Shown here in pieces: positions 1 to 64,000 of a stretch of 64,000 nucleotides of DNA (positions are counted from its first letter, which is position 1; each line of letters starts with the position of its first letter). Below the pieces are notes generated by a model, which worked only from the letters and a program-made list of their open reading frames with translations, was not told the origin of the DNA and did no database searches. This DNA comes from Hyphomicrobiales bacterium (GTDB lineage Bacteria; Pseudomonadota; Alphaproteobacteria; Rhizobiales; Rhizobiaceae). Position numbers and translations under genes: made by a program. The stretch spans positions 1 through 64,000 of the forward strand of contig UCMS01000005.1 in the NCBI GenBank assembly GCA_900473805.1. Direction: 5' to 3'.

Positions 1-84
1 CCCTCAAGGGGGAGGTGGGAGCGTGCGGCCGGGTTAAGCCCTCCCCCTTGTGGGGAGGGTTTGGGAGGAGACTTTTTCTTGGGA
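1..84. repeat. C/G-rich palindromic intergenic repeat
   Basis: This non-coding stretch holds runs of CCCTC and GGGAGG that can pair within the element, for example the CCCTCCCCC and GGGGAGGG arms at about 41-58. Short palindromic elements of this style are common between rhizobial genes. A looser element with the same CCCTC/GAGGG theme lies at 52486-52570. It may also end transcription of the minus-strand gene at 85-504. No mobile gene accompanies it. Confidence 0.4.
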
Positions 85-504
85 CTACATCGCCTCGAAA
101 GCAATATCCTGCGCGCCCTGCCAGAGCACCATCTTGCCCATGGCCTCCAGCTGTTCCTGCCCCTTCACCACCGTCAGAAAGTGATTGCCCGCCAGCACGC
201 CCATCTTGCTCGCAAACTGCGAGGAGCCATAGGCAAACAGCAGTTCGGTTTCGCTGAAGCCGCCGGGATAAAGCAGGATGTCGCCGCGCGAGGGATGGGC
301 CGTGTGATTTTCGAAACCGGCTCCGAACTGGAAATCGCCCAGGGGCACCCAGACCGCCTCGCCGGACCAGCGCGAATGGATCGCCTGGTTGCGGAACGGC
401 AGGAAGGTCTCAAAAATGCGGCACGTCGCGGGCGCCTTTTCGCGCTCGAGCCTCGCCTCGAAGACGAAGGGGCCGACGGTGACCTTGAGATGCGAGAGCG
501 CCAT
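85..504 (-). CDS. DUF3830 family protein (cyclophilin-like fold)
   Basis: The 139-residue product matches the DUF3830 family as I recall it: a small cytoplasmic protein predicted to have a cyclophilin-like beta-barrel fold and no established activity. The sequence is rich in beta-strand patterns and has conserved-looking motifs such as SRWSGEAVW and GDILLYPGG. No signal peptide or membrane segment is visible. The ATG is two bases past the smpB stop (TGATCATG), so the gene is probably translated from the smpB transcript. Assignment is by motif recognition; function is unknown. Confidence 0.7.
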   Translation of the reverse strand: MALSHLKVTVGPFVFEARLEREKAPATCRIFETFLPFRNQAIHSRWSGEAVWVPLGDFQFGAGFENHTAHPSRGDILLYPGGFSETELLFAYGSSQFASKMGVLAGNHFLTVVKGQEQLEAMGKMVLWQGAQDIAFEAM

Positions 505-506
505 GA

Positions 507-983
507 TCAGCCCGTCTTCAACAGGCGGGATTTCTGGCGGTTCCAGTCTCGTTCCTTCTCGGTCTCGCGCTTGTCGTGCAGCTTCTTGCCCTTGGCGAGC
601 GCCAGCTCCAGCTTCGCCCTGCCCTTCTCGTTGAAATAGATCTTGAGCGGCACCAGCGTCATGCCCTCGCGATTGATCGAGGCGCGCAGACGGTTGATCT
701 CGCGCTTGGAGAGCAACAGCTTGCGACGGCGGCGCGGCTCGTGATTGAAGCGGTTCGCCTGCAGATATTCCGGCAGATGCGAATTGATCAGCCAGATCTC
801 CTCGCCCTCGTCGGAGGCATAGGATTCGGCAATATTGGCCTTGCCCTCGCGCAGCGACTTGACCTCCGTGCCAGTCAAAACCAGACCCGCCTCGTAGGTG
901 TCGACGATCTCATAATTGAAGCGCGCCTTGCGGTTCTCCGCAACGATCTTGTTGACGACGCGCTGTGAGCCTTTGGGGGCCAT
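507..983 (-). CDS. smpB: SsrA-binding protein SmpB
   Basis: SmpB binds tmRNA (ssrA) and delivers it to stalled ribosomes for trans-translation, tagging the unfinished peptide and recycling the ribosome. The 158-residue product starts MAPKGSQ and shows the family landmarks: the [18 protein letters not shown] beginning, the [15 protein letters not shown] loop, and a basic C-terminal tail ([12 protein letters not shown]) that enters the decoding centre. The reading frame stays open 35 codons upstream, but the ATG at 983 fits the family length. In rhizobia smpB commonly sits directly behind dapA; here a five-gene AT-rich insert separates them. The ssrA gene itself is not in the window. Confidence 0.97.
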
Positions 984-1105
984 GGCCAAATCTTCCGTTT
1001 CGCCCGGGATTTTGTGGTGGTCTTCGCCATACGCGGGCGGGGCGTGGCGGGTATGACAGGTATGTAATGGAGGATGGGGGGGGAACAAAGGAGGGGAATT
1101 AACTT

Positions 1106-1134
1106 ATTTTATGACCCAGTGCATTCTACCTCAA
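1106..1134 (-). promoter_or_regulatory. candidate sigma70-type promoter for smpB
   Basis: On the minus strand a TTGAGG hexamer (1134-1129) is separated by 17 bases from TAAAAT (1111-1106), a fair match to the housekeeping promoter layout. Transcription would start near 1099, about 115 bases before the smpB ATG. It lies at the AT-rich edge of the insert, so it may supply the smpB expression lost when the gene was separated from dapA. The rest of 984-1225 shows nothing I can name. Confidence 0.35.
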
Positions 1135-1225
1135 ATCCAGATGTTAAAGACGCTCCTTCACACGCAATTATATAATAGAACGAAGCAAAACCTATCCACC
1201 AATGATTTGCATCGGCACGAGCATT

Positions 1226-2092
1226 TCAGACGAAATTTGCATTCCTCTGGATATCTGTACCCTTACGCAATTCGCTACAAGCGCCAAGAAAGGCCGCTCT
1301 ATTCTGCAACCAGTTATGCATTGCGGAGAACTCACTAGCTGAATTTACAATTTCCCAGCATTGGGATGAGGGCCCATCCAGATCTGCAGTCTTTTCATTC
1401 CAGATGTAACCGCCAAAAAATATACGCTCATCTCCAAGCAAATAATAGTATGCAAAGGGTATGTCATTATAATAGTCAATCTCGAAGTTTATTTTATGCG
1501 CGGAGAACGATGTCGACTTCACTAAATTCTCAATCTCTTGCAAAGCCGCCCTCATTTGAGCCATGACTGCAGCACTTCTTTCTTTTTGCTTCTCAACCTC
1601 GACAGCCCCAGGAAGCAATAAATTACCAACAAATTCCGGACTCATCATGAAAAGTCTAATTTTACAACCTGGATTGTTGGAAATAGCTTCACGAGAAACA
1701 AGATCTGAGAATTCTCGTATCAGTTCTATAATAGATCGAATTCGCCCACCAACAATTGTGATTGATCCTTTGCTACCCAATCGTACTTGATCAACCATCC
1801 CCGAAAGTATATCTGAACGAGCTTCTCGCATGGTTCGAAACATTCTTACCTTGGACAGCTGCAGAGGAGCCTCGCGCCTTTTCTCAAGCAGTAGCTTCAC
1901 CTCAAGCAGCGTCAGAACGGCGGCGACCGCGCCCAGAACAACAAAGGAGTCTTTGTATGCTTTCATTGGGGGCCATAACTCGCCCACCAGAAATCCAATA
2001 AGCGCTATCGCCAGCAGAAACGCATTCCAATAGGTAAGCGTTAACTTTGCCAAATTCGAGGCTAAAGCCTGGCTCTTCTCCAACATACTCAT
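1226..2092 (-). CDS. two-helix membrane protein with a C-terminal soluble domain
   Basis: I do not recognise a named family. The 288-residue product has two predicted membrane helices (about residues 22-40 and 48-67) followed by a soluble domain of about 215 residues. That domain alternates strands and helices (ITIVGGRIRSIIELIREF, GCKIRLFMMSP, then a PFAYYYLLGDERIFFGGY stretch), an order reminiscent of phospholipase-D-like sensor or regulator domains, though no HKD motif is present. Two-helix anchors with a soluble sensor are a common design of defence effectors; that parallel is only inference. The ATG at 2092 has a GAGGGG ribosome site; a GTG at 2113 is possible. It lies ten bases behind the Nudix gene, so the two form an operon. 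Confidence 0.6.
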   Translation of the reverse strand: MSMLEKSQALASNLAKLTLTYWNAFLLAIALIGFLVGELWPPMKAYKDSFVVLGAVAAVLTLLEVKLLLEKRREAPLQLSKVRMFRTMREARSDILSGMVDQVRLGSKGSITIVGGRIRSIIELIREFSDLVSREAISNNPGCKIRLFMMSPEFVGNLLLPGAVEVEKQKERSAAVMAQMRAALQEIENLVKSTSFSAHKINFEIDYYNDIPFAYYYLLGDERIFFGGYIWNEKTADLDGPSSQCWEIVNSASEFSAMHNWLQNRAAFLGACSELRKGTDIQRNANFV

Positions 2093-2102
2093 GGGCGCCC
2101 CT

Positions 2103-3344
2103 CTAAATTTCACTCAATCTATTCACAAAATCCATCAGTACCAATTCATTAAGTGGATACAAATGCTTGTTTCTAGCAAGAAATATTATTTCATCCACAT
2201 TTGCCCATTTGAATTGACGATCTTCGCTAGACGTCGGCTCACCGCCCTCATAGTCCATCATAATAGCAACACTTACGAATTCCTTGGCGGCTGAGCCCGA
2301 AATAACGGTATGGCTGGCAATACTAGCAGTAGCGGTTCCATTCTTTAGTGGCCGATAAAACCACTGCGTCTCCGATAGCTCACCAATCAATCCGGTTTCT
2401 TCAAAGAGTTCACGCAGCGCGGCTTCAATCAATGTTTCGTGTTCGTGGACATGGCCCTGCGGCAATTCCCAATGCCCCCAAAATTCCGCCTCTCTTCTCC
2501 TGCGCTGCAAAAGAACGCACCTATTTTCCCCACTTCCCCGCGTCATTAATACCGATGCCACTAGAGGCACGCGGTGACGCCTTCTGTCGCCAACCGTACA
2601 GTCGGACAAAACCCAACGTCTATTCAGCGACATTTTGTTCTTTTGCACAAATAACTCGGCTTCTTTAGCTGGCGCAAAGAGGGAATTTCCACAAATCCTT
2701 TCGAGATCGAGGATCTTATCGTAAACCTCGGAGTTGGCACTTTCTTTTAAAGCGGCAAATTCCACTTGATCATTAAAATTTATAAAACGGAAGGTGTGGA
2801 TCTCGTATGGGATTTCAGCCAAGTTCGCTCGAACCTGGTCTGACGACACCGGCGGCGCTAGATAATAATGATCTCCGTTGCGCAACTGCAACAACAAGCC
2901 CCAGTAGTTCGCAAAGTAGTCACCGACTTCATCAGCAGAAATCAGCCTTCCCTCCTGCCGCAAACAACGTTGTATATCGCCAAATAAAAGGCGCGAGTCG
3001 GCCCGCTGCCAGAGCCCAATAGCTACGACAAGATCAAACTGCCGGTCATCGAACGGTAAAGGGTGGCCTTTTTGGCCGTGCTTGAGATAAATTTCTCCAA
3101 CGGCCCGCTCACCGATTTCTATAAATGTAACATCACAATCAAAATCGAATTTAAGCTTACTCTCATCTATTGAGTACCCATAAGTTAATAACAATACTTT
3201 CTTCAATTCTGAGTTTTTTTTTTGGAAAACTGAGGATATAGACTGGCGCAAGGCAGACAATATGCGGTCATGCATATTTCTGTTGCTTTTCCTCGAATAA
3301 AGGTTGGAGAACTTCCCTAACATAATCGGAGAACTCTCCACCAT
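2103..3344 (-). CDS. methyltransferase-like/Nudix hydrolase fusion protein
   Basis: The product of about 413 residues joins two domains. Residues 45-140 look like a class I methyltransferase of the Methyltransf_11 type: LPFDDRQFDLVVAIGLW and then CLRQEGRLISADE. The SAM-binding glycine loop is degenerate (LLLTYGYSID), so this half may be inactive or bind another ligand. Residues 255-400 form a Nudix domain with an intact box, G297-x5-E303-x7-R311-E312-x2-E315-E316-x-G318, expected to bind Mg and split a nucleoside-diphosphate-X compound. The start at 3344 has GAGAGAG seven bases upstream; an ATG at 3365 is also in frame. It heads the minus-strand operon and faces the methyltransferase gene at 3441. 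The substrate is unknown. Confidence 0.8.
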   Translation of the reverse strand: MVESSPIMLGKFSNLYSRKSNRNMHDRILSALRQSISSVFQKKNSELKKVLLLTYGYSIDESKLKFDFDCDVTFIEIGERAVGEIYLKHGQKGHPLPFDDRQFDLVVAIGLWQRADSRLLFGDIQRCLRQEGRLISADEVGDYFANYWGLLLQLRNGDHYYLAPPVSSDQVRANLAEIPYEIHTFRFINFNDQVEFAALKESANSEVYDKILDLERICGNSLFAPAKEAELFVQKNKMSLNRRWVLSDCTVGDRRRHRVPLVASVLMTRGSGENRCVLLQRRRREAEFWGHWELPQGHVHEHETLIEAALRELFEETGLIGELSETQWFYRPLKNGTATASIASHTVISGSAAKEFVSVAIMMDYEGGEPTSSEDRQFKWANVDEIIFLARNKHLYPLNELVLMDFVNRLSEI

Positions 3345-3388
3345 TGAAATCTCTCTCGTTTGCATTTTTACGCCTAGCCTTAGCTGAC

Positions 3389-3404
3389 AACTCTAAATAG
3401 AGTT
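3389..3404. promoter_or_regulatory. palindrome in the divergent promoter of the insert
   Basis: AACTCTA and TAGAGTT form a perfect 7-base inverted repeat with a 2-base spacer in the 96-base gap between the divergent Nudix-fusion and methyltransferase genes. It is flanked by CCTTAG (3379-3384) and CTAAGG (3419-3424), a second, wider inverted pair. One repressor site between divergent promoters would let both halves of the insert be controlled together. No regulator gene lies in the insert. Confidence 0.4.
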
Positions 3405-3440
3405 TTGGCAGGAGCCAACTAAGGTAGCTGAGACCTCATT

Positions 3441-4082
3441 ATGTCAGATAACGAACTTCATGTGAACACCTACAACAGCTTGGCCGACGAGTACCGAGAG
3501 CGAATTAACAGGTTTGAGGTGAAGGACCTTTTTCTCATAGGGCCGATGTCGAGTTACGTACGAAAACAATTTACCACGGAAACTGCCCAAGAGGTATTGG
3601 ATGTGGGCTGCGGTTCAGGATTAAACTGCAGAATGCTCTCCGACGAGGGAATTAAAGTGACTGGCATTGAGTTGGCTCCGAGGATGGCAGAAGTCGCTGC
3701 TCAGACCGCCCCGCTGGCCGATATAATTTGCGGTGATTTTGTAAGCTACAAATTCGAAAGTGCACGTTACTCTGGTGTATTCTGCAAAGCTTTTCTGCAC
3801 TTATATCCGAAGGAAGAGGCTTTGATGATCCTTCGAAAAATAAGGGAGATATTGAAGCCTGCTGGCCTGCTCTATATATCCGTGTCGGGGGCACACGAAA
3901 GCAGCGAAGCAATACGTGAGAAGGTGGATTACGCCGGGAATTTTAAGAGATTCAAAAGGATTTGGAGTGAGACCGAATTGCATGACGCAGTTCAGGGCTC
4001 TGGCTTCGAGATTTCCTACTGGTCCGAGCATCGAGACTTCAATAACGATAAAACCTGGTTAGATGTCTGGGCGGTGAAATGA
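3441..4082 (+). CDS. class I SAM-dependent methyltransferase
   Basis: The 213-residue protein carries a standard SAM-binding fold: motif I EVLDVGCGSG at residues 51-60, the acidic residue E77 at the end of strand 2 (GIEL), and GDF at 98-100 for adenine contact. The C-terminal half (WSETELHDAVQGSGFEI) resembles small-molecule methyltransferases in which the last helices shape the acceptor pocket. The methyl acceptor cannot be told from sequence. The stop codon overlaps the start of the radical SAM gene (ATGA, 4079-4082), so the two are translationally coupled and probably act on the same compound or pathway. Base composition is AT-richer than the surrounding backbone. Confidence 0.88.
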   Translation: MSDNELHVNTYNSLADEYRERINRFEVKDLFLIGPMSSYVRKQFTTETAQEVLDVGCGSGLNCRMLSDEGIKVTGIELAPRMAEVAAQTAPLADIICGDFVSYKFESARYSGVFCKAFLHLYPKEEALMILRKIREILKPAGLLYISVSGAHESSEAIREKVDYAGNFKRFKRIWSETELHDAVQGSGFEISYWSEHRDFNNDKTWLDVWAVK

Positions 4083-4867
4083 GTGAACTGGAACGAGTTT
4101 TGATGAGCGGGGACGTAAAATGCCCCCTAAGTTGCAGTTATTGTTTCGCATTGCAGCCAAATTATGTACCCCAAGATACTGTAGATGCGGCCTTAAAAGA
4201 GGCAGCAACTTTTGGAAAAAATAGTTCCCTTTTGGTTCAACCCTGCTGTGATAGCGAGATATTTGCAAGACCTGATGACGGAATGAAAATTTTATTTCTG
4301 TTGTCAGAGCTTGGCCATTCAATAAGCATTTCTACAAAAATGGCACTCTCGGACCACATGATTCGAGGCCTTGCGGAAATAAACGGCCGACTGGATAAAA
4401 TCGGTGCGTTGCTTTCAGTCACAATATCAATTCCGAAAATTTACAACTTGAGAAAATACGAATTAGGAACTTGTTCGATTGATGATCGCATCATCAATCT
4501 AGAAAAATTAGCCAGAGAAGGCATTCACACAGTTTCTGCAATTCGGCCGGTCCTTCCTGATCTTTCAGCGAAAGAGGCCAAAGACATTGTCGATGTATGC
4601 AGGCCATGGTGTTCAAACTTTGTTGACGGCCCCTTCTACACACGGCGATCAAAATATTTAAAAAGTCACGCGGCACAAGAACGAACTACAAAAATTGAAT
4701 GGCTTAGTAACGACAGGAAAGATTGGCTTGTTATTGACAACGCCGCTACAAGATTAGCTCTTAAGGAGTATATTCTTGATCATCCTGAACTGAGATTTTT
4801 TGACGGCAACATTCAGGCTGTCGAGGCTGCGCTCTCTTCCAAGACTTGCCCTTTAAAAAGTTCATAA
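4079..4867 (+). CDS. radical SAM enzyme of unknown substrate
   Basis: The 262-residue product has the radical SAM cluster motif C15-x3-C19-x2-C22 (KCPLSCSYCFA), which binds a 4Fe-4S cluster to cleave SAM. After it comes a VQPCCDSEIFARP segment (53-65) and SISISTK (81-87), the order seen in the spore-photoproduct-lyase-like branch, where a T/S-x-EP-type segment precedes an I-x-TK strand. There is no SPASM domain or long C-terminal extension. I see none of the landmarks of prokaryotic viperins beyond the shared CX3CX2C. The start overlaps the methyltransferase stop. Its stop codon abuts the stop of the opposing deaminase gene with no base between. Confidence 0.82.
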   Translation: MSELERVLMSGDVKCPLSCSYCFALQPNYVPQDTVDAALKEAATFGKNSSLLVQPCCDSEIFARPDDGMKILFLLSELGHSISISTKMALSDHMIRGLAEINGRLDKIGALLSVTISIPKIYNLRKYELGTCSIDDRIINLEKLAREGIHTVSAIRPVLPDLSAKEAKDIVDVCRPWCSNFVDGPFYTRRSKYLKSHAAQERTTKIEWLSNDRKDWLVIDNAATRLALKEYILDHPELRFFDGNIQAVEAALSSKTCPLKSS

Positions 4868-5380
4868 TCAGTCTACACTATCAGCAACTACATATAAAAG
4901 ATTGGAGTTCTCCTGTATCAGCTTAGAGTTGCGATGATCGTTACCCCATCTATCATCTTCAATCTCGGGCGGAGGAGAAACTAAGGTTTCGATCCCGCAC
5001 TGGATTATTGCTCTCATACATGCAGAGCAAGGAAAGAATGTTGTGAAAATTGCTCCCCCGCGAACATCTTTACCTTGGTGTATCGCTGAAAATATCGCCG
5101 CGCGTTCAGCGTGTTCAATCCAATAAAGCTTTGCTTCTGTTGAATTTTCGTCAACTCTATATGCTGCTGAAATCTGAACCGGGCGCGCATTGTAACCATC
5201 TGAAATCATGGTTCCATCTGCGCCGATGATCACAGCTCCCACTTTACGCGTTGCCACCGAGCTTTTTCGGGCAGTAGCGAAGGCGTGTTTCATAAATTCT
5301 TTGGTGTCCGGGGAGACAGAGCTCGGTTCGGCTAGCTTTATGACAGGTCTGATGGAGCTGGCTTTGATGTTTTTAGACAT
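4868..5380 (-). CDS. dCMP/cytidine-type deaminase family protein
   Basis: The product has the zinc deaminase signature: H90-A-E92 (WIEHAERAA) and P117-C118-x2-C121 (FFPCSACMRAI), giving the zinc ligands His, Cys, Cys and the catalytic Glu. The KVGAVIIGADGTMISDGYNARP stretch at 47-68 matches the front of dCMP deaminases, so a free deoxycytidylate or a modified cytidine nucleotide is the likely substrate. At 170 residues it has normal family length from the ATG at 5380. The frame stays open to a TTG at 5521, adding a basic 47-residue lead without family likeness, so I prefer the shorter form, although its ribosome site is weak. Large anti-phage deaminases such as DcdV carry an extra N-terminal kinase-like domain that is absent here. 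Confidence 0.8.
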   Translation of the reverse strand: MSKNIKASSIRPVIKLAEPSSVSPDTKEFMKHAFATARKSSVATRKVGAVIIGADGTMISDGYNARPVQISAAYRVDENSTEAKLYWIEHAERAAIFSAIHQGKDVRGGAIFTTFFPCSACMRAIIQCGIETLVSPPPEIEDDRWGNDHRNSKLIQENSNLLYVVADSVD

Positions 5381-5530
5381 TAGTTTTCGCGAGGAATTCT
5401 TCACGTTTGTCACCCGTGCGAATTTTGGAGCAAGATGCAATTTGAGGTAAGGAACTCTTGCCCGCAAGAATCTGAAGTGTCTAGAGCTGAAAATCGAGGC
5501 GTGACTTGCTGCGGTTTTCAAGGGCGGCGT

Positions 5531-5737
5531 TCAGTCTACGGGGCCTTTCGAAACACATGCTGCAACTGTGTCATTTGGGCTTTCCGAGCGAGTTTCTACA
5601 ATCGGTGAAAGTAGAGCGAGGTCAGTTTTAACAATTAGCAACGGGAGTGCCAGTAACTTGTGGCAAGTGTCTGCAGCTATTTGCTCAACTAGCTGCGACC
5701 GACTGCGTTTGGAAATATAACCGAATATTGGTACGGC
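5531..5737 (-). pseudogene. start-less open frame upstream of the deaminase, possible gene remnant
   Basis: On the minus strand a 68-codon frame runs from just after a TGA (5740-5738) to a TGA at 5533-5531. It has no ATG or GTG start. Its translation looks protein-like (IFGYISKRSRSQLVEQIAAD near the front, SPIVETRSESPNDTVAACVS near the end). It is in the same phase as the deaminase gene, separated by that stop codon and the basic lead. It could be an eroded upstream gene or a lost N-terminal domain. The rest of the gap 5381-5813 holds nothing else I can name, and the insert/backbone boundary probably falls between 5738 and 5813. Confidence 0.3.
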
Positions 5738-5813
5738 TCACATTGATATGCGAAGCTACCCCATTTTCGTCCAGCCAGCTATGGCCGAGATGAGCCGGTC
5801 TCCCCTCATCCCC

Positions 5814-6698
5814 TCAATTCACCAGTCCCGCATGCTTCAGCGCCGCGTCGATCGCGGCCTCCGTCGAAGCCTCCAGCGTGGCCATCAGCGGCAGGCGGAC
5901 GGTGCGGTTCATGCCGCGGGTGCGGCTCAGCGCATATTTCGCGCCGCAGAGGCCGGGCTCCAAGAAGATCGCCTTGTGCAGCGGCATCAGGCGGTCCTGG
6001 TAGGCGAGCGCCTTGGCATAGTCGCCCGCCAGCGTTGCCGCCTGGAATTCGGCACAGAGGCGCGGGGCGACATTGGCGGTGACGGAAATGCAGCCGACGC
6101 CGCCATGGGCGTTGAAGCCGAGCGCCGTTGCGTCTTCGCCCGAGAGCTGGACGAAATCCGGCCCGCAGGTGATGCGCTGTTCGGAGACGCGCTCGATCTT
6201 GCCGGTCGCATCCTTGACGCCGACGATGTTCTTATGCGCCTTGGCAAGCGCCCCCATCGTCTCCGGCGACATGTCGATCACCGAGCGGCCGGGGATGTTG
6301 TAGATGATGATCGGCAGCGAGGTAGCCTTGGCGATCGCCTCGTAATGGGCAAACAAACCCTTCTGGGTCGGCTTGTTGTAATAGGGGGTGACGACGAGCA
6401 GCGCATCGGCGCCGACGGCCTCGGCATGCTGGGCAAGCTCGATCGCTTCCACCGTGTTGTTGGAGCCGGCGCCGGCAATGACGGGCACGCGCTTTTCCGC
6501 GACATCGACGCAGAGTTCGACCACGCGCTTGTGCTCGGCGTGGGAGAGAGTCGGCGATTCGCCCGTGGTGCCGACGGGCACGAGGCCGGTCGAGCCCTCG
6601 GAAATCTGCCATTCGACATGGGCGGCAAAGCTTGCCTCGTCGACGGCGCCGTCATCGGTGAACGGCGTGACGAGTGCGGGAATGGATCCCTGGAACAT
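5814..6698 (-). CDS. dapA: 4-hydroxy-tetrahydrodipicolinate synthase
   Basis: DapA condenses pyruvate with aspartate semialdehyde, the first committed step to diaminopimelate and lysine. The 294-residue product has the whole active site at the usual numbers: T44-T45 in [11 protein letters not shown]133 in [10 protein letters not shown]138, and the Schiff-base lysine K162 in VGVKDATG. The ATG at 6698 has GAGGAG nine bases upstream; the frame runs ten codons further without a better start. It is divergent from the lytic transglycosylase gene. In related genomes smpB normally follows directly; here the insert intervenes. Confidence 0.97.
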
Positions 6699-6953
6699 GC
6701 AGTCAAACTCCTCATGGCCGAGATCCACGCTTCGGCCGCATTCTCGGATTAAATCGGGGGCACATTACTGTGCAGGCTCAAGCCCCACAAGCGCATAAGC
6801 GATGGTTTTATGACGCTTTTCAGGCCTCATTCGCGAGGACCTTCGAGAGGCGCCGGGGCGCTGCTCAGAGAAATGTGATCAGGGCTGGCAAGGTTTCGTT
6901 AACCAGACGCCCGGCTAATGATGAGGGAGATTTCTCTGGGTTCTGGTGTGTGG

Positions 6954-9020
6954 ATGCATAAGGCGCGTCTCTTCGGCTCCGTTTTCGGTCTCTGTCTGAC
7001 GGCACTCCTGCCGGCGGGGGGAACGCTTGCGTCCGACGTGCCGGTGCCGGCGGTCAAGCCGCTCGGGTTCGCGCCGATCCAGAAGACGCCGCCCTCCTTC
7101 GAGACGACGGGGGCCATTCCGCGTGCCGGCAACCCTGCCGCCGTCAATCCGCAGCTGAAGGCCGGGCTCGACGCGCTCTCCGACAAGGACGGTGCGGCTG
7201 CCATCGCCATCCGCAACCGGATGGCCGATGGCCTCGACCGGCACATGCTGACCTGGTCGATCGCCATGTCCGGCCTGAAGGACGTGCCGGCCGCCGAGAT
7301 CGCAGCGGCGCAACGCCAGCTCACCGGCTGGCCAGGGCTCAAGGCCTTCCGGGCCAATTCGGAAAAGGCGCTCTACCGCGAAAACCCGCCCGCCCGCGAC
7401 GTGCTCGCCGCCTTCGGCGATACCTTGCCCGAGACGACGGAGGGTACGATGCTGCTTGCCCGCGCCGAACTGGCTGCGGGTCAGCAGGCGAAGGCCGCGA
7501 AACGGCTGCGAAACCTCTGGCGCTCGGATGCGCTGGATACGGCAACGGAAGACAAGATTCTTGGCGAGTTTTCCGGCCTGTTGCGGGTCGAGGACCACCG
7601 GGCGCGCATGGACATGCTGCTTTACCGCGACCGCGCCACCCAGGCGAAGCGCTTTTCGACGCTCGGCGAGGCGCAGTCGCTCTACAAAGCCTGGGCAGCA
7701 CTGATTGCGCGCTCGGGCAATCTCGACGCGGCCATCGCCGGGGTCGACGCCAAATGGCGCAAGGATCCGGCTTTCCTCTTTATCCAGATCGAAAAGCTGC
7801 GCCGCGACCAGGATTACGAAAAGGCGGCGGCACTCCTCCTCAAGATGCCGAAGGACAGCGAAAAACTGGTCAGCGCCCGCGACTGGTGGAACGAGCAGCG
7901 CATCATCGCGCGGGGACTGGCCGATCTCGGCGATTTTAAAGCCGCCTACCGGATCGTCGCCCAGCATGTGGCCACGGATGCGACCGATGTGGCAGATGCG
8001 GAATTCCATGCCGGCTGGTATGCGCTGCGCGGCTTGAACGATCCCAAGACCGCGAGCCGGCATTTTGCCCGCATTCTCGATGTGTCGAACCGGCCGCTCT
8101 CGGCCAGCCGCGCTTATTACTGGCTCGGCCGGGCGGCGGAAGTGGCGAAGGACGGCAAGGCGCGAGACTATTTCGCCAGGGCGGCGCGGCATTCGAGCAC
8201 GTTTTACGGCCAGCTGGCGGCCGCGCGCATCGATAAACCGGGCATCCAGATCCCCTACCCGCGCCCTTCCGAGGCCGAGCGGGCAGAGTTTTCGCGCCGA
8301 GAAGCCGTGCAGGCCATTGCGCGTTACGAGGCGGCCGGCCATGGCTGGCGGGCGCAGAGCCTTTACCGGGCGCTGGCCGACCAGATCGACAGCCCCGGCG
8401 AACTGGCACTGCTCTCAGCCCGGGCGGAAAAATCGGATGGCGGGCATCAGCTGTCGCTGCAGATCGGCAAGGCGGCCTATGCGCGGGGTGTCGATGTGCC
8501 GGCCCTCGCCTTCCCCGTCGGCGTCATCCCCGACAGCGCCAATATCTCCGGCTCCGGCAAGGCGCTGGCCTATGCGATCGCCCGGCAGGAAAGCGCCTTC
8601 AACCCGGCCGCCGTCTCGCCGGCCAATGCACGCGGGCTGCTGCAGCTCTTGCCATCGACCGCGAAGGGCGTGGCCCAGCGCCATGGCATCGCCTATCAAC
8701 CGGATAAACTCACCCGCGATCCCGGCTTCAACGCGACGCTCGGCGCCCATTATCTCGGCGAGCAGATCGACGCCTTCGGCGGCTCCTATATATTGACCTT
8801 CATCGCCTATAATGCCGGTCCGCGCAAAGTGCCGGAATGGATCGCGCGTTATGGCGATCCGCGCGGCAAGTCCATCGACGAGGTGGTCGACTGGATCGAG
8901 CGCATCCCCTTCCCCGAGACGCGCAATTATGTGCAGCGGGTGATGGAGAACTATCAGGTCTATAAAAGCCGGCTCGGGCAAGAGACCGATATCGTGCATG
9001 ATCTGCGCTTCGGGCGGTAA
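6954..9020 (+). CDS. soluble lytic murein transglycosylase (SLT family)
   Basis: The enzyme cleaves the MurNAc-GlcNAc bond of peptidoglycan in the periplasm, leaving 1,6-anhydro ends. From the ATG at 6954 the product is 688 residues with a Sec signal peptide (MHKARLFGSVFGLCLTALLP). A long alpha-helical superhelix follows, and the C-terminal SLT domain has the catalytic Glu in AIARQESAFNPAAVSP and the family motifs ARGLLQLLPSTA and AYNAGP. The overall layout fits the Slt70 type. The frame is open to an ATG at 6918 and neither start has a clear ribosome site; the signal peptide favours 6954. It is divergent from dapA. Confidence 0.92.
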   Translation: MHKARLFGSVFGLCLTALLPAGGTLASDVPVPAVKPLGFAPIQKTPPSFETTGAIPRAGNPAAVNPQLKAGLDALSDKDGAAAIAIRNRMADGLDRHMLTWSIAMSGLKDVPAAEIAAAQRQLTGWPGLKAFRANSEKALYRENPPARDVLAAFGDTLPETTEGTMLLARAELAAGQQAKAAKRLRNLWRSDALDTATEDKILGEFSGLLRVEDHRARMDMLLYRDRATQAKRFSTLGEAQSLYKAWAALIARSGNLDAAIAGVDAKWRKDPAFLFIQIEKLRRDQDYEKAAALLLKMPKDSEKLVSARDWWNEQRIIARGLADLGDFKAAYRIVAQHVATDATDVADAEFHAGWYALRGLNDPKTASRHFARILDVSNRPLSASRAYYWLGRAAEVAKDGKARDYFARAARHSSTFYGQLAAARIDKPGIQIPYPRPSEAERAEFSRREAVQAIARYEAAGHGWRAQSLYRALADQIDSPGELALLSARAEKSDGGHQLSLQIGKAAYARGVDVPALAFPVGVIPDSANISGSGKALAYAIARQESAFNPAAVSPANARGLLQLLPSTAKGVAQRHGIAYQPDKLTRDPGFNATLGAHYLGEQIDAFGGSYILTFIAYNAGPRKVPEWIARYGDPRGKSIDEVVDWIERIPFPETRNYVQRVMENYQVYKSRLGQETDIVHDLRFGR

Positions 9021-9124
9021 GCTTGTCCGGCGCTATTCTGGCCCGTCGCTATTCTCGCCTTGGATGATGACCAAGCCTCACGTCTCCGCTAGGTTCCTGC
9101 AGCGGAGCGAGACGGGAGGCTATC

Positions 9125-9982
9125 ATGGCGAGGATCGACCATTTCATTACCAATGCGGACGGACTGGCGCTGCATGCGCGTGAATATGGCGCCGACAATC
9201 CCGGCCTACCCGTCGTCTGTCTGCCGGGGCTGACGCGCAATCTGCTTGATTTCGAGGATCTAGCCGTGGCGCTCGCCGCCGGCCCGGATGGTCGGAGGGT
9301 CATCTCCCTTTCATCGCGAGGTCGCGGCTTCTCCGACCGGGATCCGGATCCTTCCCGCTACACCATTCCGGTGGAGGCGGCGGATGTGATTGCTGTGCTT
9401 GACCAACTGGAAATTGCCCGTGCTGCCTTCATCGGCACCTCGCGCGGCGGCCTGATCCTGCATGTGCTGGCGATGACGCATCTCGACCGGATCGAGCGGC
9501 TGGTGCTGAACGACGTAGGCCCGGTGCTGGAGGTAGAAGGCTTGCAGCAGATCCAGAGCTATCTCGGTGGCCGGCGGATGCCGCAAAGTTTCGACGAAGC
9601 AGCGGTAATCTTGGGGGACATCCATGGCCGGGACTTTCCTGCCCTCAGGGCCGATGACTGGGCCGACATGGCGCGGGCGCTCTATCGCGAGACCGATGGC
9701 ACCATCGCCTCCGACTACGATCCCGCCATCGCGGAAGCGTTTCGCGCCGCCGATTTCAGCCAACCGCTGCCGGACCTCTGGGCACAATTCGACCTTTTGG
9801 CAGACAAACCGGTCATGGTTGTGCGGGGAGAACACTCGCGGCTGCTCTCGCGGCAGACTGTGGAGGCCATGCGGCAACGGCATTCGGGCCTTGTCACCAT
9901 CGAGGCAAAGGGCCAGGGCCATGCTCCGCTACTGCATCTGGGGAGTTTGCCCAACGCGATCCGACGCTTCTTGTCTGCATAG
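9125..9982 (+). CDS. alpha/beta hydrolase
   Basis: The 285-residue protein has the alpha/beta-hydrolase fold of small esterases and lactonases. The oxyanion segment is VCLPGLTRN, the nucleophile elbow is GTSRGG (Ser), and the C-terminal GQGHAPLL supplies the His. A GSLPDLWAQFD-like stretch and VMVVRGEHS mark the acid strand. There is no signal peptide, so it is cytoplasmic. A GGGAGG-type ribosome site (GGGAGGCTATC) precedes the ATG. Substrate cannot be assigned. It is convergent with the first porin gene, with a hairpin between. Confidence 0.88.
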   Translation: MARIDHFITNADGLALHAREYGADNPGLPVVCLPGLTRNLLDFEDLAVALAAGPDGRRVISLSSRGRGFSDRDPDPSRYTIPVEAADVIAVLDQLEIARAAFIGTSRGGLILHVLAMTHLDRIERLVLNDVGPVLEVEGLQQIQSYLGGRRMPQSFDEAAVILGDIHGRDFPALRADDWADMARALYRETDGTIASDYDPAIAEAFRAADFSQPLPDLWAQFDLLADKPVMVVRGEHSRLLSRQTVEAMRQRHSGLVTIEAKGQGHAPLLHLGSLPNAIRRFLSA

Positions 9983-10030
9983 ATCTCTCAAGACAAAGAG
10001 CAGGCACGACGCGTCAGCTGACCATAAAGG

Positions 10031-10057
10031 AAAAAGCCCGGCGCAAGGCCGGGCTTT
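10031..10057 (-). terminator. intrinsic terminator behind porin 1
   Basis: AAAGCCCGGC (10033-10042) and GCCGGGCTTT (10048-10057) form a 10-bp stem with a 5-base loop. On the minus strand the stem is followed by TTTTT (10035-10031). It can serve the porin and, more weakly, the convergent hydrolase gene. Confidence 0.8.
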
Positions 10058-10081
10058 CCCCAATCCGATCGTCAGATCGAA

Positions 10082-11077
10082 TTAGAACGAGCGGACGAGA
10101 CGGACGAAGCCGTTCCAGTCGCCATCGTCGCCAGCGAGGTTGGTGTCGCCGTATTCGACGTTGACCGATGCCGTCAGGCCCGATGCAATCGCGTATTCAG
10201 CATAGAGGCTGGCTTCCCAAGCGTCAGCGCCGGTTGCGAAGTTGTCGATGTAGTAAGCAACACCGGGGGTGATCGTCAGCTTGTCGGTTGCCTTGAAGGC
10301 GTAAGCTGCACCGATAGCCCATTCGTTGCCACCGTCATAGACGCTGTCGCCCGAAGCGTAGACAACGGCTGCGGAGAGGCTGCCCGGACCAACATCAGCC
10401 GAAAGCAGTGCGCCAACAGCGCCTTCTTCAGCGGCGAAGTCGTATACGCCGTAGAGGCCAACGGTCGCTGCGCCGAGCGAAGCCGAAACCATACCTTCTG
10501 CGCCAGCATCGTCGAAGCCGGTTTCAGAGACTTCATCGAAGCCGATACCAACCGTGAAGGCGTCGGTAGCGTAGGTGTAGCTCATCATGTCGAACTTGGT
10601 GCCGCCGGAGAACGAACCGTCAGCTTCACCGGCGAAGCCGATGTCATCCCAGAAGGTGGTCGTGTAACCGGTCTTGAAACCGCCGACGCTGATGTAGGCC
10701 TTTTCGAGAACGACTTCCGGGCCGAACGAGTCGCCGTTCAGCTCATCGCTTTCAGCTTCGAACTGGACGTAGGAAGAGATAACGCCAACTTCGGAGTCGC
10801 TGTTAGCAGTGAAGTTGACGCGAGCGCGGGTTTCGAAGCCGCTTTCGAAGTCTGCGCTGTCGAGCTTGTTCCAGTCGTAAGCGACGCGGATTTCGCCGCC
10901 GATCTTGAGGCAGGTTTCGGTGCCGGGGATGTAGAAGAAGCCGGAACCGAAGGCGTCGCAAACGCGGACGTATTCCATGGGCTCGGGCTCAGCAGCGACG
11001 ATTGCGTCAGCGGCCTGAGCGCCGGAAACTACTGCGAGAGCAGCAGCGGAGCCGAGAAGAAGGCTCTTGATGTTCAT
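10082..11077 (-). CDS. outer-membrane porin (rhizobial RopA/Omp type), copy 1
   Basis: This is a trimeric beta-barrel porin for passive entry of small solutes. The 331-residue product has a Sec signal peptide (MNIKSLLLGSAAALAVVSGA, cleaved after AQA), then the conserved EPMEYVRVCDAFGSGFFYIPG segment with the TETCLKIGGEIR strand, many alternating beta strands rich in Gly, Asp and Tyr, and a terminal Phe (RLVRSF) recognised by the BAM machinery. The ATG has a GGAGG site. The first 186 coding bases and 17 upstream bases are repeated in inverted orientation at the second porin. Confidence 0.93.
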   Translation of the reverse strand: MNIKSLLLGSAAALAVVSGAQAADAIVAAEPEPMEYVRVCDAFGSGFFYIPGTETCLKIGGEIRVAYDWNKLDSADFESGFETRARVNFTANSDSEVGVISSYVQFEAESDELNGDSFGPEVVLEKAYISVGGFKTGYTTTFWDDIGFAGEADGSFSGGTKFDMMSYTYATDAFTVGIGFDEVSETGFDDAGAEGMVSASLGAATVGLYGVYDFAAEEGAVGALLSADVGPGSLSAAVVYASGDSVYDGGNEWAIGAAYAFKATDKLTITPGVAYYIDNFATGADAWEASLYAEYAIASGLTASVNVEYGDTNLAGDDGDWNGFVRLVRSF

Positions 11078-11094
11078 TATTGACCTCCAGTCAA
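10892..11094 (-). repeat. 203-bp inverted repeat, porin 1 arm
   Basis: This arm covers the ribosome site, signal peptide and first 62 codons of porin 1. It matches 12007-12209 on the opposite strand with two mismatches by my reading, including silent positions, and then identity stops abruptly. That pattern suggests recent gene conversion, or recombination between the two copies. Confidence 0.85.
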
Positions 11095-11316
11095 TTATAG
11101 ACCGGGGAAGTCGCCCTGTAGATGTTTTTAATAGATTTTACAGATACTTAGCGGATTCTATCCCGCGGATCCGGAGGCGATTTTGCGACAGGTTCGATGT
11201 CTAGCTTGATCTGAAGACGCGTTTTTGCGCACAGAAATTGCGCCGCGATCCAAGTGTGGCTCGCATCCAGATCGGCTTCTATCGAACAAAAAATGGGAAA
11301 CCGCAGCTGGCGGTGA

Positions 11317-11407
11317 TGGCGGAGAGGAAGGGATTCGAACCCTCGATACGCTTTTGACGTATACTCCCTTAGCAGGGGAGCGCCTTCGACCACTCGGCCA
11401 CCTCTCC
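11317..11407 (-). tRNA. tRNA-Ser (GCU)
   Basis: The minus strand folds as a class II tRNA of 91 bases including an encoded CCA. The acceptor stem is GGAGAGG/CCTCTCC with discriminator G. The anticodon loop CTGCTAA sits on a CTCCC/GGGAG stem and reads AGC/AGU. A long variable arm (TATACG/CGTATC-type pairing) and the GGTTCGAAT T-loop are present. It lies between the two porin genes, inside the inverted-repeat bracket. Confidence 0.95.
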
Positions 11408-12006
11408 GGTGCCGCCTGATTATTTGCTTGAATCACTGAATGCAAGGCCTTTTCTCCGCCCTGCACATTTTAAACACCCTCGGCCGCGCACCCCTCTTAT
11501 AAGAGAGTGACCGCCCGGAACTCTTCGTCGGGTTCGAATCGAAAAGCCGATTCTCATGTGATTCCATCGAACTTGCCCGTTGCGGCCACCGGAATCGCCG
11601 CGCCGCCAACCTCCCAGATAAATGAACTGGTCAAAACCTGGCGGGAGCAATCCACGCTCACGGGCCACAAAACCCACCTTTTCCTGTATCAAAATGAAAC
11701 TCCCCATTGGATACGGCCTTCTGTGACCATCGCGGGAGCCCGGATAACCAGCGGTTTCTAAAGGGCTTTCTTAACAGAGGGTAAAGAATGCGGCGCTCAG
11801 GGGGTGGTTTTGTGGCGTTTGAGCAACAGCCCCCTGGTAAGGGTGACCACATTCACCCCTTTCGCTTGTTTGGTGATTGCATGACGGACCACGTTTTGTA
11901 TTTTCAACCTCGGAAGCGAGGCGGTGGATCGTCCGTCTTCTGAAACCGACGGGGATGGGGCAGGGAATGCTGTCCTTCAGCCAAATTACCCAGACCCATA
12001 CGAAAC
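11408..12006. other. 599-bp intergenic region upstream of porin 2
   Basis: No convincing gene is seen. It contains a perfect 12-base palindrome CTCTTATAAGAG (11494-11505) behind the tRNA start side and an inverted repeat GGGTGA-N6-TCACCC (11841-11858), both possible regulator sites for porin 2. A long 5' leader for porin 2 is likely, since the ribosome site lies in the conserved arm at 12007-12023. Confidence 0.4.
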
Positions 12007-12209
12007 TTGACTGGAGGTCAATAATGAACATCAAGAGCCTTCTTCTCGGCTCCGCTGCTGCTCTCGCAGTAGTTTCCGGCGCTCAGGCCGCTGACGCAAT
12101 CGTCGCTGCTGAGCCCGAGCCCATGGAATACGTCCGCGTTTGCGACGCCTTCGGCACCGGCTTCTTCTACATCCCCGGCACCGAAACCTGCCTCAAGATC
12201 GGCGGCGAA
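12007..12209 (+). repeat. 203-bp inverted repeat, porin 2 arm
   Basis: This arm is the partner of 10892-11094. It starts at the conserved ribosome-site segment TTGACTGGAGGTCAATA and ends after codon 62 of porin 2. Only the TT/CA difference near codon 45 was seen. The two arms face each other across about 912 bp that include tRNA-Ser. Confidence 0.85.
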
Positions 12210-13025
12210 GTTCGTGCGACCCTCGGCTTCGATGACGGCACGTTCGGCGACGGTCTCGACAACGACATCGACTGGGCTACTGGCGTTCGCGCTCGTCTGA
12301 CCTTCGAAGCCAAGAACGACTCGGAAATCGGCACCGTAGGTTCCTACATCCGTCTGCAGGGTTCTGACTCTGACGACGCATTTGTCGAGCAGGCTTACAT
12401 CACTGTTGGCGGCTTCAAGGTTGGTAAGGCTCTCACCTTCGTTGACGACTTCGGTCTTGCTGGCGAAAGCGACTTCTTCTACACGGACACCCTGTTCAAC
12501 ACGATTTCGTACACCTATTCGTCTGATGCCTTCACGGTTGGCGTTGGTGTGGACGACCTGAGCGACTACTACTCCTCGAACGAGGTTGGTGTTGAGGCTA
12601 TGGCGTCTGCAACGCTCGGCGCTGCTACCCTCACCATGTACGGCACCTACGACTTCGGCGCAGAAGAAGGCACCATCGCTGGTGTAGTTTCGGCTGATGT
12701 TGGTCCGGGTACGCTCGCTGTCAACGCTGCTTACTCGTCTGACGTCAACGCCTACACCGACCCGACTGTCGATCTGACGGCTCAGTGGACGGTTGGTGCA
12801 GCTTACGCCTTCAAGGCAACTGAAAAGCTGACCATCACTCCGGAAGTCAACTACTACGGCGACTACCTGTTCACGTCCTTCGACGCATGGTCTGCCGACC
12901 TGCTCGTCGAATACGCTCTGGCTGATGGCCTGAAGGCTTCGGCTGACGTTCGCTACATCGACATCGATGCTTCGGGCGCTGACAGCGAGTGGGGCGGCTT
13001 CGTTCGTCTGACCCGTTCGTTCTAA
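12024..13025 (+). CDS. outer-membrane porin (rhizobial RopA/Omp type), copy 2
   Basis: The 333-residue porin has the same signal peptide and N-terminal 62 residues as copy 1 (one substitution, GTGFF for GSGFF). The barrel that follows is divergent (DDGTFGDGLDNDIDW, then acidic loops) and the end RLTRSF is conserved. Pore loops therefore differ while export signals match, as expected for paralogues with different solute or phage exposure. The frame is open 49 codons upstream, but the ATG at 12024 with its GGAGG site and signal peptide is clear. A strong terminator follows. Confidence 0.93.
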   Translation: MNIKSLLLGSAAALAVVSGAQAADAIVAAEPEPMEYVRVCDAFGTGFFYIPGTETCLKIGGEVRATLGFDDGTFGDGLDNDIDWATGVRARLTFEAKNDSEIGTVGSYIRLQGSDSDDAFVEQAYITVGGFKVGKALTFVDDFGLAGESDFFYTDTLFNTISYTYSSDAFTVGVGVDDLSDYYSSNEVGVEAMASATLGAATLTMYGTYDFGAEEGTIAGVVSADVGPGTLAVNAAYSSDVNAYTDPTVDLTAQWTVGAAYAFKATEKLTITPEVNYYGDYLFTSFDAWSADLLVEYALADGLKASADVRYIDIDASGADSEWGGFVRLTRSF

Positions 13026-13053
13026 TCCACAGCGGATTAGCGAAAAGGTTTGG

Positions 13054-13084
13054 GGTCCGGCTTTTCTAAGCCGGACCCTTTTCC
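13054..13084 (+). terminator. intrinsic terminator behind porin 2
   Basis: GGGTCCGGCTT (13054-13064) pairs with AAGCCGGACCC (13069-13079) around a TTCT loop. The stem is followed by a short T-rich tail, 29 bases after the porin stop. Confidence 0.85.
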
Positions 13085-13322
13085 GCAAGCGGCGGGCGGT
13101 TCGTTCGGCCGTTGAAAATCCAAGGAATTTGCCCTGCCCGGCTTTGCTTAGGGCTCAAGAGAAGGAGATAGGATCGAAGGCATGACGAGGCTCGAGGCGA
13201 GCCGCTCCGGAAAGTTTGTGCTGTTTTGCACTATACTTTTTATAAGATATAACGATATGTACGCCCGTGGGGACGGGCGGTGAGCTCGTTCGCGTGCTCG
13301 CCAAAGGGAATTTGGGGGATAT

Positions 13323-14252
13323 ATGCAGGTGGAAATGCCGGCCGGGATGGGTTTTGACGTCTTTACAGGCGTGCCCGATTATTCGGTTCACTATCACTAC
13401 AGGCAGGGAACGGTCCTGCATGAGGTGCGCGATACGTCGCTGCGCGAACTGTTCGCCAAATATGGCGACCTGTTATGGATGAATGGCAGCCACAAATATA
13501 ACGTAACCAATTTCATCGGAGAACTTCACGATCTCCTCGATATTCCGGGCTTCTCGACATTTTCCGACGAGATGCTCGACCAGTTGATTGGCAAATTGCG
13601 CAAACGCGGTAACAGCAACGCCACCATCAATCGAAAGATGGCGGCCTTAAGCAAACTGCTGCGAAAGGCGTATAAAATGGGAGACGTTCACAGTCTGCCG
13701 GAATTCAAACGACAAAAGGAGAAGGCGGGACGAATCCGTTTTCTCGACCGGGATGAAGAGGATCTTCTGTTTTCAGAGATCCGGGCGCATTCCGAACTCT
13801 ATTACCGTTTCTGTATCTTTCTCGTCGATACCGGTGCCCGCCTGAGCGAAGGTCTGAACCTGCGCTGGGGCGACATGCACAAGGACCGGGTCACCTTCTG
13901 GGTTACGAAGTCCGGGCGTTCGCGTTCGGTCCCCCTCACCCATCGGGCGGCAGCCGCCATTGCGGCATCGGACCGACGCCATGCCGGCCCCTTCGCCGAA
14001 ATTGATCAGCAACGGTTCCGCATCGCCTGGCATACGGCCAAGGATGCCGTCGGTTTTGCCGATGACACCGATGTCGTACCTCACGTCTTGCGCCATACCT
14101 GCGCATCGCGTCTCGTCCAGGGCGGCATCGACATCCGGCGTGTCCAGATGTGGCTCGGTCACCAGACACTGACCATGACCATGCGTTACGCACATCTCGC
14201 GTCGCATGATCTCGACATGTGCATTCCCGTTCTGGAACGGGCGGCATCCTGA
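13323..14252 (+). CDS. tyrosine recombinase/integrase
   Basis: The 309-residue protein has a SAM-like core-binding N-domain (about residues 40-125) and a complete catalytic domain: R173 (DTGARLSEG), K196 (VTKSGRSRS), H254 and R257 (HVLRHTCAS), H280 (WLGHQ) and the nucleophile Y289 (MRYAHL). It should cut and join DNA through a 3'-phosphotyrosine. No excisionase, phage or transposon gene is adjacent, so it is not part of an obvious mobile element; it may be a resident recombinase. A GGGGGA site precedes the ATG. The gap before it (13085-13322) includes an AT-rich promoter-like stretch (13229-13258). Confidence 0.88.
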   Translation: MQVEMPAGMGFDVFTGVPDYSVHYHYRQGTVLHEVRDTSLRELFAKYGDLLWMNGSHKYNVTNFIGELHDLLDIPGFSTFSDEMLDQLIGKLRKRGNSNATINRKMAALSKLLRKAYKMGDVHSLPEFKRQKEKAGRIRFLDRDEEDLLFSEIRAHSELYYRFCIFLVDTGARLSEGLNLRWGDMHKDRVTFWVTKSGRSRSVPLTHRAAAAIAASDRRHAGPFAEIDQQRFRIAWHTAKDAVGFADDTDVVPHVLRHTCASRLVQGGIDIRRVQMWLGHQTLTMTMRYAHLASHDLDMCIPVLERAAS

Positions 14253-14343
14253 GACTAACGCTTTTCAGAGTGGCACCCCTTCGACGCCACCACTTTGAAA
14301 ATATTGCATGACCACGTTCTTCATTAAATGCATACCGCAAACG

Positions 14344-14376
14344 AAAAGGCCCGGCGCAAGCCGGGCCTTCTTCTTT
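14344..14376. terminator. bidirectional intrinsic terminator
   Basis: AAGGCCCGGC (14346-14355) and GCCGGGCCTT (14360-14369) form a stem with a GCAA loop. A T-rich tail lies on both sides (AAAA before, CTTCTTTT after). It separates the convergent recombinase and flavoprotein genes. Confidence 0.8.
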
Positions 14377-14428
14377 TCGTGGTTCTTTCCGGTAGCGCCC
14401 AGATACGCGCCTCCAGGTTGGAACGCGC

Positions 14429-15646
14429 TTAGGCGAGCAATTGCTTGAGGTCCGCCGAAGGGTCGGCAAGCAGACTGCGGTCCGGCTCCCGTCCGGTTTC
14501 GAGCAGTTTCTTGCCCGTCACATAGGCCTTGGCGTCGTTGATCGCATCGACCGCGACGAGCATGCCCTGACGGAAATACCAGACGGAAAGACTGCCTTCG
14601 CGCGCGCCGGGACGCGACAGCGTTTCGTCATAACCGAGATTGAAGCCGGCAATCTGCAGCTTCACGTCATACTGGTCCGACCAGAACCAGGGCTTGGGGC
14701 GATAGGGTTCGTCACCCCCCGCCAGCACTGCAGCCACGGCCTCGGCCTGATCGACGGCGTTCTGCACCGATTCCAGCCGAACACGAGTGCCGTTCCAGTC
14801 CTGAACCGCGCAATCCCCCATGGCAAAGATGTCCGGATCGGAGCTGCGACCATGGGAATCGACGAGGATGCCGTTCATCGTCTCGATGCCGGCTTCGGAG
14901 GCCAGTTGATCATTGGGAAGAACGCCGATCCCGACGATCACCATGTCGACATCCAGCACCGTGCCGTTGGAGAGTTCCGCGCCTTTGACCCGGCCCTCAA
15001 GCCCGATCAGCTTGATAAGCCCGGTTTTTTCCCGAATGACGACGCCCTCGGCGGCATGCACCGCCCGGATTGCATCAGCCGTCTCCGGGGCGGCGACACG
15101 GGCCAGGATGCGATCGGACATTTCGATCAGCGTCACTTCAAGGCCGAGCTTGCGGGCGACAGCTGCCGCTTCCAAACCGATATAGCCGCCGCCAATGATC
15201 AGCAGCCGCCGACCGGCCTTCATCTCGTCAGCCAGGGCATCGGCATCGGCCTTGTCGCGCACGGTGAACACGCCGGCGAGATCGCCGCCAATGGCGGAAG
15301 GCAGGCGCCGGGGCGTGGCGCCGGTCGCCAGCGCGAGCCGATCATAGGGTATGGCGCTGCCGTCAAACAGCCGGACAAGCTTGTTTTCGCGGTCGATCGC
15401 CTCGACCGGTGTCGACAAGCGGATGTCGATATCGTTCTCGCCATACCAGCTCTCGGGCCGGAAGGTCAGCCGATCGAACTCCATTTCGCCGAGCAGATAT
15501 TTCTTGGAAAGCGGCGGGCGTTGATAGGGAAGGCAGGGTTCGGAGCCGATCATCGTGATTGGACGTTCGTCCTTCAGCGCCCTCAACTTCGCAGCCAGCG
15601 CGAAACCCGCCTGCCCTGCCCCGACGATCACAAGCCTGCCTGCCAC
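14429..15646 (-). CDS. FAD-dependent ferredoxin/rhodocoxin-type reductase
   Basis: The 405-residue product is a two-dinucleotide-fold flavoprotein that passes electrons from NAD(P)H to a small iron-sulfur protein. The FAD fold is at the start (LVIVGAGQAGFALAAKLRAL), followed by PYQRPPLSKKYLLGE, typical of putidaredoxin/rhodocoxin reductases. The NAD fold is RLLIIGGGYIGLEAAAVARKLG, and the FAD-closing motif is DIFAMGDCA. The start is the GTG at 15646 with AGAGG nine bases upstream; upstream codons lack family likeness. No ferredoxin or P450 gene is adjacent, so the partner is unknown. Confidence 0.9.
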   Translation of the reverse strand: MAGRLVIVGAGQAGFALAAKLRALKDERPITMIGSEPCLPYQRPPLSKKYLLGEMEFDRLTFRPESWYGENDIDIRLSTPVEAIDRENKLVRLFDGSAIPYDRLALATGATPRRLPSAIGGDLAGVFTVRDKADADALADEMKAGRRLLIIGGGYIGLEAAAVARKLGLEVTLIEMSDRILARVAAPETADAIRAVHAAEGVVIREKTGLIKLIGLEGRVKGAELSNGTVLDVDMVIVGIGVLPNDQLASEAGIETMNGILVDSHGRSSDPDIFAMGDCAVQDWNGTRVRLESVQNAVDQAEAVAAVLAGGDEPYRPKPWFWSDQYDVKLQIAGFNLGYDETLSRPGAREGSLSVWYFRQGMLVAVDAINDAKAYVTGKKLLETGREPDRSLLADPSADLKQLLA

Positions 15647-15876
15647 TGTCCACGCCTCTTGCCATTCATAGTCCGCGCAGGACGCGCGGTCGAGTTCCAT
15701 CCAAGGCCTAGCTTTGCCCATTGCGCCGGTCAAGGCCACCGCGCCGGCGAGGTGACGACCCGCTCCCGCCACAACCGGAAAGCTGCCTCTCGTGAGAATT
15801 TTATCGACACCATTCAGATTATGTCGACGAAGTTGGTTTAATTTGGGACCGTAACAATCGGTCTAGGGAGGGTGAC

Positions 15877-16230
15877 ATGCCCTTGCTGCACATACCAGAC
15901 GCCAAGTCGAACATCCCTCGGGACCAGGCTTTCGAGCGTTTTCAGGTGGACCGCCCCGGCAAGATCATCTTTGTCGGCCATCATCTGACGACCAAGAGTT
16001 CGCTGCGCTGCCTGATCCGGACCATATCGCTTTACGGCGCAGATCTCGAAGTCTCGCCCCATGTGGCGGTGCCGAGCAATTTCTTTCTCGAGATCCTCGG
16101 CATTCACGACGAGATCGGCTGCACCGTCATCCGTCGCGAGGCCGAGAAGCTCACGGTCGGATTTAACATGCTGATCGATCCCGAATTTCTCCATCACGTC
16201 GTCAGGCTTTCCTTCGAACTCAGCCACTGA
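15877..16230 (+). CDS. PilZ-like protein with degenerate c-di-GMP motif
   Basis: The 117-residue single-domain protein aligns in layout with the second PilZ protein downstream: ERFQVDRPGKI matches ERFYVQRPARI, and the FLEILGIHDEIGCTVIRR half matches YLQIIGLADRIGCAEVYR. The arginine element is present, but the D/N-x-S-x-x-G motif is replaced by T-I-S-L-Y-G, so c-di-GMP binding is doubtful. GGAGGGTGAC is a strong ribosome site. Its own terminator follows, so it is transcribed apart from its paralogue. It probably arose by tandem duplication. Confidence 0.75.
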   Translation: MPLLHIPDAKSNIPRDQAFERFQVDRPGKIIFVGHHLTTKSSLRCLIRTISLYGADLEVSPHVAVPSNFFLEILGIHDEIGCTVIRREAEKLTVGFNMLIDPEFLHHVVRLSFELSH

Positions 16231-16256
16231 CGCATCCCCTATATCTCCTCCCCCGT

Positions 16257-16287
16257 GGCCGGATCGGATTCTGATCCGGCCTTTTTT
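16257..16287 (+). terminator. intrinsic terminator behind first PilZ gene
   Basis: GGCCGGATC (16257-16265) pairs with GATCCGGCC (16273-16281) across a 7-base loop and is followed by TTTTTT. Confidence 0.88.
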
Positions 16288-16426
16288 CGTTGCGCAGCCT
16301 TGGGCCGTCGCAGCAGATTTCCTGCGACTCAATTTTAGCCTTTGTTAAAATTTGACGGAAGTTGTTGAGCCTACTGAAAATAATTGGGGACAGAGTGAGG
16401 ATGTGAAGAGATGAGGAGCGTTTGAA

Positions 16427-16843
16427 ATGCCCATGGAGAATGCAACACATCTGGCCACCGTCAGCTCGGAAATGTACGAGCGCAAGTGGGAGCGGTTCTA
16501 TGTACAGCGCCCCGCCCGCATCATGTCGGTCAGCCCAGCGCTCAGCGGCATCACCATTCGCAGCTGCCAGGTCCTGGACATTTCGCGCGGTGGCGCAGGG
16601 ATCGAGTTGACCACGACCATCGGGCTTTCCTCTCATTATTACCTGCAGATCATCGGGCTTGCCGACCGCATTGGCTGCGCCGAGGTCTATCGCAACGGCA
16701 AACGCGTGGGGGTCAAGTTCATCGCCCCGATTTCCGAGCATATGCTGCACAGGATCGTGCGTGCCGACTTTATGCTCGGCGATGAGATCAACAGGCCAAT
16801 CAAACCTTTCCAAAACGGAAACGGCGCCCGTCTCGGGCGCTGA
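16427..16843 (+). CDS. PilZ domain protein
   Basis: The 138-residue protein is a single PilZ domain expected to bind cyclic di-GMP in the cytoplasm and adjust motility, envelope or exopolysaccharide functions. The switch arginines are in ERFYVQRPAR and the ligand motif is D-I-S-R-G-G (VLDISRGGAGIEL). The remaining strands (YYLQIIGLADRIGCAEVYRN, GVKFI) complete the barrel. A GAGGAG ribosome site lies eight bases before the ATG at 16427; a second ATG two codons later is possible. No diguanylate cyclase or phosphodiesterase is adjacent. Confidence 0.85.
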   Translation: MPMENATHLATVSSEMYERKWERFYVQRPARIMSVSPALSGITIRSCQVLDISRGGAGIELTTTIGLSSHYYLQIIGLADRIGCAEVYRNGKRVGVKFIAPISEHMLHRIVRADFMLGDEINRPIKPFQNGNGARLGR

Positions 16844-16956
16844 TCGCCCAGACGGACGACGGCAAGGCGGTGTTAAGGCCGCGTCGTGGCCTTGCGCGGA
16901 TGTGATCACCTCTTATTGTGAGCCTTCCGTTCTCTTTCCCGGATGGCCTTTGACGC

Positions 16957-18069
16957 ATGACTGCCTTTTCCCGATTCACGCCACTTGCCACATCGCTCCC
17001 CGCCACGGTGCCCTTTGTCGGGCCGGAAGCCATAGAACGCCAGCGTGGCCTGAGCGTGCAAGCGCGCATCGGGGCCAATGAAAGCGGCTTCGGCCCTGCC
17101 CCGTCGGTGTTGGCGACGATCGCCGAGAAGGCCGGGGAGATCTGGAAATACAACGACCCCGAAAACCATGCGCTGAAGACGGCGCTCGCGGCCCATCTCG
17201 GGCTCCGGCCGGAGAATTTCGTCATCGGGGAAGGGATCGATGACCTGCTGGGACTGATCGTGCGCCTCGTCATCGAGCCAGGCATGCCGGTCGTCACCTC
17301 GTTCGGTGCCTATCCGACCTTCAATTTCCATGTGAGCGGTTTCGGTGGGCGACTGGTCACGGCCCCTTACCGCAACGATCGGGAGGACCTTGATGCGCTT
17401 CTCGACCTTGCCAAGCGCGAAGACGCGCCGCTGGTCTACTTTGCCAATCCGGATAACCCGATGGGAAGCTGGTGGGATGCCGACAAGATCATCGCCTTCG
17501 CCCGCGCTCTGCCGCAAACAACGCTTTTGATCCTCGACGAGGCCTATAGCGAGACGGCACCGGCGGGGTCGATCCCGGCGGCGAACGCACTGATCGATCT
17601 CCCGAACGTCATCCGCACCCGCACCTTCTCGAAGGCCTATGGTCTGGCGGGCGCCCGCGTCGGCTATGGCATCGGCACGCCCGGCACGGTCTCGGCCTTC
17701 GACAAGATCCGCAACCACTTCGGCATGCCGCGGCTATCAACGGAGGCGGCGCTCGCCGCGCTCGCCGACCAGGCCTATCTCGTCGATGTCGTGGGTCGGA
17801 TCAAAGCGGCCCGCGAGAGGATTGCCGGCGTCGCCCAGGCAAACGGTCTTGTGCCCCTGCCCTCGGCCACCAATTTCGTCGCAATCGATACGGGGCGGGA
17901 CGGCGGCTACGCCCGTGCCATCGTCGACGGGTTGATGAGCCATGGCGTCTTTATCCGCATGCCGGGGGTAGCGCCGCTCAATCGCTGCATCCGGGTCTCG
18001 ACCGGCCTGCCTGCCGATCTCGACCTGTTCGAGCAGGCGCTGCCGCAAGTTTTGAAGGCGCTCGGCTAA
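16957..18069 (+). CDS. PLP-dependent aminotransferase, HisC-like
   Basis: The 370-residue class I/II aminotransferase resembles histidinol-phosphate aminotransferases. It has GANESGFGPAPSV at the start, the NPDNPMGSW motif for substrate and cofactor, DEAYSE for the pyridine nitrogen, and the Schiff-base lysine K226 in RTFSKAYGLAGARVGY. The C-terminal Arg that binds the carboxylate is in RVSTGLP. It stands alone, away from his genes, so it may serve aromatic or other amino acids; the exact substrate is open. A terminator follows directly. Confidence 0.9.
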   Translation: MTAFSRFTPLATSLPATVPFVGPEAIERQRGLSVQARIGANESGFGPAPSVLATIAEKAGEIWKYNDPENHALKTALAAHLGLRPENFVIGEGIDDLLGLIVRLVIEPGMPVVTSFGAYPTFNFHVSGFGGRLVTAPYRNDREDLDALLDLAKREDAPLVYFANPDNPMGSWWDADKIIAFARALPQTTLLILDEAYSETAPAGSIPAANALIDLPNVIRTRTFSKAYGLAGARVGYGIGTPGTVSAFDKIRNHFGMPRLSTEAALAALADQAYLVDVVGRIKAARERIAGVAQANGLVPLPSATNFVAIDTGRDGGYARAIVDGLMSHGVFIRMPGVAPLNRCIRVSTGLPADLDLFEQALPQVLKALG

Positions 18070-18086
18070 ACCGCGCGGCACGATAG

Positions 18087-18128
18087 AAAAAACCGCGCCG
18101 GCCTTGTCCCTGCCGGTCGCGGTTTTTT
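18087..18128 (+). terminator. intrinsic terminator behind the aminotransferase
   Basis: AAAACCGCG and CGCGGTTTT form the outer stem, with CCGGC/GCCGG pairing inside. The downstream arm ends in TTTTTT. The A-run on the other side would let it work also from the minus strand for the Sel1-like gene. Confidence 0.85.
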
Positions 18129-18226
18129 GAAAGTGTTGGCACTGGCCCCGTCCAAAGGTCCCCCGCCACATTCCCCTTTCGGGTTCTTCTTGTGATTTCA
18201 CTCGCCGCAGACTGCGGCGAAAAGGA

Positions 18227-18493
18227 TCAGTGCATGGTCATCCATTCGCGGGCGGCACGGAGCGCCTCGGCGAGCTGGACCTTGCTCATGGTCTGGGCGA
18301 GATCGGCGCGCAGTTCGGCGGCGCGGTCGCAGCCCTTGATCGCGGCGATGTTCAGCCACTTGTGCGCCGAGACCAGATCGATCGGGCAACCGCGGCCGGT
18401 CGCATACATCAGGCCCATGTCGCGGAAGACGTCGGCCCGGGTTTCGCCACCCATCGTGGCATTTTCGGAAGAAAGCATTTCAAAGCGTGCCAT
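18227..18493 (-). CDS. small Sel1-repeat-like protein
   Basis: The 88-residue protein carries one to one and a half Sel1-type helical repeats: FRDMGLMYATGRGCPIDLVSAHKW, then LNIAAIKGCDRAAELRADL. Sel1 repeats are TPR-like helix pairs that mediate protein contacts. At this size it is too short to form a full superhelix and may be an adaptor. No signal peptide is present. AGGGAC lies six bases before the ATG. It is convergent with the aminotransferase. Confidence 0.7.
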   Translation of the reverse strand: MARFEMLSSENATMGGETRADVFRDMGLMYATGRGCPIDLVSAHKWLNIAAIKGCDRAAELRADLAQTMSKVQLAEALRAAREWMTMH

Positions 18494-18705
18494 TGGTTTT
18501 GTCCCTGTTTGCCTAGCGGTTACTTATGTCCCTGTTTTCCCTTTCGGGTCCCGTCCGATCCGGCGCCGGCTCTTTGTCCGGTCATTCTCGTTTCGGTCGA
18601 GGGCGGCGGGTTTGTCCCTGCTCGTTTGATGAACCCACTATGCCGCACGGCCTTCAAAACTCGCTTAAAATGCATCCTTAATTTGCTGAAAACAAAGTAC
18701 AAAAG

Positions 18706-18778
18706 CTTCGTAAATTTGGGTTTTTGTTAAGCACTACACCCCTTGGGAATTAAGGAATCCGCGCGGAAATTTACGAAG
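18706..18778. repeat. 12-bp perfect inverted repeat pair
   Basis: CTTCGTAAATTT (18706-18717) and AAATTTACGAAG (18767-18778) are exact reverse complements 49 bases apart, in the 512-base gap 18494-19005 between the Sel1-like and DUF2147 genes. This spacing fits two operator half-clusters or a looping site better than a simple hairpin. The rest of the gap shows no gene. Confidence 0.5.
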
Positions 18779-18903
18779 TCTTCAGCTTTGGAAATCAACG
18801 CTTCCTTCACCACAATCCACGAAGCCAAGTCAGCCGACACCCGCAAACACTGGGTTTTCCACCTGCCCGCGGCGGGTCGAAACAGGCGGATTGCATTTTA
18901 CCT

Positions 18904-18917
18904 TTACGTGTGCGTAA
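18904..18917. promoter_or_regulatory. palindrome TTACG-N4-CGTAA upstream of the DUF2147 gene
   Basis: A 5-base inverted repeat with a 4-base spacer lies 88 bases before the DUF2147 start. The same TTACG-N4-CGTAA pattern occurs at 46903-46916 upstream of the ETF-QO gene. The shape suits a MerR-type regulator site. Confidence 0.4.
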
Positions 18918-19005
18918 GATATTTCTTAACCGACGACCGCCTCTGCAGGAGGACCACGGACGCGTTCGCCGGCGGCACCATCATTCCTGGGAGGAGAGAT
19001 CAGAC

Positions 19006-19341
19006 ATGCGGACACTCATCATCGCGGCAGCGCTCGCGCTTTCGGCATTTTCGGCACAGGCGGCAGAGCCGATCGAAGGCAAGTGGAAGACCGCAAGCGG
19101 GGCAACGGCGGAAATCGCCCCTTGCGGCGGCAGCTTCTGCGTGACGCTCAAGAGCGGCAAGTTCAACGGCAAGCAGATTGGCAAGATGGCGGGCTCGGGC
19201 GACAGCTATTCAGGCGAAATCACCGATCCGGAAAGCGACAAAACCTATTCGGGCTCGGGTACGGTCTCCGGCAATTCGCTGAAGATGAAGGGCTGCGTGT
19301 TGGCCGTGCTCTGCAAGAGCCAGACCTGGACACGTCTCTAA
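19006..19341 (+). CDS. secreted DUF2147 family protein
   Basis: The 111-residue precursor has a clear Sec signal peptide (MRTLIIAAALALSAFSAQA) and a mature DUF2147 domain: EGKWKTASGATAEIAPCGGSF, then SGEITDPESDKTYSGSGTV and LKMKGCVLAVLCKSQTW. Three cysteines in the mature part may form a disulfide. The family is periplasmic or exported and its function is not established; a lipocalin-like barrel is expected. GGAGGAGAG precedes the ATG at 19006; the frame is open upstream but lacks a signal sequence there. A terminator follows. Confidence 0.87.
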   Translation: MRTLIIAAALALSAFSAQAAEPIEGKWKTASGATAEIAPCGGSFCVTLKSGKFNGKQIGKMAGSGDSYSGEITDPESDKTYSGSGTVSGNSLKMKGCVLAVLCKSQTWTRL

Positions 19342-19369
19342 GCTGAGCGCCATACCTTCTTAAAAGTAG

Positions 19370-19395
19370 GCGGCCGGAGCGATCCGGCCGCTTTC
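19370..19395 (+). terminator. intrinsic terminator behind the DUF2147 gene
   Basis: GCGGCCGGA (19370-19378) pairs with TCCGGCCGC (19383-19391) around a 4-base loop, followed by TTTCT. Confidence 0.8.
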
Positions 19396-19415
19396 TCATT
19401 TCAGTAAGGCCGTTT

Positions 19416-19805
19416 TCAAATCGGCTCACCGACATCAATGCGGTTGCCGTCCGGATCCTCGAAGACGAAGGCACGCAGGCCGTAGTCCTTGTTCTGCAAG
19501 CGCTTGATCACCCGCAGCCCGTGCTTCTGGATCAGATCATGCAGAGCATCGACATTTTCAACCATCATATGAGCGACGTTGAAATCAGCCGCGCGGTGGG
19601 CCGGCTGAAGTGTCAGGTGGATTTCGGCTCCCTCTCGCTCGAGGATCATGAAGCCGACCGGATCGCCGTTCTGGAAGACGTTCTGAAAGCCGAGGACGCC
19701 GATGTAGAAGTCTGTCGCGCGCGCCATGTTGCGAACCGGCAGCATCGCGGCCACGCGGCCGAAGCGCAGGGGTTTGTCGTCTGTCTTGTGCATGGTTGTC
19801 ACCAT
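19416..19805 (-). CDS. VOC superfamily protein (glyoxalase/bleomycin-resistance fold)
   Basis: The 129-residue protein has the paired beta-alpha-beta-beta-beta modules of the vicinal oxygen chelate fold: AAMLPVRNMARATDFYIGVLGF, GFMILEREGAEIHLTL, then YGLRAFVFEDPDGNRIDVGEP with the terminal metal or ligand Glu. Members include glyoxalase I, dioxygenases and binding proteins for drugs such as bleomycin. Substrate cannot be told. ATG at 19805 has GGAGAT upstream; ATG at 19793 is an alternative. Longer upstream extension in the frame lacks family likeness. Confidence 0.85.
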   Translation of the reverse strand: MVTTMHKTDDKPLRFGRVAAMLPVRNMARATDFYIGVLGFQNVFQNGDPVGFMILEREGAEIHLTLQPAHRAADFNVAHMMVENVDALHDLIQKHGLRVIKRLQNKDYGLRAFVFEDPDGNRIDVGEPI

Positions 19806-19983
19806 GTTGCCGAAGATCTCCGCGCGGCGGAGACGATGCTCCACCTGCGCGCATCTCTTCGAAGGAGGATTTGGCGGGACGGTGCCCACCGACACCCTTA
19901 TTGCGTGGATACACAGCATTTGAAAAGCCCGGGATCGCTCAGTTCCGGCTGAACGCCAGATGAATTCGCCTCTCAGGCCGCAT

Positions 19984-20079
19984 TCAGACCGCTTCGTGCA
20001 TAAAGGCCGCATAGACGAGAGCGGAGGCCAAGACGATGGCAACGGTGATACGGCGGATGACGATCATGACCCTGACCAT
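19984..20079 (-). CDS. possible 31-residue membrane peptide
   Basis: This frame encodes one predicted membrane helix (IRRITVAIVLASALVYAAF) with a basic N-side and ends HEAV. The ribosome site is weak, and I cannot tell a real small protein from chance. It is the only coding signal I see in the 510-base gap 19806-20315, apart from the amn promoter at its end. Confidence 0.2.
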   Translation of the reverse strand: MVRVMIVIRRITVAIVLASALVYAAFMHEAV

Positions 20080-20282
20080 GGCGGTCTTCGCGATGGCCTT
20101 CAGCCATCTGGTGGTCAACAACCAGCCGGTTGTCCGCCATGCATCGAACGGGCTCGTTGCCAGCTGCGCGCCCGTCGGGCTCAATGCCTGCCGGCCGACC
20201 TTCTGACCGAGGGCTTCACGCCCCGACGCAGCGGCCGGGAGAGGATCGCGGCACATTTCTCCACGACGGAGTGCGACGTCGT

Positions 20283-20310
20283 TTGCTTGTCAATGTTCCT
20301 CTTCTATAAT
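20283..20310 (+). promoter_or_regulatory. promoter of amn, placing the start codon at +1
   Basis: TTGCTT (20283-20288), a 16-base spacer and a perfect TATAAT (20305-20310) end five bases before the ATG at 20316. Transcription would begin at or next to the A of the ATG. An in-frame TAA at 20307-20309 excludes an earlier start, and no ribosome-binding sequence fits. Confidence 0.6.
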
Positions 20311-20315
20311 GTGGC

Positions 20316-21818
20316 ATGAACACACGAATCTCTTCTCCCGTGCCGCTGAACTCCATCAGTCCCGAAGCCTATGAGCCGCAGACCTTCACCGACGCAGTCG
20401 CGGCTGTCGATGCGCTCACGGCTCTCTACGAGCGAAACACGCGCTTTCTCAACGAGGCCTTTTCGGCGCTTGCCAATGGGGGGGCGATCGAGGGACGCTA
20501 CCGCGCCTTCTACCCGCAGGTCAGCATGGAAACGACGAGCTTCGGCCATGTCGACAGCCGCCTGTCCTACGGCCATGTCACGTCTCCCGGCGTCTACACG
20601 ACGACAATCACCCGGCCAAAGCTGTTTCGCCATTATTTGAAGGAGCAACTGGCGCTTCTGATGCGCAATCATCAGGTGCCGGTGACGGTGTCGGAATCAA
20701 CGACGCCGATCCCTCTACATTTCGCCTTCGGTGAAGGCGCCCACGTCGAAGCCTCGGCCGGGGGGCTTGCCGACATGCAGCTGCGCGACATCTTCGATAC
20801 GCCGGACCTGACCGTGACCGATGACGAGATCGCCAACGGCGAATACGAGCCGAAGCCGGGCGAGCCGCATCCCCTGGCGCCGTTTACCGCGCAACGCATC
20901 GACTATTCGCTGGCGCGCCTGTCGCATTACACGGCAACCAGCGCCAATCATTTCCAGAACTTCGTGCTGTTCACCAACTACCAGTTCTATGTCGACGAGT
21001 TCTGCGCCTATGCCCGGCAGCTCATGGCCGATGGCAACAGCGAATACACCGCCTTCGTCGAGCCCGGCAACATCATCACGCCGGCCGGCCACAGCGCGCC
21101 CACGGAGGGTGTTTCGCTCGGTCGTCTGCCGCAGATGCCGGCCTATCACCTGAAGAAGAAGGGCCATGCCGGCATCACCGTGATCAATATCGGCGTCGGC
21201 CCCTCCAACGCCAAGACGATCACCGACCATGTCGCGGTGCTTCGACCGCATGCCTGGCTGATGCTCGGCCATTGCGCTGGCCTGCGCAACAGCCAGCGCC
21301 TCGGTGACTATGTTCTTGCCCACGCCTATGTGCGCGAAGACCACGTGCTCGACGACGACCTGCCCGTCTGGGTCCCGATCCCGGCGCTCGCCGAAGTGCA
21401 GCTGGCACTCGAAGACGCGGTGGAGGAAATCACCGGCTACGAGGGCTTCGAGCTCAAGCGCATCATGCGCACGGGAACGGTCGCGACGATCGACAACCGA
21501 AACTGGGAACTGCGCGACCAGCGCGGACCGGTTAAGCGCCTGTCGCAGTCGCGCGCCATCGCACTCGACATGGAATCGGCCACCATCGCCGCCAACGGCT
21601 TCCGCTTCCGCGTGCCCTACGGCACCCTGCTCTGTGTCTCCGACAAGCCGCTGCACGGCGAACTGAAACTGCCGGGCATGGCGACCGCATTCTACAAGAC
21701 GCAGGTCAGCCAGCATCTGCAGATCGGTATCCGGGCTTTGGAAAAGCTCGGGGCGATGCCGACCGAGAAGCTGCATTCACGCAAGCTGAGGAGCTTTTTT
21801 GAGACGGCGTTTCAGTGA
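20316..21818 (+). CDS. amn: AMP nucleosidase
   Basis: Amn hydrolyses AMP to adenine and ribose 5-phosphate, helping set the adenylate pool. The 500-residue length and domain order fit: an N-terminal AMN_N domain (to about 180, with TSPGVYTTTITRP and HFAFGEGAHVEAS) and a C-terminal nucleoside-phosphorylase-like domain. In the latter, GHAGITVINIGVGPSNAKTITDH, GHCAGLRNSQRLGDYVLAHAY and IALDMESATIAANGFRFRVPYG give the ribose and base pocket. The message appears leaderless. It is convergent with the membrane-protein gene at 21835, with 16 bases between stops. Confidence 0.95.
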   Translation: MNTRISSPVPLNSISPEAYEPQTFTDAVAAVDALTALYERNTRFLNEAFSALANGGAIEGRYRAFYPQVSMETTSFGHVDSRLSYGHVTSPGVYTTTITRPKLFRHYLKEQLALLMRNHQVPVTVSESTTPIPLHFAFGEGAHVEASAGGLADMQLRDIFDTPDLTVTDDEIANGEYEPKPGEPHPLAPFTAQRIDYSLARLSHYTATSANHFQNFVLFTNYQFYVDEFCAYARQLMADGNSEYTAFVEPGNIITPAGHSAPTEGVSLGRLPQMPAYHLKKKGHAGITVINIGVGPSNAKTITDHVAVLRPHAWLMLGHCAGLRNSQRLGDYVLAHAYVREDHVLDDDLPVWVPIPALAEVQLALEDAVEEITGYEGFELKRIMRTGTVATIDNRNWELRDQRGPVKRLSQSRAIALDMESATIAANGFRFRVPYGTLLCVSDKPLHGELKLPGMATAFYKTQVSQHLQIGIRALEKLGAMPTEKLHSRKLRSFFETAFQ

Positions 21819-21834
21819 GACGGATGGCTTGAGG

Positions 21835-22824
21835 TCATCTCCTCGGTTGACCGGGAGCCGCCAGCACCGCAAGCCCCGTGCCGACAAAGGCCGACAGCAG
21901 GATCAGCAGGTGTGCATTGACAGCTGCCTTGCCGAGGATGCCGAGGAACTGTGCCGTCGGAGCGGCTCCGAAGCCTAGGCCGCCCGCGACGATGCCGGCG
22001 GGATAGGTGCCGACGCCGCCCGGTGCATGGACCGGCAGGACCGAGGACAGTTCGCCGCCGAGCGCTCCGCCAAAACTCGCCGAGAGAGGATGCACGCCCA
22101 TCAGCGTCAGGACCCAGGCGAGCACCACGACCTTGGTACCCCAGTTGACCACCGTGGCTAGCCAGGCGCGGACGAAGGCAGCAGCGTTTACCGGCATGCC
22201 GCGCTCCAGTTCCTCGACGATATGCCTTAGCCGGCCTGGAAGCCTTCGCGCCAGGGCAAAGAGCGGGCGCTTGAGCATGTAGGCCGGAAGCGGAGCTGCG
22301 AGGAAAAGCAGCCAGAGAGGCCAGACCCATGCCGGCCGGTCCGGGCCGATCACCAGCCCAAGTCCGGCAGCTGCGAGCAAGGCGTGCAGATCGAGAAGCC
22401 GCATCACCAGGAGAGCGGCCGTGGCACGGGCGAGCGGCATGCCGAATTCCGTGCGCATCAGAAGCGGAAAGCTCGCTTCGCCGGTGCGCATGGGCAGCAT
22501 GATGTTGAGGAGATTGTGGACGAGCGTCAATCGCAGCAGGCGCAGGAAAGCGCCTTTTGTTTCTCGGGGAAAGTAGTCGCGGATGCGCCAGCCACGCACG
22601 ACATAGGTCGCGACGAGCAGGATGAGCGCAATGCTCAGGGGGCCGGGGCCGATATCGCGGAATTGACCGACCAGGGCAGGCCAGCCGAAAGCCCATTGCA
22701 GAAACGCGCCATAGGCCACCACGACCGCAACCGCCACAAGGCCTATGCGGTTGCGGAATATCCAGGATCTGCGGCTGGCATCCGTCTCTGAATTCATATA
22801 GTCGTGCGCCCGAAGATTGCTCAT
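21835..22824 (-). CDS. lysylphosphatidylglycerol-synthase/UPF0104-type membrane protein
   Basis: The 329-residue integral membrane protein has about eight hydrophobic helices and the UPF0104/LPG_synthase_TM pattern: HNLLNIMLPMRTGEASFPLLMR, where the polar-Arg loop is conserved, and VHAPGGVGTYPAGIVAGGLG near the end. It lacks the cytosolic aminoacyl-transfer domain of MprF, so it is probably a flippase-like or glycolipid-related membrane protein. AGAGG precedes the ATG at 22824. It is divergent from the GT2-GT39 pair, 58 bases away, which suggests a shared lipid-linked sugar pathway. Confidence 0.85.
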   Translation of the reverse strand: MSNLRAHDYMNSETDASRRSWIFRNRIGLVAVAVVVAYGAFLQWAFGWPALVGQFRDIGPGPLSIALILLVATYVVRGWRIRDYFPRETKGAFLRLLRLTLVHNLLNIMLPMRTGEASFPLLMRTEFGMPLARATAALLVMRLLDLHALLAAAGLGLVIGPDRPAWVWPLWLLFLAAPLPAYMLKRPLFALARRLPGRLRHIVEELERGMPVNAAAFVRAWLATVVNWGTKVVVLAWVLTLMGVHPLSASFGGALGGELSSVLPVHAPGGVGTYPAGIVAGGLGFGAAPTAQFLGILGKAAVNAHLLILLSAFVGTGLAVLAAPGQPRR

Positions 22825-22882
22825 CGCGGCCTCTAGCATAAATTGGTGAGCCTGTACCATTGGCCGTCAGGGAGTTTGATAC

Positions 22883-23893
22883 GTGAATGCGATGATGGAA
22901 ACGCACCACCGATCCGAGGCAGAGACCACCGGGATCGAGCTGTCGCTGGTCGTGCCGGTCTTCAACGAGGAAGACAGTATCGGCCCGTTGATAGAGCGTA
23001 TCTGCGACGCGATGACGGCCTTCGCGGCGACATGGGAACTTGTGCTGGTCGATGACGGTAGCGCCGATCGAACGCTTCTCAATGCCCGCAAGTTCATCGG
23101 CCGTGCGGGGCTCGACCTGAAGATTGTCGCGTTACAGCGCAATTTCGGCCAGACGGCAGCCATGCAGGCCGGGATCGACACCGCCCAAGGACGGCTGATC
23201 GCGACGCTCGACGGCGACCTTCAAAACGATCCGAAGGACATCCCGACCATGGTCGCGGCGCTGGAAGAGCGCGAACTCGACCTGCTCGTCGGCTGGCGGA
23301 AGAACCGCCAGGACGGGTTGCTGCTGCGCAAGATCCCGTCCTGGTGCGCCAATGCCCTGATCGGCCGGATCACAGGCGTGAAGCTGCACGACTATGGCTG
23401 CAGCCTGAAAATCTACCGTGCCTCGATCATCAAGCAGGTCAAGCTGATGGGCGAGATGCACCGTTTCATTCCGGCCTGGGTGGCCGGCGTCGTGCCGAGC
23501 TCGCGCATCGGCGAAATGGAAGTGACCCATCACGCGCGGCAGCACGGGACGTCGAAATACGGCATCTCGCGTACCTTCCGTGTGATCCTCGATCTGCTCT
23601 CGGTGATGTTCTTCATGCGCTACAAGGCGCGGCCGGGACACTTCTTCGGCTCGCTAGGCCTCGGCACGGGTTTCCTCAGTGGGCTCATCCTGTTCTGGCT
23701 TTTCATCCAGAAGGTTGCCTTCGGCGAAGATATCGGCGGACGCCCTCTCCTCATCCTCGGCTTCATGCTGTTCCTGTCGTCGGTTCAACTCATCACCACC
23801 GGCATCCTCGCCGAGATGATCGCCCGCACCTACTATCGGGACGATGCGTCGCCGAACTACATCGTGCGGCAGGTTTTTGATAAAGATGCCTGA
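22883..23893 (+). CDS. GT2 glycosyltransferase, polyprenyl-phosphate sugar synthase type
   Basis: The 336-residue protein belongs to the DPM1/GtrB/ArnC-like GT2 group that loads a sugar on undecaprenyl phosphate at the inner membrane. Motifs are LSLVVPVFNEEDSIG, LVDDGSADRT, the metal site TLDGDLQNDP, and RHGTSKYG-type acceptor loop (ARQHGTSKYG). Two C-terminal membrane helices (about residues 252-275 and 288-310) match the family. The start is GTG at 22883 with GGGAG upstream. It overlaps the next gene by 8 bases. In rhizobia an RgtE-like GT2 with GT39 partners decorates lipid A with galacturonic acid; the sugar here is not proven. Confidence 0.9.
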   Translation: MNAMMETHHRSEAETTGIELSLVVPVFNEEDSIGPLIERICDAMTAFAATWELVLVDDGSADRTLLNARKFIGRAGLDLKIVALQRNFGQTAAMQAGIDTAQGRLIATLDGDLQNDPKDIPTMVAALEERELDLLVGWRKNRQDGLLLRKIPSWCANALIGRITGVKLHDYGCSLKIYRASIIKQVKLMGEMHRFIPAWVAGVVPSSRIGEMEVTHHARQHGTSKYGISRTFRVILDLLSVMFFMRYKARPGHFFGSLGLGTGFLSGLILFWLFIQKVAFGEDIGGRPLLILGFMLFLSSVQLITTGILAEMIARTYYRDDASPNYIVRQVFDKDA

Positions 23894-25382
23894 CATACGA
23901 CGGCTGACCGACGGATTGACGCGCAACCCGACAGGCATTCTGTTGGTTTTCTGCATCTATTACGTCGCTCAGTTCATTGTCCGGCTTCTGGTTCCGCATG
24001 GCCTGCGCATCGACGAGGCGCAGCAAGTGTTGCTGTCGCAATGGTTCGCTGCCGGATACGATGCCCAGCCACCGCTCTACAACTGGCTGCAACAGGCGAC
24101 ATTTGCGGTCGTCGGCGACTATCTGGTCGGACTGTCCGCACTGAAATCGGCCATTCTGCTGGCCGTGGTCTCTTCCTACTACTGGCTTGCGCGGCTGTTG
24201 GTCCGTCAGCCTCAGTCAGCGGCCATTGCGACCCTCGCCTTCGTGTTTATTCCCCAGACATTCTGGCAGGCGCAGCGCGATCTGACCCATACGACGGCAA
24301 CGATGTTGATGACCAACCTGCTGTTGATTGCGGCCGTGGTCACGCTCCGTTTGCCAACGCTGCGAAACTACATCCTGCTTGGCGCCGCTGCCGGCCTCGG
24401 CATGTTGACGAAGTACAATTTCGCCCTTGTCTTGCCGGCGCTGGCAGTTGCCTGCCTCTCGCAGCCAAACGGGCTCAAGCGGCTGCTGAACCCAAGAATT
24501 CTGGCAGGCATGGTCATCGGCGGCCTGATCGTGCTGCCGCATGTGCTTTGGTTCGTCGACAACCTCGCGGTCGCCTCGTCAGTCACCGCTGCCCGCATGG
24601 CCGAGGATGCGGGTGACAGCAGCCGCCTTCAGCAGATCGTGCTGGGGCTTCGCGAACTCCTTCAGATGAGCATTGTGATCTGTGCTCCGGCAGCCCTGGT
24701 CATCGGCCTTGCCTTCGGGTCGACCTCGCTTTCGGCGTGGCGGGCGAAGAATGCGGAAAGCCGGTTCCTCGGTTCATTTCTCGCCGCCTTGTTCGTGATC
24801 CTGACGTTGATGATTATTGTCTTCACCTTCACGACCTTCAGGGACCGTTGGCTATTGCCGCTTCTGCAGGTCGTGCCGATCTTTCTGGTGCTCAAGCTCG
24901 AAGCTCAGGGGACCGATGCCGAGGCGGCATTTCGCCGCCTGCTGCCTGGCGCACTCGTCGTGCTGGCGGTCATTCCATTCGCGGTCCTTGCAGCCGGCCA
25001 TATGGGACGTCCGTCCCACTACCAGCAGCCTTACTCGGCGTTCCACGACAGTTTCGTTGCGCAAGAAGCGCATGCACCGTCGCTGATCGTCACACCGGAC
25101 TGGCTTTCTGCCGGCAACATTAAGAAGGAGTGGCCGGAGATTGCGGTCATCACGACGCAGTTTCCAAACCTCACTCTGCCTTATCGGTGGGAGCATGATA
25201 GGCCCGTGGCCCTGATGTGGCGGGGAGAGGCGCAAACCGCGCCAAAGGCCCTGCAGAATTGGGCCAAGGACAACCTGGGGGACGCCGTTGTCATCCCGGA
25301 AGCCAAAAGGGTGACACTTCCGTTCGAGGGCAATTCTGGAATTGCTGCGCCGGATTTCAGCTATGTGCTGATCTATCCGTGA
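23886..25382 (+). CDS. GT39 (ArnT/PMT-like) membrane glycosyltransferase
   Basis: The 498-residue multi-pass protein has the ArnT-type first periplasmic loop with an acidic pair after helix 1 (HGLRIDEAQQVLLSQWFAAG and YDAQPPLYNWL), then about ten more membrane helices and a C-terminal periplasmic domain (from about residue 380). Such enzymes move a sugar from a polyprenyl-phosphate carrier to lipid A, core sugars or proteins at the periplasmic face. The ATG at 23886 lies inside the GT2 gene end (ATGCCTGA), so the donor synthase and transferase are coupled. Confidence 0.9.
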   Translation: MPDIRRLTDGLTRNPTGILLVFCIYYVAQFIVRLLVPHGLRIDEAQQVLLSQWFAAGYDAQPPLYNWLQQATFAVVGDYLVGLSALKSAILLAVVSSYYWLARLLVRQPQSAAIATLAFVFIPQTFWQAQRDLTHTTATMLMTNLLLIAAVVTLRLPTLRNYILLGAAAGLGMLTKYNFALVLPALAVACLSQPNGLKRLLNPRILAGMVIGGLIVLPHVLWFVDNLAVASSVTAARMAEDAGDSSRLQQIVLGLRELLQMSIVICAPAALVIGLAFGSTSLSAWRAKNAESRFLGSFLAALFVILTLMIIVFTFTTFRDRWLLPLLQVVPIFLVLKLEAQGTDAEAAFRRLLPGALVVLAVIPFAVLAAGHMGRPSHYQQPYSAFHDSFVAQEAHAPSLIVTPDWLSAGNIKKEWPEIAVITTQFPNLTLPYRWEHDRPVALMWRGEAQTAPKALQNWAKDNLGDAVVIPEAKRVTLPFEGNSGIAAPDFSYVLIYP

Positions 25383-25404
25383 GGTGCAAAATTGATCGAA
25401 AGCG

Positions 25405-25878
25405 TCACGCCTCCACTACCTCTGCCTCACACCGCACCGGGAAATTTACCGAATTGGCGATGAAGCATTTTTCGTGCGCATCCTCGTGCAACTCCAGAGC
25501 AAGCTCTGGATAGGTTCCCGCCTTGATAGTCACGCGCGGTTTCAGCACGATTTCCGTAAATCGGCCACCGCCATCCGCGTCCATCTGCATGGTGCCTTCG
25601 GCGCTGTCTTCATAAGCCGTGACGATCACGCCGGAGACCGCGCAGAAATGCAGGTACCAGAGCTTGTGACAGGCGCTGACCGAGGCGATCAGCAGTTCCT
25701 CCGGGTTCCAGCGTGCGGGGTCGCCGAGAAAATGGGGGTCGGCCGATCCGGGGATATCGGGCTTGCCGGGCGCTGCAATCCGATGATCCCGGCCATAGGC
25801 GCGGTAGGAGGATGTGCCGGTGCCGCGATCGCCCTGCCAGGTGACCGTCAGACGATATTCGTGGCGATGTTCCGACAT
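25405..25878 (-). CDS. OsmC family protein
   Basis: The 157-residue protein belongs to the OsmC/Ohr peroxidase fold. It shows WNPEELLIASVSACHKLWYLHFCA with the first conserved Cys, and HEDAHEKCFIANSVNFPV with the second. The two cysteines fit thiol-dependent reduction of organic hydroperoxides, although the first sits in SACHKLWYLH, a variant found in the YhfA/OsmC-like side branch. GGAGACAGGA precedes the ATG at 25878; upstream codons lack likeness. It is divergent from the PadR gene and the shared 164-base gap may let PadR control both. Confidence 0.88.
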   Translation of the reverse strand: MSEHRHEYRLTVTWQGDRGTGTSSYRAYGRDHRIAAPGKPDIPGSADPHFLGDPARWNPEELLIASVSACHKLWYLHFCAVSGVIVTAYEDSAEGTMQMDADGGGRFTEIVLKPRVTIKAGTYPELALELHEDAHEKCFIANSVNFPVRCEAEVVEA

Positions 25879-26042
25879 TCCTGTCTCCGCAGAGGTATAT
25901 TTGAGTCTCAAGCCGCGATGATAGGCCTGGAGCCGGCAATGTCCAATCCCAGGATCCAAAGAGAAAAGTTTGCTCCGCCTCTTGCGACGGACGCCTTACG
26001 ATATATCTTAGAGTCATCGAAACCGATTTAAGGAATTCTAAG

Positions 26043-26624
26043 ATGAGACATCATCATTGTGACAGAGACCATGTCCAAGGCTTCAGGCATATGATGGCCA
26101 TGGCCATGCGCGGCGGCCCGTTCGGCGGCCCGATGGGTGGCGGCCCGCGTGGACGGGGCGAACGGCGCCGGATGTTCGACGGCGGAGAACTGCGCCTCGT
26201 GCTGCTTAAATTGATCGGCGACCAGCCGCGCCACGGCTACGACCTGATCCGCGAAATCGAATCGCTGTCCGGCGGCGCCTATGCGCCCTCTCCCGGAGTC
26301 GTCTATCCGACCATGACCCTTCTCCTCGACATGGGTCTGGCGGAAGAACAGGCGAGCGAAGGCCCGCGCAAGCTCTTGGCCATTACAGAGGCCGGACAGG
26401 CGCATCTGGCGGAACGCGCCGATGACGTCGCCGTTGCGATCGGTCGCCTCACCGCCCTCGCCCGTGTGAGCGAACGCACCGATGCAGGCCCGGTCCGGCG
26501 TGCCATGGGCAATCTGAAGCAGGCCCTTCACGACTGTCTGTCGCGCGAAGGCACGACACGCGATACCCAGTTGGAAGTCGCCCGCATTCTCGACGAAGCG
26601 GTCGGCAAGATCGAAAGGCTCTGA
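26043..26624 (+). CDS. PadR family transcriptional regulator
   Basis: The 193-residue regulator has a His- and Gly-rich N-terminal tail (about residues 1-40, with HHH, GGPFGGPMGGG), then a winged helix of PadR type: ELRLVLLKLIGDQPRHGYDLIREIE and SPGVVYPTMTLLLDMGLAEE. A C-terminal helical dimer part follows. The His-rich tail could bind metal. Upstream lies GATATATC (26000-26007), similar to palindromes autoregulated by this regulator type. It overlaps a two-gene unit with DUF2218, often an iron/siderophore-linked pairing. Confidence 0.9.
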   Translation: MRHHHCDRDHVQGFRHMMAMAMRGGPFGGPMGGGPRGRGERRRMFDGGELRLVLLKLIGDQPRHGYDLIREIESLSGGAYAPSPGVVYPTMTLLLDMGLAEEQASEGPRKLLAITEAGQAHLAERADDVAVAIGRLTALARVSERTDAGPVRRAMGNLKQALHDCLSREGTTRDTQLEVARILDEAVGKIERL

Positions 26625-26626
26625 AC

Positions 26627-26914
26627 ATGGCAAAGGCAATTGCGGTCGTCCCGACCGAAAGCGGTTGGAAATACCTGCAGCAGCTCTGCAAACATTGGGC
26701 GCACAAGCTGGAGGTGGAACTCACCGAACAGAAGGGCGTGGTGACATTTGCCGAAGCCATCGCCGTGATGCGATCGGACGAGCGCGCACTCACCGTCGAA
26801 ATCGAGGCGAACTCGCCCGAAGTGCTCGAGCGGATGAAGGGCGTTGTCTCAAGCCATCTCGACCGTTTCGCCTTTCGCGAGGCGCCGCTGCCCTTTGCAT
26901 GGCAAGCTGTCTGA
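26627..26914 (+). CDS. DUF2218 family protein
   Basis: The 95-residue protein fits DUF2218: YLQQLCKHWAHKLEVELTE at the start, AVMRSDERALTVEIEAN in the middle and HLDRFAFREAPLPFAW at the end. The family often accompanies siderophore-interacting reductases and iron regulators; function is not known. It begins two bases after the PadR stop and so shares its transcript. No Fe reductase is adjacent here. Confidence 0.88.
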   Translation: MAKAIAVVPTESGWKYLQQLCKHWAHKLEVELTEQKGVVTFAEAIAVMRSDERALTVEIEANSPEVLERMKGVVSSHLDRFAFREAPLPFAWQAV

Positions 26915-27111
26915 TTGCGAGCGACGCCGATTTCCCAACCAGAAAACGTATCGATCGGTCAGTCTCCTACTGGAGATTGGCCGATCAGAGGGTTACGCAG
27001 CCATCTATGCTCGGCTTTGGCCAGTCTCCCCAATATAAGAACTTTCCCTGTCGATGAAACTTGCTAGAACGCCGTCTTAATAGACACTGGCACGAAGCAA
27101 TGGGGGTTGCC

Positions 27112-28275
27112 ATGAATGTGGTGACAAAGACATCGACATCCTGGTTTTCACGTCTTGGTGGGGCGTTGACGGGCGCGTTATTTGGTTTCGTCCTTTTCAT
27201 CGCGGCCATCGTCGCGTTGTTCTGGAATGAAGGACGCTCGGTCGCCACCTATAAATCGCTGGTCGAAGGCCAGTCGATCGTCGTCACCGCCGATGCATCG
27301 CGGATCGACCCGGCCCTCGAGGGCAAGCTGATCCACATCGAAAGCGATGTGAAGCCCGAGGGCGACGTCGTCGATGCTGAAACAGGGATCACCGCCTCCG
27401 GCGTCATCGGGCTCAAGCGCACGGTCGAGATGTACCAGTGGGTCGAGGAAAAGAGCAGCAAGACCGAGAAGAAGCTCGGCGGCGGCGAAGAGACCGTGAC
27501 GACCTACACCTATTCCAAGGAATGGAGTGAGGGCGCCCAGGACTCCTCGAAATTCCAGGAAACGACGGGTCACGAAAACCCCGATTTCTGGCTGTCCTCG
27601 CAGGAGACACTGGTCGAGAAGGCGCAACTCGGGGCCTTCACCGTCGAGGGCTCGCAGATTGCGGCAGTCGGCGCACGCGAAACGCTGCCGATCACCGACG
27701 AGACCGCCGCCGAAGCCTCCGATACGCTGGGATATCCGGGCGAAGGCCGCGCCGTGATGCAGGCGCTGTATTTCGGCGCCAACGAGAAAGCGCCTGAAAT
27801 CGGTGACACCAAGATCCGCTTCGAAAAGATCGTTCTGCCCGAAGTCAGCATCGTGGCCATGCAGCACGGCGACAGCCTCAAGGACTATACCACGCAGAAC
27901 GGATACACCCTGTTCCTGCTGGCTTCGGGTCGCGAACCCGCCGCCAAGATGTTTGCCGACAGTCAGGCCGAAAATGTCGTGCTCACATGGGTCATCCGTG
28001 TCGCGGGCATTGTCGGTTTGTTCGTCGCCTTTGCATTGATCTTCCGGATCTTCAGCGTGATCGGCGACGTCGTCCCCTTCATCGGCTCCCTGATCGGCTT
28101 CGGCACGGGGCTCATCTCCTTCGTCCTGGCACTGGCCATCGGCGTGACCGTGATCGCGATCGGCTGGTTTGCTGTGCGGCCGCTGCTGTCGATCGGCCTG
28201 ATCGTCGGCGTTGCCGCACTCGTCTTCGCCTATACGAGATATGTCCGCAAGCAACCGGGCGCGCCTGCGGCCTGA
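27112..28275 (+). CDS. TMEM43 family membrane protein
   Basis: The 387-residue protein matches the TMEM43 (LUMA) family: an N-terminal helix (LGGALTGALFGFVLFIAAIV), a long outside domain (about residues 45-280, with FWNEGRSVATYKSLVEG and CAMYQWVEE-like VEMYQWVEEKSS), and three to four C-terminal helices (from 283). The bacterial role is not known; human TMEM43 is an inner nuclear membrane protein. ATG at 27112 is preceded by GGGGG; in-frame starts at 27061 (TTG) and 27100 are less likely. A hairpin follows the gene. Confidence 0.85.
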   Translation: MNVVTKTSTSWFSRLGGALTGALFGFVLFIAAIVALFWNEGRSVATYKSLVEGQSIVVTADASRIDPALEGKLIHIESDVKPEGDVVDAETGITASGVIGLKRTVEMYQWVEEKSSKTEKKLGGGEETVTTYTYSKEWSEGAQDSSKFQETTGHENPDFWLSSQETLVEKAQLGAFTVEGSQIAAVGARETLPITDETAAEASDTLGYPGEGRAVMQALYFGANEKAPEIGDTKIRFEKIVLPEVSIVAMQHGDSLKDYTTQNGYTLFLLASGREPAAKMFADSQAENVVLTWVIRVAGIVGLFVAFALIFRIFSVIGDVVPFIGSLIGFGTGLISFVLALAIGVTVIAIGWFAVRPLLSIGLIVGVAALVFAYTRYVRKQPGAPAA

Positions 28276-28325
28276 ACAAGGCTCTTGCGGTCCTTCGCGG
28301 CGCAGACATCGTGAACGAACGCGCG

Positions 28326-28358
28326 GAGCGGCCTTGCCAAACCTTGGCGGGGCCGCTC
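28326..28358 (+). terminator. hairpin behind the TMEM43-like gene
   Basis: GAGCGGCC (28326-28333) pairs with GGCCGCTC (28351-28358), with CCAA/TTGG pairing inside, giving a long stem around an ACC loop. There is no T-run, so termination may be weak. Confidence 0.5.
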
Positions 28359-28389
28359 TAAGTTTGTCCGCCAACAGGAGGACTTCGCC

Positions 28390-29163
28390 ATGACCACACT
28401 CACCATCCCCGATCTCGCCGGCAAGGCCGTGCTCATCACGGGCGCATCGAGCGGCATCGGCGAGGCGCTGGCGCGCGCCTTCGCCGCCCAGGGGGCGCTG
28501 GTCGGCCTGCATTATAATTCGAATGCGGAGGCAGCCCACGCGATCGCCCGGGACATCGAGACCGCCGGTGGCAGCGTTGTGCTGGTCAAGGCGGATGCAG
28601 CCTCGTCGGAGGCCATGGCCGAGGCCGTCGCTCATGTCGCGAAGACCTTCGGACGGCTGGACGGCGTGATCAACAATGCCGGCAGCATGATCGCCCGCGT
28701 GCTCTACGAGGACATGACGGACGCCCAATACGACAAGGTGATGGACGTCAATGCCCGCTCGGTTCTGTCGACGACCCAGGCCGCAATCGCCCACCTCAAG
28801 GTCCAAGGCGGCTTCGTGATCAACACGACCTCGGTCGCAGCCCGCACCGGCGGGACGGCAGGTTCAGGCGTCTACGGCTCGTCGAAAGCCTTCGTTGGCG
28901 CGGTCACCAAGGGCATGGCGCTGGAGTTCGGCAAATACAATATCCGTGTCAACGCGGTGGCACCCGGCGTGATCACCACGCCGTTCCAGGACAAATACGC
29001 CCTGCCCGGCCAGCTCGACCAGGTGGCCGGCAGCGTGCCTCTGAAGCGCACCGGCACGCCACAGGATTGCGTCGGCGCCTATCTCTTCCTCGCGTCGGAG
29101 ATGCTGTCAGGGTACATCACGGGCCAGACGATCGACGTGAATGGTGGGCAGTTCATGCCGTGA
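28390..29163 (+). CDS. SDR family oxidoreductase
   Basis: The 257-residue classical short-chain dehydrogenase has the cofactor loop TGASSGIGEALARAF, the NNAG motif (GVINNAGSM), the catalytic Ser in NTTSVAA, Y-x3-K in GVYGSSKAF, and the end motif YITGQTIDVNGGQFMP. The basic/neutral residue after strand 2 (HYNSN) suggests NADP use. AGGAGG precedes the ATG. Substrate is unknown. It is convergent with the vapC gene. Confidence 0.9.
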   Translation: MTTLTIPDLAGKAVLITGASSGIGEALARAFAAQGALVGLHYNSNAEAAHAIARDIETAGGSVVLVKADAASSEAMAEAVAHVAKTFGRLDGVINNAGSMIARVLYEDMTDAQYDKVMDVNARSVLSTTQAAIAHLKVQGGFVINTTSVAARTGGTAGSGVYGSSKAFVGAVTKGMALEFGKYNIRVNAVAPGVITTPFQDKYALPGQLDQVAGSVPLKRTGTPQDCVGAYLFLASEMLSGYITGQTIDVNGGQFMP

Positions 29164-29184
29164 GGGCCCTGGGACGGCGGCACA

Positions 29185-29550
29185 TCAAAGTTCGTAAGGT
29201 ATGACGATATCGGGATGCTGACGCGGAAAGCCTCTGGTGTCGCGCGTCAGCAAGCTCAGCCCATTCACTTTGGCGGTGGCCCAGATCACTGCGTCCGGCA
29301 ATTTGAGCCTATGAACCTTCCGTATGATAACTGCCTGCTCGGCAACGTCTTCGTCAAGGCCGATCAGTCCAAATCCTCTCAGAAAGTCTCGGGTAGCGTC
29401 AGTCAGCGTGGCGGGTGTGCCGACCATGACTTCCATCCAGGTTATGATACTGATTGCCCGCTGTGGATAATCGCTCAGCACGTGCCGTGCGGCTGGAACG
29501 CCCTTCAGCACGTCGATCACGATATTCGTGTCGAAAAGCACCTTCACCAT
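29185..29550 (-). CDS. vapC: VapC-type PIN-domain toxin
   Basis: The 121-residue toxin is a PIN-domain RNase with the acidic Mg site D7 (VLFDTN), E40 (WMEV), D86 (LPDAVIWATA) and D104 (LTRDTRGF). VapC toxins usually cut initiator tRNA, other tRNAs or rRNA loops. It overlaps the antitoxin stop by seven bases, so the two are translated together. The pair lies between backbone metabolic genes with no other mobile signs. Confidence 0.9.
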   Translation of the reverse strand: MVKVLFDTNIVIDVLKGVPAARHVLSDYPQRAISIITWMEVMVGTPATLTDATRDFLRGFGLIGLDEDVAEQAVIIRKVHRLKLPDAVIWATAKVNGLSLLTRDTRGFPRQHPDIVIPYEL

Positions 29551-29762
29551 TCGGCGCGAAGTTTACGCTGAATGACGAGGCCGTCTTCGGCCTCGGATCC
29601 CGCCCATAGTCCGAAACCGTTCAGGACAACATCATCCTTGTGTCGGTCCAGCAGGTTACCCACGGCTTCCCTGATTAATGAAGCACGCGAGACCTGTTTT
29701 TCGGCAGCGATCCTGTCCAAGGCTTCAATGTCAGCGTCTGGAATGTCCACCAATGTGCGCAT
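29544..29762 (-). CDS. vapB: VapB-type ribbon-helix-helix antitoxin
   Basis: The 72-residue antitoxin starts with a ribbon-helix-helix domain (MRTLVDIPDADIEALDRIA, then SRASLIREAVGNLL) that binds DNA as a dimer. The tail (FGLWAGSEAEDGLVIQRKLRAEW) resembles segments that wrap the PIN toxin. GGAGG lies five bases before the ATG. A palindrome just upstream is the expected autorepression site. Confidence 0.88.
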   Translation of the reverse strand: MRTLVDIPDADIEALDRIAAEKQVSRASLIREAVGNLLDRHKDDVVLNGFGLWAGSEAEDGLVIQRKLRAEW

Positions 29763-29774
29763 GCCATCCTCCGA

Positions 29775-29797
29775 GTGATATCGCTCATATATATCAC
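29775..29797 (-). promoter_or_regulatory. vapBC operator palindrome
   Basis: GTGATAT (29775-29781) and ATATCAC (29791-29797) form a perfect 7-base inverted repeat with a 9-base spacer, 12 bases upstream of vapB. It overlaps a TATATATGA-like -10 region on the minus strand, fitting repression by the VapBC complex. Confidence 0.65.
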
Positions 29798-29833
29798 CAT
29801 ACGGCGGAGCGTACCAGAGATGGACCGCCAGCC

Positions 29834-31207
29834 TCAGCCCTCGCCTCTGTTATCCTTCAGCCAGTCCAGCCCTGCCCGCAGCGTATCGACCGCCTGGTCG
29901 ATCTCGGTGCGTGAGATGATCAGCGGCGGGGAGAAGAGCATGCGGTCGCCGGTGGCGCGGAGCACGACGCCTGCGTCGACGCACTGGTTGCGCACGGCAG
30001 TGCCCGTATCATCCGGCTTCTTGAAGCGGCGGCGGGTGGCCTTGTCGGCGGTGATCTGGACGGCACCCATCAGGCCGACGCTGACGGCTTCGCCGACGAG
30101 CTCGTGGTCGGTCAGCGAGGCCAATGCCTGGGCGAGATAGGGGCCCGTGTCGTCGCGGACGCGCTCGACCAGGCCTTCTTCCTCGATGATGCGGATATTT
30201 TCAAGGGCTGCGGCAGCGGCCACCGGGTGACCGGAATAGGTGTAGCCGTGGTAGAAGTCGCCGAGCTCGTTGACCATGACTTCCGCCACGCGGTCGGAGA
30301 CGAGAACGCCACCGATCGGCAGATACCCGGAGGAGAGCCCCTTGGCGATCGGCGCGAGGTCCGGCTCGAAATCATAGTACTGGTGACCGAACCAGGTGCC
30401 AAGGCGACCGAAGCCGGAGATGACTTCGTCGGCCACGAGCAGGATCTGGTATTTCGCGCAGATGCGCTTGATCTCCGGCCAGTAGGTGGACGGCGGGACG
30501 ATGACGCCACCGGCGCCCTGGATCGGCTCGGCAACGAAGGCTGCGACATTTTCCTCGCCGAGTTCGAGGATCTTTTCCTCGAGTTCGCGAGCGACCTTGA
30601 TGCCAAAATCTTCCGGCGAGAGATCACCACCCTCGGCATACCAATAGGGCTGGTTGATGTGGTGGATGCCTTCGATCGGCAGGTTGCCCTGCTCATGCAT
30701 CCACTTCATGCCGCCAAGCGAAGCGCCGGCCACCGTCGAGCCATGGTAGGCATTCTTGCGGGCGATCACCTGCGTCTTCGTTTCATGGCCCAGCGCCTTC
30801 CAGTAGACGCGCGCCATGCGGAACCACGTGTCGGAAGCCTCCGAGCCGGAGTTGGAGAAGAAGACGCGGTTGAGCTTCGGGCCGGTCTTTTCGGCAATTT
30901 TCTGGGCGAGCAGGGTGGTCGGCGGGGTCGTGGTGCCGAAGAAGGTGTTGTAATAGGGCAGTTCCAGCATCTGGGCATAGGCGGCATCTGCGATCGACTT
31001 TCGGCCATAACCGACATTCACGCACCAGAGGCCGGCAAAGGCGTCGAGATACTGCTTGCCGGTCGCGTCCCAGATATGCACGCCATCCGCCCGGGTGATG
31101 ATCTTGGTGCCGGCGGCGTTCAGTTTCTTCATGTCCGAGAAGGGATGAAGATGGTGGGCAGCATCGATGGCACCGAGGTTGGAGACGGCGGTAAGCGGCT
31201 TGTTCAT
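29834..31207 (-). CDS. class III aminotransferase, putrescine:pyruvate type
   Basis: The 457-residue PLP enzyme resembles SpuC-type diamine or GABA:pyruvate aminotransferases. Landmarks are LWCVNVGYGR, NSGSEASDTWFRMAR for phosphate and substrate, HGSTVAGASLGG, D260 (LLVADEVISGFGR) and the Schiff-base lysine K289 (PIAKGLSSGYLPIGG). It is divergent from a gamma-glutamylputrescine-synthetase-like gene and upstream of an ABC importer, which argues for polyamine use. Omega-amino acid:pyruvate transamination is the main alternative. The ATG is at 31207. Confidence 0.85.
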   Translation of the reverse strand: MNKPLTAVSNLGAIDAAHHLHPFSDMKKLNAAGTKIITRADGVHIWDATGKQYLDAFAGLWCVNVGYGRKSIADAAYAQMLELPYYNTFFGTTTPPTTLLAQKIAEKTGPKLNRVFFSNSGSEASDTWFRMARVYWKALGHETKTQVIARKNAYHGSTVAGASLGGMKWMHEQGNLPIEGIHHINQPYWYAEGGDLSPEDFGIKVARELEEKILELGEENVAAFVAEPIQGAGGVIVPPSTYWPEIKRICAKYQILLVADEVISGFGRLGTWFGHQYYDFEPDLAPIAKGLSSGYLPIGGVLVSDRVAEVMVNELGDFYHGYTYSGHPVAAAAALENIRIIEEEGLVERVRDDTGPYLAQALASLTDHELVGEAVSVGLMGAVQITADKATRRRFKKPDDTGTAVRNQCVDAGVVLRATGDRMLFSPPLIISRTEIDQAVDTLRAGLDWLKDNRGEG

Positions 31208-31399
31208 GGGTCGGATCCTTGGTCGGGGCGATAGCGCTCGGCGTGACGGCCAAACATGGTCGGTGTGCCCAGCTTACCCCGCATTGAAAGGCGGAACATT
31301 ATCGGCTACGACCATGACGATCCAAAACGCGTTTGGCAAGGCACCGATTGCCGCGTTCCTCCGGCCAAATTCGCCCTGAAAGCCAGCGAGAGTTTTTCC

Positions 31400-32758
31400 A
31401 TGACAGCATCGACCGAGGCCGCCGATCAGACCGCAGCCGATCCTTCCGCGCGTATCGAGGTGCTGCTCGTCGGCATGAATGGCGATCTGCGCGGCAAGAT
31501 GATTCCGCTGAAGGCCGAGGACAAGGTCTGGAAGAACACGGTGCGCCTGCCCGCCTCGACGCAATCGCTCGACATCTGGGGCGACGACAATGACGACATC
31601 ACCAAGATCTCGCTGACGCTGGGGGATCCGGACGGGATCTGTACCCCGGACAAGAACTCGCTCACCACCCTGCCCTGGGGTCCCGCCGGTTCCAAGCAGG
31701 TGCTTGCCACCATGCACACGCTTGACGGAGAGCCGCATTACGTCTGCCCGCGCGCCATCCTCGCAAACGTACTGAAACGCTTCGAGGAGAAGGGCCTGAC
31801 GCCTGTTGTCGCGACAGAACTCGAATTCTACGTGATGGAGCCGGATTTCCGCGAGACCGGCGTACCGATGCCGCCGAAGGCGCTTGTCATGAACGGCGAG
31901 GTCGAGGGCTACCAGCTCTATGATATGCGCGCGACCGCTGCGATGGAAGACTTCCTCGAGACCGTGCGCGAATATTGCGATCACATGGGTCTGCCGGCCG
32001 ATGCGACAACGGCCGAATTCGGCCCCGGCCAGTTCGAAGTGAATCTCTTGCACAAGCCGAATGCGATTTCGGCCGCCGACGATTGCATCTATCTGAAGCG
32101 CGTCGTCGACTTCGCCGCCCGGCGCCATGGCTTCAAGGCGACCTGCATGGCCAAACCCTATGGCGATCACGCCGGGTCGGGTCTGCACGTGCATGCCTCG
32201 ATCATCGACAGGCAAGGCAAGAACATCCTCGACGCCAAGGGCGGCGATCCGGTGAAGCTGAAATCGATCACCGCCGGCATGCTGAAAAGCATGCAGGATG
32301 CCCAGCTGATCTTCGCCCCCTTTGCCAATTCCTATCGCCGCTTTCAGCCGGGTTCGTTCGCACCCGACAAGATCGACTGGGGCTTCGGCAATCGTGGCAC
32401 AGCGATCCGCATCCCGGACAAGGATGGCCCCGCCGCCCGCATCGAACACCGCGTGGCCGGTGCGGACGCCAATCCACATCTGCTGCTTGCCGCCATCCTT
32501 GGCGGCATCCTGCTCGGCCTGGAAGAAGACCTCGATCCGGGTCCGGTCACGACGCCGGACAGCGCACCCGAAAACCCGGATATGCTCACTTACGACTTCC
32601 TGACCGCCGTCGAGCGTTTCCGCGCATCCGCCTTCATCAAGGACATCTTCGGCGCCGAATACCAGCGCATCTATGGCGATACCAAACGCAAGGAAGCCAT
32701 GGCCTATCTGCGCACCGTGTCGAGCTTCGACTACCAGACCTATCTGCCGCGGATTTGA
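31400..32758 (+). CDS. glutamine-synthetase family, gamma-glutamylputrescine synthetase-like
   Basis: The 452-residue protein has the glutamine-synthetase catalytic fold: ATELEFYVMEP and FGPGQFEVNLLHKPNA supply metal ligands, KATCMAKPYGDHAGSGLHVH carries the ATP and His site, and the RIEHRVAGADANPHLLLAAILGG stretch closes the pocket. The early part (LLVGMNGDLRGKMIPL) is typical of PuuA/SpuI enzymes that ligate glutamate to putrescine. The Asp-50-type loop of nitrogen-assimilation GlnA is absent. GAGAG precedes ATG 31400; the longer frame from 31256 lacks likeness. The 192-base gap to the aminotransferase shows no clear operator. Confidence 0.85.
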   Translation: MTASTEAADQTAADPSARIEVLLVGMNGDLRGKMIPLKAEDKVWKNTVRLPASTQSLDIWGDDNDDITKISLTLGDPDGICTPDKNSLTTLPWGPAGSKQVLATMHTLDGEPHYVCPRAILANVLKRFEEKGLTPVVATELEFYVMEPDFRETGVPMPPKALVMNGEVEGYQLYDMRATAAMEDFLETVREYCDHMGLPADATTAEFGPGQFEVNLLHKPNAISAADDCIYLKRVVDFAARRHGFKATCMAKPYGDHAGSGLHVHASIIDRQGKNILDAKGGDPVKLKSITAGMLKSMQDAQLIFAPFANSYRRFQPGSFAPDKIDWGFGNRGTAIRIPDKDGPAARIEHRVAGADANPHLLLAAILGGILLGLEEDLDPGPVTTPDSAPENPDMLTYDFLTAVERFRASAFIKDIFGAEYQRIYGDTKRKEAMAYLRTVSSFDYQTYLPRI

Positions 32759-33020
32759 CGCTCACGCGGATTTGACGCTCAAACCATAGCCTTCAGGCCA
32801 TCGCGGGCGGTGCATCAGCGCCGCCCGTCGCATTTGGACGATAAAATGGCGCGCTAATATTCTTTCGTCATAAAGTCGTCACACGAAATCTTCGAACCAA
32901 GTCACAGGGTTAGAATGCAAAACCACCCGAATTTTGGGGTAGCGCTGCACGATAAGACTTGCCACCGCGAAATGAATGCTCTTCTCTCCCGTTTCCGTAA
33001 ACGTAACTGGGAGAACAGTC

Positions 33021-34622
33021 ATGACAATCCAGACCCGCCGACTTCTCGGCACGGCACTGCTGCTCGGATCGCTGCTGACCGGTGCCAGCCAGGCGCTGGC
33101 CGAAGCGGTGCTCCATCGTGGCAATGCCGGCGAGCCGCAGACGCTCGACTACGCCCATATCTCGATCGACATCGAAGGCTTCGTCGTCCGCGACATGTTC
33201 GAGGGCCTGACCATATTCAACGCCAAGGGTGAAGTGGTTCCGGGGTCTGCCGAAAGCTGGACGGTGTCCGACGACAACCTGACCTACACCTTCAAGATCC
33301 GCGAAAACGCCAACTGGTCCGACGGAACGCCGGTGACCGCCGAAGACTTCGTCTTCTCGATGCGCCGCCTGGAAGATCCGAAGACCGCCGCCGAATATGC
33401 CGGCATCCTTTACCCGATCAAGAACGCCGAAAAGGTGAACAAGGGCGAAGTGCCGGTCGATCAGCTCGGCATCAAGGCCATCGATGCCAAGACCGTCGAG
33501 ATCACGCTCGAGCGTCCGACCCCCTTCTTCCTGCAGCTTCTTGCCCACTACACCGCGTTGCCGATCAGCAAGGCCAACTTCGAGAAGTTCGGCGACCAGT
33601 TCGTGAAGCCCGGCAACATGGTGTCCAACGGCGCCTTCAAGCTTGAAGCACACGTGCCGAACGATACCCTGACCGTCGTCAAGAACGACAAGTACTGGGA
33701 TGCCGCCAACGTCAAGCTCGACAAGGTCATCTTCTACCCGATCGACGACGATGCCGCTTCCGTCCGCCGCTTCGAGGCCAAGGAAATGGACCTCGTCTAC
33801 AACTTCTCCGCAGACCAGATCAAACGCCTGCGCGAAACCTATAACGACCAGGTCCACGTGACCCCGTCGCTCGCCACCTACTACTACGTCTTCGACAACC
33901 GCGAGCCGCCTTACAACGACGTCAACGTCCGCCGCGCGCTCTCCATGGCCGTCGACCGCGACTTCCTCGCCCAGGAAATCTATGCCGGCGCCCAGCTTCC
34001 GGCCTACAACCTCGTGCCCCCGGGCATGCCGGGCTATGGCGACGGACCGGTTCCGGATTTCGCCTCGATGTCGCAGATCGATCGTGAAGACAAGGCGATC
34101 GAACTGATGAAAGCCGCCGGTTACGGCGAAGGCGGCAAGCCGCTCGAAATCGAGATCCGTTACAACACCAACGCCAACCACGAGCGCGTCGCAACCGCGG
34201 TTGCCGACATGTGGAAGAACACGTTCGGCGCCAAGGTGTCGCTGGTGAACCTCGATGTGGCCTCGCACTACGCCTATCTGCAGGAAGGCGGCAAGTTCAA
34301 CGTCGCCCGCGCCGCGTGGTCGGCCGACTACGGCGATCCGGAAAACTTCCTGGCGCTGAACGTCAGCACGAATACCACGTTCAACTACGGCAAGTACAAG
34401 AGCGAAGAATACGACGCGCTGATGAAGCAGTCCTATGAGGAGCAGGATCCGGCCAAGCGCATGGAAATCCTGAAGAAGGCTGAAACCGTCCTCAACAACG
34501 ACCAGCCGATCGCGCCGTTCATGAACTCGGCCAACCTGTGGCTGGTCTCGTCGCGCGTCTCCGGCTGGGAAGACAATGCGGTGAACGAGCACCTGTCCAA
34601 GTTCCTCAGCGTTTCCGAATAA
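33021..34622 (+). CDS. peptide/amine ABC transporter substrate-binding protein (SBP_bac_5)
   Basis: The 533-residue periplasmic receptor has a signal peptide (MTIQTRRLLGTALLLGSLLT, cut near ALA) and the OppA/DppA family order: GEPQTLDYAHISIDIEGFVVRDMFEG, WSDGTPVTAEDFVFSMRRL, and FDNREPPYNDVNVRRALSMAVDR. It captures oligopeptides or related ligands for import. GGGAG precedes the ATG. It heads an operon of binding protein, two permeases and one double ATPase. Neighbouring putrescine genes hint at amines or glutamyl compounds, but the family cannot be told apart by sequence. Confidence 0.92.
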   Translation: MTIQTRRLLGTALLLGSLLTGASQALAEAVLHRGNAGEPQTLDYAHISIDIEGFVVRDMFEGLTIFNAKGEVVPGSAESWTVSDDNLTYTFKIRENANWSDGTPVTAEDFVFSMRRLEDPKTAAEYAGILYPIKNAEKVNKGEVPVDQLGIKAIDAKTVEITLERPTPFFLQLLAHYTALPISKANFEKFGDQFVKPGNMVSNGAFKLEAHVPNDTLTVVKNDKYWDAANVKLDKVIFYPIDDDAASVRRFEAKEMDLVYNFSADQIKRLRETYNDQVHVTPSLATYYYVFDNREPPYNDVNVRRALSMAVDRDFLAQEIYAGAQLPAYNLVPPGMPGYGDGPVPDFASMSQIDREDKAIELMKAAGYGEGGKPLEIEIRYNTNANHERVATAVADMWKNTFGAKVSLVNLDVASHYAYLQEGGKFNVARAAWSADYGDPENFLALNVSTNTTFNYGKYKSEEYDALMKQSYEEQDPAKRMEILKKAETVLNNDQPIAPFMNSANLWLVSSRVSGWEDNAVNEHLSKFLSVSE

Positions 34623-34637
34623 CGAACAAAAGGGATC

Positions 34638-34677
34638 GGCGCGCGGCAGCATGATGGCTGTCGCGCGCCGGCTTTTA
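34638..34677 (+). terminator. strong hairpin between binding-protein and permease genes
   Basis: CGGCGCGCG (34638-34646) pairs with CGCGCGCCG (34663-34671), extended inside by GCAGC/GCTGT, giving about 14 paired bases. TTTT follows. A partial terminator or 3'-end stabiliser here would keep binding protein in excess over the membrane part. Confidence 0.6.
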
Positions 34678-34682
34678 TCACC

Positions 34683-35606
34683 ATGATCTCATTCGTCCTG
34701 CGCCGGCTCATGAGCGCCGTGCCCACCGTGTTCGTCGTCGTGACGATCTCGTTCTTCCTGATGCGCTTCGCGCCTGGTGGTCCGTTCAGCCTCGAACGTC
34801 CGCTCCCGCCGCAGACCATGGCCAATGTCATGGAAACGTACAAGCTCAACGACCCGCTCTGGAGCCAGTACCTGCATTATCTCGGCAATGCCTTTAAGGG
34901 CGATTTCGGCCCGAGCTTCATCTACAAGGACAACACGGTCGCCGAACTCATTGGCAAGGCCCTGCCCTATTCCGTCGAGCTCGGCCTCTACGCGATCCTG
35001 ATCGCGCTGATCGGTGGCGTCATTCTCGGCACGATCGCAGCGCTTCGCCAGAACAGCGCGCTGGACTTCGGCTTGATGGCCTTCGCGACCATTGGCGTCA
35101 CGGTGCCGAACTTCGTCGTTGGACCTGTGCTTACCCTGATTTTCGCCGTCATGCTCTCCTGGCTTCCGGCCGGGGGCTGGGGCAATGGCGGCTTCCAGAA
35201 CCTGATCCTGCCGATGACGGCACTGGCCCTGCCGCAGCTCGCGGTCTTTGCAAGGCTCACACGCGGCTCGATGATCGAAGCCCTGAACGGCGATCATATC
35301 CGCACCGCCCGCGCCTATGGCCTGCCGCCGCGCGTCGTGGTCATCACGCACGCCCTGCGCGGCGCGATGCTGCCGGTCGTTTCCTATCTCGCACCGTGTG
35401 CTGCAGCCCTGCTCACCGGCTCTGCCGTCGTCGAGAGCATCTTCACCATTCCCGGTGTCGGCCGCTACTTCGTGCTCGGCGCGCTCAATCGCGACTATCC
35501 CCTCGTCATGGGCACCGTCATTCTCGTCGCCGTGTTCGTGATCTTCTTCAACCTCCTGGTCGACATCGCCTACGGCCTGCTTGATCCGAGGGTCCGCAAT
35601 GACTGA
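34683..35606 (+). CDS. ABC transporter permease, OppB/DppB type
   Basis: The 307-residue inner-membrane subunit has six predicted helices and the BPD_transp_1 pattern. MISFVLRRLMSAVPTVFVVV is the first helix, and the coupling segment RTARAYGLPPRVVVITHALRG contacts the ATPase. The end TIPGVGRYFVLGALNRDYPLVMG is typical of OppB. The stop overlaps the next gene by eight bases (ATGACTGA). Confidence 0.93.
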   Translation: MISFVLRRLMSAVPTVFVVVTISFFLMRFAPGGPFSLERPLPPQTMANVMETYKLNDPLWSQYLHYLGNAFKGDFGPSFIYKDNTVAELIGKALPYSVELGLYAILIALIGGVILGTIAALRQNSALDFGLMAFATIGVTVPNFVVGPVLTLIFAVMLSWLPAGGWGNGGFQNLILPMTALALPQLAVFARLTRGSMIEALNGDHIRTARAYGLPPRVVVITHALRGAMLPVVSYLAPCAAALLTGSAVVESIFTIPGVGRYFVLGALNRDYPLVMGTVILVAVFVIFFNLLVDIAYGLLDPRVRND

Positions 35607-36732
35607 TACTTCCGCAACCCAGGGCCTTGCCCCCGCCGAAGTGGCCGGCCGCAGCCTGACCCAGCTCGCCATGATGCGCTTCAAGCGCAACAAGGCGGCC
35701 ATGGGCGGCTGCATCATGCTGGCGCTGATCGTGCTCTTCTCGTTCGCCGGTCCGTTCTTCGTGCCGCACACCTATGACCAGGTCTTTGCCTCTTACGTAA
35801 CCGTGCCGCCGAGCCTTGAGCCGCGTCCGGATCCGGAATCGCTGCAGGAAGTGGCCGAAGGCATTGCCAAGCGCGCGCGCGTCGAGCTCAAAAGCCTGGA
35901 AGTCGCCGATGGCGGGTTTACCGCCGTCCTGACAGCCTCCAAGCCGATCGACCCGCGCACGATCCGCTATTTCGACCGGACGAATGAGTTCAAGGAGACG
36001 ACGATCCAGGAGACCAGCGCCGACGGCTTGCAGGTCACCGTCACCGGGAAGGTCGACCAGGTCACCTTCCCCTTCGGCACCGATACCAATGGTCGTGACC
36101 TTCTCGTCCGCGTCATGCTCGGCGGGCAGATCTCGATTGCCGTGGGCCTGGCCGCGAGCCTCGTCTCGCTCGGCATCGGCGTCATCTACGGCGCGACCTC
36201 GGGCTATCTCGGCGGCCGCATTGACAACGTCATGATGCGCTTCGTCGAAATCCTCTATTCGCTTCCCTTCGTCTTCCTCGTCGTCGTGCTCGTGGTCTTC
36301 TTCGGACGATCGGTGGTGCTGATCTTCGTGGTGATCGGGGCGGTGCAATGGCTGGAAATGGCCCGGATCGTGCGCGGCCAGACGCTCTCGCTCAAACGTC
36401 GCGAATTCGTCGGCGCGGCGGAAGCGCTCGGCCTCACCGACTGGCAGATCATCCGCCGGCACATCATCCCGAACACGATCGGCCCCGTCATCGTCTTCGT
36501 GACCGTCGTCGTGCCGCAGGTGATCCTGACCGAGAGCTTCCTGTCCTTCCTCGGCCTCGGCGTCCAGGCGCCGCTTGCGAGCTGGGGCACGCTGATTTCG
36601 GAGGGCACGAAGAACATGCAGAGCGCACCATGGCTCCTGATCTTCCCGGCGATCTTCTTCGTCGCGACGTTGTTTGCCCTCAATTTCGTTGGCGACGGCC
36701 TGCGCGACGCGCTCGACCCGAAGGATCGCTGA
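35599..36732 (+). CDS. ABC transporter permease, OppC/DppC type with enlarged loop
   Basis: The 377-residue subunit pairs with the OppB-like protein. After helix 1 (about residues 39-58) there is a soluble insert of roughly 100 residues (to about 160, with RARVELKSLEVADGGF and DPRTIRYFDRTNEF) before the canonical FPFGTDTNGRDLLVRVMLGGQIS. Typical members are near 300 residues. The coupling segment is GAAEALGLTDWQIIRRHIIPN and the end is LNFVGDGLRDALDPK. The extra loop would lie in the periplasm, near the receptor. Confidence 0.92.
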   Translation: MTDTSATQGLAPAEVAGRSLTQLAMMRFKRNKAAMGGCIMLALIVLFSFAGPFFVPHTYDQVFASYVTVPPSLEPRPDPESLQEVAEGIAKRARVELKSLEVADGGFTAVLTASKPIDPRTIRYFDRTNEFKETTIQETSADGLQVTVTGKVDQVTFPFGTDTNGRDLLVRVMLGGQISIAVGLAASLVSLGIGVIYGATSGYLGGRIDNVMMRFVEILYSLPFVFLVVVLVVFFGRSVVLIFVVIGAVQWLEMARIVRGQTLSLKRREFVGAAEALGLTDWQIIRRHIIPNTIGPVIVFVTVVVPQVILTESFLSFLGLGVQAPLASWGTLISEGTKNMQSAPWLLIFPAIFFVATLFALNFVGDGLRDALDPKDR

Positions 36733-36733
36733 A

Positions 36734-38338
36734 ATGGAGACGAACCAGATGACACCGGTCCTCACCGTCAACGACCTCAAGGTCACCTTCCAGACGCCCG
36801 ACGGTACCGTCGAAGCGGTCAAGGGCATCAGCTTCGACGTGAAGAAGGGTGAAACGCTCGCCATCGTCGGCGAGTCGGGTTCCGGCAAGAGCCAGACGAT
36901 GATGGGCATCATGGGCCTGCTCGCGAAGAACGGCAGCGTCACCGGCGAGGCCCTCTATGGCGGCACCAACCTGGTCGGCCAGCCGCTCTCGACGCTCAAC
37001 ACGGTGCGCGGCTCCAAGATCACCATGATTTTCCAGGAGCCGATGACCTCGCTTGATCCGCTTTACAGGATCGGCCGGCAGATCGCCGAACCGCTGATCC
37101 ACCATCGCGGATTGAGCAAGAAGGCGGCCCGTGCGCGTGTGCTGGAACTGCTGAAACTCGTCGGCATTCCCGACCCGGAACGCCGCATCGACAGCTACCC
37201 GCATGAAATGTCCGGCGGCCAGCGCCAGCGCGTGATGATTGCCATGGCACTTGCCAACGAACCCGACGTGCTGATTGCGGACGAGCCGACGACGGCCCTC
37301 GACGTCACCATCCAGGCGCAGATCCTGACGCTGCTCGCCGAGCTGCAGAAGCGGTTCGGCATGGCGATCGTGTTGATCACCCATGACCTCGGCGTGGTCA
37401 AACACGTCGCCGACCGGGTCGCCGTCATGCGCAAGGGCGAGATCGTCGAACAGGGCACGCGTGACGAAATCTTCGGCAATGCGCAGCACGACTACACCAA
37501 GATGCTGCTCGCCGCTGAACCATCAGGCACGAAGGCGCCGCCGCCCGAAAATGCGCCCATGGTGCTGGAAGGCCGCAACGTCATTGTCGATTTCGACATC
37601 GGCGGTGGCGGATTGTTCGGCAAGGCACGCACCTTCCGCGCCGTCGACCAGGTCAGCATTCGGCTTCGCCAGGGTCAGACCATCGGCATCGTCGGTGAAT
37701 CCGGTTCGGGCAAATCGACGCTCGGCCGCGCTCTTCTCAAACTTCTGCAGGCCGATGGAGCCTTCCGCTTCGGCACGAACGACATCACCGCGCTGGACCG
37801 GGCCGGCATGCGGCCCTTCCGCAAGCAGATGCAGCTCGTCTTCCAGGACCCCTATGGTTCGCTCTCGCCGCGCCAGACGGTCGGTGAGATCATCACCGAA
37901 GGGCTTTACGTGCATGAGCCCCAGCTGTCCCGCGCCGAACGTGACCAGCGGGCGATCGCGGCCCTCAAAGAAGTCGGCCTCGATCCGGCGGCGCGCAACC
38001 GCTATCCGCACGAGTTCTCCGGTGGCCAGCGGCAGCGCATCGCAATCGCCCGCTCGATCATCCTGAAGCCCAAGGTCGTCATCCTCGATGAGCCGACCTC
38101 GGCGCTCGACCGCTCGGTGCAGCGTCAGGTGATCGAACTCTTGCGCGACCTGCAGGACCGCTACGGCCTGTCCTACGTCTTCATCAGCCATGACCTCTCC
38201 GTCATCCGGGCGATGTCGGACCATGTGGTGGTGATGAAGAACGGCAAGATCGTCGAACAAGGCGATACCGAGGCGATCTTCGACCATCCGGTGGAAGACT
38301 ATACCAAGGCGCTGATTGCCGCCGCCTTCACCCACTGA
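36734..38338 (+). CDS. dual-domain ABC transporter ATP-binding protein
   Basis: The 534-residue protein fuses the two ATPases of a peptide importer (DppD-DppF type). The first half has Walker [10 protein letters not shown], signature MSGGQRQRV and Walker [13 protein letters not shown]; the second has [18 protein letters not shown] and [12 protein letters not shown]. Both end with the HD of the switch ([18 protein letters not shown]). The ATG at 36734 is one base past the permease stop; an ATG at 36749 with GGAG upstream is possible. A terminator closes the operon. Confidence 0.94.
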
Positions 38339-38359
38339 GGCGGGCAAAACTGCAACAGG

Positions 38360-38390
38360 AACGGCGCCTCAGCCGGCGCCGTTTTTGTTT
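38360..38390 (+). terminator. intrinsic terminator of the ABC importer operon
   Basis: AACGGCGCC (38360-38368) pairs with GGCGCCGTT (38375-38383) across a 6-base loop. The T-rich tail TTTTTGTTT runs into the stop of the convergent lipid-kinase gene. Confidence 0.85.
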
Positions 38391-39306
38391 ATGCCGCCGA
38401 CTGAGGTGGCGGCACGAGTACCTTCAGCTCACCGGGATGGATCTTCAGCTCGACATCGGCCGGCATGCGCAACAGTTCGCCATCGAGCACGCAGGCCGCC
38501 CCCTTGCGATGCTTGGGGAAATGCAGACGGACCGTCCGGGCGGTCGAAGCCGTCACCGCCTCGTTCTCCTTGAACCGACCGCGCAGAATGTCGAAGGCCA
38601 GCTTTCCGACACCCGTCGGTTCCAGCGGGTCGGCGAGGTAAACGCCGAGCTCACCCGTATCGACGCGATCGGCGAAGAAGAGCGAATTGTTGCCGAGCGG
38701 ATTGTTGGAGACCGAGATGGCGGAGACCGCCCGCTCGTCGCTGCGGCCGTCGCCATCGATATCGAAGATCACCTCGAAACGAGGCGGATCAAGCATCACG
38801 CCAAAGGCGGCACTGGTGCTCGCCCTGATCTTGCCGAGCCGTGAAGCGAAGTTCATCTGGTTGCGCATGCGCACCATGCGGGCATGCAGACCGGCAGAGA
38901 ACTGGTGTACGAAGGGGCGGCCGTTGGCGGTGGCGATATCGACCGAGGCCACCTTGCCTGCCGCCAACACGTCCACCACCTTCCAGATATCCAGTGGCAG
39001 CTTCAGGGAGCGGGCAAAGAGGTTCATCGTGCCTGCCGGAACGACACCGAGCGGAAGGCCAGCTTTCCAGGCGATTCCGGCTGCGGCCGAAATGGTGCCA
39101 TCACCGCCCCCGGCAATAACGGCATCGACGCCTGATGTCGCGACCGCCGTCTGCAGCGCCTCGACAATCTCGTCGCCGGCCACAACATCACAGACCAGTT
39201 CGTGCCCCTTCGCAGCAAAGGCGCGGGTCGCGCTTTCACAATAGGACTGCATGTCGGTGGTCTTGAACGTGCCACCGTCGCGATTGAGTACCGCCTTGAT
39301 CTTCAT
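38389..39306 (-). CDS. diacylglycerol/sphingosine-kinase-like lipid kinase
   Basis: The 305-residue protein has the DAGK catalytic domain with the nucleotide loop GGGDGT (residues 66-71, VIAGGGDGTISA), PAGTMNLFARSL, and the C-terminal lid domain (NPLGNNSLFFADRVDTGELGVYL). Such enzymes phosphorylate diacylglycerol or related lipids at the membrane face. The GTxND of YegS-type enzymes is replaced by GTMNL. It is single, with no partner lipid gene. Start at ATG 39306. Confidence 0.87.
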   Translation of the reverse strand: MKIKAVLNRDGGTFKTTDMQSYCESATRAFAAKGHELVCDVVAGDEIVEALQTAVATSGVDAVIAGGGDGTISAAAGIAWKAGLPLGVVPAGTMNLFARSLKLPLDIWKVVDVLAAGKVASVDIATANGRPFVHQFSAGLHARMVRMRNQMNFASRLGKIRASTSAAFGVMLDPPRFEVIFDIDGDGRSDERAVSAISVSNNPLGNNSLFFADRVDTGELGVYLADPLEPTGVGKLAFDILRGRFKENEAVTASTARTVRLHFPKHRKGAACVLDGELLRMPADVELKIHPGELKVLVPPPQSAA

Positions 39307-39559
39307 CTCGCCCTTTCAACGGCCCCAGCGGGCCAAAGCTCAAAACGTGCCGTGCGCTCAAAAGTTTCGGCATATGTCTGCAGATCGATAGAGCGCGAGC
39401 AATTTTCAAGGTGGCGGGCAAAAGCCTTTGCCGCAGCGCACACAGATATGATAAACAACAATTCTTCTTCCCAGCAGCCTGACGGCTTTCCTTTTCATCC
39501 CGGCTTTTCCGGAAGCGCATTTGCGCCGCGCGATCTCAGCGCGGTCCCATGGTGTTTTG

Positions 39560-40777
39560 ATGACCGATATCGCTCCTTCCCTTCCTTCGAAGATTCAACC
39601 GCCTGCGGCGTTGAACCCGACGACGATCGCGCTGATCGAACTTGCTCTGGCTGCCGGCGGGTTCGGGATCGGCACCGGAGAGTTCGTCATCATGGGCCTT
39701 CTGCCGGAGGTAGCACAGACCTATGGCGTGACCGTTCCGCAGGCCGGTCACGTGATCAGCGCCTATGCGCTCGGCGTCGTCATCGGTGCGCCAATTATCG
39801 CTGTACTCGCGGCCAAACTGCCGCGCAAGACGTTGCTTCTGCTGTTGATGGGCCTCTTTGCCGTCGGCAATTTCGCCAGTGCGCTGGCCACCGAATTCTC
39901 CAGCTTGACGCTGCTGCGCTTCATCACCGGGCTGCCACACGGCGCTTATTTCGGCGTTGCGGCCCTGGTTGCGGCCTCCATGGCACCGCCGAACCGGCGC
40001 GTCAGGGCCGTGGGGCGCGTGATGCTCGGTCTCACGATCGCAACGCTCGTCGGCACGCCGATTGCAACCTTTCTCGGACAGTTGATGAGCTGGCGGGCCG
40101 CCTTTCTGATGGTGGCCGTGATCGGCGCGATCACCGTGGCCCTGATCGCGCTCTACCTGCCGAAGGACGAGGTGGCCGAAGGCGCCAGCATCCGCCGTGA
40201 GCTGTCAGCCTTCGGTCGGCTGCAGGTCTGGCTGTCTTTCGGGGTCGCTGCCGTTGGTTTTGGCGGCATGTTCGCCATCTTCAGCTATATCGCCAAGACC
40301 GTGACGGATACCGCCGGCCTGCCGGCGAGCATGGTGGCCGTGGTGTTGGCGCTCTTCGGCATCGGCATGAATGTCGGCAACGTGGTCGGCAGCCGGATGG
40401 CTGATTACTCGCTGAAGGGCACGATCGGCGGCATGCTCGCCTTCAACATCGCCTTGATGGCGGTCTTCTCGCTGACGGCTCACAACCCCGTCATGCTCTG
40501 CATCTGCGTCTTCCTCACGGGCTGTGGCTTTGCCGCCTGCCCAGCCGTGCAGACCCGAATCATGGACGTGGCGGCAGACGCCCAGACGCTCGCAGCGGCG
40601 ACCAACCATTCCGCCTTCAACATCGCCAATGCGCTCGGCGCATGGCTCGGCGGCATCGTCATCTCCGCGGGTTATGGCTACGGTGCCACCGGTTACGTCG
40701 GCTCGGTGCTTTCGGCCTTCGGCCTGGTCATCTTCATGATTTCCGTTGCGATCGAGAAGAAGACGTCACGCGGCTGA
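39560..40777 (+). CDS. MFS transporter, AraJ/YdhP-like exporter
   Basis: The 405-residue protein has twelve predicted helices and the sugar/drug exporter pattern of the AraJ group: FGIGTGEFVIMGLLPEVA at helix 1, the loop GVVIGAPIIAVLAAKLPRK, and LPHGAYFGVAALVAASM at helix 4-5. Substrates are typically sugars or drugs leaving the cell. No good ribosome site precedes ATG 39560; a start at 39521 is possible. The stop overlaps the convergent HxlR gene by 12 bases. The gap 39307-39559 shows no other gene. Confidence 0.88.
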   Translation: MTDIAPSLPSKIQPPAALNPTTIALIELALAAGGFGIGTGEFVIMGLLPEVAQTYGVTVPQAGHVISAYALGVVIGAPIIAVLAAKLPRKTLLLLLMGLFAVGNFASALATEFSSLTLLRFITGLPHGAYFGVAALVAASMAPPNRRVRAVGRVMLGLTIATLVGTPIATFLGQLMSWRAAFLMVAVIGAITVALIALYLPKDEVAEGASIRRELSAFGRLQVWLSFGVAAVGFGGMFAIFSYIAKTVTDTAGLPASMVAVVLALFGIGMNVGNVVGSRMADYSLKGTIGGMLAFNIALMAVFSLTAHNPVMLCICVFLTGCGFAACPAVQTRIMDVAADAQTLAAATNHSAFNIANALGAWLGGIVISAGYGYGATGYVGSVLSAFGLVIFMISVAIEKKTSRG

Positions 40778-41164
40778 GGCGGTCTCCTCGATCGTCGCGG
40801 ACTCGATCACGCGGCGCTGACCATCCTTGCATTCGACGTGCCGGCTGCCCCACTGCTCGAGCATCATGATGACGGGGCGCAAACTCTGGCCGAGCGGGGT
40901 CAGCGCATAGTCGACGCGTGGCGGGACTACAGGATAGATGGTGCGGGTGAGAAGCCCCTGCTCCTCCAGTTCACGTAACTGCTTGGTCAGCATGCGCTGC
41001 GTGACCGCCTGCAGCCGGCGACGCAGTTCGCTGAAACGCAGCGTGCCATCCGTTAGCAGGTGATAGAGGATCACGCCCTTCCACTTCCCGTCCAGAAAGC
41101 TGAGCGTGGTTTCGACCGGGCAACCCGGAAAATTGTTCGTCATCTTGGCGCGGGGGCGCGACAT
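40766..41164 (-). CDS. HxlR family transcriptional regulator, copy 1
   Basis: The 132-residue regulator has the HxlR winged helix: CPVETTLSFLDGKWKGVILYHL, LRFSELRRRLQAVTQRMLTKQL, and YPVVPPRVDYALTPLGQSL for the wing and dimer part. A single Cys near the start (C15) is the usual redox/electrophile sensor in this family. AGGAT lies seven bases before ATG 41164. It faces the quinone-oxidoreductase gene, which it probably controls from the 122-base shared gap. Confidence 0.9.
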   Translation of the reverse strand: MSRPRAKMTNNFPGCPVETTLSFLDGKWKGVILYHLLTDGTLRFSELRRRLQAVTQRMLTKQLRELEEQGLLTRTIYPVVPPRVDYALTPLGQSLRPVIMMLEQWGSRHVECKDGQRRVIESATIEETASAA

Positions 41165-41286
41165 GGTCGGTATCCTTTTTATACTGAGGCTCCATTTGGT
41201 GCCTACAAACAAAAAAAGTGCATTCTTGCGGAATTCAAATCTATGCTCTTAATGGGCGGCGTGCAAACACCAAACAGGAGCTTCCC

Positions 41287-42309
41287 ATGCGCGCCATCGG
41301 TTTTCACCGCCCCCTGCCCATCACCTCTGACGCGGCACTCGTCGATCTTCACCTGCCCCAGCCGGTTGCGACCGGTCACGACATTCTGGTCCGGATCGAG
41401 GCCGTCTCGGTCAACCCCGTTGATACCAAGGTTCGTGCCAATTTCATGCCTTTGGCCGGCGATGCGCGCATCCTCGGCTACGACGCCGCCGGCGTGGTGA
41501 CGGCCGTTGGCACCGACGTGACGCTGTTTAAGCCAGGTGACGAAGTCTACTACGCCGGCGCAATCAATCGGCCCGGAACCAATGCCGAATACCATCTCGT
41601 CGACGAGCGTATCGTTGCCCTCAAGCCGAAGACATTGAGCTTTGCCGAAGCCGCCGCGCTGCCATTGACCGCAATCACGGCATACGAGGCACTGTTCCAC
41701 CGGATCAAGGTGCAAGAGCCGGTTGTCGGCGCCGAGCGGGTGATCCTCATTACCGGCGGCGCCGGCGGCGTTGGGTCGATCGCCATTCAGCTTGCAAAGC
41801 AGTTGACGAATCTGACCGTCATTGCCACCGCTTCCCGACAAGAAACGGCGAATTGGGCACGGTCTCTCGGTGCCGATCACGTGATCGACCACAGCAGACC
41901 GCTTGCCGAGGAATATGCAGCACTGGGGATAGGCGCACCAGGCTTCATCTTCTCAGTAACCCATTCCACTCAGCATCGCCTTGCGCTGGCCGAGATCATC
42001 GCGCCGGCGGGACGCATTTGCCTGATCGACGATTTCGCAGACGGTTTCGACATCATGGCCTTCAAGCCGAAGGCGGTCTCACTGCATTGGGAGATGATGT
42101 TCTCGCGGCCGATGTTTCAGACGGCCGACATGATCGAGCAGCACAGACTGCTTACCCATGTCGCCGACCTCATCGACGCCGGCAAGGTGCGCACGACGCT
42201 TGACGCCATCCTGGGACAGATCACTGCGAAAAACCTGCGCGAGGCGCATCGGATCATCGAAAGCGAGCGGTCGCGCGGTAAGATCGTGCTCGAAGGATTT
42301 CCGGTCTAG
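41287..42309 (+). CDS. zinc-independent quinone oxidoreductase (MDR family)
   Basis: The 340-residue protein belongs to the medium-chain dehydrogenase family of the QOR/zinc-binding-ADH-like type. The GroES-like half has DILVRIEAVSVNPVDTKVR and ILGYDAAGVV; the Rossmann half has LITGGAGGVGSIAIQLAKQL and ADHVIDHSRPL. The structural-zinc cysteines are missing, as in quinone reductases. AGGAG precedes ATG 41287. Divergence from HxlR copy 1 resembles quinone/aldehyde-responsive pairs such as yodB/azoreductase and related modules. Confidence 0.9.
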   Translation: MRAIGFHRPLPITSDAALVDLHLPQPVATGHDILVRIEAVSVNPVDTKVRANFMPLAGDARILGYDAAGVVTAVGTDVTLFKPGDEVYYAGAINRPGTNAEYHLVDERIVALKPKTLSFAEAAALPLTAITAYEALFHRIKVQEPVVGAERVILITGGAGGVGSIAIQLAKQLTNLTVIATASRQETANWARSLGADHVIDHSRPLAEEYAALGIGAPGFIFSVTHSTQHRLALAEIIAPAGRICLIDDFADGFDIMAFKPKAVSLHWEMMFSRPMFQTADMIEQHRLLTHVADLIDAGKVRTTLDAILGQITAKNLREAHRIIESERSRGKIVLEGFPV

Positions 42310-42319
42310 GCCGGCTTCG

Positions 42320-42342
42320 GGGCCGCCTTCAATCGGCGGCCT
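42320..42342. terminator. weak hairpin between convergent genes
   Basis: GGCCGCC (42321-42327) pairs with GGCGGCC (42335-42341) around a 7-base loop, between the oxidoreductase and HxlR copy 2. There is no T-run, so termination is uncertain. Confidence 0.35.
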
Positions 42343-42355
42343 CGCTCGACTGAGG

Positions 42356-42763
42356 CTAGGCTGCCGACCGCATGATGGCGGCGCTGCCCGTCGGGCCTTC
42401 GCTTGGCTTCAACGCGGCCCCCTCGACGGCGACGAGGTTTTCCTGGCCCCAACGCCCGATGGCATTGATGACGGGCTCCAAACTGCGGCCAAGCGGGGTC
42501 AGCGAATAGTCGACACGCGGGGGCACGACGGGATAAACCGTGCGAGCAACGAGGCCGGCGACTTCCATGTCGCGTAACTGCTTTGACAACATGCGGTGGG
42601 TGATCGACGGAAGGCGCTTTGCCAGTTCGTTGAAACGGAGGATCTCGTCTTTCAGAAGATGGTGGAGGATGACACCTTTCCACTTGCCGTCGAGAAGCTG
42701 GAGCGTCGCCTCGATCTGGCAACCGCCGAGATCCGAAAGTTCCAAATTGGTTTCGCGGCCCAT
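42356..42763 (-). CDS. HxlR family transcriptional regulator, copy 2
   Basis: The 135-residue regulator is a paralogue of copy 1, sharing LDGKWKGVILHHLL, LRFNELAKRLPSITHRMLSKQL and YPVVPPRVDYSLTPLGRSL. The sensor-position Cys is in GGCQIEATLQLLDG. AAGGA precedes the ATG at 42763. It is convergent with the quinone oxidoreductase, so the enzyme gene lies between two regulators of the same family. No own target is evident upstream. Confidence 0.9.
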   Translation of the reverse strand: MGRETNLELSDLGGCQIEATLQLLDGKWKGVILHHLLKDEILRFNELAKRLPSITHRMLSKQLRDMEVAGLVARTVYPVVPPRVDYSLTPLGRSLEPVINAIGRWGQENLVAVEGAALKPSEGPTGSAAIMRSAA

Positions 42764-43010
42764 ACAAAATTCCTTCTCACATCTTCGACGCAACCGGCAC
42801 CCGGCGCGTCTGGTTCCCACATAGCTCCCGGCGGGCGGAACGGAAAGTCGTGGCCCGATCGGATTTTGGTCGACACAGCGTCAACAGGTTGTTTGACGCG
42901 CGAGCGCGCCGGAAAGTTTCACTGCGGGGAAATGGTGGCCAGTTGAGGAGTGAACAAGACCTATGGCGTCATTGTGAGAAGGCCGTGTGCCAGCCGGCCA
43001 ATGTGCAATG

Positions 43011-43040
43011 AAAAAGGCCGCCGAGAGGGTCTCGGCGGCC
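43011..43040 (-). terminator. intrinsic terminator behind the L,D-transpeptidase
   Basis: GGCCGCCGAG (43016-43025) pairs with CTCGGCGGCC (43031-43040) around AGGGT. On the minus strand TTTTT follows. Confidence 0.88.
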
Positions 43041-43066
43041 CTTGTCCATATCGATGTCACGGGCTG

Positions 43067-43681
43067 TCAGGCCTGCATCACCACGACTTTGGTGCCGACC
43101 TTCACGCGTTCGTAAAGATCGATCACGTCGTGGTTCATCATGCGCACGCAGCCAGACGACATGGCCTGACCGATCGACCAGGGCTGGTTGGTGCCATGCA
43201 GGCGGAACATGGTGTCGTTGCCATCCCGGTAGAGATACATGGCACGCGCGCCCAGCGGATTGTTGGGGCCGCCAGGCAGACCGCCGGCATATTTCAGGTT
43301 CTTTTCCGGATCGCGGCGGATCATGTTCGGCGTCGGCGTCCAGGTTGGCCATTCGGCTTTGCGACCGACATAGGCATTGCCGGCCAGCGCATAGCCATTG
43401 CGACCGACACCGATGCCGTAACGCATCGCGCGTCCGTTGCCGAGAATGTAATACAGGCGCCGGGCCGGCGTATCGACGACGACGGTGCCGGCGGGATGCC
43501 CGGTTTCATAGGCCACTTCCTGGCGACGCAGCTCCGGCTTGATCTTCTCCAGCGGAACCTTCTTCAGCGGATGCGGCTCATCGGGCAGATCGCCATACAT
43601 GGCCTGCTGATTGGGCATGGACTGGCAGCCGGCCAGGAAGAGCGGCAGGCCGAACAGGAGACCGCGGCGGGAAATGGTCAT
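43067..43681 (-). CDS. L,D-transpeptidase lipoprotein (YkuD domain)
   Basis: The 204-residue precursor has a lipobox L16-A-G-C19 (GLPLFLAGCQ), so it is probably lipid-anchored in the periplasm. The YkuD domain runs from about residue 62 with ARRLYYILGNGRAMRYGIGVG, then the active site HGTNQPWSIGQAMSSGCVRMMN, where the Cys is the nucleophile. The enzyme makes 3-3 cross-links or attaches proteins to peptidoglycan, which suits rhizobial polar growth. Start ATG 43681. It is transcribed alone and has its own terminator. Confidence 0.93.
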   Translation of the reverse strand: MTISRRGLLFGLPLFLAGCQSMPNQQAMYGDLPDEPHPLKKVPLEKIKPELRRQEVAYETGHPAGTVVVDTPARRLYYILGNGRAMRYGIGVGRNGYALAGNAYVGRKAEWPTWTPTPNMIRRDPEKNLKYAGGLPGGPNNPLGARAMYLYRDGNDTMFRLHGTNQPWSIGQAMSSGCVRMMNHDVIDLYERVKVGTKVVVMQA

Positions 43682-43823
43682 GATTCAGGCGTCCTTGGGA
43701 TACGATTCGATGCCGAGGAGCCTAGGAATTTATGGTTAATCAGCGGTTAAAACCGAACATGGCGGTTAAGAGAGATGGCGAAGATGAGGCACGCCTCCCC
43801 TCGGGCTCCCTGCCCCTCCAGGT

Positions 43824-44954
43824 TCAAGGGGGAGTATCTGCCTCAATCCGCCCCTCTGCGAAAAGCATGACGATCATCAAAACCACGGCGGCGGCAAGCA
43901 TGGGGATGCCATGAAGCGGTGCGACCACGGCCACGGTCAGAGCGACAACTGCCCCCATCAGACGCGCTCCGAGTGGACGAAGGCCCAGCTGCGCACGAAA
44001 GGCCGTATCGAAGGCAAGATAGAGCGCGAGCCCGTAAAGCAGCAGGGCATCATTGCCATGGGCGGCATGCGCCTGGCCCGCAGCACCTGGATCAATCTGG
44101 GCGGCGATCAGGGCCTTCAATCCTGCAGCCACAAGGATCAAACCGGCGATCATGAAAAGATGCGCGCCATTGTAGCCGAAGAGGGCGATGCGCGTACGGC
44201 GGCGGTTGTCGGCAGCGGCCATCCTGTGCTCGGCCCGCTGGTCGTCGCGGTCGAAATAACTCCACCAGAGAGTGCCGATCAAAGCGACGGCGAGAAAGAG
44301 GCTCGCGAAGTCTCCGGGGCTGTGCGGCAGGACGGCAAATCCACTGCCTGTGGCGATGACAATCTCGCCCAGCACGATGATCAGCAGCAAACCGTGCCTT
44401 TCGACAAAGTGCCCGACATCGAGCGCGAAGCCTTCACCGGTATTCAAGACGCTGACCAGAACGTAGAGAAGCGCCGGCGATAGCAGCAGGATCCAGCTCC
44501 AGCTGCCTTCAATCAGGGAGGAGCCGATGACCAGAGCAGCGGCCGCGAGGTTGAACGGCACAATGCGCAGCATGGCGCGCGCAGCCGACGGGCCGCCCTG
44601 CCAGACGAAGGCGGCAAAATGCAACAGCACGATTGCCAGATAGGCGGCACCGAACAGCAGCCTGCCATCCCCTGCACTCTCCGGTATCGCCAGCGCCATC
44701 AGCAGGAAACCGGCCAAGGCGGCCATGAGAACGAGACGCATGCTCTTCGGCGTATGGGCGTGGTTGGTGAGCCAGATATAGCCGCCATACATCCACCAGA
44801 CGAGCATGAGCACGGCCAGGGCATGCAAAAAATCGACTGCGCCGTGGGCGTGTTCGATCAGGTGGGTGATCTGGGTGATCGTGAAGACGAAGACCAAATC
44901 AAAGAACAGTTCGATGGTCTGGGCACGAAACGGCCCCGGCTCTGTATCGGTCAT
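43824..44954 (-). CDS. low-temperature-requirement protein A (LtrA) family
   Basis: The 376-residue membrane protein has ten or more hydrophobic helices and the LtrA opening QTIELFFDLVFVFTITQITHLIEH, plus FVERHGLLLIIVLGEIVIATG in the middle, the family hallmark. Function is uncertain; the founding Listeria gene was linked to growth in the cold. GAGGGG lies eight bases before ATG 44954, three codons inside the longest frame. The 142-base gap to the L,D-transpeptidase carries a C-rich palindromic stretch at about 43796-43842. Confidence 0.88.
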   Translation of the reverse strand: MTDTEPGPFRAQTIELFFDLVFVFTITQITHLIEHAHGAVDFLHALAVLMLVWWMYGGYIWLTNHAHTPKSMRLVLMAALAGFLLMALAIPESAGDGRLLFGAAYLAIVLLHFAAFVWQGGPSAARAMLRIVPFNLAAAALVIGSSLIEGSWSWILLLSPALLYVLVSVLNTGEGFALDVGHFVERHGLLLIIVLGEIVIATGSGFAVLPHSPGDFASLFLAVALIGTLWWSYFDRDDQRAEHRMAAADNRRRTRIALFGYNGAHLFMIAGLILVAAGLKALIAAQIDPGAAGQAHAAHGNDALLLYGLALYLAFDTAFRAQLGLRPLGARLMGAVVALTVAVVAPLHGIPMLAAAVVLMIVMLFAEGRIEADTPP

Positions 44955-45046
44955 GGCTGCCACCCCTCATAGCCCTTTGACGGCGGCAGCAGACACCGGT
45001 TGTCCGTATCCTGTCCAGTGCGAGATTTGACAGAAATCGAGAACAA

Positions 45047-45074
45047 AAAAGGGCAGCCGCGAGACTGCCCTTTT
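45047..45074 (-). terminator. intrinsic terminator behind the ETF-QO gene
   Basis: AAAAGGGCAG (45047-45056) pairs with CTGCCCTTTT (45065-45074). On the minus strand the stem ends in TTTTTT, so it ends the ETF-QO transcript before the LtrA gene. Confidence 0.85.
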
Positions 45075-45111
45075 GAACTGTCGATCTTGTTTCCAGCCCG
45101 ATGCCGAACAT

Positions 45112-46776
45112 TTACATGTTCGGATAGACCGGCCCCTCGCCGCCTTGTGGCGGGACCCAGGTGATGTTCTGGTTCGGATCCTTGATGTCGCAGGTCTTGC
45201 AGTGGACGCAGTTCTGGGCGTTGATGACGAAGGTTTCCTCGCCGTCCTTTTCCACCCATTCATAGACGCCGGCCGGACAGTAGCGGGTCGACGGGCCGGC
45301 ATAGACGCCGAGTTCGGAGCGTTTCTGCAGGTCCATGTCCTTGACCTTGAGGTGGACCGGCTGGTCTTCTTCGTGGTTGGTGTTGGAGAGAAACACCGAG
45401 GACAGGCGGTCGAAGGTCAGGACGCCATCCGGCTTCGGATAGGCGATCGGCTTGTGTTGCGCTGCCGGCTCGAGCGACTGGGCATCGGTCTTGCCATGCT
45501 TCAGCGTGCCGAAGAAGGAGAAGCCGAAGAGCTGGTTGGTCCACATATCGAGACCGCCGAGGCCGACGCCGAGCGCCGTGCCAAGCTTCGACCACAGCGG
45601 CTTGACGTTGCGCACCCGCTTGAGGTCCTTGCCGATGTCGGTGGAGCGCCATTCGTTCTCGATCTCGATCGGCTCGTCATTGGCGCGACCGGCTGCGATG
45701 GCATCGGCGATCTTTTCAGCCGCCAGCATGCCTGAAAGCACGGCGTTGTGAGAGCCCTTGATGCGGGGAACGTTGACCAGACCGGCGGAACAGCCGATAA
45801 GCGCACCGCCCGGGAAGGAGAGCTTCGGCACCGACTGGTAGCCGCCTTCGGTGATGGCGCGGGCGCCATAGGAGAGACGCTTGCCGCCCTCGAAGGTGTC
45901 GCGGATCGCCGGATGGGTCTTGAAGCGCTGGAATTCCTCGAAGGGGTAGAGATAGGGATTCTTGTAGTTCAGGTGCACGACGAAGCCGACGGCGACCATG
46001 TTGTCTTCGAGATGGTAGAGGAAGGAGCCGCCACCGGTCTTCATGCCGAGCGGCCAGCCGAAGGAGTGCTGCACGAGGCCCGGCTTGTGGTGCTCGGGCT
46101 TGACCTGCCAGAGCTCTTTGAGGCCGATGCCGTATTTCTGCACATCGCTTTCGCGCGACAGGTCGAACTTGGCGATCAACTGCTTGGCGAGCGAGCCACG
46201 CACGCCTTCCGAGATCAGCACATATTTGCCGAGCAGTTCCATGCCGCGGGTGTAGTTCGGGCCTGGCTCGCCGTTCTTCTCGATGCCCATGTCGCCGGTG
46301 GCAACACCGATGACCGCGCCCTCGTCATTGTAGAGCACTTCGGTTGCCGCAAAGCCCGGATAGATCTCGACGCCGAGCGCTTCGGCATGGGCGCCGAGCC
46401 AGCGACAGACATTGCCGAGCGAGACGATGTAGTTGCCGTGATTGTTCATCAGCGGCGGCATCAGGGCATTCGGAAGACGAACCGAACCGGCAGGACCGAG
46501 GAAAAGGAACTGGTCGTCGGTGACGGGCGTCTTGAACGGATGGTCAGCCTCTTCGCGCCAGCCCGGGATTAGCCGGTCGATGCCGATGGGATCGACCACG
46601 GCACCGGAGAGGATATGCGCGCCGACTTCGGCACCCTTTTCGAGCACGACGACGGTGAGGTCCGGATTGACCTGTTTCAGCCGGATCGCAGCCGACAGAC
46701 CGGCGGGGCCTGCGCCCACGATCACGACGTCGAATTCCATGCTTTCGCGTTCAGGCAGTTCCATCTCGGTGCTCAT
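45112..46776 (-). CDS. electron-transfer-flavoprotein:ubiquinone oxidoreductase
   Basis: ETF-QO moves electrons from acyl-CoA and other dehydrogenases, via ETF, to ubiquinone at the inner membrane. The 554-residue length is standard. FAD binding is at VVIVGAGPAGLSAAIRL, the middle has the GGGSFLYHLEDN and SYGARAITEGGYQSVPKLSFPGG segments, and the C-terminal 4Fe-4S ferredoxin part has YCPAGVYEW, then INAQNCVHCKTCDIKDP. The etfAB genes are not in the window. A palindrome at 46902-46917 lies 126 bases upstream of the ATG. Confidence 0.96.
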   Translation of the reverse strand: MSTEMELPERESMEFDVVIVGAGPAGLSAAIRLKQVNPDLTVVVLEKGAEVGAHILSGAVVDPIGIDRLIPGWREEADHPFKTPVTDDQFLFLGPAGSVRLPNALMPPLMNNHGNYIVSLGNVCRWLGAHAEALGVEIYPGFAATEVLYNDEGAVIGVATGDMGIEKNGEPGPNYTRGMELLGKYVLISEGVRGSLAKQLIAKFDLSRESDVQKYGIGLKELWQVKPEHHKPGLVQHSFGWPLGMKTGGGSFLYHLEDNMVAVGFVVHLNYKNPYLYPFEEFQRFKTHPAIRDTFEGGKRLSYGARAITEGGYQSVPKLSFPGGALIGCSAGLVNVPRIKGSHNAVLSGMLAAEKIADAIAAGRANDEPIEIENEWRSTDIGKDLKRVRNVKPLWSKLGTALGVGLGGLDMWTNQLFGFSFFGTLKHGKTDAQSLEPAAQHKPIAYPKPDGVLTFDRLSSVFLSNTNHEEDQPVHLKVKDMDLQKRSELGVYAGPSTRYCPAGVYEWVEKDGEETFVINAQNCVHCKTCDIKDPNQNITWVPPQGGEGPVYPNM

Positions 46777-46901
46777 TCGTCATTCCTCGCCAGGCGGTGC
46801 GTTCCGCCATCCTCCTTGACAAAACCCAACCGGATTGTCGAGCCGAAGCGCGACGCGCCAAGGCGCAAATTCCGGCAAGGCGGTGTGAGGACCGAGAATA
46901 T

Positions 46902-46917
46902 CTTACGTGAACGTAAG
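46902..46917. promoter_or_regulatory. palindromic operator CTTACG-N4-CGTAAG upstream of ETF-QO
   Basis: A perfect 6-base inverted repeat with TGAA as spacer lies in the 335-base gap (46777-47111) between the divergent ETF-QO and dehydrogenase genes. It resembles sites of MerR-family regulators of branched-chain and fatty acid breakdown such as LiuR, which is fitting for an ETF-QO gene. The remainder of the gap shows no gene. Confidence 0.55.
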
Positions 46918-47111
46918 GGTCAATTCGATCATTTTTGCCGCGCCCGCCTGTCTGTTCAGCGCCTTGCCGTCTGACCAAAGCGTGTCGTCCGAACAAAAGT
47001 TCCCCGCGCCTGTTCCGCCTGCGGCAAATCCCGTCGCTGACCAAAATCTGCCTTTGAACACGTCTGCTCTTTGTCGCAGTCTCTGCCGAAACGCCAGCAG
47101 GGGAACACGAC

Positions 47112-48023
47112 ATGGCACTGACATATGGTTTCATCGGGCTCGGCCATCTCGGCCGCCATCTCGCCGGCAGTCTGGTCAGGGCGGGCTTCACCGTCGTCGT
47201 CAACGACCTCGATCCGGGCAATGCGGAAGACCTCATTGCCGCCGGCGCCACATTCGCCGCTGATCCGCAAGCCGTGGCCGAAGCCGTCGATGCCGTGATC
47301 ACCTGCCTGCCCTCGCCCAAGGTCAGCGAACGGGTGCTGACCGGCGAGCGCGGCATCCTCAAGGGGCTAAAGCCCGGTTCCACCTGGATCGAGATGAGTA
47401 CGCTCGACGAACAGGAAGTCCTGCGCCTCGGCAAGATCGCCGCAGAGGCTGGGATCCGCATGCTGGAATCGCCCGTCACCGGCGGCGTGCATCTGGCGGC
47501 CTCTGGTGAAATCACCGTCATCATCGGCGGCGACGAAGATCTCTACGACCTGCATCTTCCGGCCTTCCAGGCCATGGGCAAACGGATTTTTCGCGCCGGG
47601 CCGCTCGGAAAAGCTGCGGTGATCAAGGTGATCACCAACATGCTCGCCTTCATCCACCTGATCGCCACCGGCGAAGCCTTGATGCTGGCGAAGAAGGGCG
47701 GCATCGATCTCACGGACGCCTTCAACATCATCAAGGCCTCCTCTGGCAACAGTTTCGTCCACGAGACCGAGGGCCAGGTGATCCTCAACGGCAGCTACAA
47801 CATCAACTTCACCATGGATCTCGCGGTGAAGGATCTCGGCTTCGCACTCGGCTTCGGCCGCGAGTTCGGCGTGCCGCTCGACTTGGCCTCGCATGCGATG
47901 CAGACCTTCATCCGCGCCCGCTCCGCCTATGGCGGTGACGCCTGGTCGTCGCAGGTCGTGAAGCTTCTGGAAGATGCCACCGGCACAGATCTCAGGGCGC
48001 CGGGCTTTCCGGCGGAGCTGTGA
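47112..48023 (+). CDS. 3-hydroxyisobutyrate-dehydrogenase-family oxidoreductase
   Basis: The 303-residue protein is a beta-hydroxyacid dehydrogenase. The cofactor loop is GFIGLGHLGRHLAGSLVRAG, the substrate motif is ESPVTGGVHLAASGEITVIIGG, and the catalytic Lys and Asn are in VIKVITNMLAF. Possible substrates include 3-hydroxyisobutyrate, tartronate semialdehyde and other 3-hydroxyacids; sequence alone does not decide. The ATG has AGGGGA upstream. It is the first of three co-directed oxidoreductase genes, opposite ETF-QO, which suits a branched-chain catabolism role. Confidence 0.87.
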   Translation: MALTYGFIGLGHLGRHLAGSLVRAGFTVVVNDLDPGNAEDLIAAGATFAADPQAVAEAVDAVITCLPSPKVSERVLTGERGILKGLKPGSTWIEMSTLDEQEVLRLGKIAAEAGIRMLESPVTGGVHLAASGEITVIIGGDEDLYDLHLPAFQAMGKRIFRAGPLGKAAVIKVITNMLAFIHLIATGEALMLAKKGGIDLTDAFNIIKASSGNSFVHETEGQVILNGSYNINFTMDLAVKDLGFALGFGREFGVPLDLASHAMQTFIRARSAYGGDAWSSQVVKLLEDATGTDLRAPGFPAEL

Positions 48024-48113
48024 GAGGGGCCGACAGGTCGGGAAAGGCCGAGGGGTGACTTGCGGCGACAAAGCTTTGCGGCGAAGAAGGCGCAAACAGA
48101 TCAGGCTTGCCCC

Positions 48114-49517
48114 ATGTCTTCGCATCCGACTTTTTCGCCCCACGACCTTGCCCGCTCACTCGACGGCCTGCATCCGGATCTCCGGATCCTTGGCCCCGAC
48201 GCCCTTGCGGGGCGACATCCCGGTGAAGACCTGGGCAATCTGAACGCCGGCGTGATGGCGCAGCCTGCCTCGACGGCAGCAGCGGCCGCATTGATTTCCT
48301 GGTGCCGAGCCAACCATGTCGCCATCGTCCCGCAGGGTGGCTTGAGTGGTCTTGTCGGCGGGGGCGTCAGCCATGCGGGAGAGGTCATCCTGTCCAGTGC
48401 GCGGCTCAACCGCGTCGTGGCCATCCATGCCGAGGAGGAGACCGTGGAGGTCGAAGCCGGCGTTACGCTGGAGGCTCTGCAGGCTGCGCTCGCACCGCTT
48501 GGCCTGACCACCGGCATCGATCTTGGTTCGCGTGGCTCGGCGACCATTGGCGGCATGGTCTCCACCAATGCCGGCGGCATTCTCGCCTTCCGCAACGGGG
48601 TGATGCGCCACCAGATCCTCGGGCTGGAAGCCGTGCTGCCTTCAGGCGAGGTGTTTTCGGATATGACCCGCGTGGTGAAGGTTTCTGCTGGCCCTGACAT
48701 CAAGCAGCTGTTCATCGGCGGAGAAGGCGCCTTCGGCTTCGTCACCCGGGTCGTGATGAAGGTCGAGCCGATCCGGCCGCATCGCGCTGTCGCCCTTCTT
48801 GGCGTCGAGAATGCTGCCCGGGCGCTCCAGGTCGCGGCGCGACTGCGCCGGCATCCGGCGCTTCTGCTCGAAGCCGCCGAGATGATGTGGCCGCGCTATG
48901 TGCACGATCATGCGGCTCTAAAAAGCTTCGACCTCACCTGGCTCGAAAATGATGCTGCGGTGCTTCTGATCGAAGTCTCCGGTGAGACGATGGAAGCGGC
49001 CAGGACATTGCTGGAAGAAGAGCTTGCCACCCTCTGGGAAGAGACGGATCTGAAGGGCGGGATCGTTGCCCAGTCCTCCGACCAGGCGCGCCGTTTCTGG
49101 GACCTGCGTGAGGATTCGGGCTTCTATTTTGCGCAATTCCCCAATGCGCCGTCTTTCGACGTCTCGATGCCGCCGTCGGCGCTCGATACCTATGTGACGC
49201 ACCTCACCGAAAACCTTGCCGCCATCGGCAACGGCCTCGACGCCTATGTCTACGGCCATATCGCCGATGGCAATCTGCATATCGCCATCGCAGAGGCCGG
49301 CCCCCTGCCCCCGGCGATGAAGACGCAGGTCGAAAACGCGGTCTATGCGGGTATTCAAAGCTCAGGCGGCAGTTTCTCGGCTGAACACGGCGTCGGCCTC
49401 GACAAACGGTCTGCCTATCTCGCCCATGTCGATCCCGTCAAACAGGCGCTTTCCCGGCAGTTCAAGGCGATGCTTGATCCGGACATGCTCTTCAACCCTG
49501 GCAAGGTGCCGTTCTGA
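48114..49517 (+). CDS. FAD-linked D-2-hydroxyacid dehydrogenase (GlcD/D-LDH type)
   Basis: The 467-residue flavoprotein has the FAD_binding_4 domain (VPQGGLSGLVGGGVSHAGEVI and GIDLGSRGSATIGGMVSTNAGG) and the FAD-oxidase C-terminal domain ending DGNLHIAIA and SFSAEHGVGLDKR. It oxidises a 2-hydroxyacid such as D-lactate, glycolate or D-2-hydroxyglutarate and passes electrons to a carrier, possibly ETF. No good ribosome site precedes ATG 48114; a start at 48060 is possible. It lies 90 bases behind the dehydrogenase. Confidence 0.88.
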   Translation: MSSHPTFSPHDLARSLDGLHPDLRILGPDALAGRHPGEDLGNLNAGVMAQPASTAAAAALISWCRANHVAIVPQGGLSGLVGGGVSHAGEVILSSARLNRVVAIHAEEETVEVEAGVTLEALQAALAPLGLTTGIDLGSRGSATIGGMVSTNAGGILAFRNGVMRHQILGLEAVLPSGEVFSDMTRVVKVSAGPDIKQLFIGGEGAFGFVTRVVMKVEPIRPHRAVALLGVENAARALQVAARLRRHPALLLEAAEMMWPRYVHDHAALKSFDLTWLENDAAVLLIEVSGETMEAARTLLEEELATLWEETDLKGGIVAQSSDQARRFWDLREDSGFYFAQFPNAPSFDVSMPPSALDTYVTHLTENLAAIGNGLDAYVYGHIADGNLHIAIAEAGPLPPAMKTQVENAVYAGIQSSGGSFSAEHGVGLDKRSAYLAHVDPVKQALSRQFKAMLDPDMLFNPGKVPF

Positions 49518-49609
49518 TGACGGCTCATCCACAGATGGTCGGGCTTCCGATCCCGTCGCCCGCCCGATAGACTGCGGTCAAAGACATTACATCAAGGAAG
49601 GATACTCCC

Positions 49610-50395
49610 ATGGATCTCGGCATTTCCGGCAAACGCGCCCTCGTGCTCGCCGCCTCGCGCGGCCTCGGCCTCGGCATCGCCAAGGCACTCGCCGCCGAAG
49701 GCGTGCATGTACTGATCTGCGGCCGAACCGAAGAGCGGCTGAAGGCCAATGTCGAGGCCATGCGCGCAGCCGGCGGCAAGGCGGATTATGTGGTCGCCGA
49801 CCTCGCGGACGCCCATTTCGTCGACCAGATGCTGCGTGCCGTGCACGACAAGCTGGGCGGGATCGACATCCTCGTCAACAATACAGGCGGGCCGACGCCC
49901 GGCACGGTCGAGGACATGGATGCGGACAAGCTCTACACCTTCTTCCAGTCGATGGTCGTGCGCGTCATCACGCTCACCAATGCGCTCGTGCCGCTGATGA
50001 AGACGCAGGGCTTCGGCCGCATCCTCACTGTCGCCTCCTCCGGCGTGTTCGAGCCGATCCCGAACCTTGCTCTCTCCAACACGCTGCGCGGCGCGCTGGT
50101 CGGCTGGAACAAGACCTTGTCCTCCGAAGTCGCCTCCTATGGCGTCACCGCCAACATGCTGCTGCCTGGCCGCATCCACACCGACCGGATCGACGAACTG
50201 GACGGCGCCAACGCCCAACGCTCGGGCAAGTCGCTCGACGAAGTGCGCGCTGCCTCGGTCAAGTCGATCCCGGCACAGCGGCTCGGCACCGTCGAGGAAT
50301 TCGCTGCCGCCGGCGCCTTCCTCTGCTCGGCGCAAGCGAGCTACATCACCGGCACGATGCTCAGGGTCGATGGCGGGGCGGCAAAGTCGAACTGA
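49610..50395 (+). CDS. atypical SDR family protein lacking the Tyr-Lys pair
   Basis: The 261-residue protein has the SDR fold, with LVLAASRGLGLGIAKALAAEG in place of the usual TGxxxGIG, LVNNTGGP in place of NNAG, and the end motif YITGTMLRVDGG. At the catalytic position, where Y-x3-K is expected, it has S-N-T-L-R (NLALSNTLRGALVGW). It therefore belongs to the group of SDR-like proteins without the standard tetrad, which may act as reductases by another route or as binders. The ATG has AAGGA upstream. It follows the FAD enzyme by 92 bases. Confidence 0.88.
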   Translation: MDLGISGKRALVLAASRGLGLGIAKALAAEGVHVLICGRTEERLKANVEAMRAAGGKADYVVADLADAHFVDQMLRAVHDKLGGIDILVNNTGGPTPGTVEDMDADKLYTFFQSMVVRVITLTNALVPLMKTQGFGRILTVASSGVFEPIPNLALSNTLRGALVGWNKTLSSEVASYGVTANMLLPGRIHTDRIDELDGANAQRSGKSLDEVRAASVKSIPAQRLGTVEEFAAAGAFLCSAQASYITGTMLRVDGGAAKSN

Positions 50396-50523
50396 GGTTG
50401 CGGGCGGTAATTTGCCACCCTCCATCCGCATCCGCTAAAATTCGATCGACTGCATGAACGGGCTCTCAATCTCTCGCGGTTAAGGCTGACCGCGAAGACT
50501 GCTGGGAGATGAGAGATCCCGAA

Positions 50524-50757
50524 ATGATCGAAGCCGGACATGATGACCGGACGCTGCTCGACACGTTGTCGCCGCGCCAGGAGGAAGACATTTTCGACCC
50601 CGAGGAAGCCGAGCCGCAACGCGTGGCCGGGCCACTGCTGCGCATTGCGGCACAGGGCCTGATCATCGGCCACATGCTGCCACAACTCGCCGATCGCGAG
50701 GCCGCTGAAAGCCTCGATACACGGCCGGGCCTCACCCGGCATTACTTCGAGGTCTGA
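50524..50757 (+). CDS. small acidic hypothetical protein
   Basis: The frame encodes 77 residues from ATG 50524 (82 from 50509). It is acidic, with DDRTLLDTLSPRQEEDIFDPEEAEP at the front and a hydrophobic stretch LLRIAAQGLIIGHMLPQLA in the middle; the end is RHYFEV. GAGAG lies eight bases before the ATG. I do not recognise a family. Composition is like neighbouring genes, which mildly supports coding. Confidence 0.4.
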   Translation: MIEAGHDDRTLLDTLSPRQEEDIFDPEEAEPQRVAGPLLRIAAQGLIIGHMLPQLADREAAESLDTRPGLTRHYFEV

Positions 50758-50850
50758 GGAACGGCCGGACGACACCGAGCAGGGGTGCAAATGCCGCTGG
50801 CCTACGCCACCCGTTCGACCTAAGCTCAGGCGTCCAACGGAGCACGCCTC

Positions 50851-51051
50851 ATGTCCGCCTTGCGCATCGTCCTCAAAATAGTCGCCGTGCTCGCCATCCT
50901 GATGGGGGTGATCTGGATGGCCCAGGGCACCGGCATTTTCCCCTATCCGGCATCGAGCTTCATGATCAACCAGAGCCCTTGGATCCTCAATGGCGCACTC
51001 CTTGCGCTGGCGGGGCTTGCCGGCCTTTACGTCCTTCGCCGCCGTAGCTGA
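50851..51051 (+). CDS. small conserved-looking two-helix membrane protein
   Basis: The 66-residue protein has two membrane helices (LKIVAVLAILMGVIWMAQG and LNGALLALAGLAGLYVL) joined by a loop TGIFPYPASSFMINQSPW, and a basic end RRRS. The pattern recurs in rhizobial genomes as I recall, without known function. A CGGAGC ribosome site precedes the ATG. It stands alone between the SDR group and the Hsp70-like gene. Confidence 0.65.
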   Translation: MSALRIVLKIVAVLAILMGVIWMAQGTGIFPYPASSFMINQSPWILNGALLALAGLAGLYVLRRRS

Positions 51052-51192
51052 GCTGATCGTCACGCTTTTACGCTTGCCCTGACGCTGACCCTGTGGCATC
51101 TGGCGCCCTCTTCATCGACGCCGGCGTGACCGGCGCAGGACCGGGCCTGCCCGGCCTTCACTGACATCTGCACAAGACAGGGAGCAACGGCC

Positions 51193-52485
51193 ATGGCACA
51201 GGCGCTTGGGCTCGATTTCGGCACGACCAACACCGTGATTGCCGTGGCTGATGATGGCGAGCACACCCATTCGGTGGCCTATACGTCGCCCGCCGGCACG
51301 TCGGACAGCATGCGCACGGCGCTCTCCTTTCTCAAGGACCGACAACTCGGCGCCGGTGCACTGCAAGTCGAAGCCGGCTTGGCCGCAATCCGCGCCTTTA
51401 TCGACAATCCCGGCGAATGTCGCTTCCTGCAATCAATCAAGACCTTCGCCGCCTCGCCCCTGTTCCAGGGTACGCTGGTGCATGCCCGCCGCTTCCAGTT
51501 CGAGGACCTGATGGAGGTTTTCCTCAAGCGGCTCGAGGCGTATGCCGGTGATGGCTGGCCGACCGGGGCAAAACGCCTCGTAGCCGGACGCCCGGTGCAT
51601 TTCGCTGGCGCCAATCCCGATCCCTCGCTGGCAACCGCCCGTTACAACGAGGCCCTGACCCGGCTCGGCTTCCCCGAGATCCACTATGTCTACGAGCCGG
51701 TCGCGGCCGCCTTCTACTTCGCCCAGAACCTCAAAGCAGACGCGACCGTTCTCGTCGCCGACTTCGGCGGCGGAACCACCGACTTCTCACTGATCCGCTT
51801 CGAGACCGAAGGCGGCAAGCTGAAGGCCACCCCCATCGGCCAGTCCGGTGTCGGCATTGCCGGAGATCAGTTCGACGCGCGGATCATCGACCAGCTGGTG
51901 GCGCCGGAGATCGGCAAGGGCAGCCAGTTCAAGAGTTTTGGCAAGCTTCTCGACGTTCCCAGCAACTACTACCTCGCCTTCTCGCGCTGGAACCAGCTCT
52001 CCGTCTTCAAGACGCTGAAGGAATTCACCGATCTCAAATCGCTCGTGCGCCAGGCGGAAGAGCCGGAAAAGCTCGAACTCTTCATCGACCTGATCGACCA
52101 TGACGAGGGCTACCCGCTCTACCAGGCGGTCTCGGCCGCCAAAATGGTTCTCTCCTCTTCCGAAGAGGCCGAATTCCGCTTCGCCCCCCTCGGCAAGGCC
52201 GGGCACAAGACCGTCACCCGCACCGCCTTCGAAAGCTGGATCGCCGACGATATCACCCGCATGGAAGAGGCGCTGGATCAAGTCCTCGTCTCGACGAACA
52301 CCTCCGCCGAAAGCATCGACAAGGTCTTCCTCACCGGCGGCACATCCTTCGTACCCGCCGTCCGCAACATCTTCCGCCGCCGCTTTTCCGAAGACAAAAT
52401 CGAGACAGGCGGCGAACTGGTGTCGATCGCCCACGGCCTCGCTTTGATCGGCGAGCGCGACGACATCCAGCAATGGGTGGTGTGA
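51193..52485 (+). CDS. Hsp70 family protein, YegD-like
   Basis: The 430-residue protein has the actin/Hsp70 ATPase fold: phosphate loop 1 LGLDFGTTNTVIAVA, YEPVAAAFYFAQ, phosphate loop 2 VLVADFGGGTTDFSLI, and adenosine motif VFLTGGTSFVPAVRNIF. It stops where DnaK would continue with its substrate-binding domain, as in E. coli YegD, so it is not a general chaperone by itself. Its partner is unknown. AGGGAG precedes the ATG. It seems to be transcribed alone. Confidence 0.9.
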   Translation: MAQALGLDFGTTNTVIAVADDGEHTHSVAYTSPAGTSDSMRTALSFLKDRQLGAGALQVEAGLAAIRAFIDNPGECRFLQSIKTFAASPLFQGTLVHARRFQFEDLMEVFLKRLEAYAGDGWPTGAKRLVAGRPVHFAGANPDPSLATARYNEALTRLGFPEIHYVYEPVAAAFYFAQNLKADATVLVADFGGGTTDFSLIRFETEGGKLKATPIGQSGVGIAGDQFDARIIDQLVAPEIGKGSQFKSFGKLLDVPSNYYLAFSRWNQLSVFKTLKEFTDLKSLVRQAEEPEKLELFIDLIDHDEGYPLYQAVSAAKMVLSSSEEAEFRFAPLGKAGHKTVTRTAFESWIADDITRMEEALDQVLVSTNTSAESIDKVFLTGGTSFVPAVRNIFRRRFSEDKIETGGELVSIAHGLALIGERDDIQQWVV

Positions 52486-52570
52486 AGCGTATACCCTCCC
52501 ATTGAGGGCGAGGGTCGGAGCGAAGCTCCGGGGTGGAGTGACCCGCCACCGCTCCGGCTCATTCAGAGCC
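52486..52570. repeat. palindromic intergenic repeat
   Basis: CCCTC/GAGGG pairing at 52496-52512 is followed by GGAGC-GAA-GCTCC (52516-52528) and a GGGTGGAGTGACCC-like stretch. Elements of this make-up are scattered between rhizobial genes. Here it separates the Hsp70-like gene from the convergent HigA gene and may end both transcripts. Confidence 0.45.
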
Positions 52571-52578
52571 TGGGACGA

Positions 52579-52872
52579 TCATACATCGACCAGTTCAATC
52601 ACCAGCTTCTTGCCGACAGAACGGGCCGCGCGGTCTAGCGTATCCAGTGAAACCGCGAGATTACGGGGATCGAGCACGCGCTCCACCTGAGTTCGGCTCG
52701 TTCCCATTTTCAAAGCCATCTCCGTTTTCGTGATCGCCTGCTTCTGGCGGGCATTCTCGATCTGCCACGCCAAGACCCGCTTGAGCGCCTCGCCATAGAC
52801 CGCATCCCGTTCGTCCAGTTCGTCGAGGAAGTCCTCCAGCGTGCCACCGATAGACGATGGTGTATCAGTCAT
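52579..52872 (-). CDS. higA: HigA-type helix-turn-helix antitoxin
   Basis: The 97-residue protein has an XRE-type HTH at about residues 50-95: ARQKQAITKTEMALKMGTSRTQVERVLDP, then AVSLDTLDRAARSVGKKL. The N-terminal part (GTLEDFLDELDERDAVYGEALKR) is the toxin-contact region seen in HigA relatives. The ATG overlaps the toxin stop (ATGA), placing the antitoxin second, the HigBA order. Confidence 0.88.
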   Translation of the reverse strand: MTDTPSSIGGTLEDFLDELDERDAVYGEALKRVLAWQIENARQKQAITKTEMALKMGTSRTQVERVLDPRNLAVSLDTLDRAARSVGKKLVIELVDV

Positions 52873-53246
52873 CTGCTTTTTCCTTTGTCGACCTTTGTCA
52901 TGCGCTTTGAACGCTCCTGGTGTTCCTTCCAACGCTGAACGGCCAGTTTAATCGCATTCGGCTGACCATCTTTACCTGCCTCGCCATGCAACAAGATCAT
53001 CAAACCATGATCGATAGCGAAATAGGTCCTGGCCTCGACCTTGCCGTTCTTGATGGAGGAGCGCACCTCACGAACGCCGTCCCGGACCGCTCGACACGTC
53101 GGCATCCCGACGGGCCAGCCAAACTCGACCACGGCAATGTCCGAACCGACGATATGGCGATCTTTTTTGTCCAGTGCCTTTAGCCATTCCTTCACGGGTT
53201 CGGCGCCATCCGCCGTCACAAAGAACGTTGCGACAATACGCTTCAT
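52869..53246 (-). CDS. higB: HigB/Gp49-type RelE-superfamily toxin
   Basis: The 125-residue protein fits the phage-derived Gp49-like (DUF891) branch of RelE toxins: EPVKEWLKALDKKDRHIVGSDI, then FGWPVGMPTCRAVRDGVREVRS and RTYFAIDHGLMILLHGEAGK. These toxins cut mRNA on the ribosome. It is followed directly by the antitoxin gene. The frame is open far upstream, but the ATG at 53246 with AGGGG fits family length. The gene pair is convergent with the Hsp70-like gene and divergent from the uracil-DNA glycosylase gene. Confidence 0.87.
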   Translation of the reverse strand: MKRIVATFFVTADGAEPVKEWLKALDKKDRHIVGSDIAVVEFGWPVGMPTCRAVRDGVREVRSSIKNGKVEARTYFAIDHGLMILLHGEAGKDGQPNAIKLAVQRWKEHQERSKRMTKVDKGKSR

Positions 53247-53467
53247 ACCCCTGCCCTCTTGTACCTTATACGGTTCATTTTGGCAAATCGTCATTGGGCG
53301 AGAAGCCATCAGCGGATTCGCCACGGGCTGAAGTTCCCCCTGCCGAAGCTTAACCCCGAAACTCCACCCGCTGGAAGCGTGCACCAACAAAATACAACCA
53401 GCCTTCAGCCACCCACCTCCACCCTTTCCATTTGCCATCCCCCGCCGATTGGCTCTAGAACAGCCGC

Positions 53468-54355
53468 ATGATCCAGGCCCGCGACATGACACCCGCAGAA
53501 CTCGCCGCCCTTCTCGCATTCCATGCGGAAGCGGGGGTCGAATGGCTGCTGGAAGACGATCCGGTCGATCGGATCGCGGCTTTTGCCGCGGAGAAGGCAG
53601 CCCGGCAAGCCAATCGCCCCGCCGCGGCGGCAACGGCGCCTGCGGGTCCGGCCGCAGCAAGCCGAAACGTTCCCGCGCGGACCGCCGGCGATCAGCGTCA
53701 GCAGGCTCGGCCTCAACCGTCGCAGTCCTCCGCCCTTCCCGCCATTCCGGACGAGAATGCGATTGCCGAGGCGCGTTTTGCCGCGGAATCGGCGCGTTCG
53801 CTTGCGGAACTCAAGACCGCCGTCGAGGGCTTTGCCAGCTGCAACCTGAAAACGTCCGCCCGCTCGACCATCACGGCCGCGGGAAGCGCCAGCTCCGGCA
53901 TCATGGTGATCGGCCCGATGCCAAGCGCCGACGACGATCGCGAGGGGCTGCCTTTTTCCGGCCGGGCCGGCCTGCTGCTGGACCGGATGCTGGCCGCCAT
54001 TGGCCAGTCGCGCGAGACCGTGTTGATCACCACGATCATTCCCTGGCGCCCACCGGGCGACCGCATGCCGTCGGGACCGGAAACCGCCATCTGCCGCCCG
54101 TTCATCGAACGACAGATCGCGCTCACCGAACCGCGTCAGGTTCTCGTGCTCGGCAATTTTGCCGCCCGTTTCTTCTTCGGCGAGACGGGCACGATCCATG
54201 CGCTCCGGGGAAAGTGGCGCGAGATCGGCACCGGCGGCGGCAGTCTGCCCGCCATGGCCACCCTTCATCCGCAGGAATTGCTGACGGCACCGGCCAGCAA
54301 GGCGCTCGCCTGGATGGACCTTCTGGCGTTTTCGGAACGCCTGCCAAAAGCGTAA
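53468..54355 (+). CDS. family-4-like uracil-DNA glycosylase lacking two cluster cysteines
   Basis: The 295-residue protein has an Ala/Pro/Gln-rich N-terminal arm (about 45-95) and then a UDG domain. The domain has GPMPSADDDREGLPFSGRAG (149-168) where family 4 has GEAPG-x-ED-x2-G-x-PFVGRAG, and LHPQELL (266-272) for the HPS motif. Family 4 enzymes carry a 4Fe-4S cluster with four Cys. Here only C125 (FASCNL) and C209 (AICRP) are kept; the CRPP cysteine is W193 (PWRPPGDR) and the first pair lacks its mate. It may work without the cluster or may have lost activity. Start 53468 or 53486. Confidence 0.85.
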   Translation: MIQARDMTPAELAALLAFHAEAGVEWLLEDDPVDRIAAFAAEKAARQANRPAAAATAPAGPAAASRNVPARTAGDQRQQARPQPSQSSALPAIPDENAIAEARFAAESARSLAELKTAVEGFASCNLKTSARSTITAAGSASSGIMVIGPMPSADDDREGLPFSGRAGLLLDRMLAAIGQSRETVLITTIIPWRPPGDRMPSGPETAICRPFIERQIALTEPRQVLVLGNFAARFFFGETGTIHALRGKWREIGTGGGSLPAMATLHPQELLTAPASKALAWMDLLAFSERLPKA

Positions 54356-54506
54356 ATGACCAAATAAGCGCCATTGTAAACAAATGATGAAACCAGCCAT
54401 GCGTAATATGCAAGGCAGGGCCGCATCCGCGCGACTTGCCGACTCAATGCTGCACTGCGATATACGAAGGGCAAAGTGGGAGGGACACTTTACAAGGAAG
54501 ACCGCC

Positions 54507-54698
54507 GTGAGCCTTCGGACCCGCCCCATCCACTGCAAGTTCGAGACCCTGCGCCTCGCTGGCGAGCAGGGCCGGACCAACAGCCCCTACAACCGCATCG
54601 GTGCCGCCGTATCGCTGGAACAGCTGAGCGCCCGCCATGCCGGCCACGCCGGACGCATTGCGCGTCCCGCGACAATCTTCTCTGATTTTCGCGCCTGA
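54507..54698 (+). CDS. possible small basic protein
   Basis: A GTG-started frame of 63 codons has AAGGAAG eight bases upstream. It encodes a basic, Arg-rich peptide (SLRTRPIHCKFETLRLAGEQ at the front, RHAGHAGRIARPATIFSDFRA-like end). I recognise no family. It lies in the 486-base gap between the glycosylase and the next small gene. Confidence 0.3.
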   Translation: MSLRTRPIHCKFETLRLAGEQGRTNSPYNRIGAAVSLEQLSARHAGHAGRIARPATIFSDFRA

Positions 54699-54841
54699 CC
54701 TCGCCGCGCGGGCAGTCCGCAACCAGCGCCTTGCACCCGTCGCATATCAGCCCCGTCGAATTGTGCGTTGCACAAGTGGTTCAGCCATGAACTAATAAGC
54801 GGGCAAACACAGACATGCGCGAAAAGCAGAGGACACGCCCC

Positions 54842-55000
54842 ATGACCATTCGTTTTCATCCCGTCCGCACCCTGCGCCAGGCCATGCACCAGATCGGCCA
54901 TGCCGTCAGCGCGTCGGCGGAATATTCCCAGGCCGCCCATCAGCGACAGGCAGCCCTTGCCCGCGGGGAAACGCCTGCGATCCAGCCCCTCGGCTTCTGA
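54842..55000 (+). CDS. small hypothetical protein (52 residues)
   Basis: The peptide reads MTIRFHPVRTLRQAMHQIGH at the front and has a helical Ala/Gln-rich middle (SASAEYSQAAHQRQAALARG). AGAGGA lies eight bases before the ATG and an intrinsic terminator follows 27 bases after the stop, which supports a real short gene. No family or function is recognised. Confidence 0.5.
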   Translation: MTIRFHPVRTLRQAMHQIGHAVSASAEYSQAAHQRQAALARGETPAIQPLGF

Positions 55001-55027
55001 GGACGACATTCGCATCGATCGCCGTAC

Positions 55028-55052
55028 CGGCCCGCCCTTGGCGGGCCGTTTT
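55028..55052 (+). terminator. intrinsic terminator
   Basis: CGGCCCGC (55028-55035) pairs with GCGGGCCG (55041-55048), followed by TTTT. It closes the small gene at 54842-55000. Confidence 0.75.
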
Positions 55053-55087
55053 CGTTTCGGCCTCCCCGCTTCACAATTGAGGGCGTC

Positions 55088-55984
55088 TCAGGCTTCGCGC
55101 ACCGCGCCCAGGCGCGGCTCAGGCTTTTCCAGGCGAACGGGCCCACAAATCTGTTCGTAGGCGCGGTCAACGATCGAGAACTTCACGGCCTGCCAATGGC
55201 AGTATTCCCGGAGGAATTCGCGGTTCAACAAGCAGTTTTTGCGGGTGTCATCGGGCCAGGACAGGCAACCGGCATCCACCGCGCGCCGAAACAGCCGCTG
55301 CAGGTGGGTCCGCGAAATCATGAATTGCTCGGCGAGCTGACGCGCATCGATGCGGCCGATTTCATAGGCCTCGCCGCCAGGGACCGGCTCGACGGCCCGA
55401 CGCACCAGTTCGTCCATGACGAGGCCGCCGGCCTCTGTCCAGAGGAACAGGGCGACACGCGGGGGCGGCTCTAGCCAGCGCGGCTCCAGGCAGGCGCGCC
55501 GCGCGATCTGCGGCTGGACCAGCCGCAACAATTCCGGCCGGCCGCGCAGGGTGGCGACCCTGTCGCCACCATCCAGTCGGTCCAGCACGAGCAGGTTGGC
55601 AAGGAGCCAGAGGTATACGGCCTGGTAGGTGACCTCGGTCGCCTCATAGCGCTTCGGGCGGCGCGTCGGATCCCCCACGATGCGGACAAACTTGTAGCTC
55701 AACAACTGATCGAGGAAATTGAGCACCGTGTTGCGGCTGGCCGCATTGTTCGAGGTGATGATCTCGCGCAGATTGGTCGTGGTCAGGCCGCTGCCGGGCT
55801 GGCTCGGGTCATATTCCAGTTGAAGGGCAAAGGCGGCCTGGCTCAACAGCCAGCGCTGGTGCGACGCCAGCATGCGCGACAGTCGCGGGCTGTCATCGAA
55901 TTGCTGGCGCAGAGACGCCGCGAAGTCTCGCAGGGCTTCCACGAAGTTTGGATGCTCGGCAATGTCCTCAGCAGAATACGCCAT
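55088..55984 (-). CDS. putative winged-helix DNA-binding protein
   Basis: I do not recognise a named family. The 298-residue protein has two likely winged-helix regions. The first is at about 65-115 (TTTNLREIITSNNAASRNTVLNFLDQLLSYKFVRIV), the second at about 205-250 (IDARQLAEQFMISRTHLQRLFRRAVDAGCLSW). Both have the helix-turn-helix pattern with a following strand, as in MarR/GntR-like proteins. A helical domain lies between. No signal or membrane part is present. The target is unknown; the gene is divergent from the MFS transporter and might control it. Confidence 0.65.
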   Translation of the reverse strand: MAYSAEDIAEHPNFVEALRDFAASLRQQFDDSPRLSRMLASHQRWLLSQAAFALQLEYDPSQPGSGLTTTNLREIITSNNAASRNTVLNFLDQLLSYKFVRIVGDPTRRPKRYEATEVTYQAVYLWLLANLLVLDRLDGGDRVATLRGRPELLRLVQPQIARRACLEPRWLEPPPRVALFLWTEAGGLVMDELVRRAVEPVPGGEAYEIGRIDARQLAEQFMISRTHLQRLFRRAVDAGCLSWPDDTRKNCLLNREFLREYCHWQAVKFSIVDRAYEQICGPVRLEKPEPRLGAVREA

Positions 55985-56318
55985 GCTTCACCTCAGTTGC
56001 CCAGCCTCAATCCCTGAGGACCTGTCAGCCCGCAGAGAAGACTGACGGCCGCAAACTGCGGAGCCGGCGCTGGCTTGTGATCTCTACTCGATACCCTCAT
56101 GAACCCCTTTCGGCGCGCCTCGTCGGATTGACGCCAGATCACCAAGTGACGAATGACAAGGTAAACGATTTACTTAGGCAATTTCAATCAATTATTAGTT
56201 CCTAACGCCAGTATGCTTGCTAGCAACCCCGCTTTTGCGACGCTGGACGTCGGTTTCGAAATTCCTTAAACGCTCCGATCGGGGCAGTATCGCCCTTCCA
56301 TGCGCCCGAGGGGTCTTC
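55985..56318. other. 334-bp intergenic region
   Basis: No gene is seen. It is the divergent promoter space between the putative regulator and the MFS gene and includes an AT-rich stretch at 56160-56200. No clear palindrome stands out. Confidence 0.4.
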
Positions 56319-57548
56319 ATGCTGTCCAGTCTCGCCTCGATCGCCACCCTCATGCTGTCCACGCTGCTGATGATGGCCGGGTTCGGTCTGATGGGCTATA
56401 TGCTGCCCATTCGCTCGCTGAACGAAGGCTGGTCGACCTTCATCATTTCCGTCATCGCCACGGGCTACACCTTCGGATTTACGGTGTCCTGCGTGGTCAC
56501 GCCGATCTTCGTCCGTAGGGTCGGCCATGTTCGCGTCTTCGGCGCGCTTATCACGCTTCTCACGGTTTCCATCCTGCTCTGCGCCCTCGTGGTCGAGTGG
56601 TGGGCCTGGATGATTTTCCGTGGCATGGCCGGTTTCGCCATCGCCGGCGCCTATCTCCTGATCGAGAGCTGGCTCAACGAACGGGTGACCAACGACAATC
56701 GCGGTGCGCTGTTCTCCGTCTACATGATGACCTGCCTGGTCGGCTCGATCGGCGGCCAATACATCGTTCCGCTCGGCGATGTGAACGGACCCGAACTCTT
56801 CATGGTGTGCGCGCTTATCTTCTCGCTCGCGCTCTTCCCCGTGGCGCTGTCGACCGCCCAGTCGCCGACACCCATCGCGGAAGCCCGCTTCGATCTCAAA
56901 CGGCTTTATCGCCGCTCGCCGATTGCATTTTTCGGCTCGCTCCTGTCGGGCGCGCTCTCGGGGACCTGGGGCAGCCTGGGTGGCGTCTACTCCCAGACCA
57001 TTGCGATGACCACCACCCAGGGCGCAACGCTGCTCGCAGCCTTTCTCGCAGGCGGCGCCATCTCGCAGATGCCGATCGGCCGCCTCTCCGACCGCATCGA
57101 CCGGCGCCTGGTGATGATCGGCTGCGGACTGTTCGGCGTCGCTTCGTGCCTCGCCATGACGCTCTTCGACGCGGAGAATGCGACCGCGATCTATGTCGCC
57201 GGCTTTTTCGTCGGCACCGTCCTCTACCCCGTCTATTCGCTGAACGTAGCGCATGCCAACGACCTTGCGGAACCGGACGAGTATGTCACGCTCTCCAGCG
57301 CCATCATGATCCTTTATGGCCTCGGCACCGTCACCGGGCCGGTCATGGCCGGGTCGCTGATGCAATGGCTCGGCCCCAATGCGCTGATCTTCTTCCTGGC
57401 CACCGCCTTTGCGCTCTATTCCGGCTATGCCGCCTGGCGCATCTCCCGCCGCCCGGACACCAACAGCGACAAGACCGACTTCCAGGCCGTGGCCCTGCCG
57501 ATGCAGGGAACGGACGGAGCATCGCCGCTCAACGATCCCGATCGCTGA
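56319..57548 (+). CDS. MFS transporter, YcaD-like
   Basis: The 409-residue protein has twelve predicted helices. GYMLPIRSLNEGWSTFIISV, FRGMAGFAIAGAYLLIESWLNERV and GRLSDRIDRRLVMIGCGLFG match the YcaD-like subfamily of MFS carriers of unknown substrate. GAGGGG precedes ATG 56319; the longer frame from 56217 adds a basic lead without likeness. The C-terminal tail (about 30 residues) is polar. It is convergent with the EamA gene. Confidence 0.88.
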   Translation: MLSSLASIATLMLSTLLMMAGFGLMGYMLPIRSLNEGWSTFIISVIATGYTFGFTVSCVVTPIFVRRVGHVRVFGALITLLTVSILLCALVVEWWAWMIFRGMAGFAIAGAYLLIESWLNERVTNDNRGALFSVYMMTCLVGSIGGQYIVPLGDVNGPELFMVCALIFSLALFPVALSTAQSPTPIAEARFDLKRLYRRSPIAFFGSLLSGALSGTWGSLGGVYSQTIAMTTTQGATLLAAFLAGGAISQMPIGRLSDRIDRRLVMIGCGLFGVASCLAMTLFDAENATAIYVAGFFVGTVLYPVYSLNVAHANDLAEPDEYVTLSSAIMILYGLGTVTGPVMAGSLMQWLGPNALIFFLATAFALYSGYAAWRISRRPDTNSDKTDFQAVALPMQGTDGASPLNDPDR

Positions 57549-57566
57549 CCCGCTTTCGGGCCGCGG

Positions 57567-58505
57567 TCAGCTCTGCGGTGTCGACGCCTTGCGGGCTGCA
57601 CGTCGTTCCAGGCCCAGTTGATGCTCGCGGAATATGATGAAGATACCAGCGCCGACCACGATCGCTGCGCCGAGGACCGTCGTCCAGGTCGGCACGTCTG
57701 CAAACAGAAGATAGGCTGCGATCGAGCCGAGGATGATCGAGATGTATTCGAAGGGGGCGATCGTCGAGACGTCGGCGTACCGATAGCTTTCGGTCAGCAG
57801 GATCTGTCCGAGCCCGCCGAAGAAGCCTGCCATCGCGAGAAGGCCGAGCGCCCGCCAGGAAAGATCCGGCCAGCCGAAGAACCAGGTCAGCGCCGACAAG
57901 AGTGACGCGGTCACCGAGAAAAACAGGACGATGGTCGCGGTCTTCTCTTCGCGCACCAACTGGCGCACCTGCAGCATGGCTGCCGCCCCAAGCGTTGCGG
58001 AAATCAGAACCGCCACGGCCCCGACCGCCGCCTCCGATCCCAGCCCCTCGTCGGCAAATAGGGTGAGCTTCGGATAGGAAATGATCGACACCCCGACCAG
58101 CCCGACGAACACGGCCGTCCAGCGATAAAGCCGCACGGTCTCCTTCAGGAAAAGTGCGGCAAAGACGACGGCAATCAGGGGCATGGCATAGCCGATCGCG
58201 ATCGCGTCCGGCAGCGGCAGATGAACGAGGCCGAAGAAGCCCGCGCCCATGGCACAGACGCCGAGGAAGCCGCGCTTCACATGGCCGAAGGGGTTGTCTG
58301 TCTGGATTGCCTGGCGCAGTTCGCCCCGCCAGGCGAGATAGACGACGATCGGCACGATGGCGAAGGCCGAGCGATAGAAGCTGATCTGTCCGGGCGCGAT
58401 ACCGGAGCCGGCGAGCTTGATGGCGGTCTGCATCGCAACGAAGACGGTGACGGAAAGCACTTTCAGCAGAATGCCGCGCAGGGGATTGGGGTCGGCGAAT
58501 GCCAT
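57567..58505 (-). CDS. EamA/DMT-family transporter
   Basis: The 312-residue protein has ten predicted helices in two EamA repeats. The first is from residue 10 with AMQTAIKLAGSGIAPGQISFYR, the second from about 155 with LISATLGAAAMLQVRQLVREE and ending EYISIILGSIAAYLLF. Relatives export metabolites, amino acids or drugs. The cytosolic tail is basic (ERRAARKASTPQS). Substrate is unknown. The 291 bases upstream (58506-58796) show no gene. Confidence 0.9.
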   Translation of the reverse strand: MAFADPNPLRGILLKVLSVTVFVAMQTAIKLAGSGIAPGQISFYRSAFAIVPIVVYLAWRGELRQAIQTDNPFGHVKRGFLGVCAMGAGFFGLVHLPLPDAIAIGYAMPLIAVVFAALFLKETVRLYRWTAVFVGLVGVSIISYPKLTLFADEGLGSEAAVGAVAVLISATLGAAAMLQVRQLVREEKTATIVLFFSVTASLLSALTWFFGWPDLSWRALGLLAMAGFFGGLGQILLTESYRYADVSTIAPFEYISIILGSIAAYLLFADVPTWTTVLGAAIVVGAGIFIIFREHQLGLERRAARKASTPQS

Positions 58506-58796
58506 CAGGTCAACGATTTCATCTGCAGTTTCGGGCAGGCTCTCACAAGGAGCTCGATCGGATCATCGGAAGGTTAGCCCCAGATTCGGGCTTACTCTTC
58601 CCGCGTGCATCACCATGCACCTCCACCGGGCCAAAACAAGGCCAACAAAGCCCAAAAATGGCCGCGCAGCTTCAGTTTTCTCGCAATAGCGCGTTAACCA
58701 TGCCTTCAATCTCAGTAAACTATGTTTCCTGCAGATACTTCTTTGCTTTGCATTCTCCGTTGCCCATCACCAAAACCTTTTCAGCCGACGACCGCC

Positions 58797-59903
58797 ATGA
58801 CCCCAACGGCAGCAGAATCGAAACAGGCAGAAAATCGAGCCACGCCGCGCTCGATGCGGCTGGTCACGGAAAGCATCGGCCGGGACCTTGAGACCTACAG
58901 CGCCGACAATGCCCTGATCGTCCGGCAGATCAGGCTTCTTGCCATCAACGCCCTGATTGAGGCGGCGCGGGCGGGCGAAGCGGGCAAGGGCTTCGCGGTC
59001 GTCGCCAATGAGGTGCAGCGGCTGGCACAGGGTGCTGCCGACATTTCCGAACGCTTCCAGGAAAACGTGCTGGACCGCATCCGCCTCAGCCGCAGCATGG
59101 CGGATGCGCTGGTCGAGGACATGGAAGGCGTGCGCCTCATCGACCTTGCCCAGACGCTGGTCCAGTTCATCGTGCGCAACCTCTTCGAGCGCACGGCGGA
59201 TGTCCGCTGGTGGGCGACCGACCATGCGCTCTGGTCGGCACTGGAAGACCCTTCGACGGATGCGGCAAGCCACGCCGCAAGCCGGCTCGGCGTCATCAAC
59301 CGCTTCTATACCGTCTATCTCGACCTCGTCATGACCGATGCTACCGGCCAGGTGATTGCCTCCGCCAATCCGCGGTACCAGCTCAACCTGAAGGACAAGA
59401 ACCTCGCCGCCGAGGACTGGTTCAAGGCGGCGCGTGGCTGTCGCAGCGGTGACGACTATGTTGTAGACCGCGTGCGCCGCAGCCCCCTGCACGATCAGCG
59501 CGACGTGCTCGTCTATGCCACCGGCATCCGGGCCGGGGGACGCTCGGAAGGCGCGCTTGTCGGTACGCTTGGGGTCTATTTCGACTGGCAATCCCAGGGG
59601 CAGGCGATCGTCGAGAAGGAGGCGAACCTGCCGCCGGCTGTTGCAGAGCGCACCGAGGTGCTTCTGCTCGACGGCACCAACATGGTCATCGCCTCCAGCC
59701 GCCCCTCACGCGTCTATACCCATTTCGCGCTGTCCAATCCGCAACAGGCACCGCGCGGGAGCTACCACGATGCCAACGGCGCCATTGTCGCATTTGCCAA
59801 GACGCTCGGCTACGAGGACTATGACGGTCTAGGCTGGTCCGCCGTGATCATCCAACAGTCCGACAGCGACGAACACATTCGCGCCCAGCTCAAGCTGAAG
59901 TAG
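58797..59903 (+). CDS. soluble protein with chemoreceptor hairpin tip followed by a cache-like sensor
   Basis: The 368-residue product begins with a short methyl-accepting-protein signal hairpin (about residues 30-90). Its tip is LLAINALIEAARAGEAGKGF followed by AVVANEVQRLAQGA, the CheA/CheW-contact segment. After it comes a domain of about 230 residues resembling a double-cache sensor (TDATGQVIASANPRYQLNL, YVVDRVRRSPLHDQRDVLVYA, GTLGVYFDWQ). Usual receptors have the sensor first and the hairpin last, with membrane helices; here the order is reversed and there are none. The ATG at 58797 lacks a strong ribosome site; earlier codons look non-coding. Confidence 0.8.
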   Translation: MTPTAAESKQAENRATPRSMRLVTESIGRDLETYSADNALIVRQIRLLAINALIEAARAGEAGKGFAVVANEVQRLAQGAADISERFQENVLDRIRLSRSMADALVEDMEGVRLIDLAQTLVQFIVRNLFERTADVRWWATDHALWSALEDPSTDAASHAASRLGVINRFYTVYLDLVMTDATGQVIASANPRYQLNLKDKNLAAEDWFKAARGCRSGDDYVVDRVRRSPLHDQRDVLVYATGIRAGGRSEGALVGTLGVYFDWQSQGQAIVEKEANLPPAVAERTEVLLLDGTNMVIASSRPSRVYTHFALSNPQQAPRGSYHDANGAIVAFAKTLGYEDYDGLGWSAVIIQQSDSDEHIRAQLKLK

Positions 59904-60153
59904 CCGTAGTCGTCGTAAGCGATAACGAAGCAAAAGAGTTCACGCTCCCGCTATTCTTCAACGGCGCGACTTAGGCTGCCCACGGTCAATCGCTGATCTT
60001 GGCCAAATCCCAAAAAGGGCCGGCGAAAAATATCCCGTGTTTTAACAATCGTTCAGATTTTGCTGCAATCATCGACACCAACTTGACCCAGAGCGGTGCA
60101 GAGTAAATCTGCTTGCGCCGTCGCGGCCAACCTCGAAGCGACCAGGATATACA

Positions 60154-62802
60154 ATGCGCACAGATACGGGCCGGATCGTTCATCTGGCAGACTACCGCCC
60201 CACCGACTTTGTTCTGGAACGGGTTGATCTGACCTTCGAACTGGACCCGACTGAAACCAAGGTGGAAGCGCGTCTCATCTTCCATCGCCGCGAAGGTGTC
60301 GACGCGAATGCGCCGCTGGTGCTCGATGGTGACGACCTCGTCATGACCAGCCTGCTCTTCGACCAGATCGAGATGGATTCGGCGCGCTACACCGCGACGC
60401 CCGAAAGCCTGACGATCCGGGATCTGCCGGAATCGACGCCCTTCGAGATCACCGTTGTCACGATGATCAATCCGGAGGCCAATACCCAGCTGATGGGCCT
60501 CTACCGCTCGAACGGCATCTACTGCACCCAGTGCGAGGCGGAAGGCTTCCGCCGCATCACCTATTTCCCCGACCGTCCCGATGTGCTGGCCGTCTATACG
60601 ATCAACATCATCGCCGACAAGGCCGCCAATCCGCTGCTTCTGTCCAACGGCAACTTCCTCGGTGGCGCGGGCTTCGGCCCGGACAAACATTTTGCCGCCT
60701 GGTTCGATCCGCATCCGAAGCCGTCCTATCTGTTTGCGCTGGTCGCCGGCGATCTCGGCGTGGTCGAGGACACCTTCACCACCATGTCCGGCCGCGAGGT
60801 GACGCTGAAGATCTATGTCGAGCACGGCAAGGAGCCGCGCGCGGCCTATGCCATGGATGCGTTGAAGCGCTCGATGAAGTGGGACGAAGAGGTCTTCGGC
60901 CGCGAATACGATCTCGACATCTTCATGATCGTCGCCGTCTCCGACTTCAACATGGGGGCCATGGAGAACAAGGGCCTCAACATCTTCAACGACAAGTATG
61001 TGCTCGCCGACCCCGAGACCGCGACCGATCAGGACTACGCGAATATCGAGGCGATCATCGCGCATGAATACTTCCACAACTGGACCGGCAACCGCATCAC
61101 CTGCCGCGACTGGTTCCAGCTCTGCCTGAAGGAAGGCCTGACCGTCTATCGCGACCACGAATTCTCCGCCGACATGCGCTCGCGCTCGGTGAAGCGCATC
61201 GCGGAAGTCCGTCATCTGCGTTCGGAGCAATTCCCGGAAGACGCCGGCCCCCTCGCTCATCCGGTGCGTCCAACCCAGTATCGCGAGATCAACAACTTCT
61301 ACACGACGACTGTCTACGAGAAGGGCTCTGAAGTCACCCGGATGATCGCGACCATTCTCGGCCGCGACGGTTTCAAGAAGGGCATGGATCTCTACTTCGA
61401 GCGCCACGACGGCGACGCCTCCACCGTCGAGGACTTCGTCAAGTGCTTCGAGGATGCGAGCGGCAAGGACCTTTCGCAGTTCTCGCTCTGGTATCACCAG
61501 GCCGGCACGCCGCAGATCACCGTCTCCTCCACCTATGACGCGAGCGCCAAGACCCTGACGCTGTCGCTCGAGCAGATGATCCCGGCCACACCCGGCCAGA
61601 GCACCAAGGAGCCGATGCACATTCCGCTGCGCTTCGCGCTGATTACGGAGAACGGCGCAGAGGCGACGGCGTCCGCGATATCGGGAGGCGATGTGACTGA
61701 TGACGTGCTGCACCTGACGCAGCGTGCCCAGACCTTCACCTTTTCCGGCATCGGCGCCCGTCCGGTGGTTTCTCTCAACCGTGGCTTCTCCGCCCCGGTC
61801 ACACTGCATTTCACCCAGGCCAAGGACGATCTCATCCATATCGCCCGCCACGACAGCGACCTCTTCGCTCGTTGGCAGGCGATCACCGACATCGCCCTCC
61901 CGATCCTGACATCCGCCGCCAAGACCGCGCAGGCCGGCGGTTCGGTCGAGGTCGATCCCGCCTTCATCGACGCCCTGCTGACGGTTGCCGCCGACGAGGC
62001 GCTGGAGCCGGCCTTCCGCGCCCAGGCCCTGTCCTTGCCCACCGAGGCCGATATCGCGCGCGAACTCGGTGGCAACAATGATCCCGACGCCATCCATGTC
62101 GGCCGGCAGGCCGTCCTTGCGGCCATCGCCATGGCTGGCGTCGAGGTGTTCCGTACCCTTTATGCCGCCCATTCAGCCTCCGGTGCCTTCAGCCCGGATG
62201 CGGACGGTGCCGGCAAGCGCGCGCTGAAGAACAGCGCCCTGGCCTTCCTGACGCTTGCCGAGAACACCCCTGCCCTTGCGGCCGAGGCTTTCGCCAAAGC
62301 CGACAACATGACCGACCTTTCGCAGGCGCTCACGCTGCTTGCGCATCGCTTCCCCGATGCTGCAGAAACCAAGGCGGCGCTCTCGTCCTTTGAAAGCCGC
62401 TTTGCCGAAAACCCGCTGGTGCTCGACAAGTGGTTCACCATCCAGGCCACGATCCCGGGAACAGACGCTCTTGCCCGTGTGAAGGGTCTGATGGCGAACC
62501 CGAACTTTGCGTCGACCAATCCCAATCGCGTCCGCTCGCTGATCGGCACTTTCGCCTTCTCCAATCCGACCGGCTTCAACCGGGCGGACGGTACGGGCTA
62601 CGCCTTCTACGCCGAGCAGATCCTCGCCATTGATCCGCGCAATCCGCAGCTTGCCGCACGGCTTCTCACCGCTCTGCGCTCCTGGCGCCTGCTGGAGCCG
62701 GTTCGCGCCGGCCATGCGCGAACGGCGCTTGAAACCATTGCGGCCGCCCCCTCGCTGTCGACCGATGTCCGCGACATCGTCGAGCGCGTGCTGAAGGGCT
62801 AA
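60154..62802 (+). CDS. pepN: aminopeptidase N
   Basis: PepN is the M1 zinc aminopeptidase that removes N-terminal residues from peptides in the cytoplasm. The 882-residue length fits the bacterial type. The exopeptidase motif GAMEN is in MGAMENKGLNIF and the zinc site HExxH is in IIAHEYFHNWTGNRITC, with the third Glu in LKEGLTVYRDHEFS. The C-terminal domain (from about 450) has the helical-repeat DUF3458 look. AGGATATACA precedes the ATG. A terminator follows. Confidence 0.96.
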   Translation: MRTDTGRIVHLADYRPTDFVLERVDLTFELDPTETKVEARLIFHRREGVDANAPLVLDGDDLVMTSLLFDQIEMDSARYTATPESLTIRDLPESTPFEITVVTMINPEANTQLMGLYRSNGIYCTQCEAEGFRRITYFPDRPDVLAVYTINIIADKAANPLLLSNGNFLGGAGFGPDKHFAAWFDPHPKPSYLFALVAGDLGVVEDTFTTMSGREVTLKIYVEHGKEPRAAYAMDALKRSMKWDEEVFGREYDLDIFMIVAVSDFNMGAMENKGLNIFNDKYVLADPETATDQDYANIEAIIAHEYFHNWTGNRITCRDWFQLCLKEGLTVYRDHEFSADMRSRSVKRIAEVRHLRSEQFPEDAGPLAHPVRPTQYREINNFYTTTVYEKGSEVTRMIATILGRDGFKKGMDLYFERHDGDASTVEDFVKCFEDASGKDLSQFSLWYHQAGTPQITVSSTYDASAKTLTLSLEQMIPATPGQSTKEPMHIPLRFALITENGAEATASAISGGDVTDDVLHLTQRAQTFTFSGIGARPVVSLNRGFSAPVTLHFTQAKDDLIHIARHDSDLFARWQAITDIALPILTSAAKTAQAGGSVEVDPAFIDALLTVAADEALEPAFRAQALSLPTEADIARELGGNNDPDAIHVGRQAVLAAIAMAGVEVFRTLYAAHSASGAFSPDADGAGKRALKNSALAFLTLAENTPALAAEAFAKADNMTDLSQALTLLAHRFPDAAETKAALSSFESRFAENPLVLDKWFTIQATIPGTDALARVKGLMANPNFASTNPNRVRSLIGTFAFSNPTGFNRADGTGYAFYAEQILAIDPRNPQLAARLLTALRSWRLLEPVRAGHARTALETIAAAPSLSTDVRDIVERVLKG

Positions 62803-62825
62803 ACACCCCACCTGTCGCCCCCTCC

Positions 62826-62852
62826 AGACGCCGGTCCCCGACCGGCGTCTTT
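62826..62852 (+). terminator. intrinsic terminator behind pepN
   Basis: AGACGCCGGT (62826-62835) pairs with ACCGGCGTCT (62841-62850) around a 5-base loop. The T tail is short. Confidence 0.7.
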
Positions 62853-63056
62853 GCGTTTGCGGAGCAGCTTAAGGGACGATTCCTGCATCAGATTCAGCCG
62901 CTTGCCGCAGTCGCGTTAAAAAAAGCGGAGTCGGCGTAAGGGGTTAATATTTTCTTTACCCGGCAGCTCTGGACAAGGCGAATCGGGCATGATTCCTTGA
63001 CCCTAGATTCGGGCGAGCGGCGCTTTCGAATCACACGAGGGATCGAGGCAGGGACG

Positions 63057-64000
63057 ATGTCTGACGCGCAGCGGGTGACCGCAGCCGATGAGCGGTTGCG
63101 CACTAAATTTCCCGATGTAGGGACATATCTGGGAAAATTGGCACGCAAGTACGGCCCCACACCTTCCGGCGGAAACGGTGCGCGGGGACATGCGGCGGCG
63201 ACCTCGCCGAGCCCGACATCGCAGCAGGTGGAAACCCTTCTGCGCCGCGCGATCCCGGTGTTGATCCTCGCTTTCCTGGCCGTGGTTGCGCTTTCGCGCA
63301 CGGTCGGCATCCTTTCCGAACAGCAGCGCATGGTCGATGCCATCCGCGTGTCGACATCACTGATGGCGGCCACGGCGGAGGCTGCCTTTTCGGAGAAGGC
63401 CGCGCTGTTTGCAGAAGGCGACCGGGCAGCGGCGGAAAGAATTCTCTCCACCTATCTCGATGACGACCACCTCGCCGACGGCGCCTTCGTGCTGCTGGTC
63501 GATCCGGCCGGTCGCATTTTTGCGGCCTCGCCCGCGGCTGCCGGCCAGGTCGGCCTGATGCTCTCGGCGGTCCTTCCCGAGGTGACCACGATCCAGCGCT
63601 CCGTCAGCCAGACCTCTGCCAAGCGTGCCGGTGCCATCGAGACCGTGTTCAACGGCGAGCCACATTATGCGATCGTCGCGCCTGTCGGAACCGAGGGTGC
63701 ACTGCTTCTCACGGCCCATTCCATGCAGGGCGTCGACGATTTCTGGCGCAGCGAGATCTCGCTGAACGTCACGCTGTTTTCCGGCATTTCCCTGATCCTG
63801 CTGGTCATCCTCTATGCCTATTACCAGCAGGTGAAACGCGCCCGCGACGCCGACGACATCTTCCTCGAATCCAACATGCGGGTCGAAGCGGCGCTCGCGC
63901 GCGGTCGCTGCGGCCTCTGGGATTTCGATCTCGAAAGCCGCAAGCTCGTCTGGTCGCGGTCGATGTACGACATGCTCGGGCTCGCCCCGTCCACCCAGCC
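63057..64000 (+). CDS. PAS-domain sensor kinase, N-terminal part (cut by window end)
   Basis: The frame is open from ATG 63057 to the last base, 314 codons. It encodes a cytoplasmic lead (about 1-65), a membrane helix (AIPVLILAFLAVVALSRTVG), a periplasmic sensor part (about 90-235), a second helix (LFSGISLILLVILYAYY), and the beginning of a PAS domain (ALARGRCGLWDFDLESRKLVW, then SMYDMLGLAP). This matches the front of rhizobial PAS histidine kinases that lie near pepN; the kinase part is outside the window. GGCAGGGACG precedes the ATG. Confidence 0.8.
   Translation, partial: MSDAQRVTAADERLRTKFPDVGTYLGKLARKYGPTPSGGNGARGHAAATSPSPTSQQVETLLRRAIPVLILAFLAVVALSRTVGILSEQQRMVDAIRVSTSLMAATAEAAFSEKAALFAEGDRAAAERILSTYLDDDHLADGAFVLLVDPAGRIFAASPAAAGQVGLMLSAVLPEVTTIQRSVSQTSAKRAGAIETVFNGEPHYAIVAPVGTEGALLLTAHSMQGVDDFWRSEISLNVTLFSGISLILLVILYAYYQQVKRARDADDIFLESNMRVEAALARGRCGLWDFDLESRKLVWSRSMYDMLGLAPSTQ

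What the first reader, a model, noticed from the sequence alone, without database searches (positions are those of the whole stretch)
2103..3344. Nudix hydrolase fused to a methyltransferase-like domain with a broken SAM loop
The Nudix box is fully intact, while the N-terminal half keeps the middle and late methyltransferase motifs but has LLLTYGYSID where the glycine-rich SAM loop should be. The fold may have been reused to bind the product of the neighbouring methyltransferase or radical SAM enzyme and present it to the Nudix site.
Basis: partly seen in the sequence, partly recalled or inferred. Interest (0 to 1): 0.5.

Follow-up and report, generated by a model that had tools for sequence, protein, structure and literature searches.

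The report
Nudix enzyme with degenerate methyltransferase-like domain
A bacterium carries, on a small foreign DNA insert at a site where some sister species keep likely anti-virus genes, a probable nucleotide-cleaving enzyme joined to what looks like a worn-out methyl-transfer domain, a combination not found elsewhere in the genomes searched here and of unknown role.

Summary
Window 2103-3365 (minus) encodes 420 residues: a Nudix domain with an intact box, preceded by a methyltransferase-like domain whose glycine loop reads VLLLTYGYS. Pfam Methyltransf_11 scores just above cut-off, over late motifs only. Of 26 other methyltransferases aligned here, 4 lack the first loop glycine and 13 the third, none both; this protein lacks both. 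A model built on a methyltransferase-only alignment gives a methyltransferase-like fold; the SAM pocket could not be inspected. Loss of SAM binding is likely, not shown.

The gene lies in a 4.7-kb low-GC insert (about 1097-5793) between smpB and dapA. In ten sister genomes this gap is nearly empty or holds other cargo; three cargoes match anti-phage families over most of their length. Nearby genes encode an intact methyltransferase, a radical SAM protein, a deaminase and a two-membrane-segment protein.

No full-length relative was found in the collections searched. A Streptomyces plasmid carries adjacent relatives of the neighbouring methyltransferase and of the Nudix half, supporting a methyltransferase-Nudix partnership. 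That the domain presents a neighbour's product to the Nudix site is untested.

The parts
2103..3365 (-). Fusion gene P0001, 420 aa: methyltransferase-like N-terminal half plus Nudix hydrolase; alternative start at 3344
2922..3287 (-). Methyltransferase-like core, residues about 27-148 (block-mean pLDDT 55-92 over residues 30-149 or so)
3165..3197 (-). Degenerate motif I VLLLTYGYSID (residues 57-67); first and third loop glycines missing, central glycine kept
3024..3086 (-). Late motif segment LKHGQKGHPLPFDDRQFDLVV (residues 94-114)
2181..2561 (-). Nudix domain, residues 269-395
2388..2468 (-). Nudix box with ELPQG lead-in (residues 300-326)
2115..2165 (-). C-terminal HLYPLNELVLMDFVNRL; the PLN part is shared with the Streptomyces Nudix P0007
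1226..2113 (-). P0005, two hydrophobic (predicted membrane) segments plus a part of unknown family; likely start ATG at 2092 behind an AGGGG stretch next to the P0001 stop
3441..4082 (+). P0002, class I methyltransferase with intact motif I (VLDVGCGSG)
4079..4867 (+). P0003, small radical SAM protein (CPLSCSYC), overlaps P0002 by 4 bases
4868..5521 (-). P0004, cytidine/deoxycytidylate deaminase family
3366..3440 (.). 75-base divergent intergenic stretch between P0001 and P0002
1097..5793 (.). Low-GC insert between smpB (507-1088) and dapA (5814-6728); edges from where DNA similarity to sister genomes stops

Best explanation
P0001 is most likely a working Nudix pyrophosphohydrolase whose N-terminal class I methyltransferase fold has lost SAM binding and now serves as a docking or recognition module. 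I think it most likely that this pseudo-methyltransferase domain pairs with a true methyltransferase, the divergently encoded P0002, so that a methylated (or unmethylated) nucleotide-linked compound reaches the Nudix site. The protein is cargo of a foreign insert at a hotspot that in some sister genomes holds likely anti-phage genes, and its probable operon partner P0005 is a membrane protein that could be an effector. Shown: the fusion, the damaged loop, the gene order, the insert and the hotspot. Inferred: hydrolase activity, loss of SAM binding, the operon, partnership with P0002, any role in defence.
For: Intact Nudix box and Pfam match. Methyltransferase-like late motifs and collinear profile match, fold of the model. 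None of 26 distinct methyltransferases aligned lacks both flanking loop glycines, nor does any of 59 phage-locus loops that a pattern could read, after four misreads were corrected (some loci are shared with the 26). P0002 relative P0006 (32% identity over 204 columns) and Nudix relative P0007 (31% over 151) are consecutive genes 72 bases apart on a Streptomyces plasmid, each being the top plasmid hit of its query; P0001 and P0007 alone of 11 aligned Nudix proteins share ELPQG and the C-terminal PLN. A second P0002 relative (Haladaptatus) overlaps a Nudix gene by 4 bases. Insert GC 0.455 against 0.616 in the rest of the window. Hotspot cargo in sister genomes: IetA/IetS, PifA-like KAP NTPase, PD-Lambda-2_B.
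Against: A Nudix box was found in only 2 of 14 neighbourhoods of P0002 relatives; one of them (L022) was first found through the Nudix, and the Nudix of the other (L059) lacks both ELPQG and PLN. The independent profile match is weak. No PADLOC match at E 0.01 in three of the six occupied hotspots, though only 10 of the 22 cargo ORFs of 90 aa or more were scanned; PADLOC also matches an apparent ABC transporter strongly in my control, so single hits need care. P0001 itself matches PADLOC only over its Nudix box (PDC-S07, E 2e-8). No structure of a complex, no binding or activity data.
Confidence: 0.38

Rival explanations
1. The N-terminal domain still binds SAM through an unusual loop and is a working methyltransferase, so that P0001 is a bifunctional enzyme.
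For: Central loop glycine and acid E83 are kept; 4 of 26 relatives lack the first glycine and 13 of 26 lack the third, so neither looks essential alone.
Against: P0001 lacks both and has Thr and two Tyr in the loop; position 97 is Gly where 14 of 17 aligned rows have Asp, in a less certain column; residues 1-99 alone are not recognised as methyltransferase.
Confidence: 0.2
2. The N-terminal domain is a decaying remnant without function left by a recent fusion or transfer, and the Nudix half works alone as a nucleotide-sanitising enzyme.
For: No full-length relative in the collections searched; the first half of the domain is the part that profiles no longer recognise.
Against: The reading frame is intact over 420 codons and closely followed by P0005. 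Without relatives no selection test is possible.
Confidence: 0.2
3. The insert is a small metabolic or natural-product cassette (modified nucleotide chemistry by methyltransferase, radical SAM, deaminase and Nudix), not defence.
For: Four of five products belong to enzyme families that act on nucleotides or use SAM; two of six other hotspot cargoes look metabolic or regulatory (DUF418, GFA; TetR-like ORFs by eye).
Against: Three of six other cargoes match anti-phage families over most of their length; a membrane protein follows the fusion gene, as in many abortive systems (recalled).
Confidence: 0.3

Closest known systems
Nudix hydrolases (PF00293)
   Same: Intact box, domain match E 2.6e-17
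   Different: Fused behind a methyltransferase-like domain; below the cut-off of all 25 NCBIfam models listed of 28 matched (best 35.4 bits against 245)
Class I SAM-dependent methyltransferases (PF08241 and relatives)
   Same: Late motifs, collinear profile match, model fold
   Different: Both flanking glycines of the SAM loop missing
Streptomyces sp. NBC_00984 plasmid pair WP_331737202 / WP_331737204
   Same: Methyltransferase like P0002 next to a Nudix like the P0001 C-terminal half
   Different: Two separate genes; no gene annotated as radical SAM or deaminase among the 14 listed in 12 kb (that gene table is incomplete)
Pseudo-methyltransferase partners such as METTL14 and Trm6 (recalled, no call)
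   Same: Degenerate methyltransferase fold proposed to pair with an active one
   Different: Here fused to a Nudix; pairing untested

Membership tests
Nudix superfamily | Nudix box and domain profile | tested here: met
Nudix superfamily | Hydrolysis of a nucleoside diphosphate linked to X | not testable with these tools
   needs assay
Named Nudix subfamilies (RppH, MutT, NudI and others in NCBIfam) | NCBIfam equivalog cut-off | tested here: not met
   best 35.4 bits, cut-off 245; all 25 models listed (of 28 matched) below cut-off
Active class I methyltransferase | Glycine-rich motif I | tested here: not met
   T61, G63, S65; 0 of 26 others lack both flanking glycines
Active class I methyltransferase | Acidic residue at end of strand 2 | tested here: met
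   E83; D in 16 of 17 aligned rows, E in P0002
Active class I methyltransferase | Methyltransferase fold | tested here: inconclusive
   methyltransferase matches lead (Foldseek best E 5.1e-5, Z up to 9.3), but all other rows of the alignment were methyltransferases, Z near 8 is common for models without clear relatives, and non-methyltransferases also appear in the Foldseek list
Active class I methyltransferase | SAM binding and methyl transfer | not testable with these tools
   needs assay
Known anti-phage system | Full-length match of the insert's proteins to PADLOC families | tested here: not met
   only partial matches (P0001, P0002, P0004) or none (P0003, P0005); the mad2 match of P0002 is discounted because mad3 and mad8 also match an apparent ABC transporter
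Anti-phage dCTP deaminase (NF041025) | Score above curated cut-off | tested here: not met
   P0004 74.3 bits, cut-off 400

The most novel reading that the evidence does not exclude
The insert is an undescribed anti-phage system in which a pseudo-methyltransferase-Nudix sensor or eraser controls a modified nucleotide made by the methyltransferase and radical SAM pair, with the two-segment membrane protein as effector.
Probability: 0.12. Interest if true: 0.8.

Novelty: new variant of a known kind. Interest (0 to 1): 0.4.

Why it matters
If the pseudo-methyltransferase domain does steer a Nudix enzyme, it would add a nucleotide hydrolase to the small set of enzymes guided by dead methyltransferase folds (set recalled), and the smpB-dapA gap would give a defined place to look for further untested defence cargo in this genus.

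Tried and rejected
Full-length relatives: sought in 60 relatives, 394 family genomes, 398 phylum genomes, plasmids, phages, viral contigs (no pattern matched) and genome contigs (9 pattern stretches, none confirmed; a single-protein scan finds close relatives only). Every listed match outside the own gene lay within residues 246-415, the Nudix half and the linker before it. The genome sets overlap. N-terminal half alone: 8 of 297 order genomes at E 0.01, own included; the other seven are short matches (within residues 75-195), and the six printed carry methyltransferase motifs by eye.

Single-sequence structure prediction of the whole protein was useless (mean pLDDT 38). No fold of the Nudix half alone or of a complex was made. 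The search of viral predicted structures gave 3 matches at E 0.001 or better, not all methyltransferases by name, and added nothing.

Radical SAM P0003: no match in plasmids or phages; 591 genome-contig pattern stretches, none confirmed; own genome only, of 40 of the genus. P0005: no match in plasmids; own genome only, of 199 family genomes; none in PDB sequences or PHROGs. P0002 at E 1e-12: own and one other of 349 phylum genomes; the other has no Nudix box in the 13 kb fetched. No relative of P0002 confirmed in viral contigs. Profile of the two ELPQG Nudix proteins: own and one other of 230 class genomes. The 411-aa frame of that other (G722) runs from stop to stop and only its Nudix part matched.

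Deaminase P0004 had 35 plasmid records with a match; of four regions opened, three were annotated and look catabolic or prophage-like (33-35), one had no annotation, so no link emerged. The PADLOC mad2 match of P0002 was dropped after the control of ten window proteins.

Papers, seen as search listings with abstract starts only, none opened: no paper in the held library with the fusion phrases, the defence-island term set, pseudo-methyltransferase with Nudix or the MADS terms; two for Nudix, methyltransferase, fusion and anti-phage, one for the conflict terms, twelve for the IetAS/hotspot terms, none pointing to this fusion by title.

Full report
Anatomy. The gene at 2103-3365 on the minus strand encodes 420 residues. 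Residues 269-395 are a Nudix domain (Pfam E 2.6e-17) and residues 100-142 match the last half of Methyltransf_11 just above its cut-off (21.5 against 21.2 bits). The Nudix box is intact.

How broken is the SAM loop. In place of D/E-x-G-x-G-x-G (recalled) the protein has L-L-T-Y-G-Y-S at residues 59-65. I tabulated these columns for 26 distinct other methyltransferases (27 rows, P0002 twice) in two alignments: 4 lack the first glycine; 13, all from viral contigs, lack the third; none lacks the central one and none lacks both. P0001 lacks both. In 59 of 80 phage loci whose loop a pattern could read, several of them also among the 26, 55 showed the first glycine at once; the other four were misreads and do have it; none of the 55 has the third. 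P0001 keeps an acid (E83) at the end of strand 2 but has Gly at position 97 where 14 of 17 rows have Asp; that column is less certain.

Is it a methyltransferase fold. A profile of 21 methyltransferases matched residues 56-148 with probability 95.7, while 10 shuffles, the reversed half, the Nudix half and three neighbours stayed below 1. That profile contains proteins that were fetched because they resembled this domain. With an independent profile of nine P0002-type enzymes the match is weak (score 22.0, best of 50 shuffles 20.1, probability 2.9) but collinear over 38-143. Residues 1-99 alone are not recognised by either profile. Three of three weak plasmid matches are annotated methyltransferases. 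AlphaFold on an 18-row alignment, in which all other rows are methyltransferases, gave mean pLDDT 59; the block means over roughly residues 30-149 are 55-92 and the rest is mostly below 50. Foldseek's best PDB match was a putative SAM-dependent methyltransferase at E 5.1e-5, the only one below 0.001, with unrelated chains further down the list; the structural re-alignment was led by methyltransferases at Z about 8 to 9, which the tool's own notes place only a little above the usual best Z of models without clear relatives.

Neighbours and likely operons. P0005 (1226-2113) follows P0001, with an AGGGG stretch next to the P0001 stop; hydropathy shows two segments near residues 24-50 and 56-77, and it matches no Pfam family above its cut-off and nothing in PADLOC, PHROGs or PDB sequences. 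Divergently, P0002 (intact motif I) and P0003 (radical SAM) overlap by four bases; P0004 is a deaminase.

The insert. GC is 0.455 between smpB and dapA against 0.616 in the rest of the window. GC at third positions is 0.38-0.55 in the five genes against 0.57-0.87 in the other ORFs listed; that list favoured ORFs with high third-position GC, so it overstates the contrast. Of 12 sister genomes in which dapA was located I fetched 11; one (G008) ended at a contig edge before smpB and was dropped. In the other ten the gap is about 30-230 bases in four (G006, G010, G018, G032) and 2.1-5.6 kb in six. None of the ten shows P0001-P0005 relatives at E 1e-5 in the stretch fetched. Of 22 cargo ORFs of 90 aa or more ten were scanned: IetA (2e-72) with IetS (1.9e-115), a PifA-like KAP NTPase (6.5e-74) and PD-Lambda-2_B (2.9e-45) in three genomes; no match at 0.01 for the five scanned from the other three genomes. 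A control of ten other window proteins gave one strong but generic result, an apparent ABC transporter matching mad3 at 3.4e-63, so only near full-length or paired matches mean much; the three above are near full-length in protein and profile. Partial extra copies of the start of smpB (three genomes) or the end of dapA (one genome) lie in the cargo regions, which points to repeated insertion at this place.

A methyltransferase-Nudix pair elsewhere. The best plasmid match of P0001 (of 2 records) and of P0002 (of 61 records) are consecutive genes of the same Streptomyces plasmid. P0001 and P0007 are the only two of 11 aligned Nudix proteins with ELPQG and the C-terminal PLN. In Haladaptatus a Nudix gene overlaps a P0002 relative by four bases, but that Nudix lacks both signatures. 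Across 14 neighbourhoods of P0002 relatives, 2 had a Nudix box; these 14 are 13 of the 61 plasmid records and one genome stretch.

Verdict. The fusion and the damaged loop are real, and no second example was found in what could be searched. The context suggests cargo of a variable hotspot that sometimes carries likely defence genes.

Noticed in passing
window 1097-5793 and loci L067-L076: The smpB-dapA gap is an insertion hotspot in this genus: nearly empty in four of ten sister genomes, 2.1-5.6 kb of other cargo in six, three of them with anti-phage family matches.
   Followed up: partly
L067 5060-5140; L068 4059-4200; L069 4766-4891; L070 3316-3484: Partial second copies of the dapA 3' end (L067) or of the smpB 5' region (L068-L070) lie within the cargo, suggesting repeated insertion at one site.
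   Followed up: partly
L072 2851-6841: Hotspot cargo of a TelA-family protein with an apparent 679-aa membrane protein and a 296-aa protein, both without Pfam or PADLOC match at 0.01: a possible unrecognised system.
   Followed up: no
window 1226-2113: Protein with two hydrophobic segments and no family match, starting right after the fusion gene.
   Followed up: partly
window 36674-38338: PADLOC mad3 and mad8 models match this apparent ABC transporter ATPase strongly, so those models are not specific.
   Followed up: no
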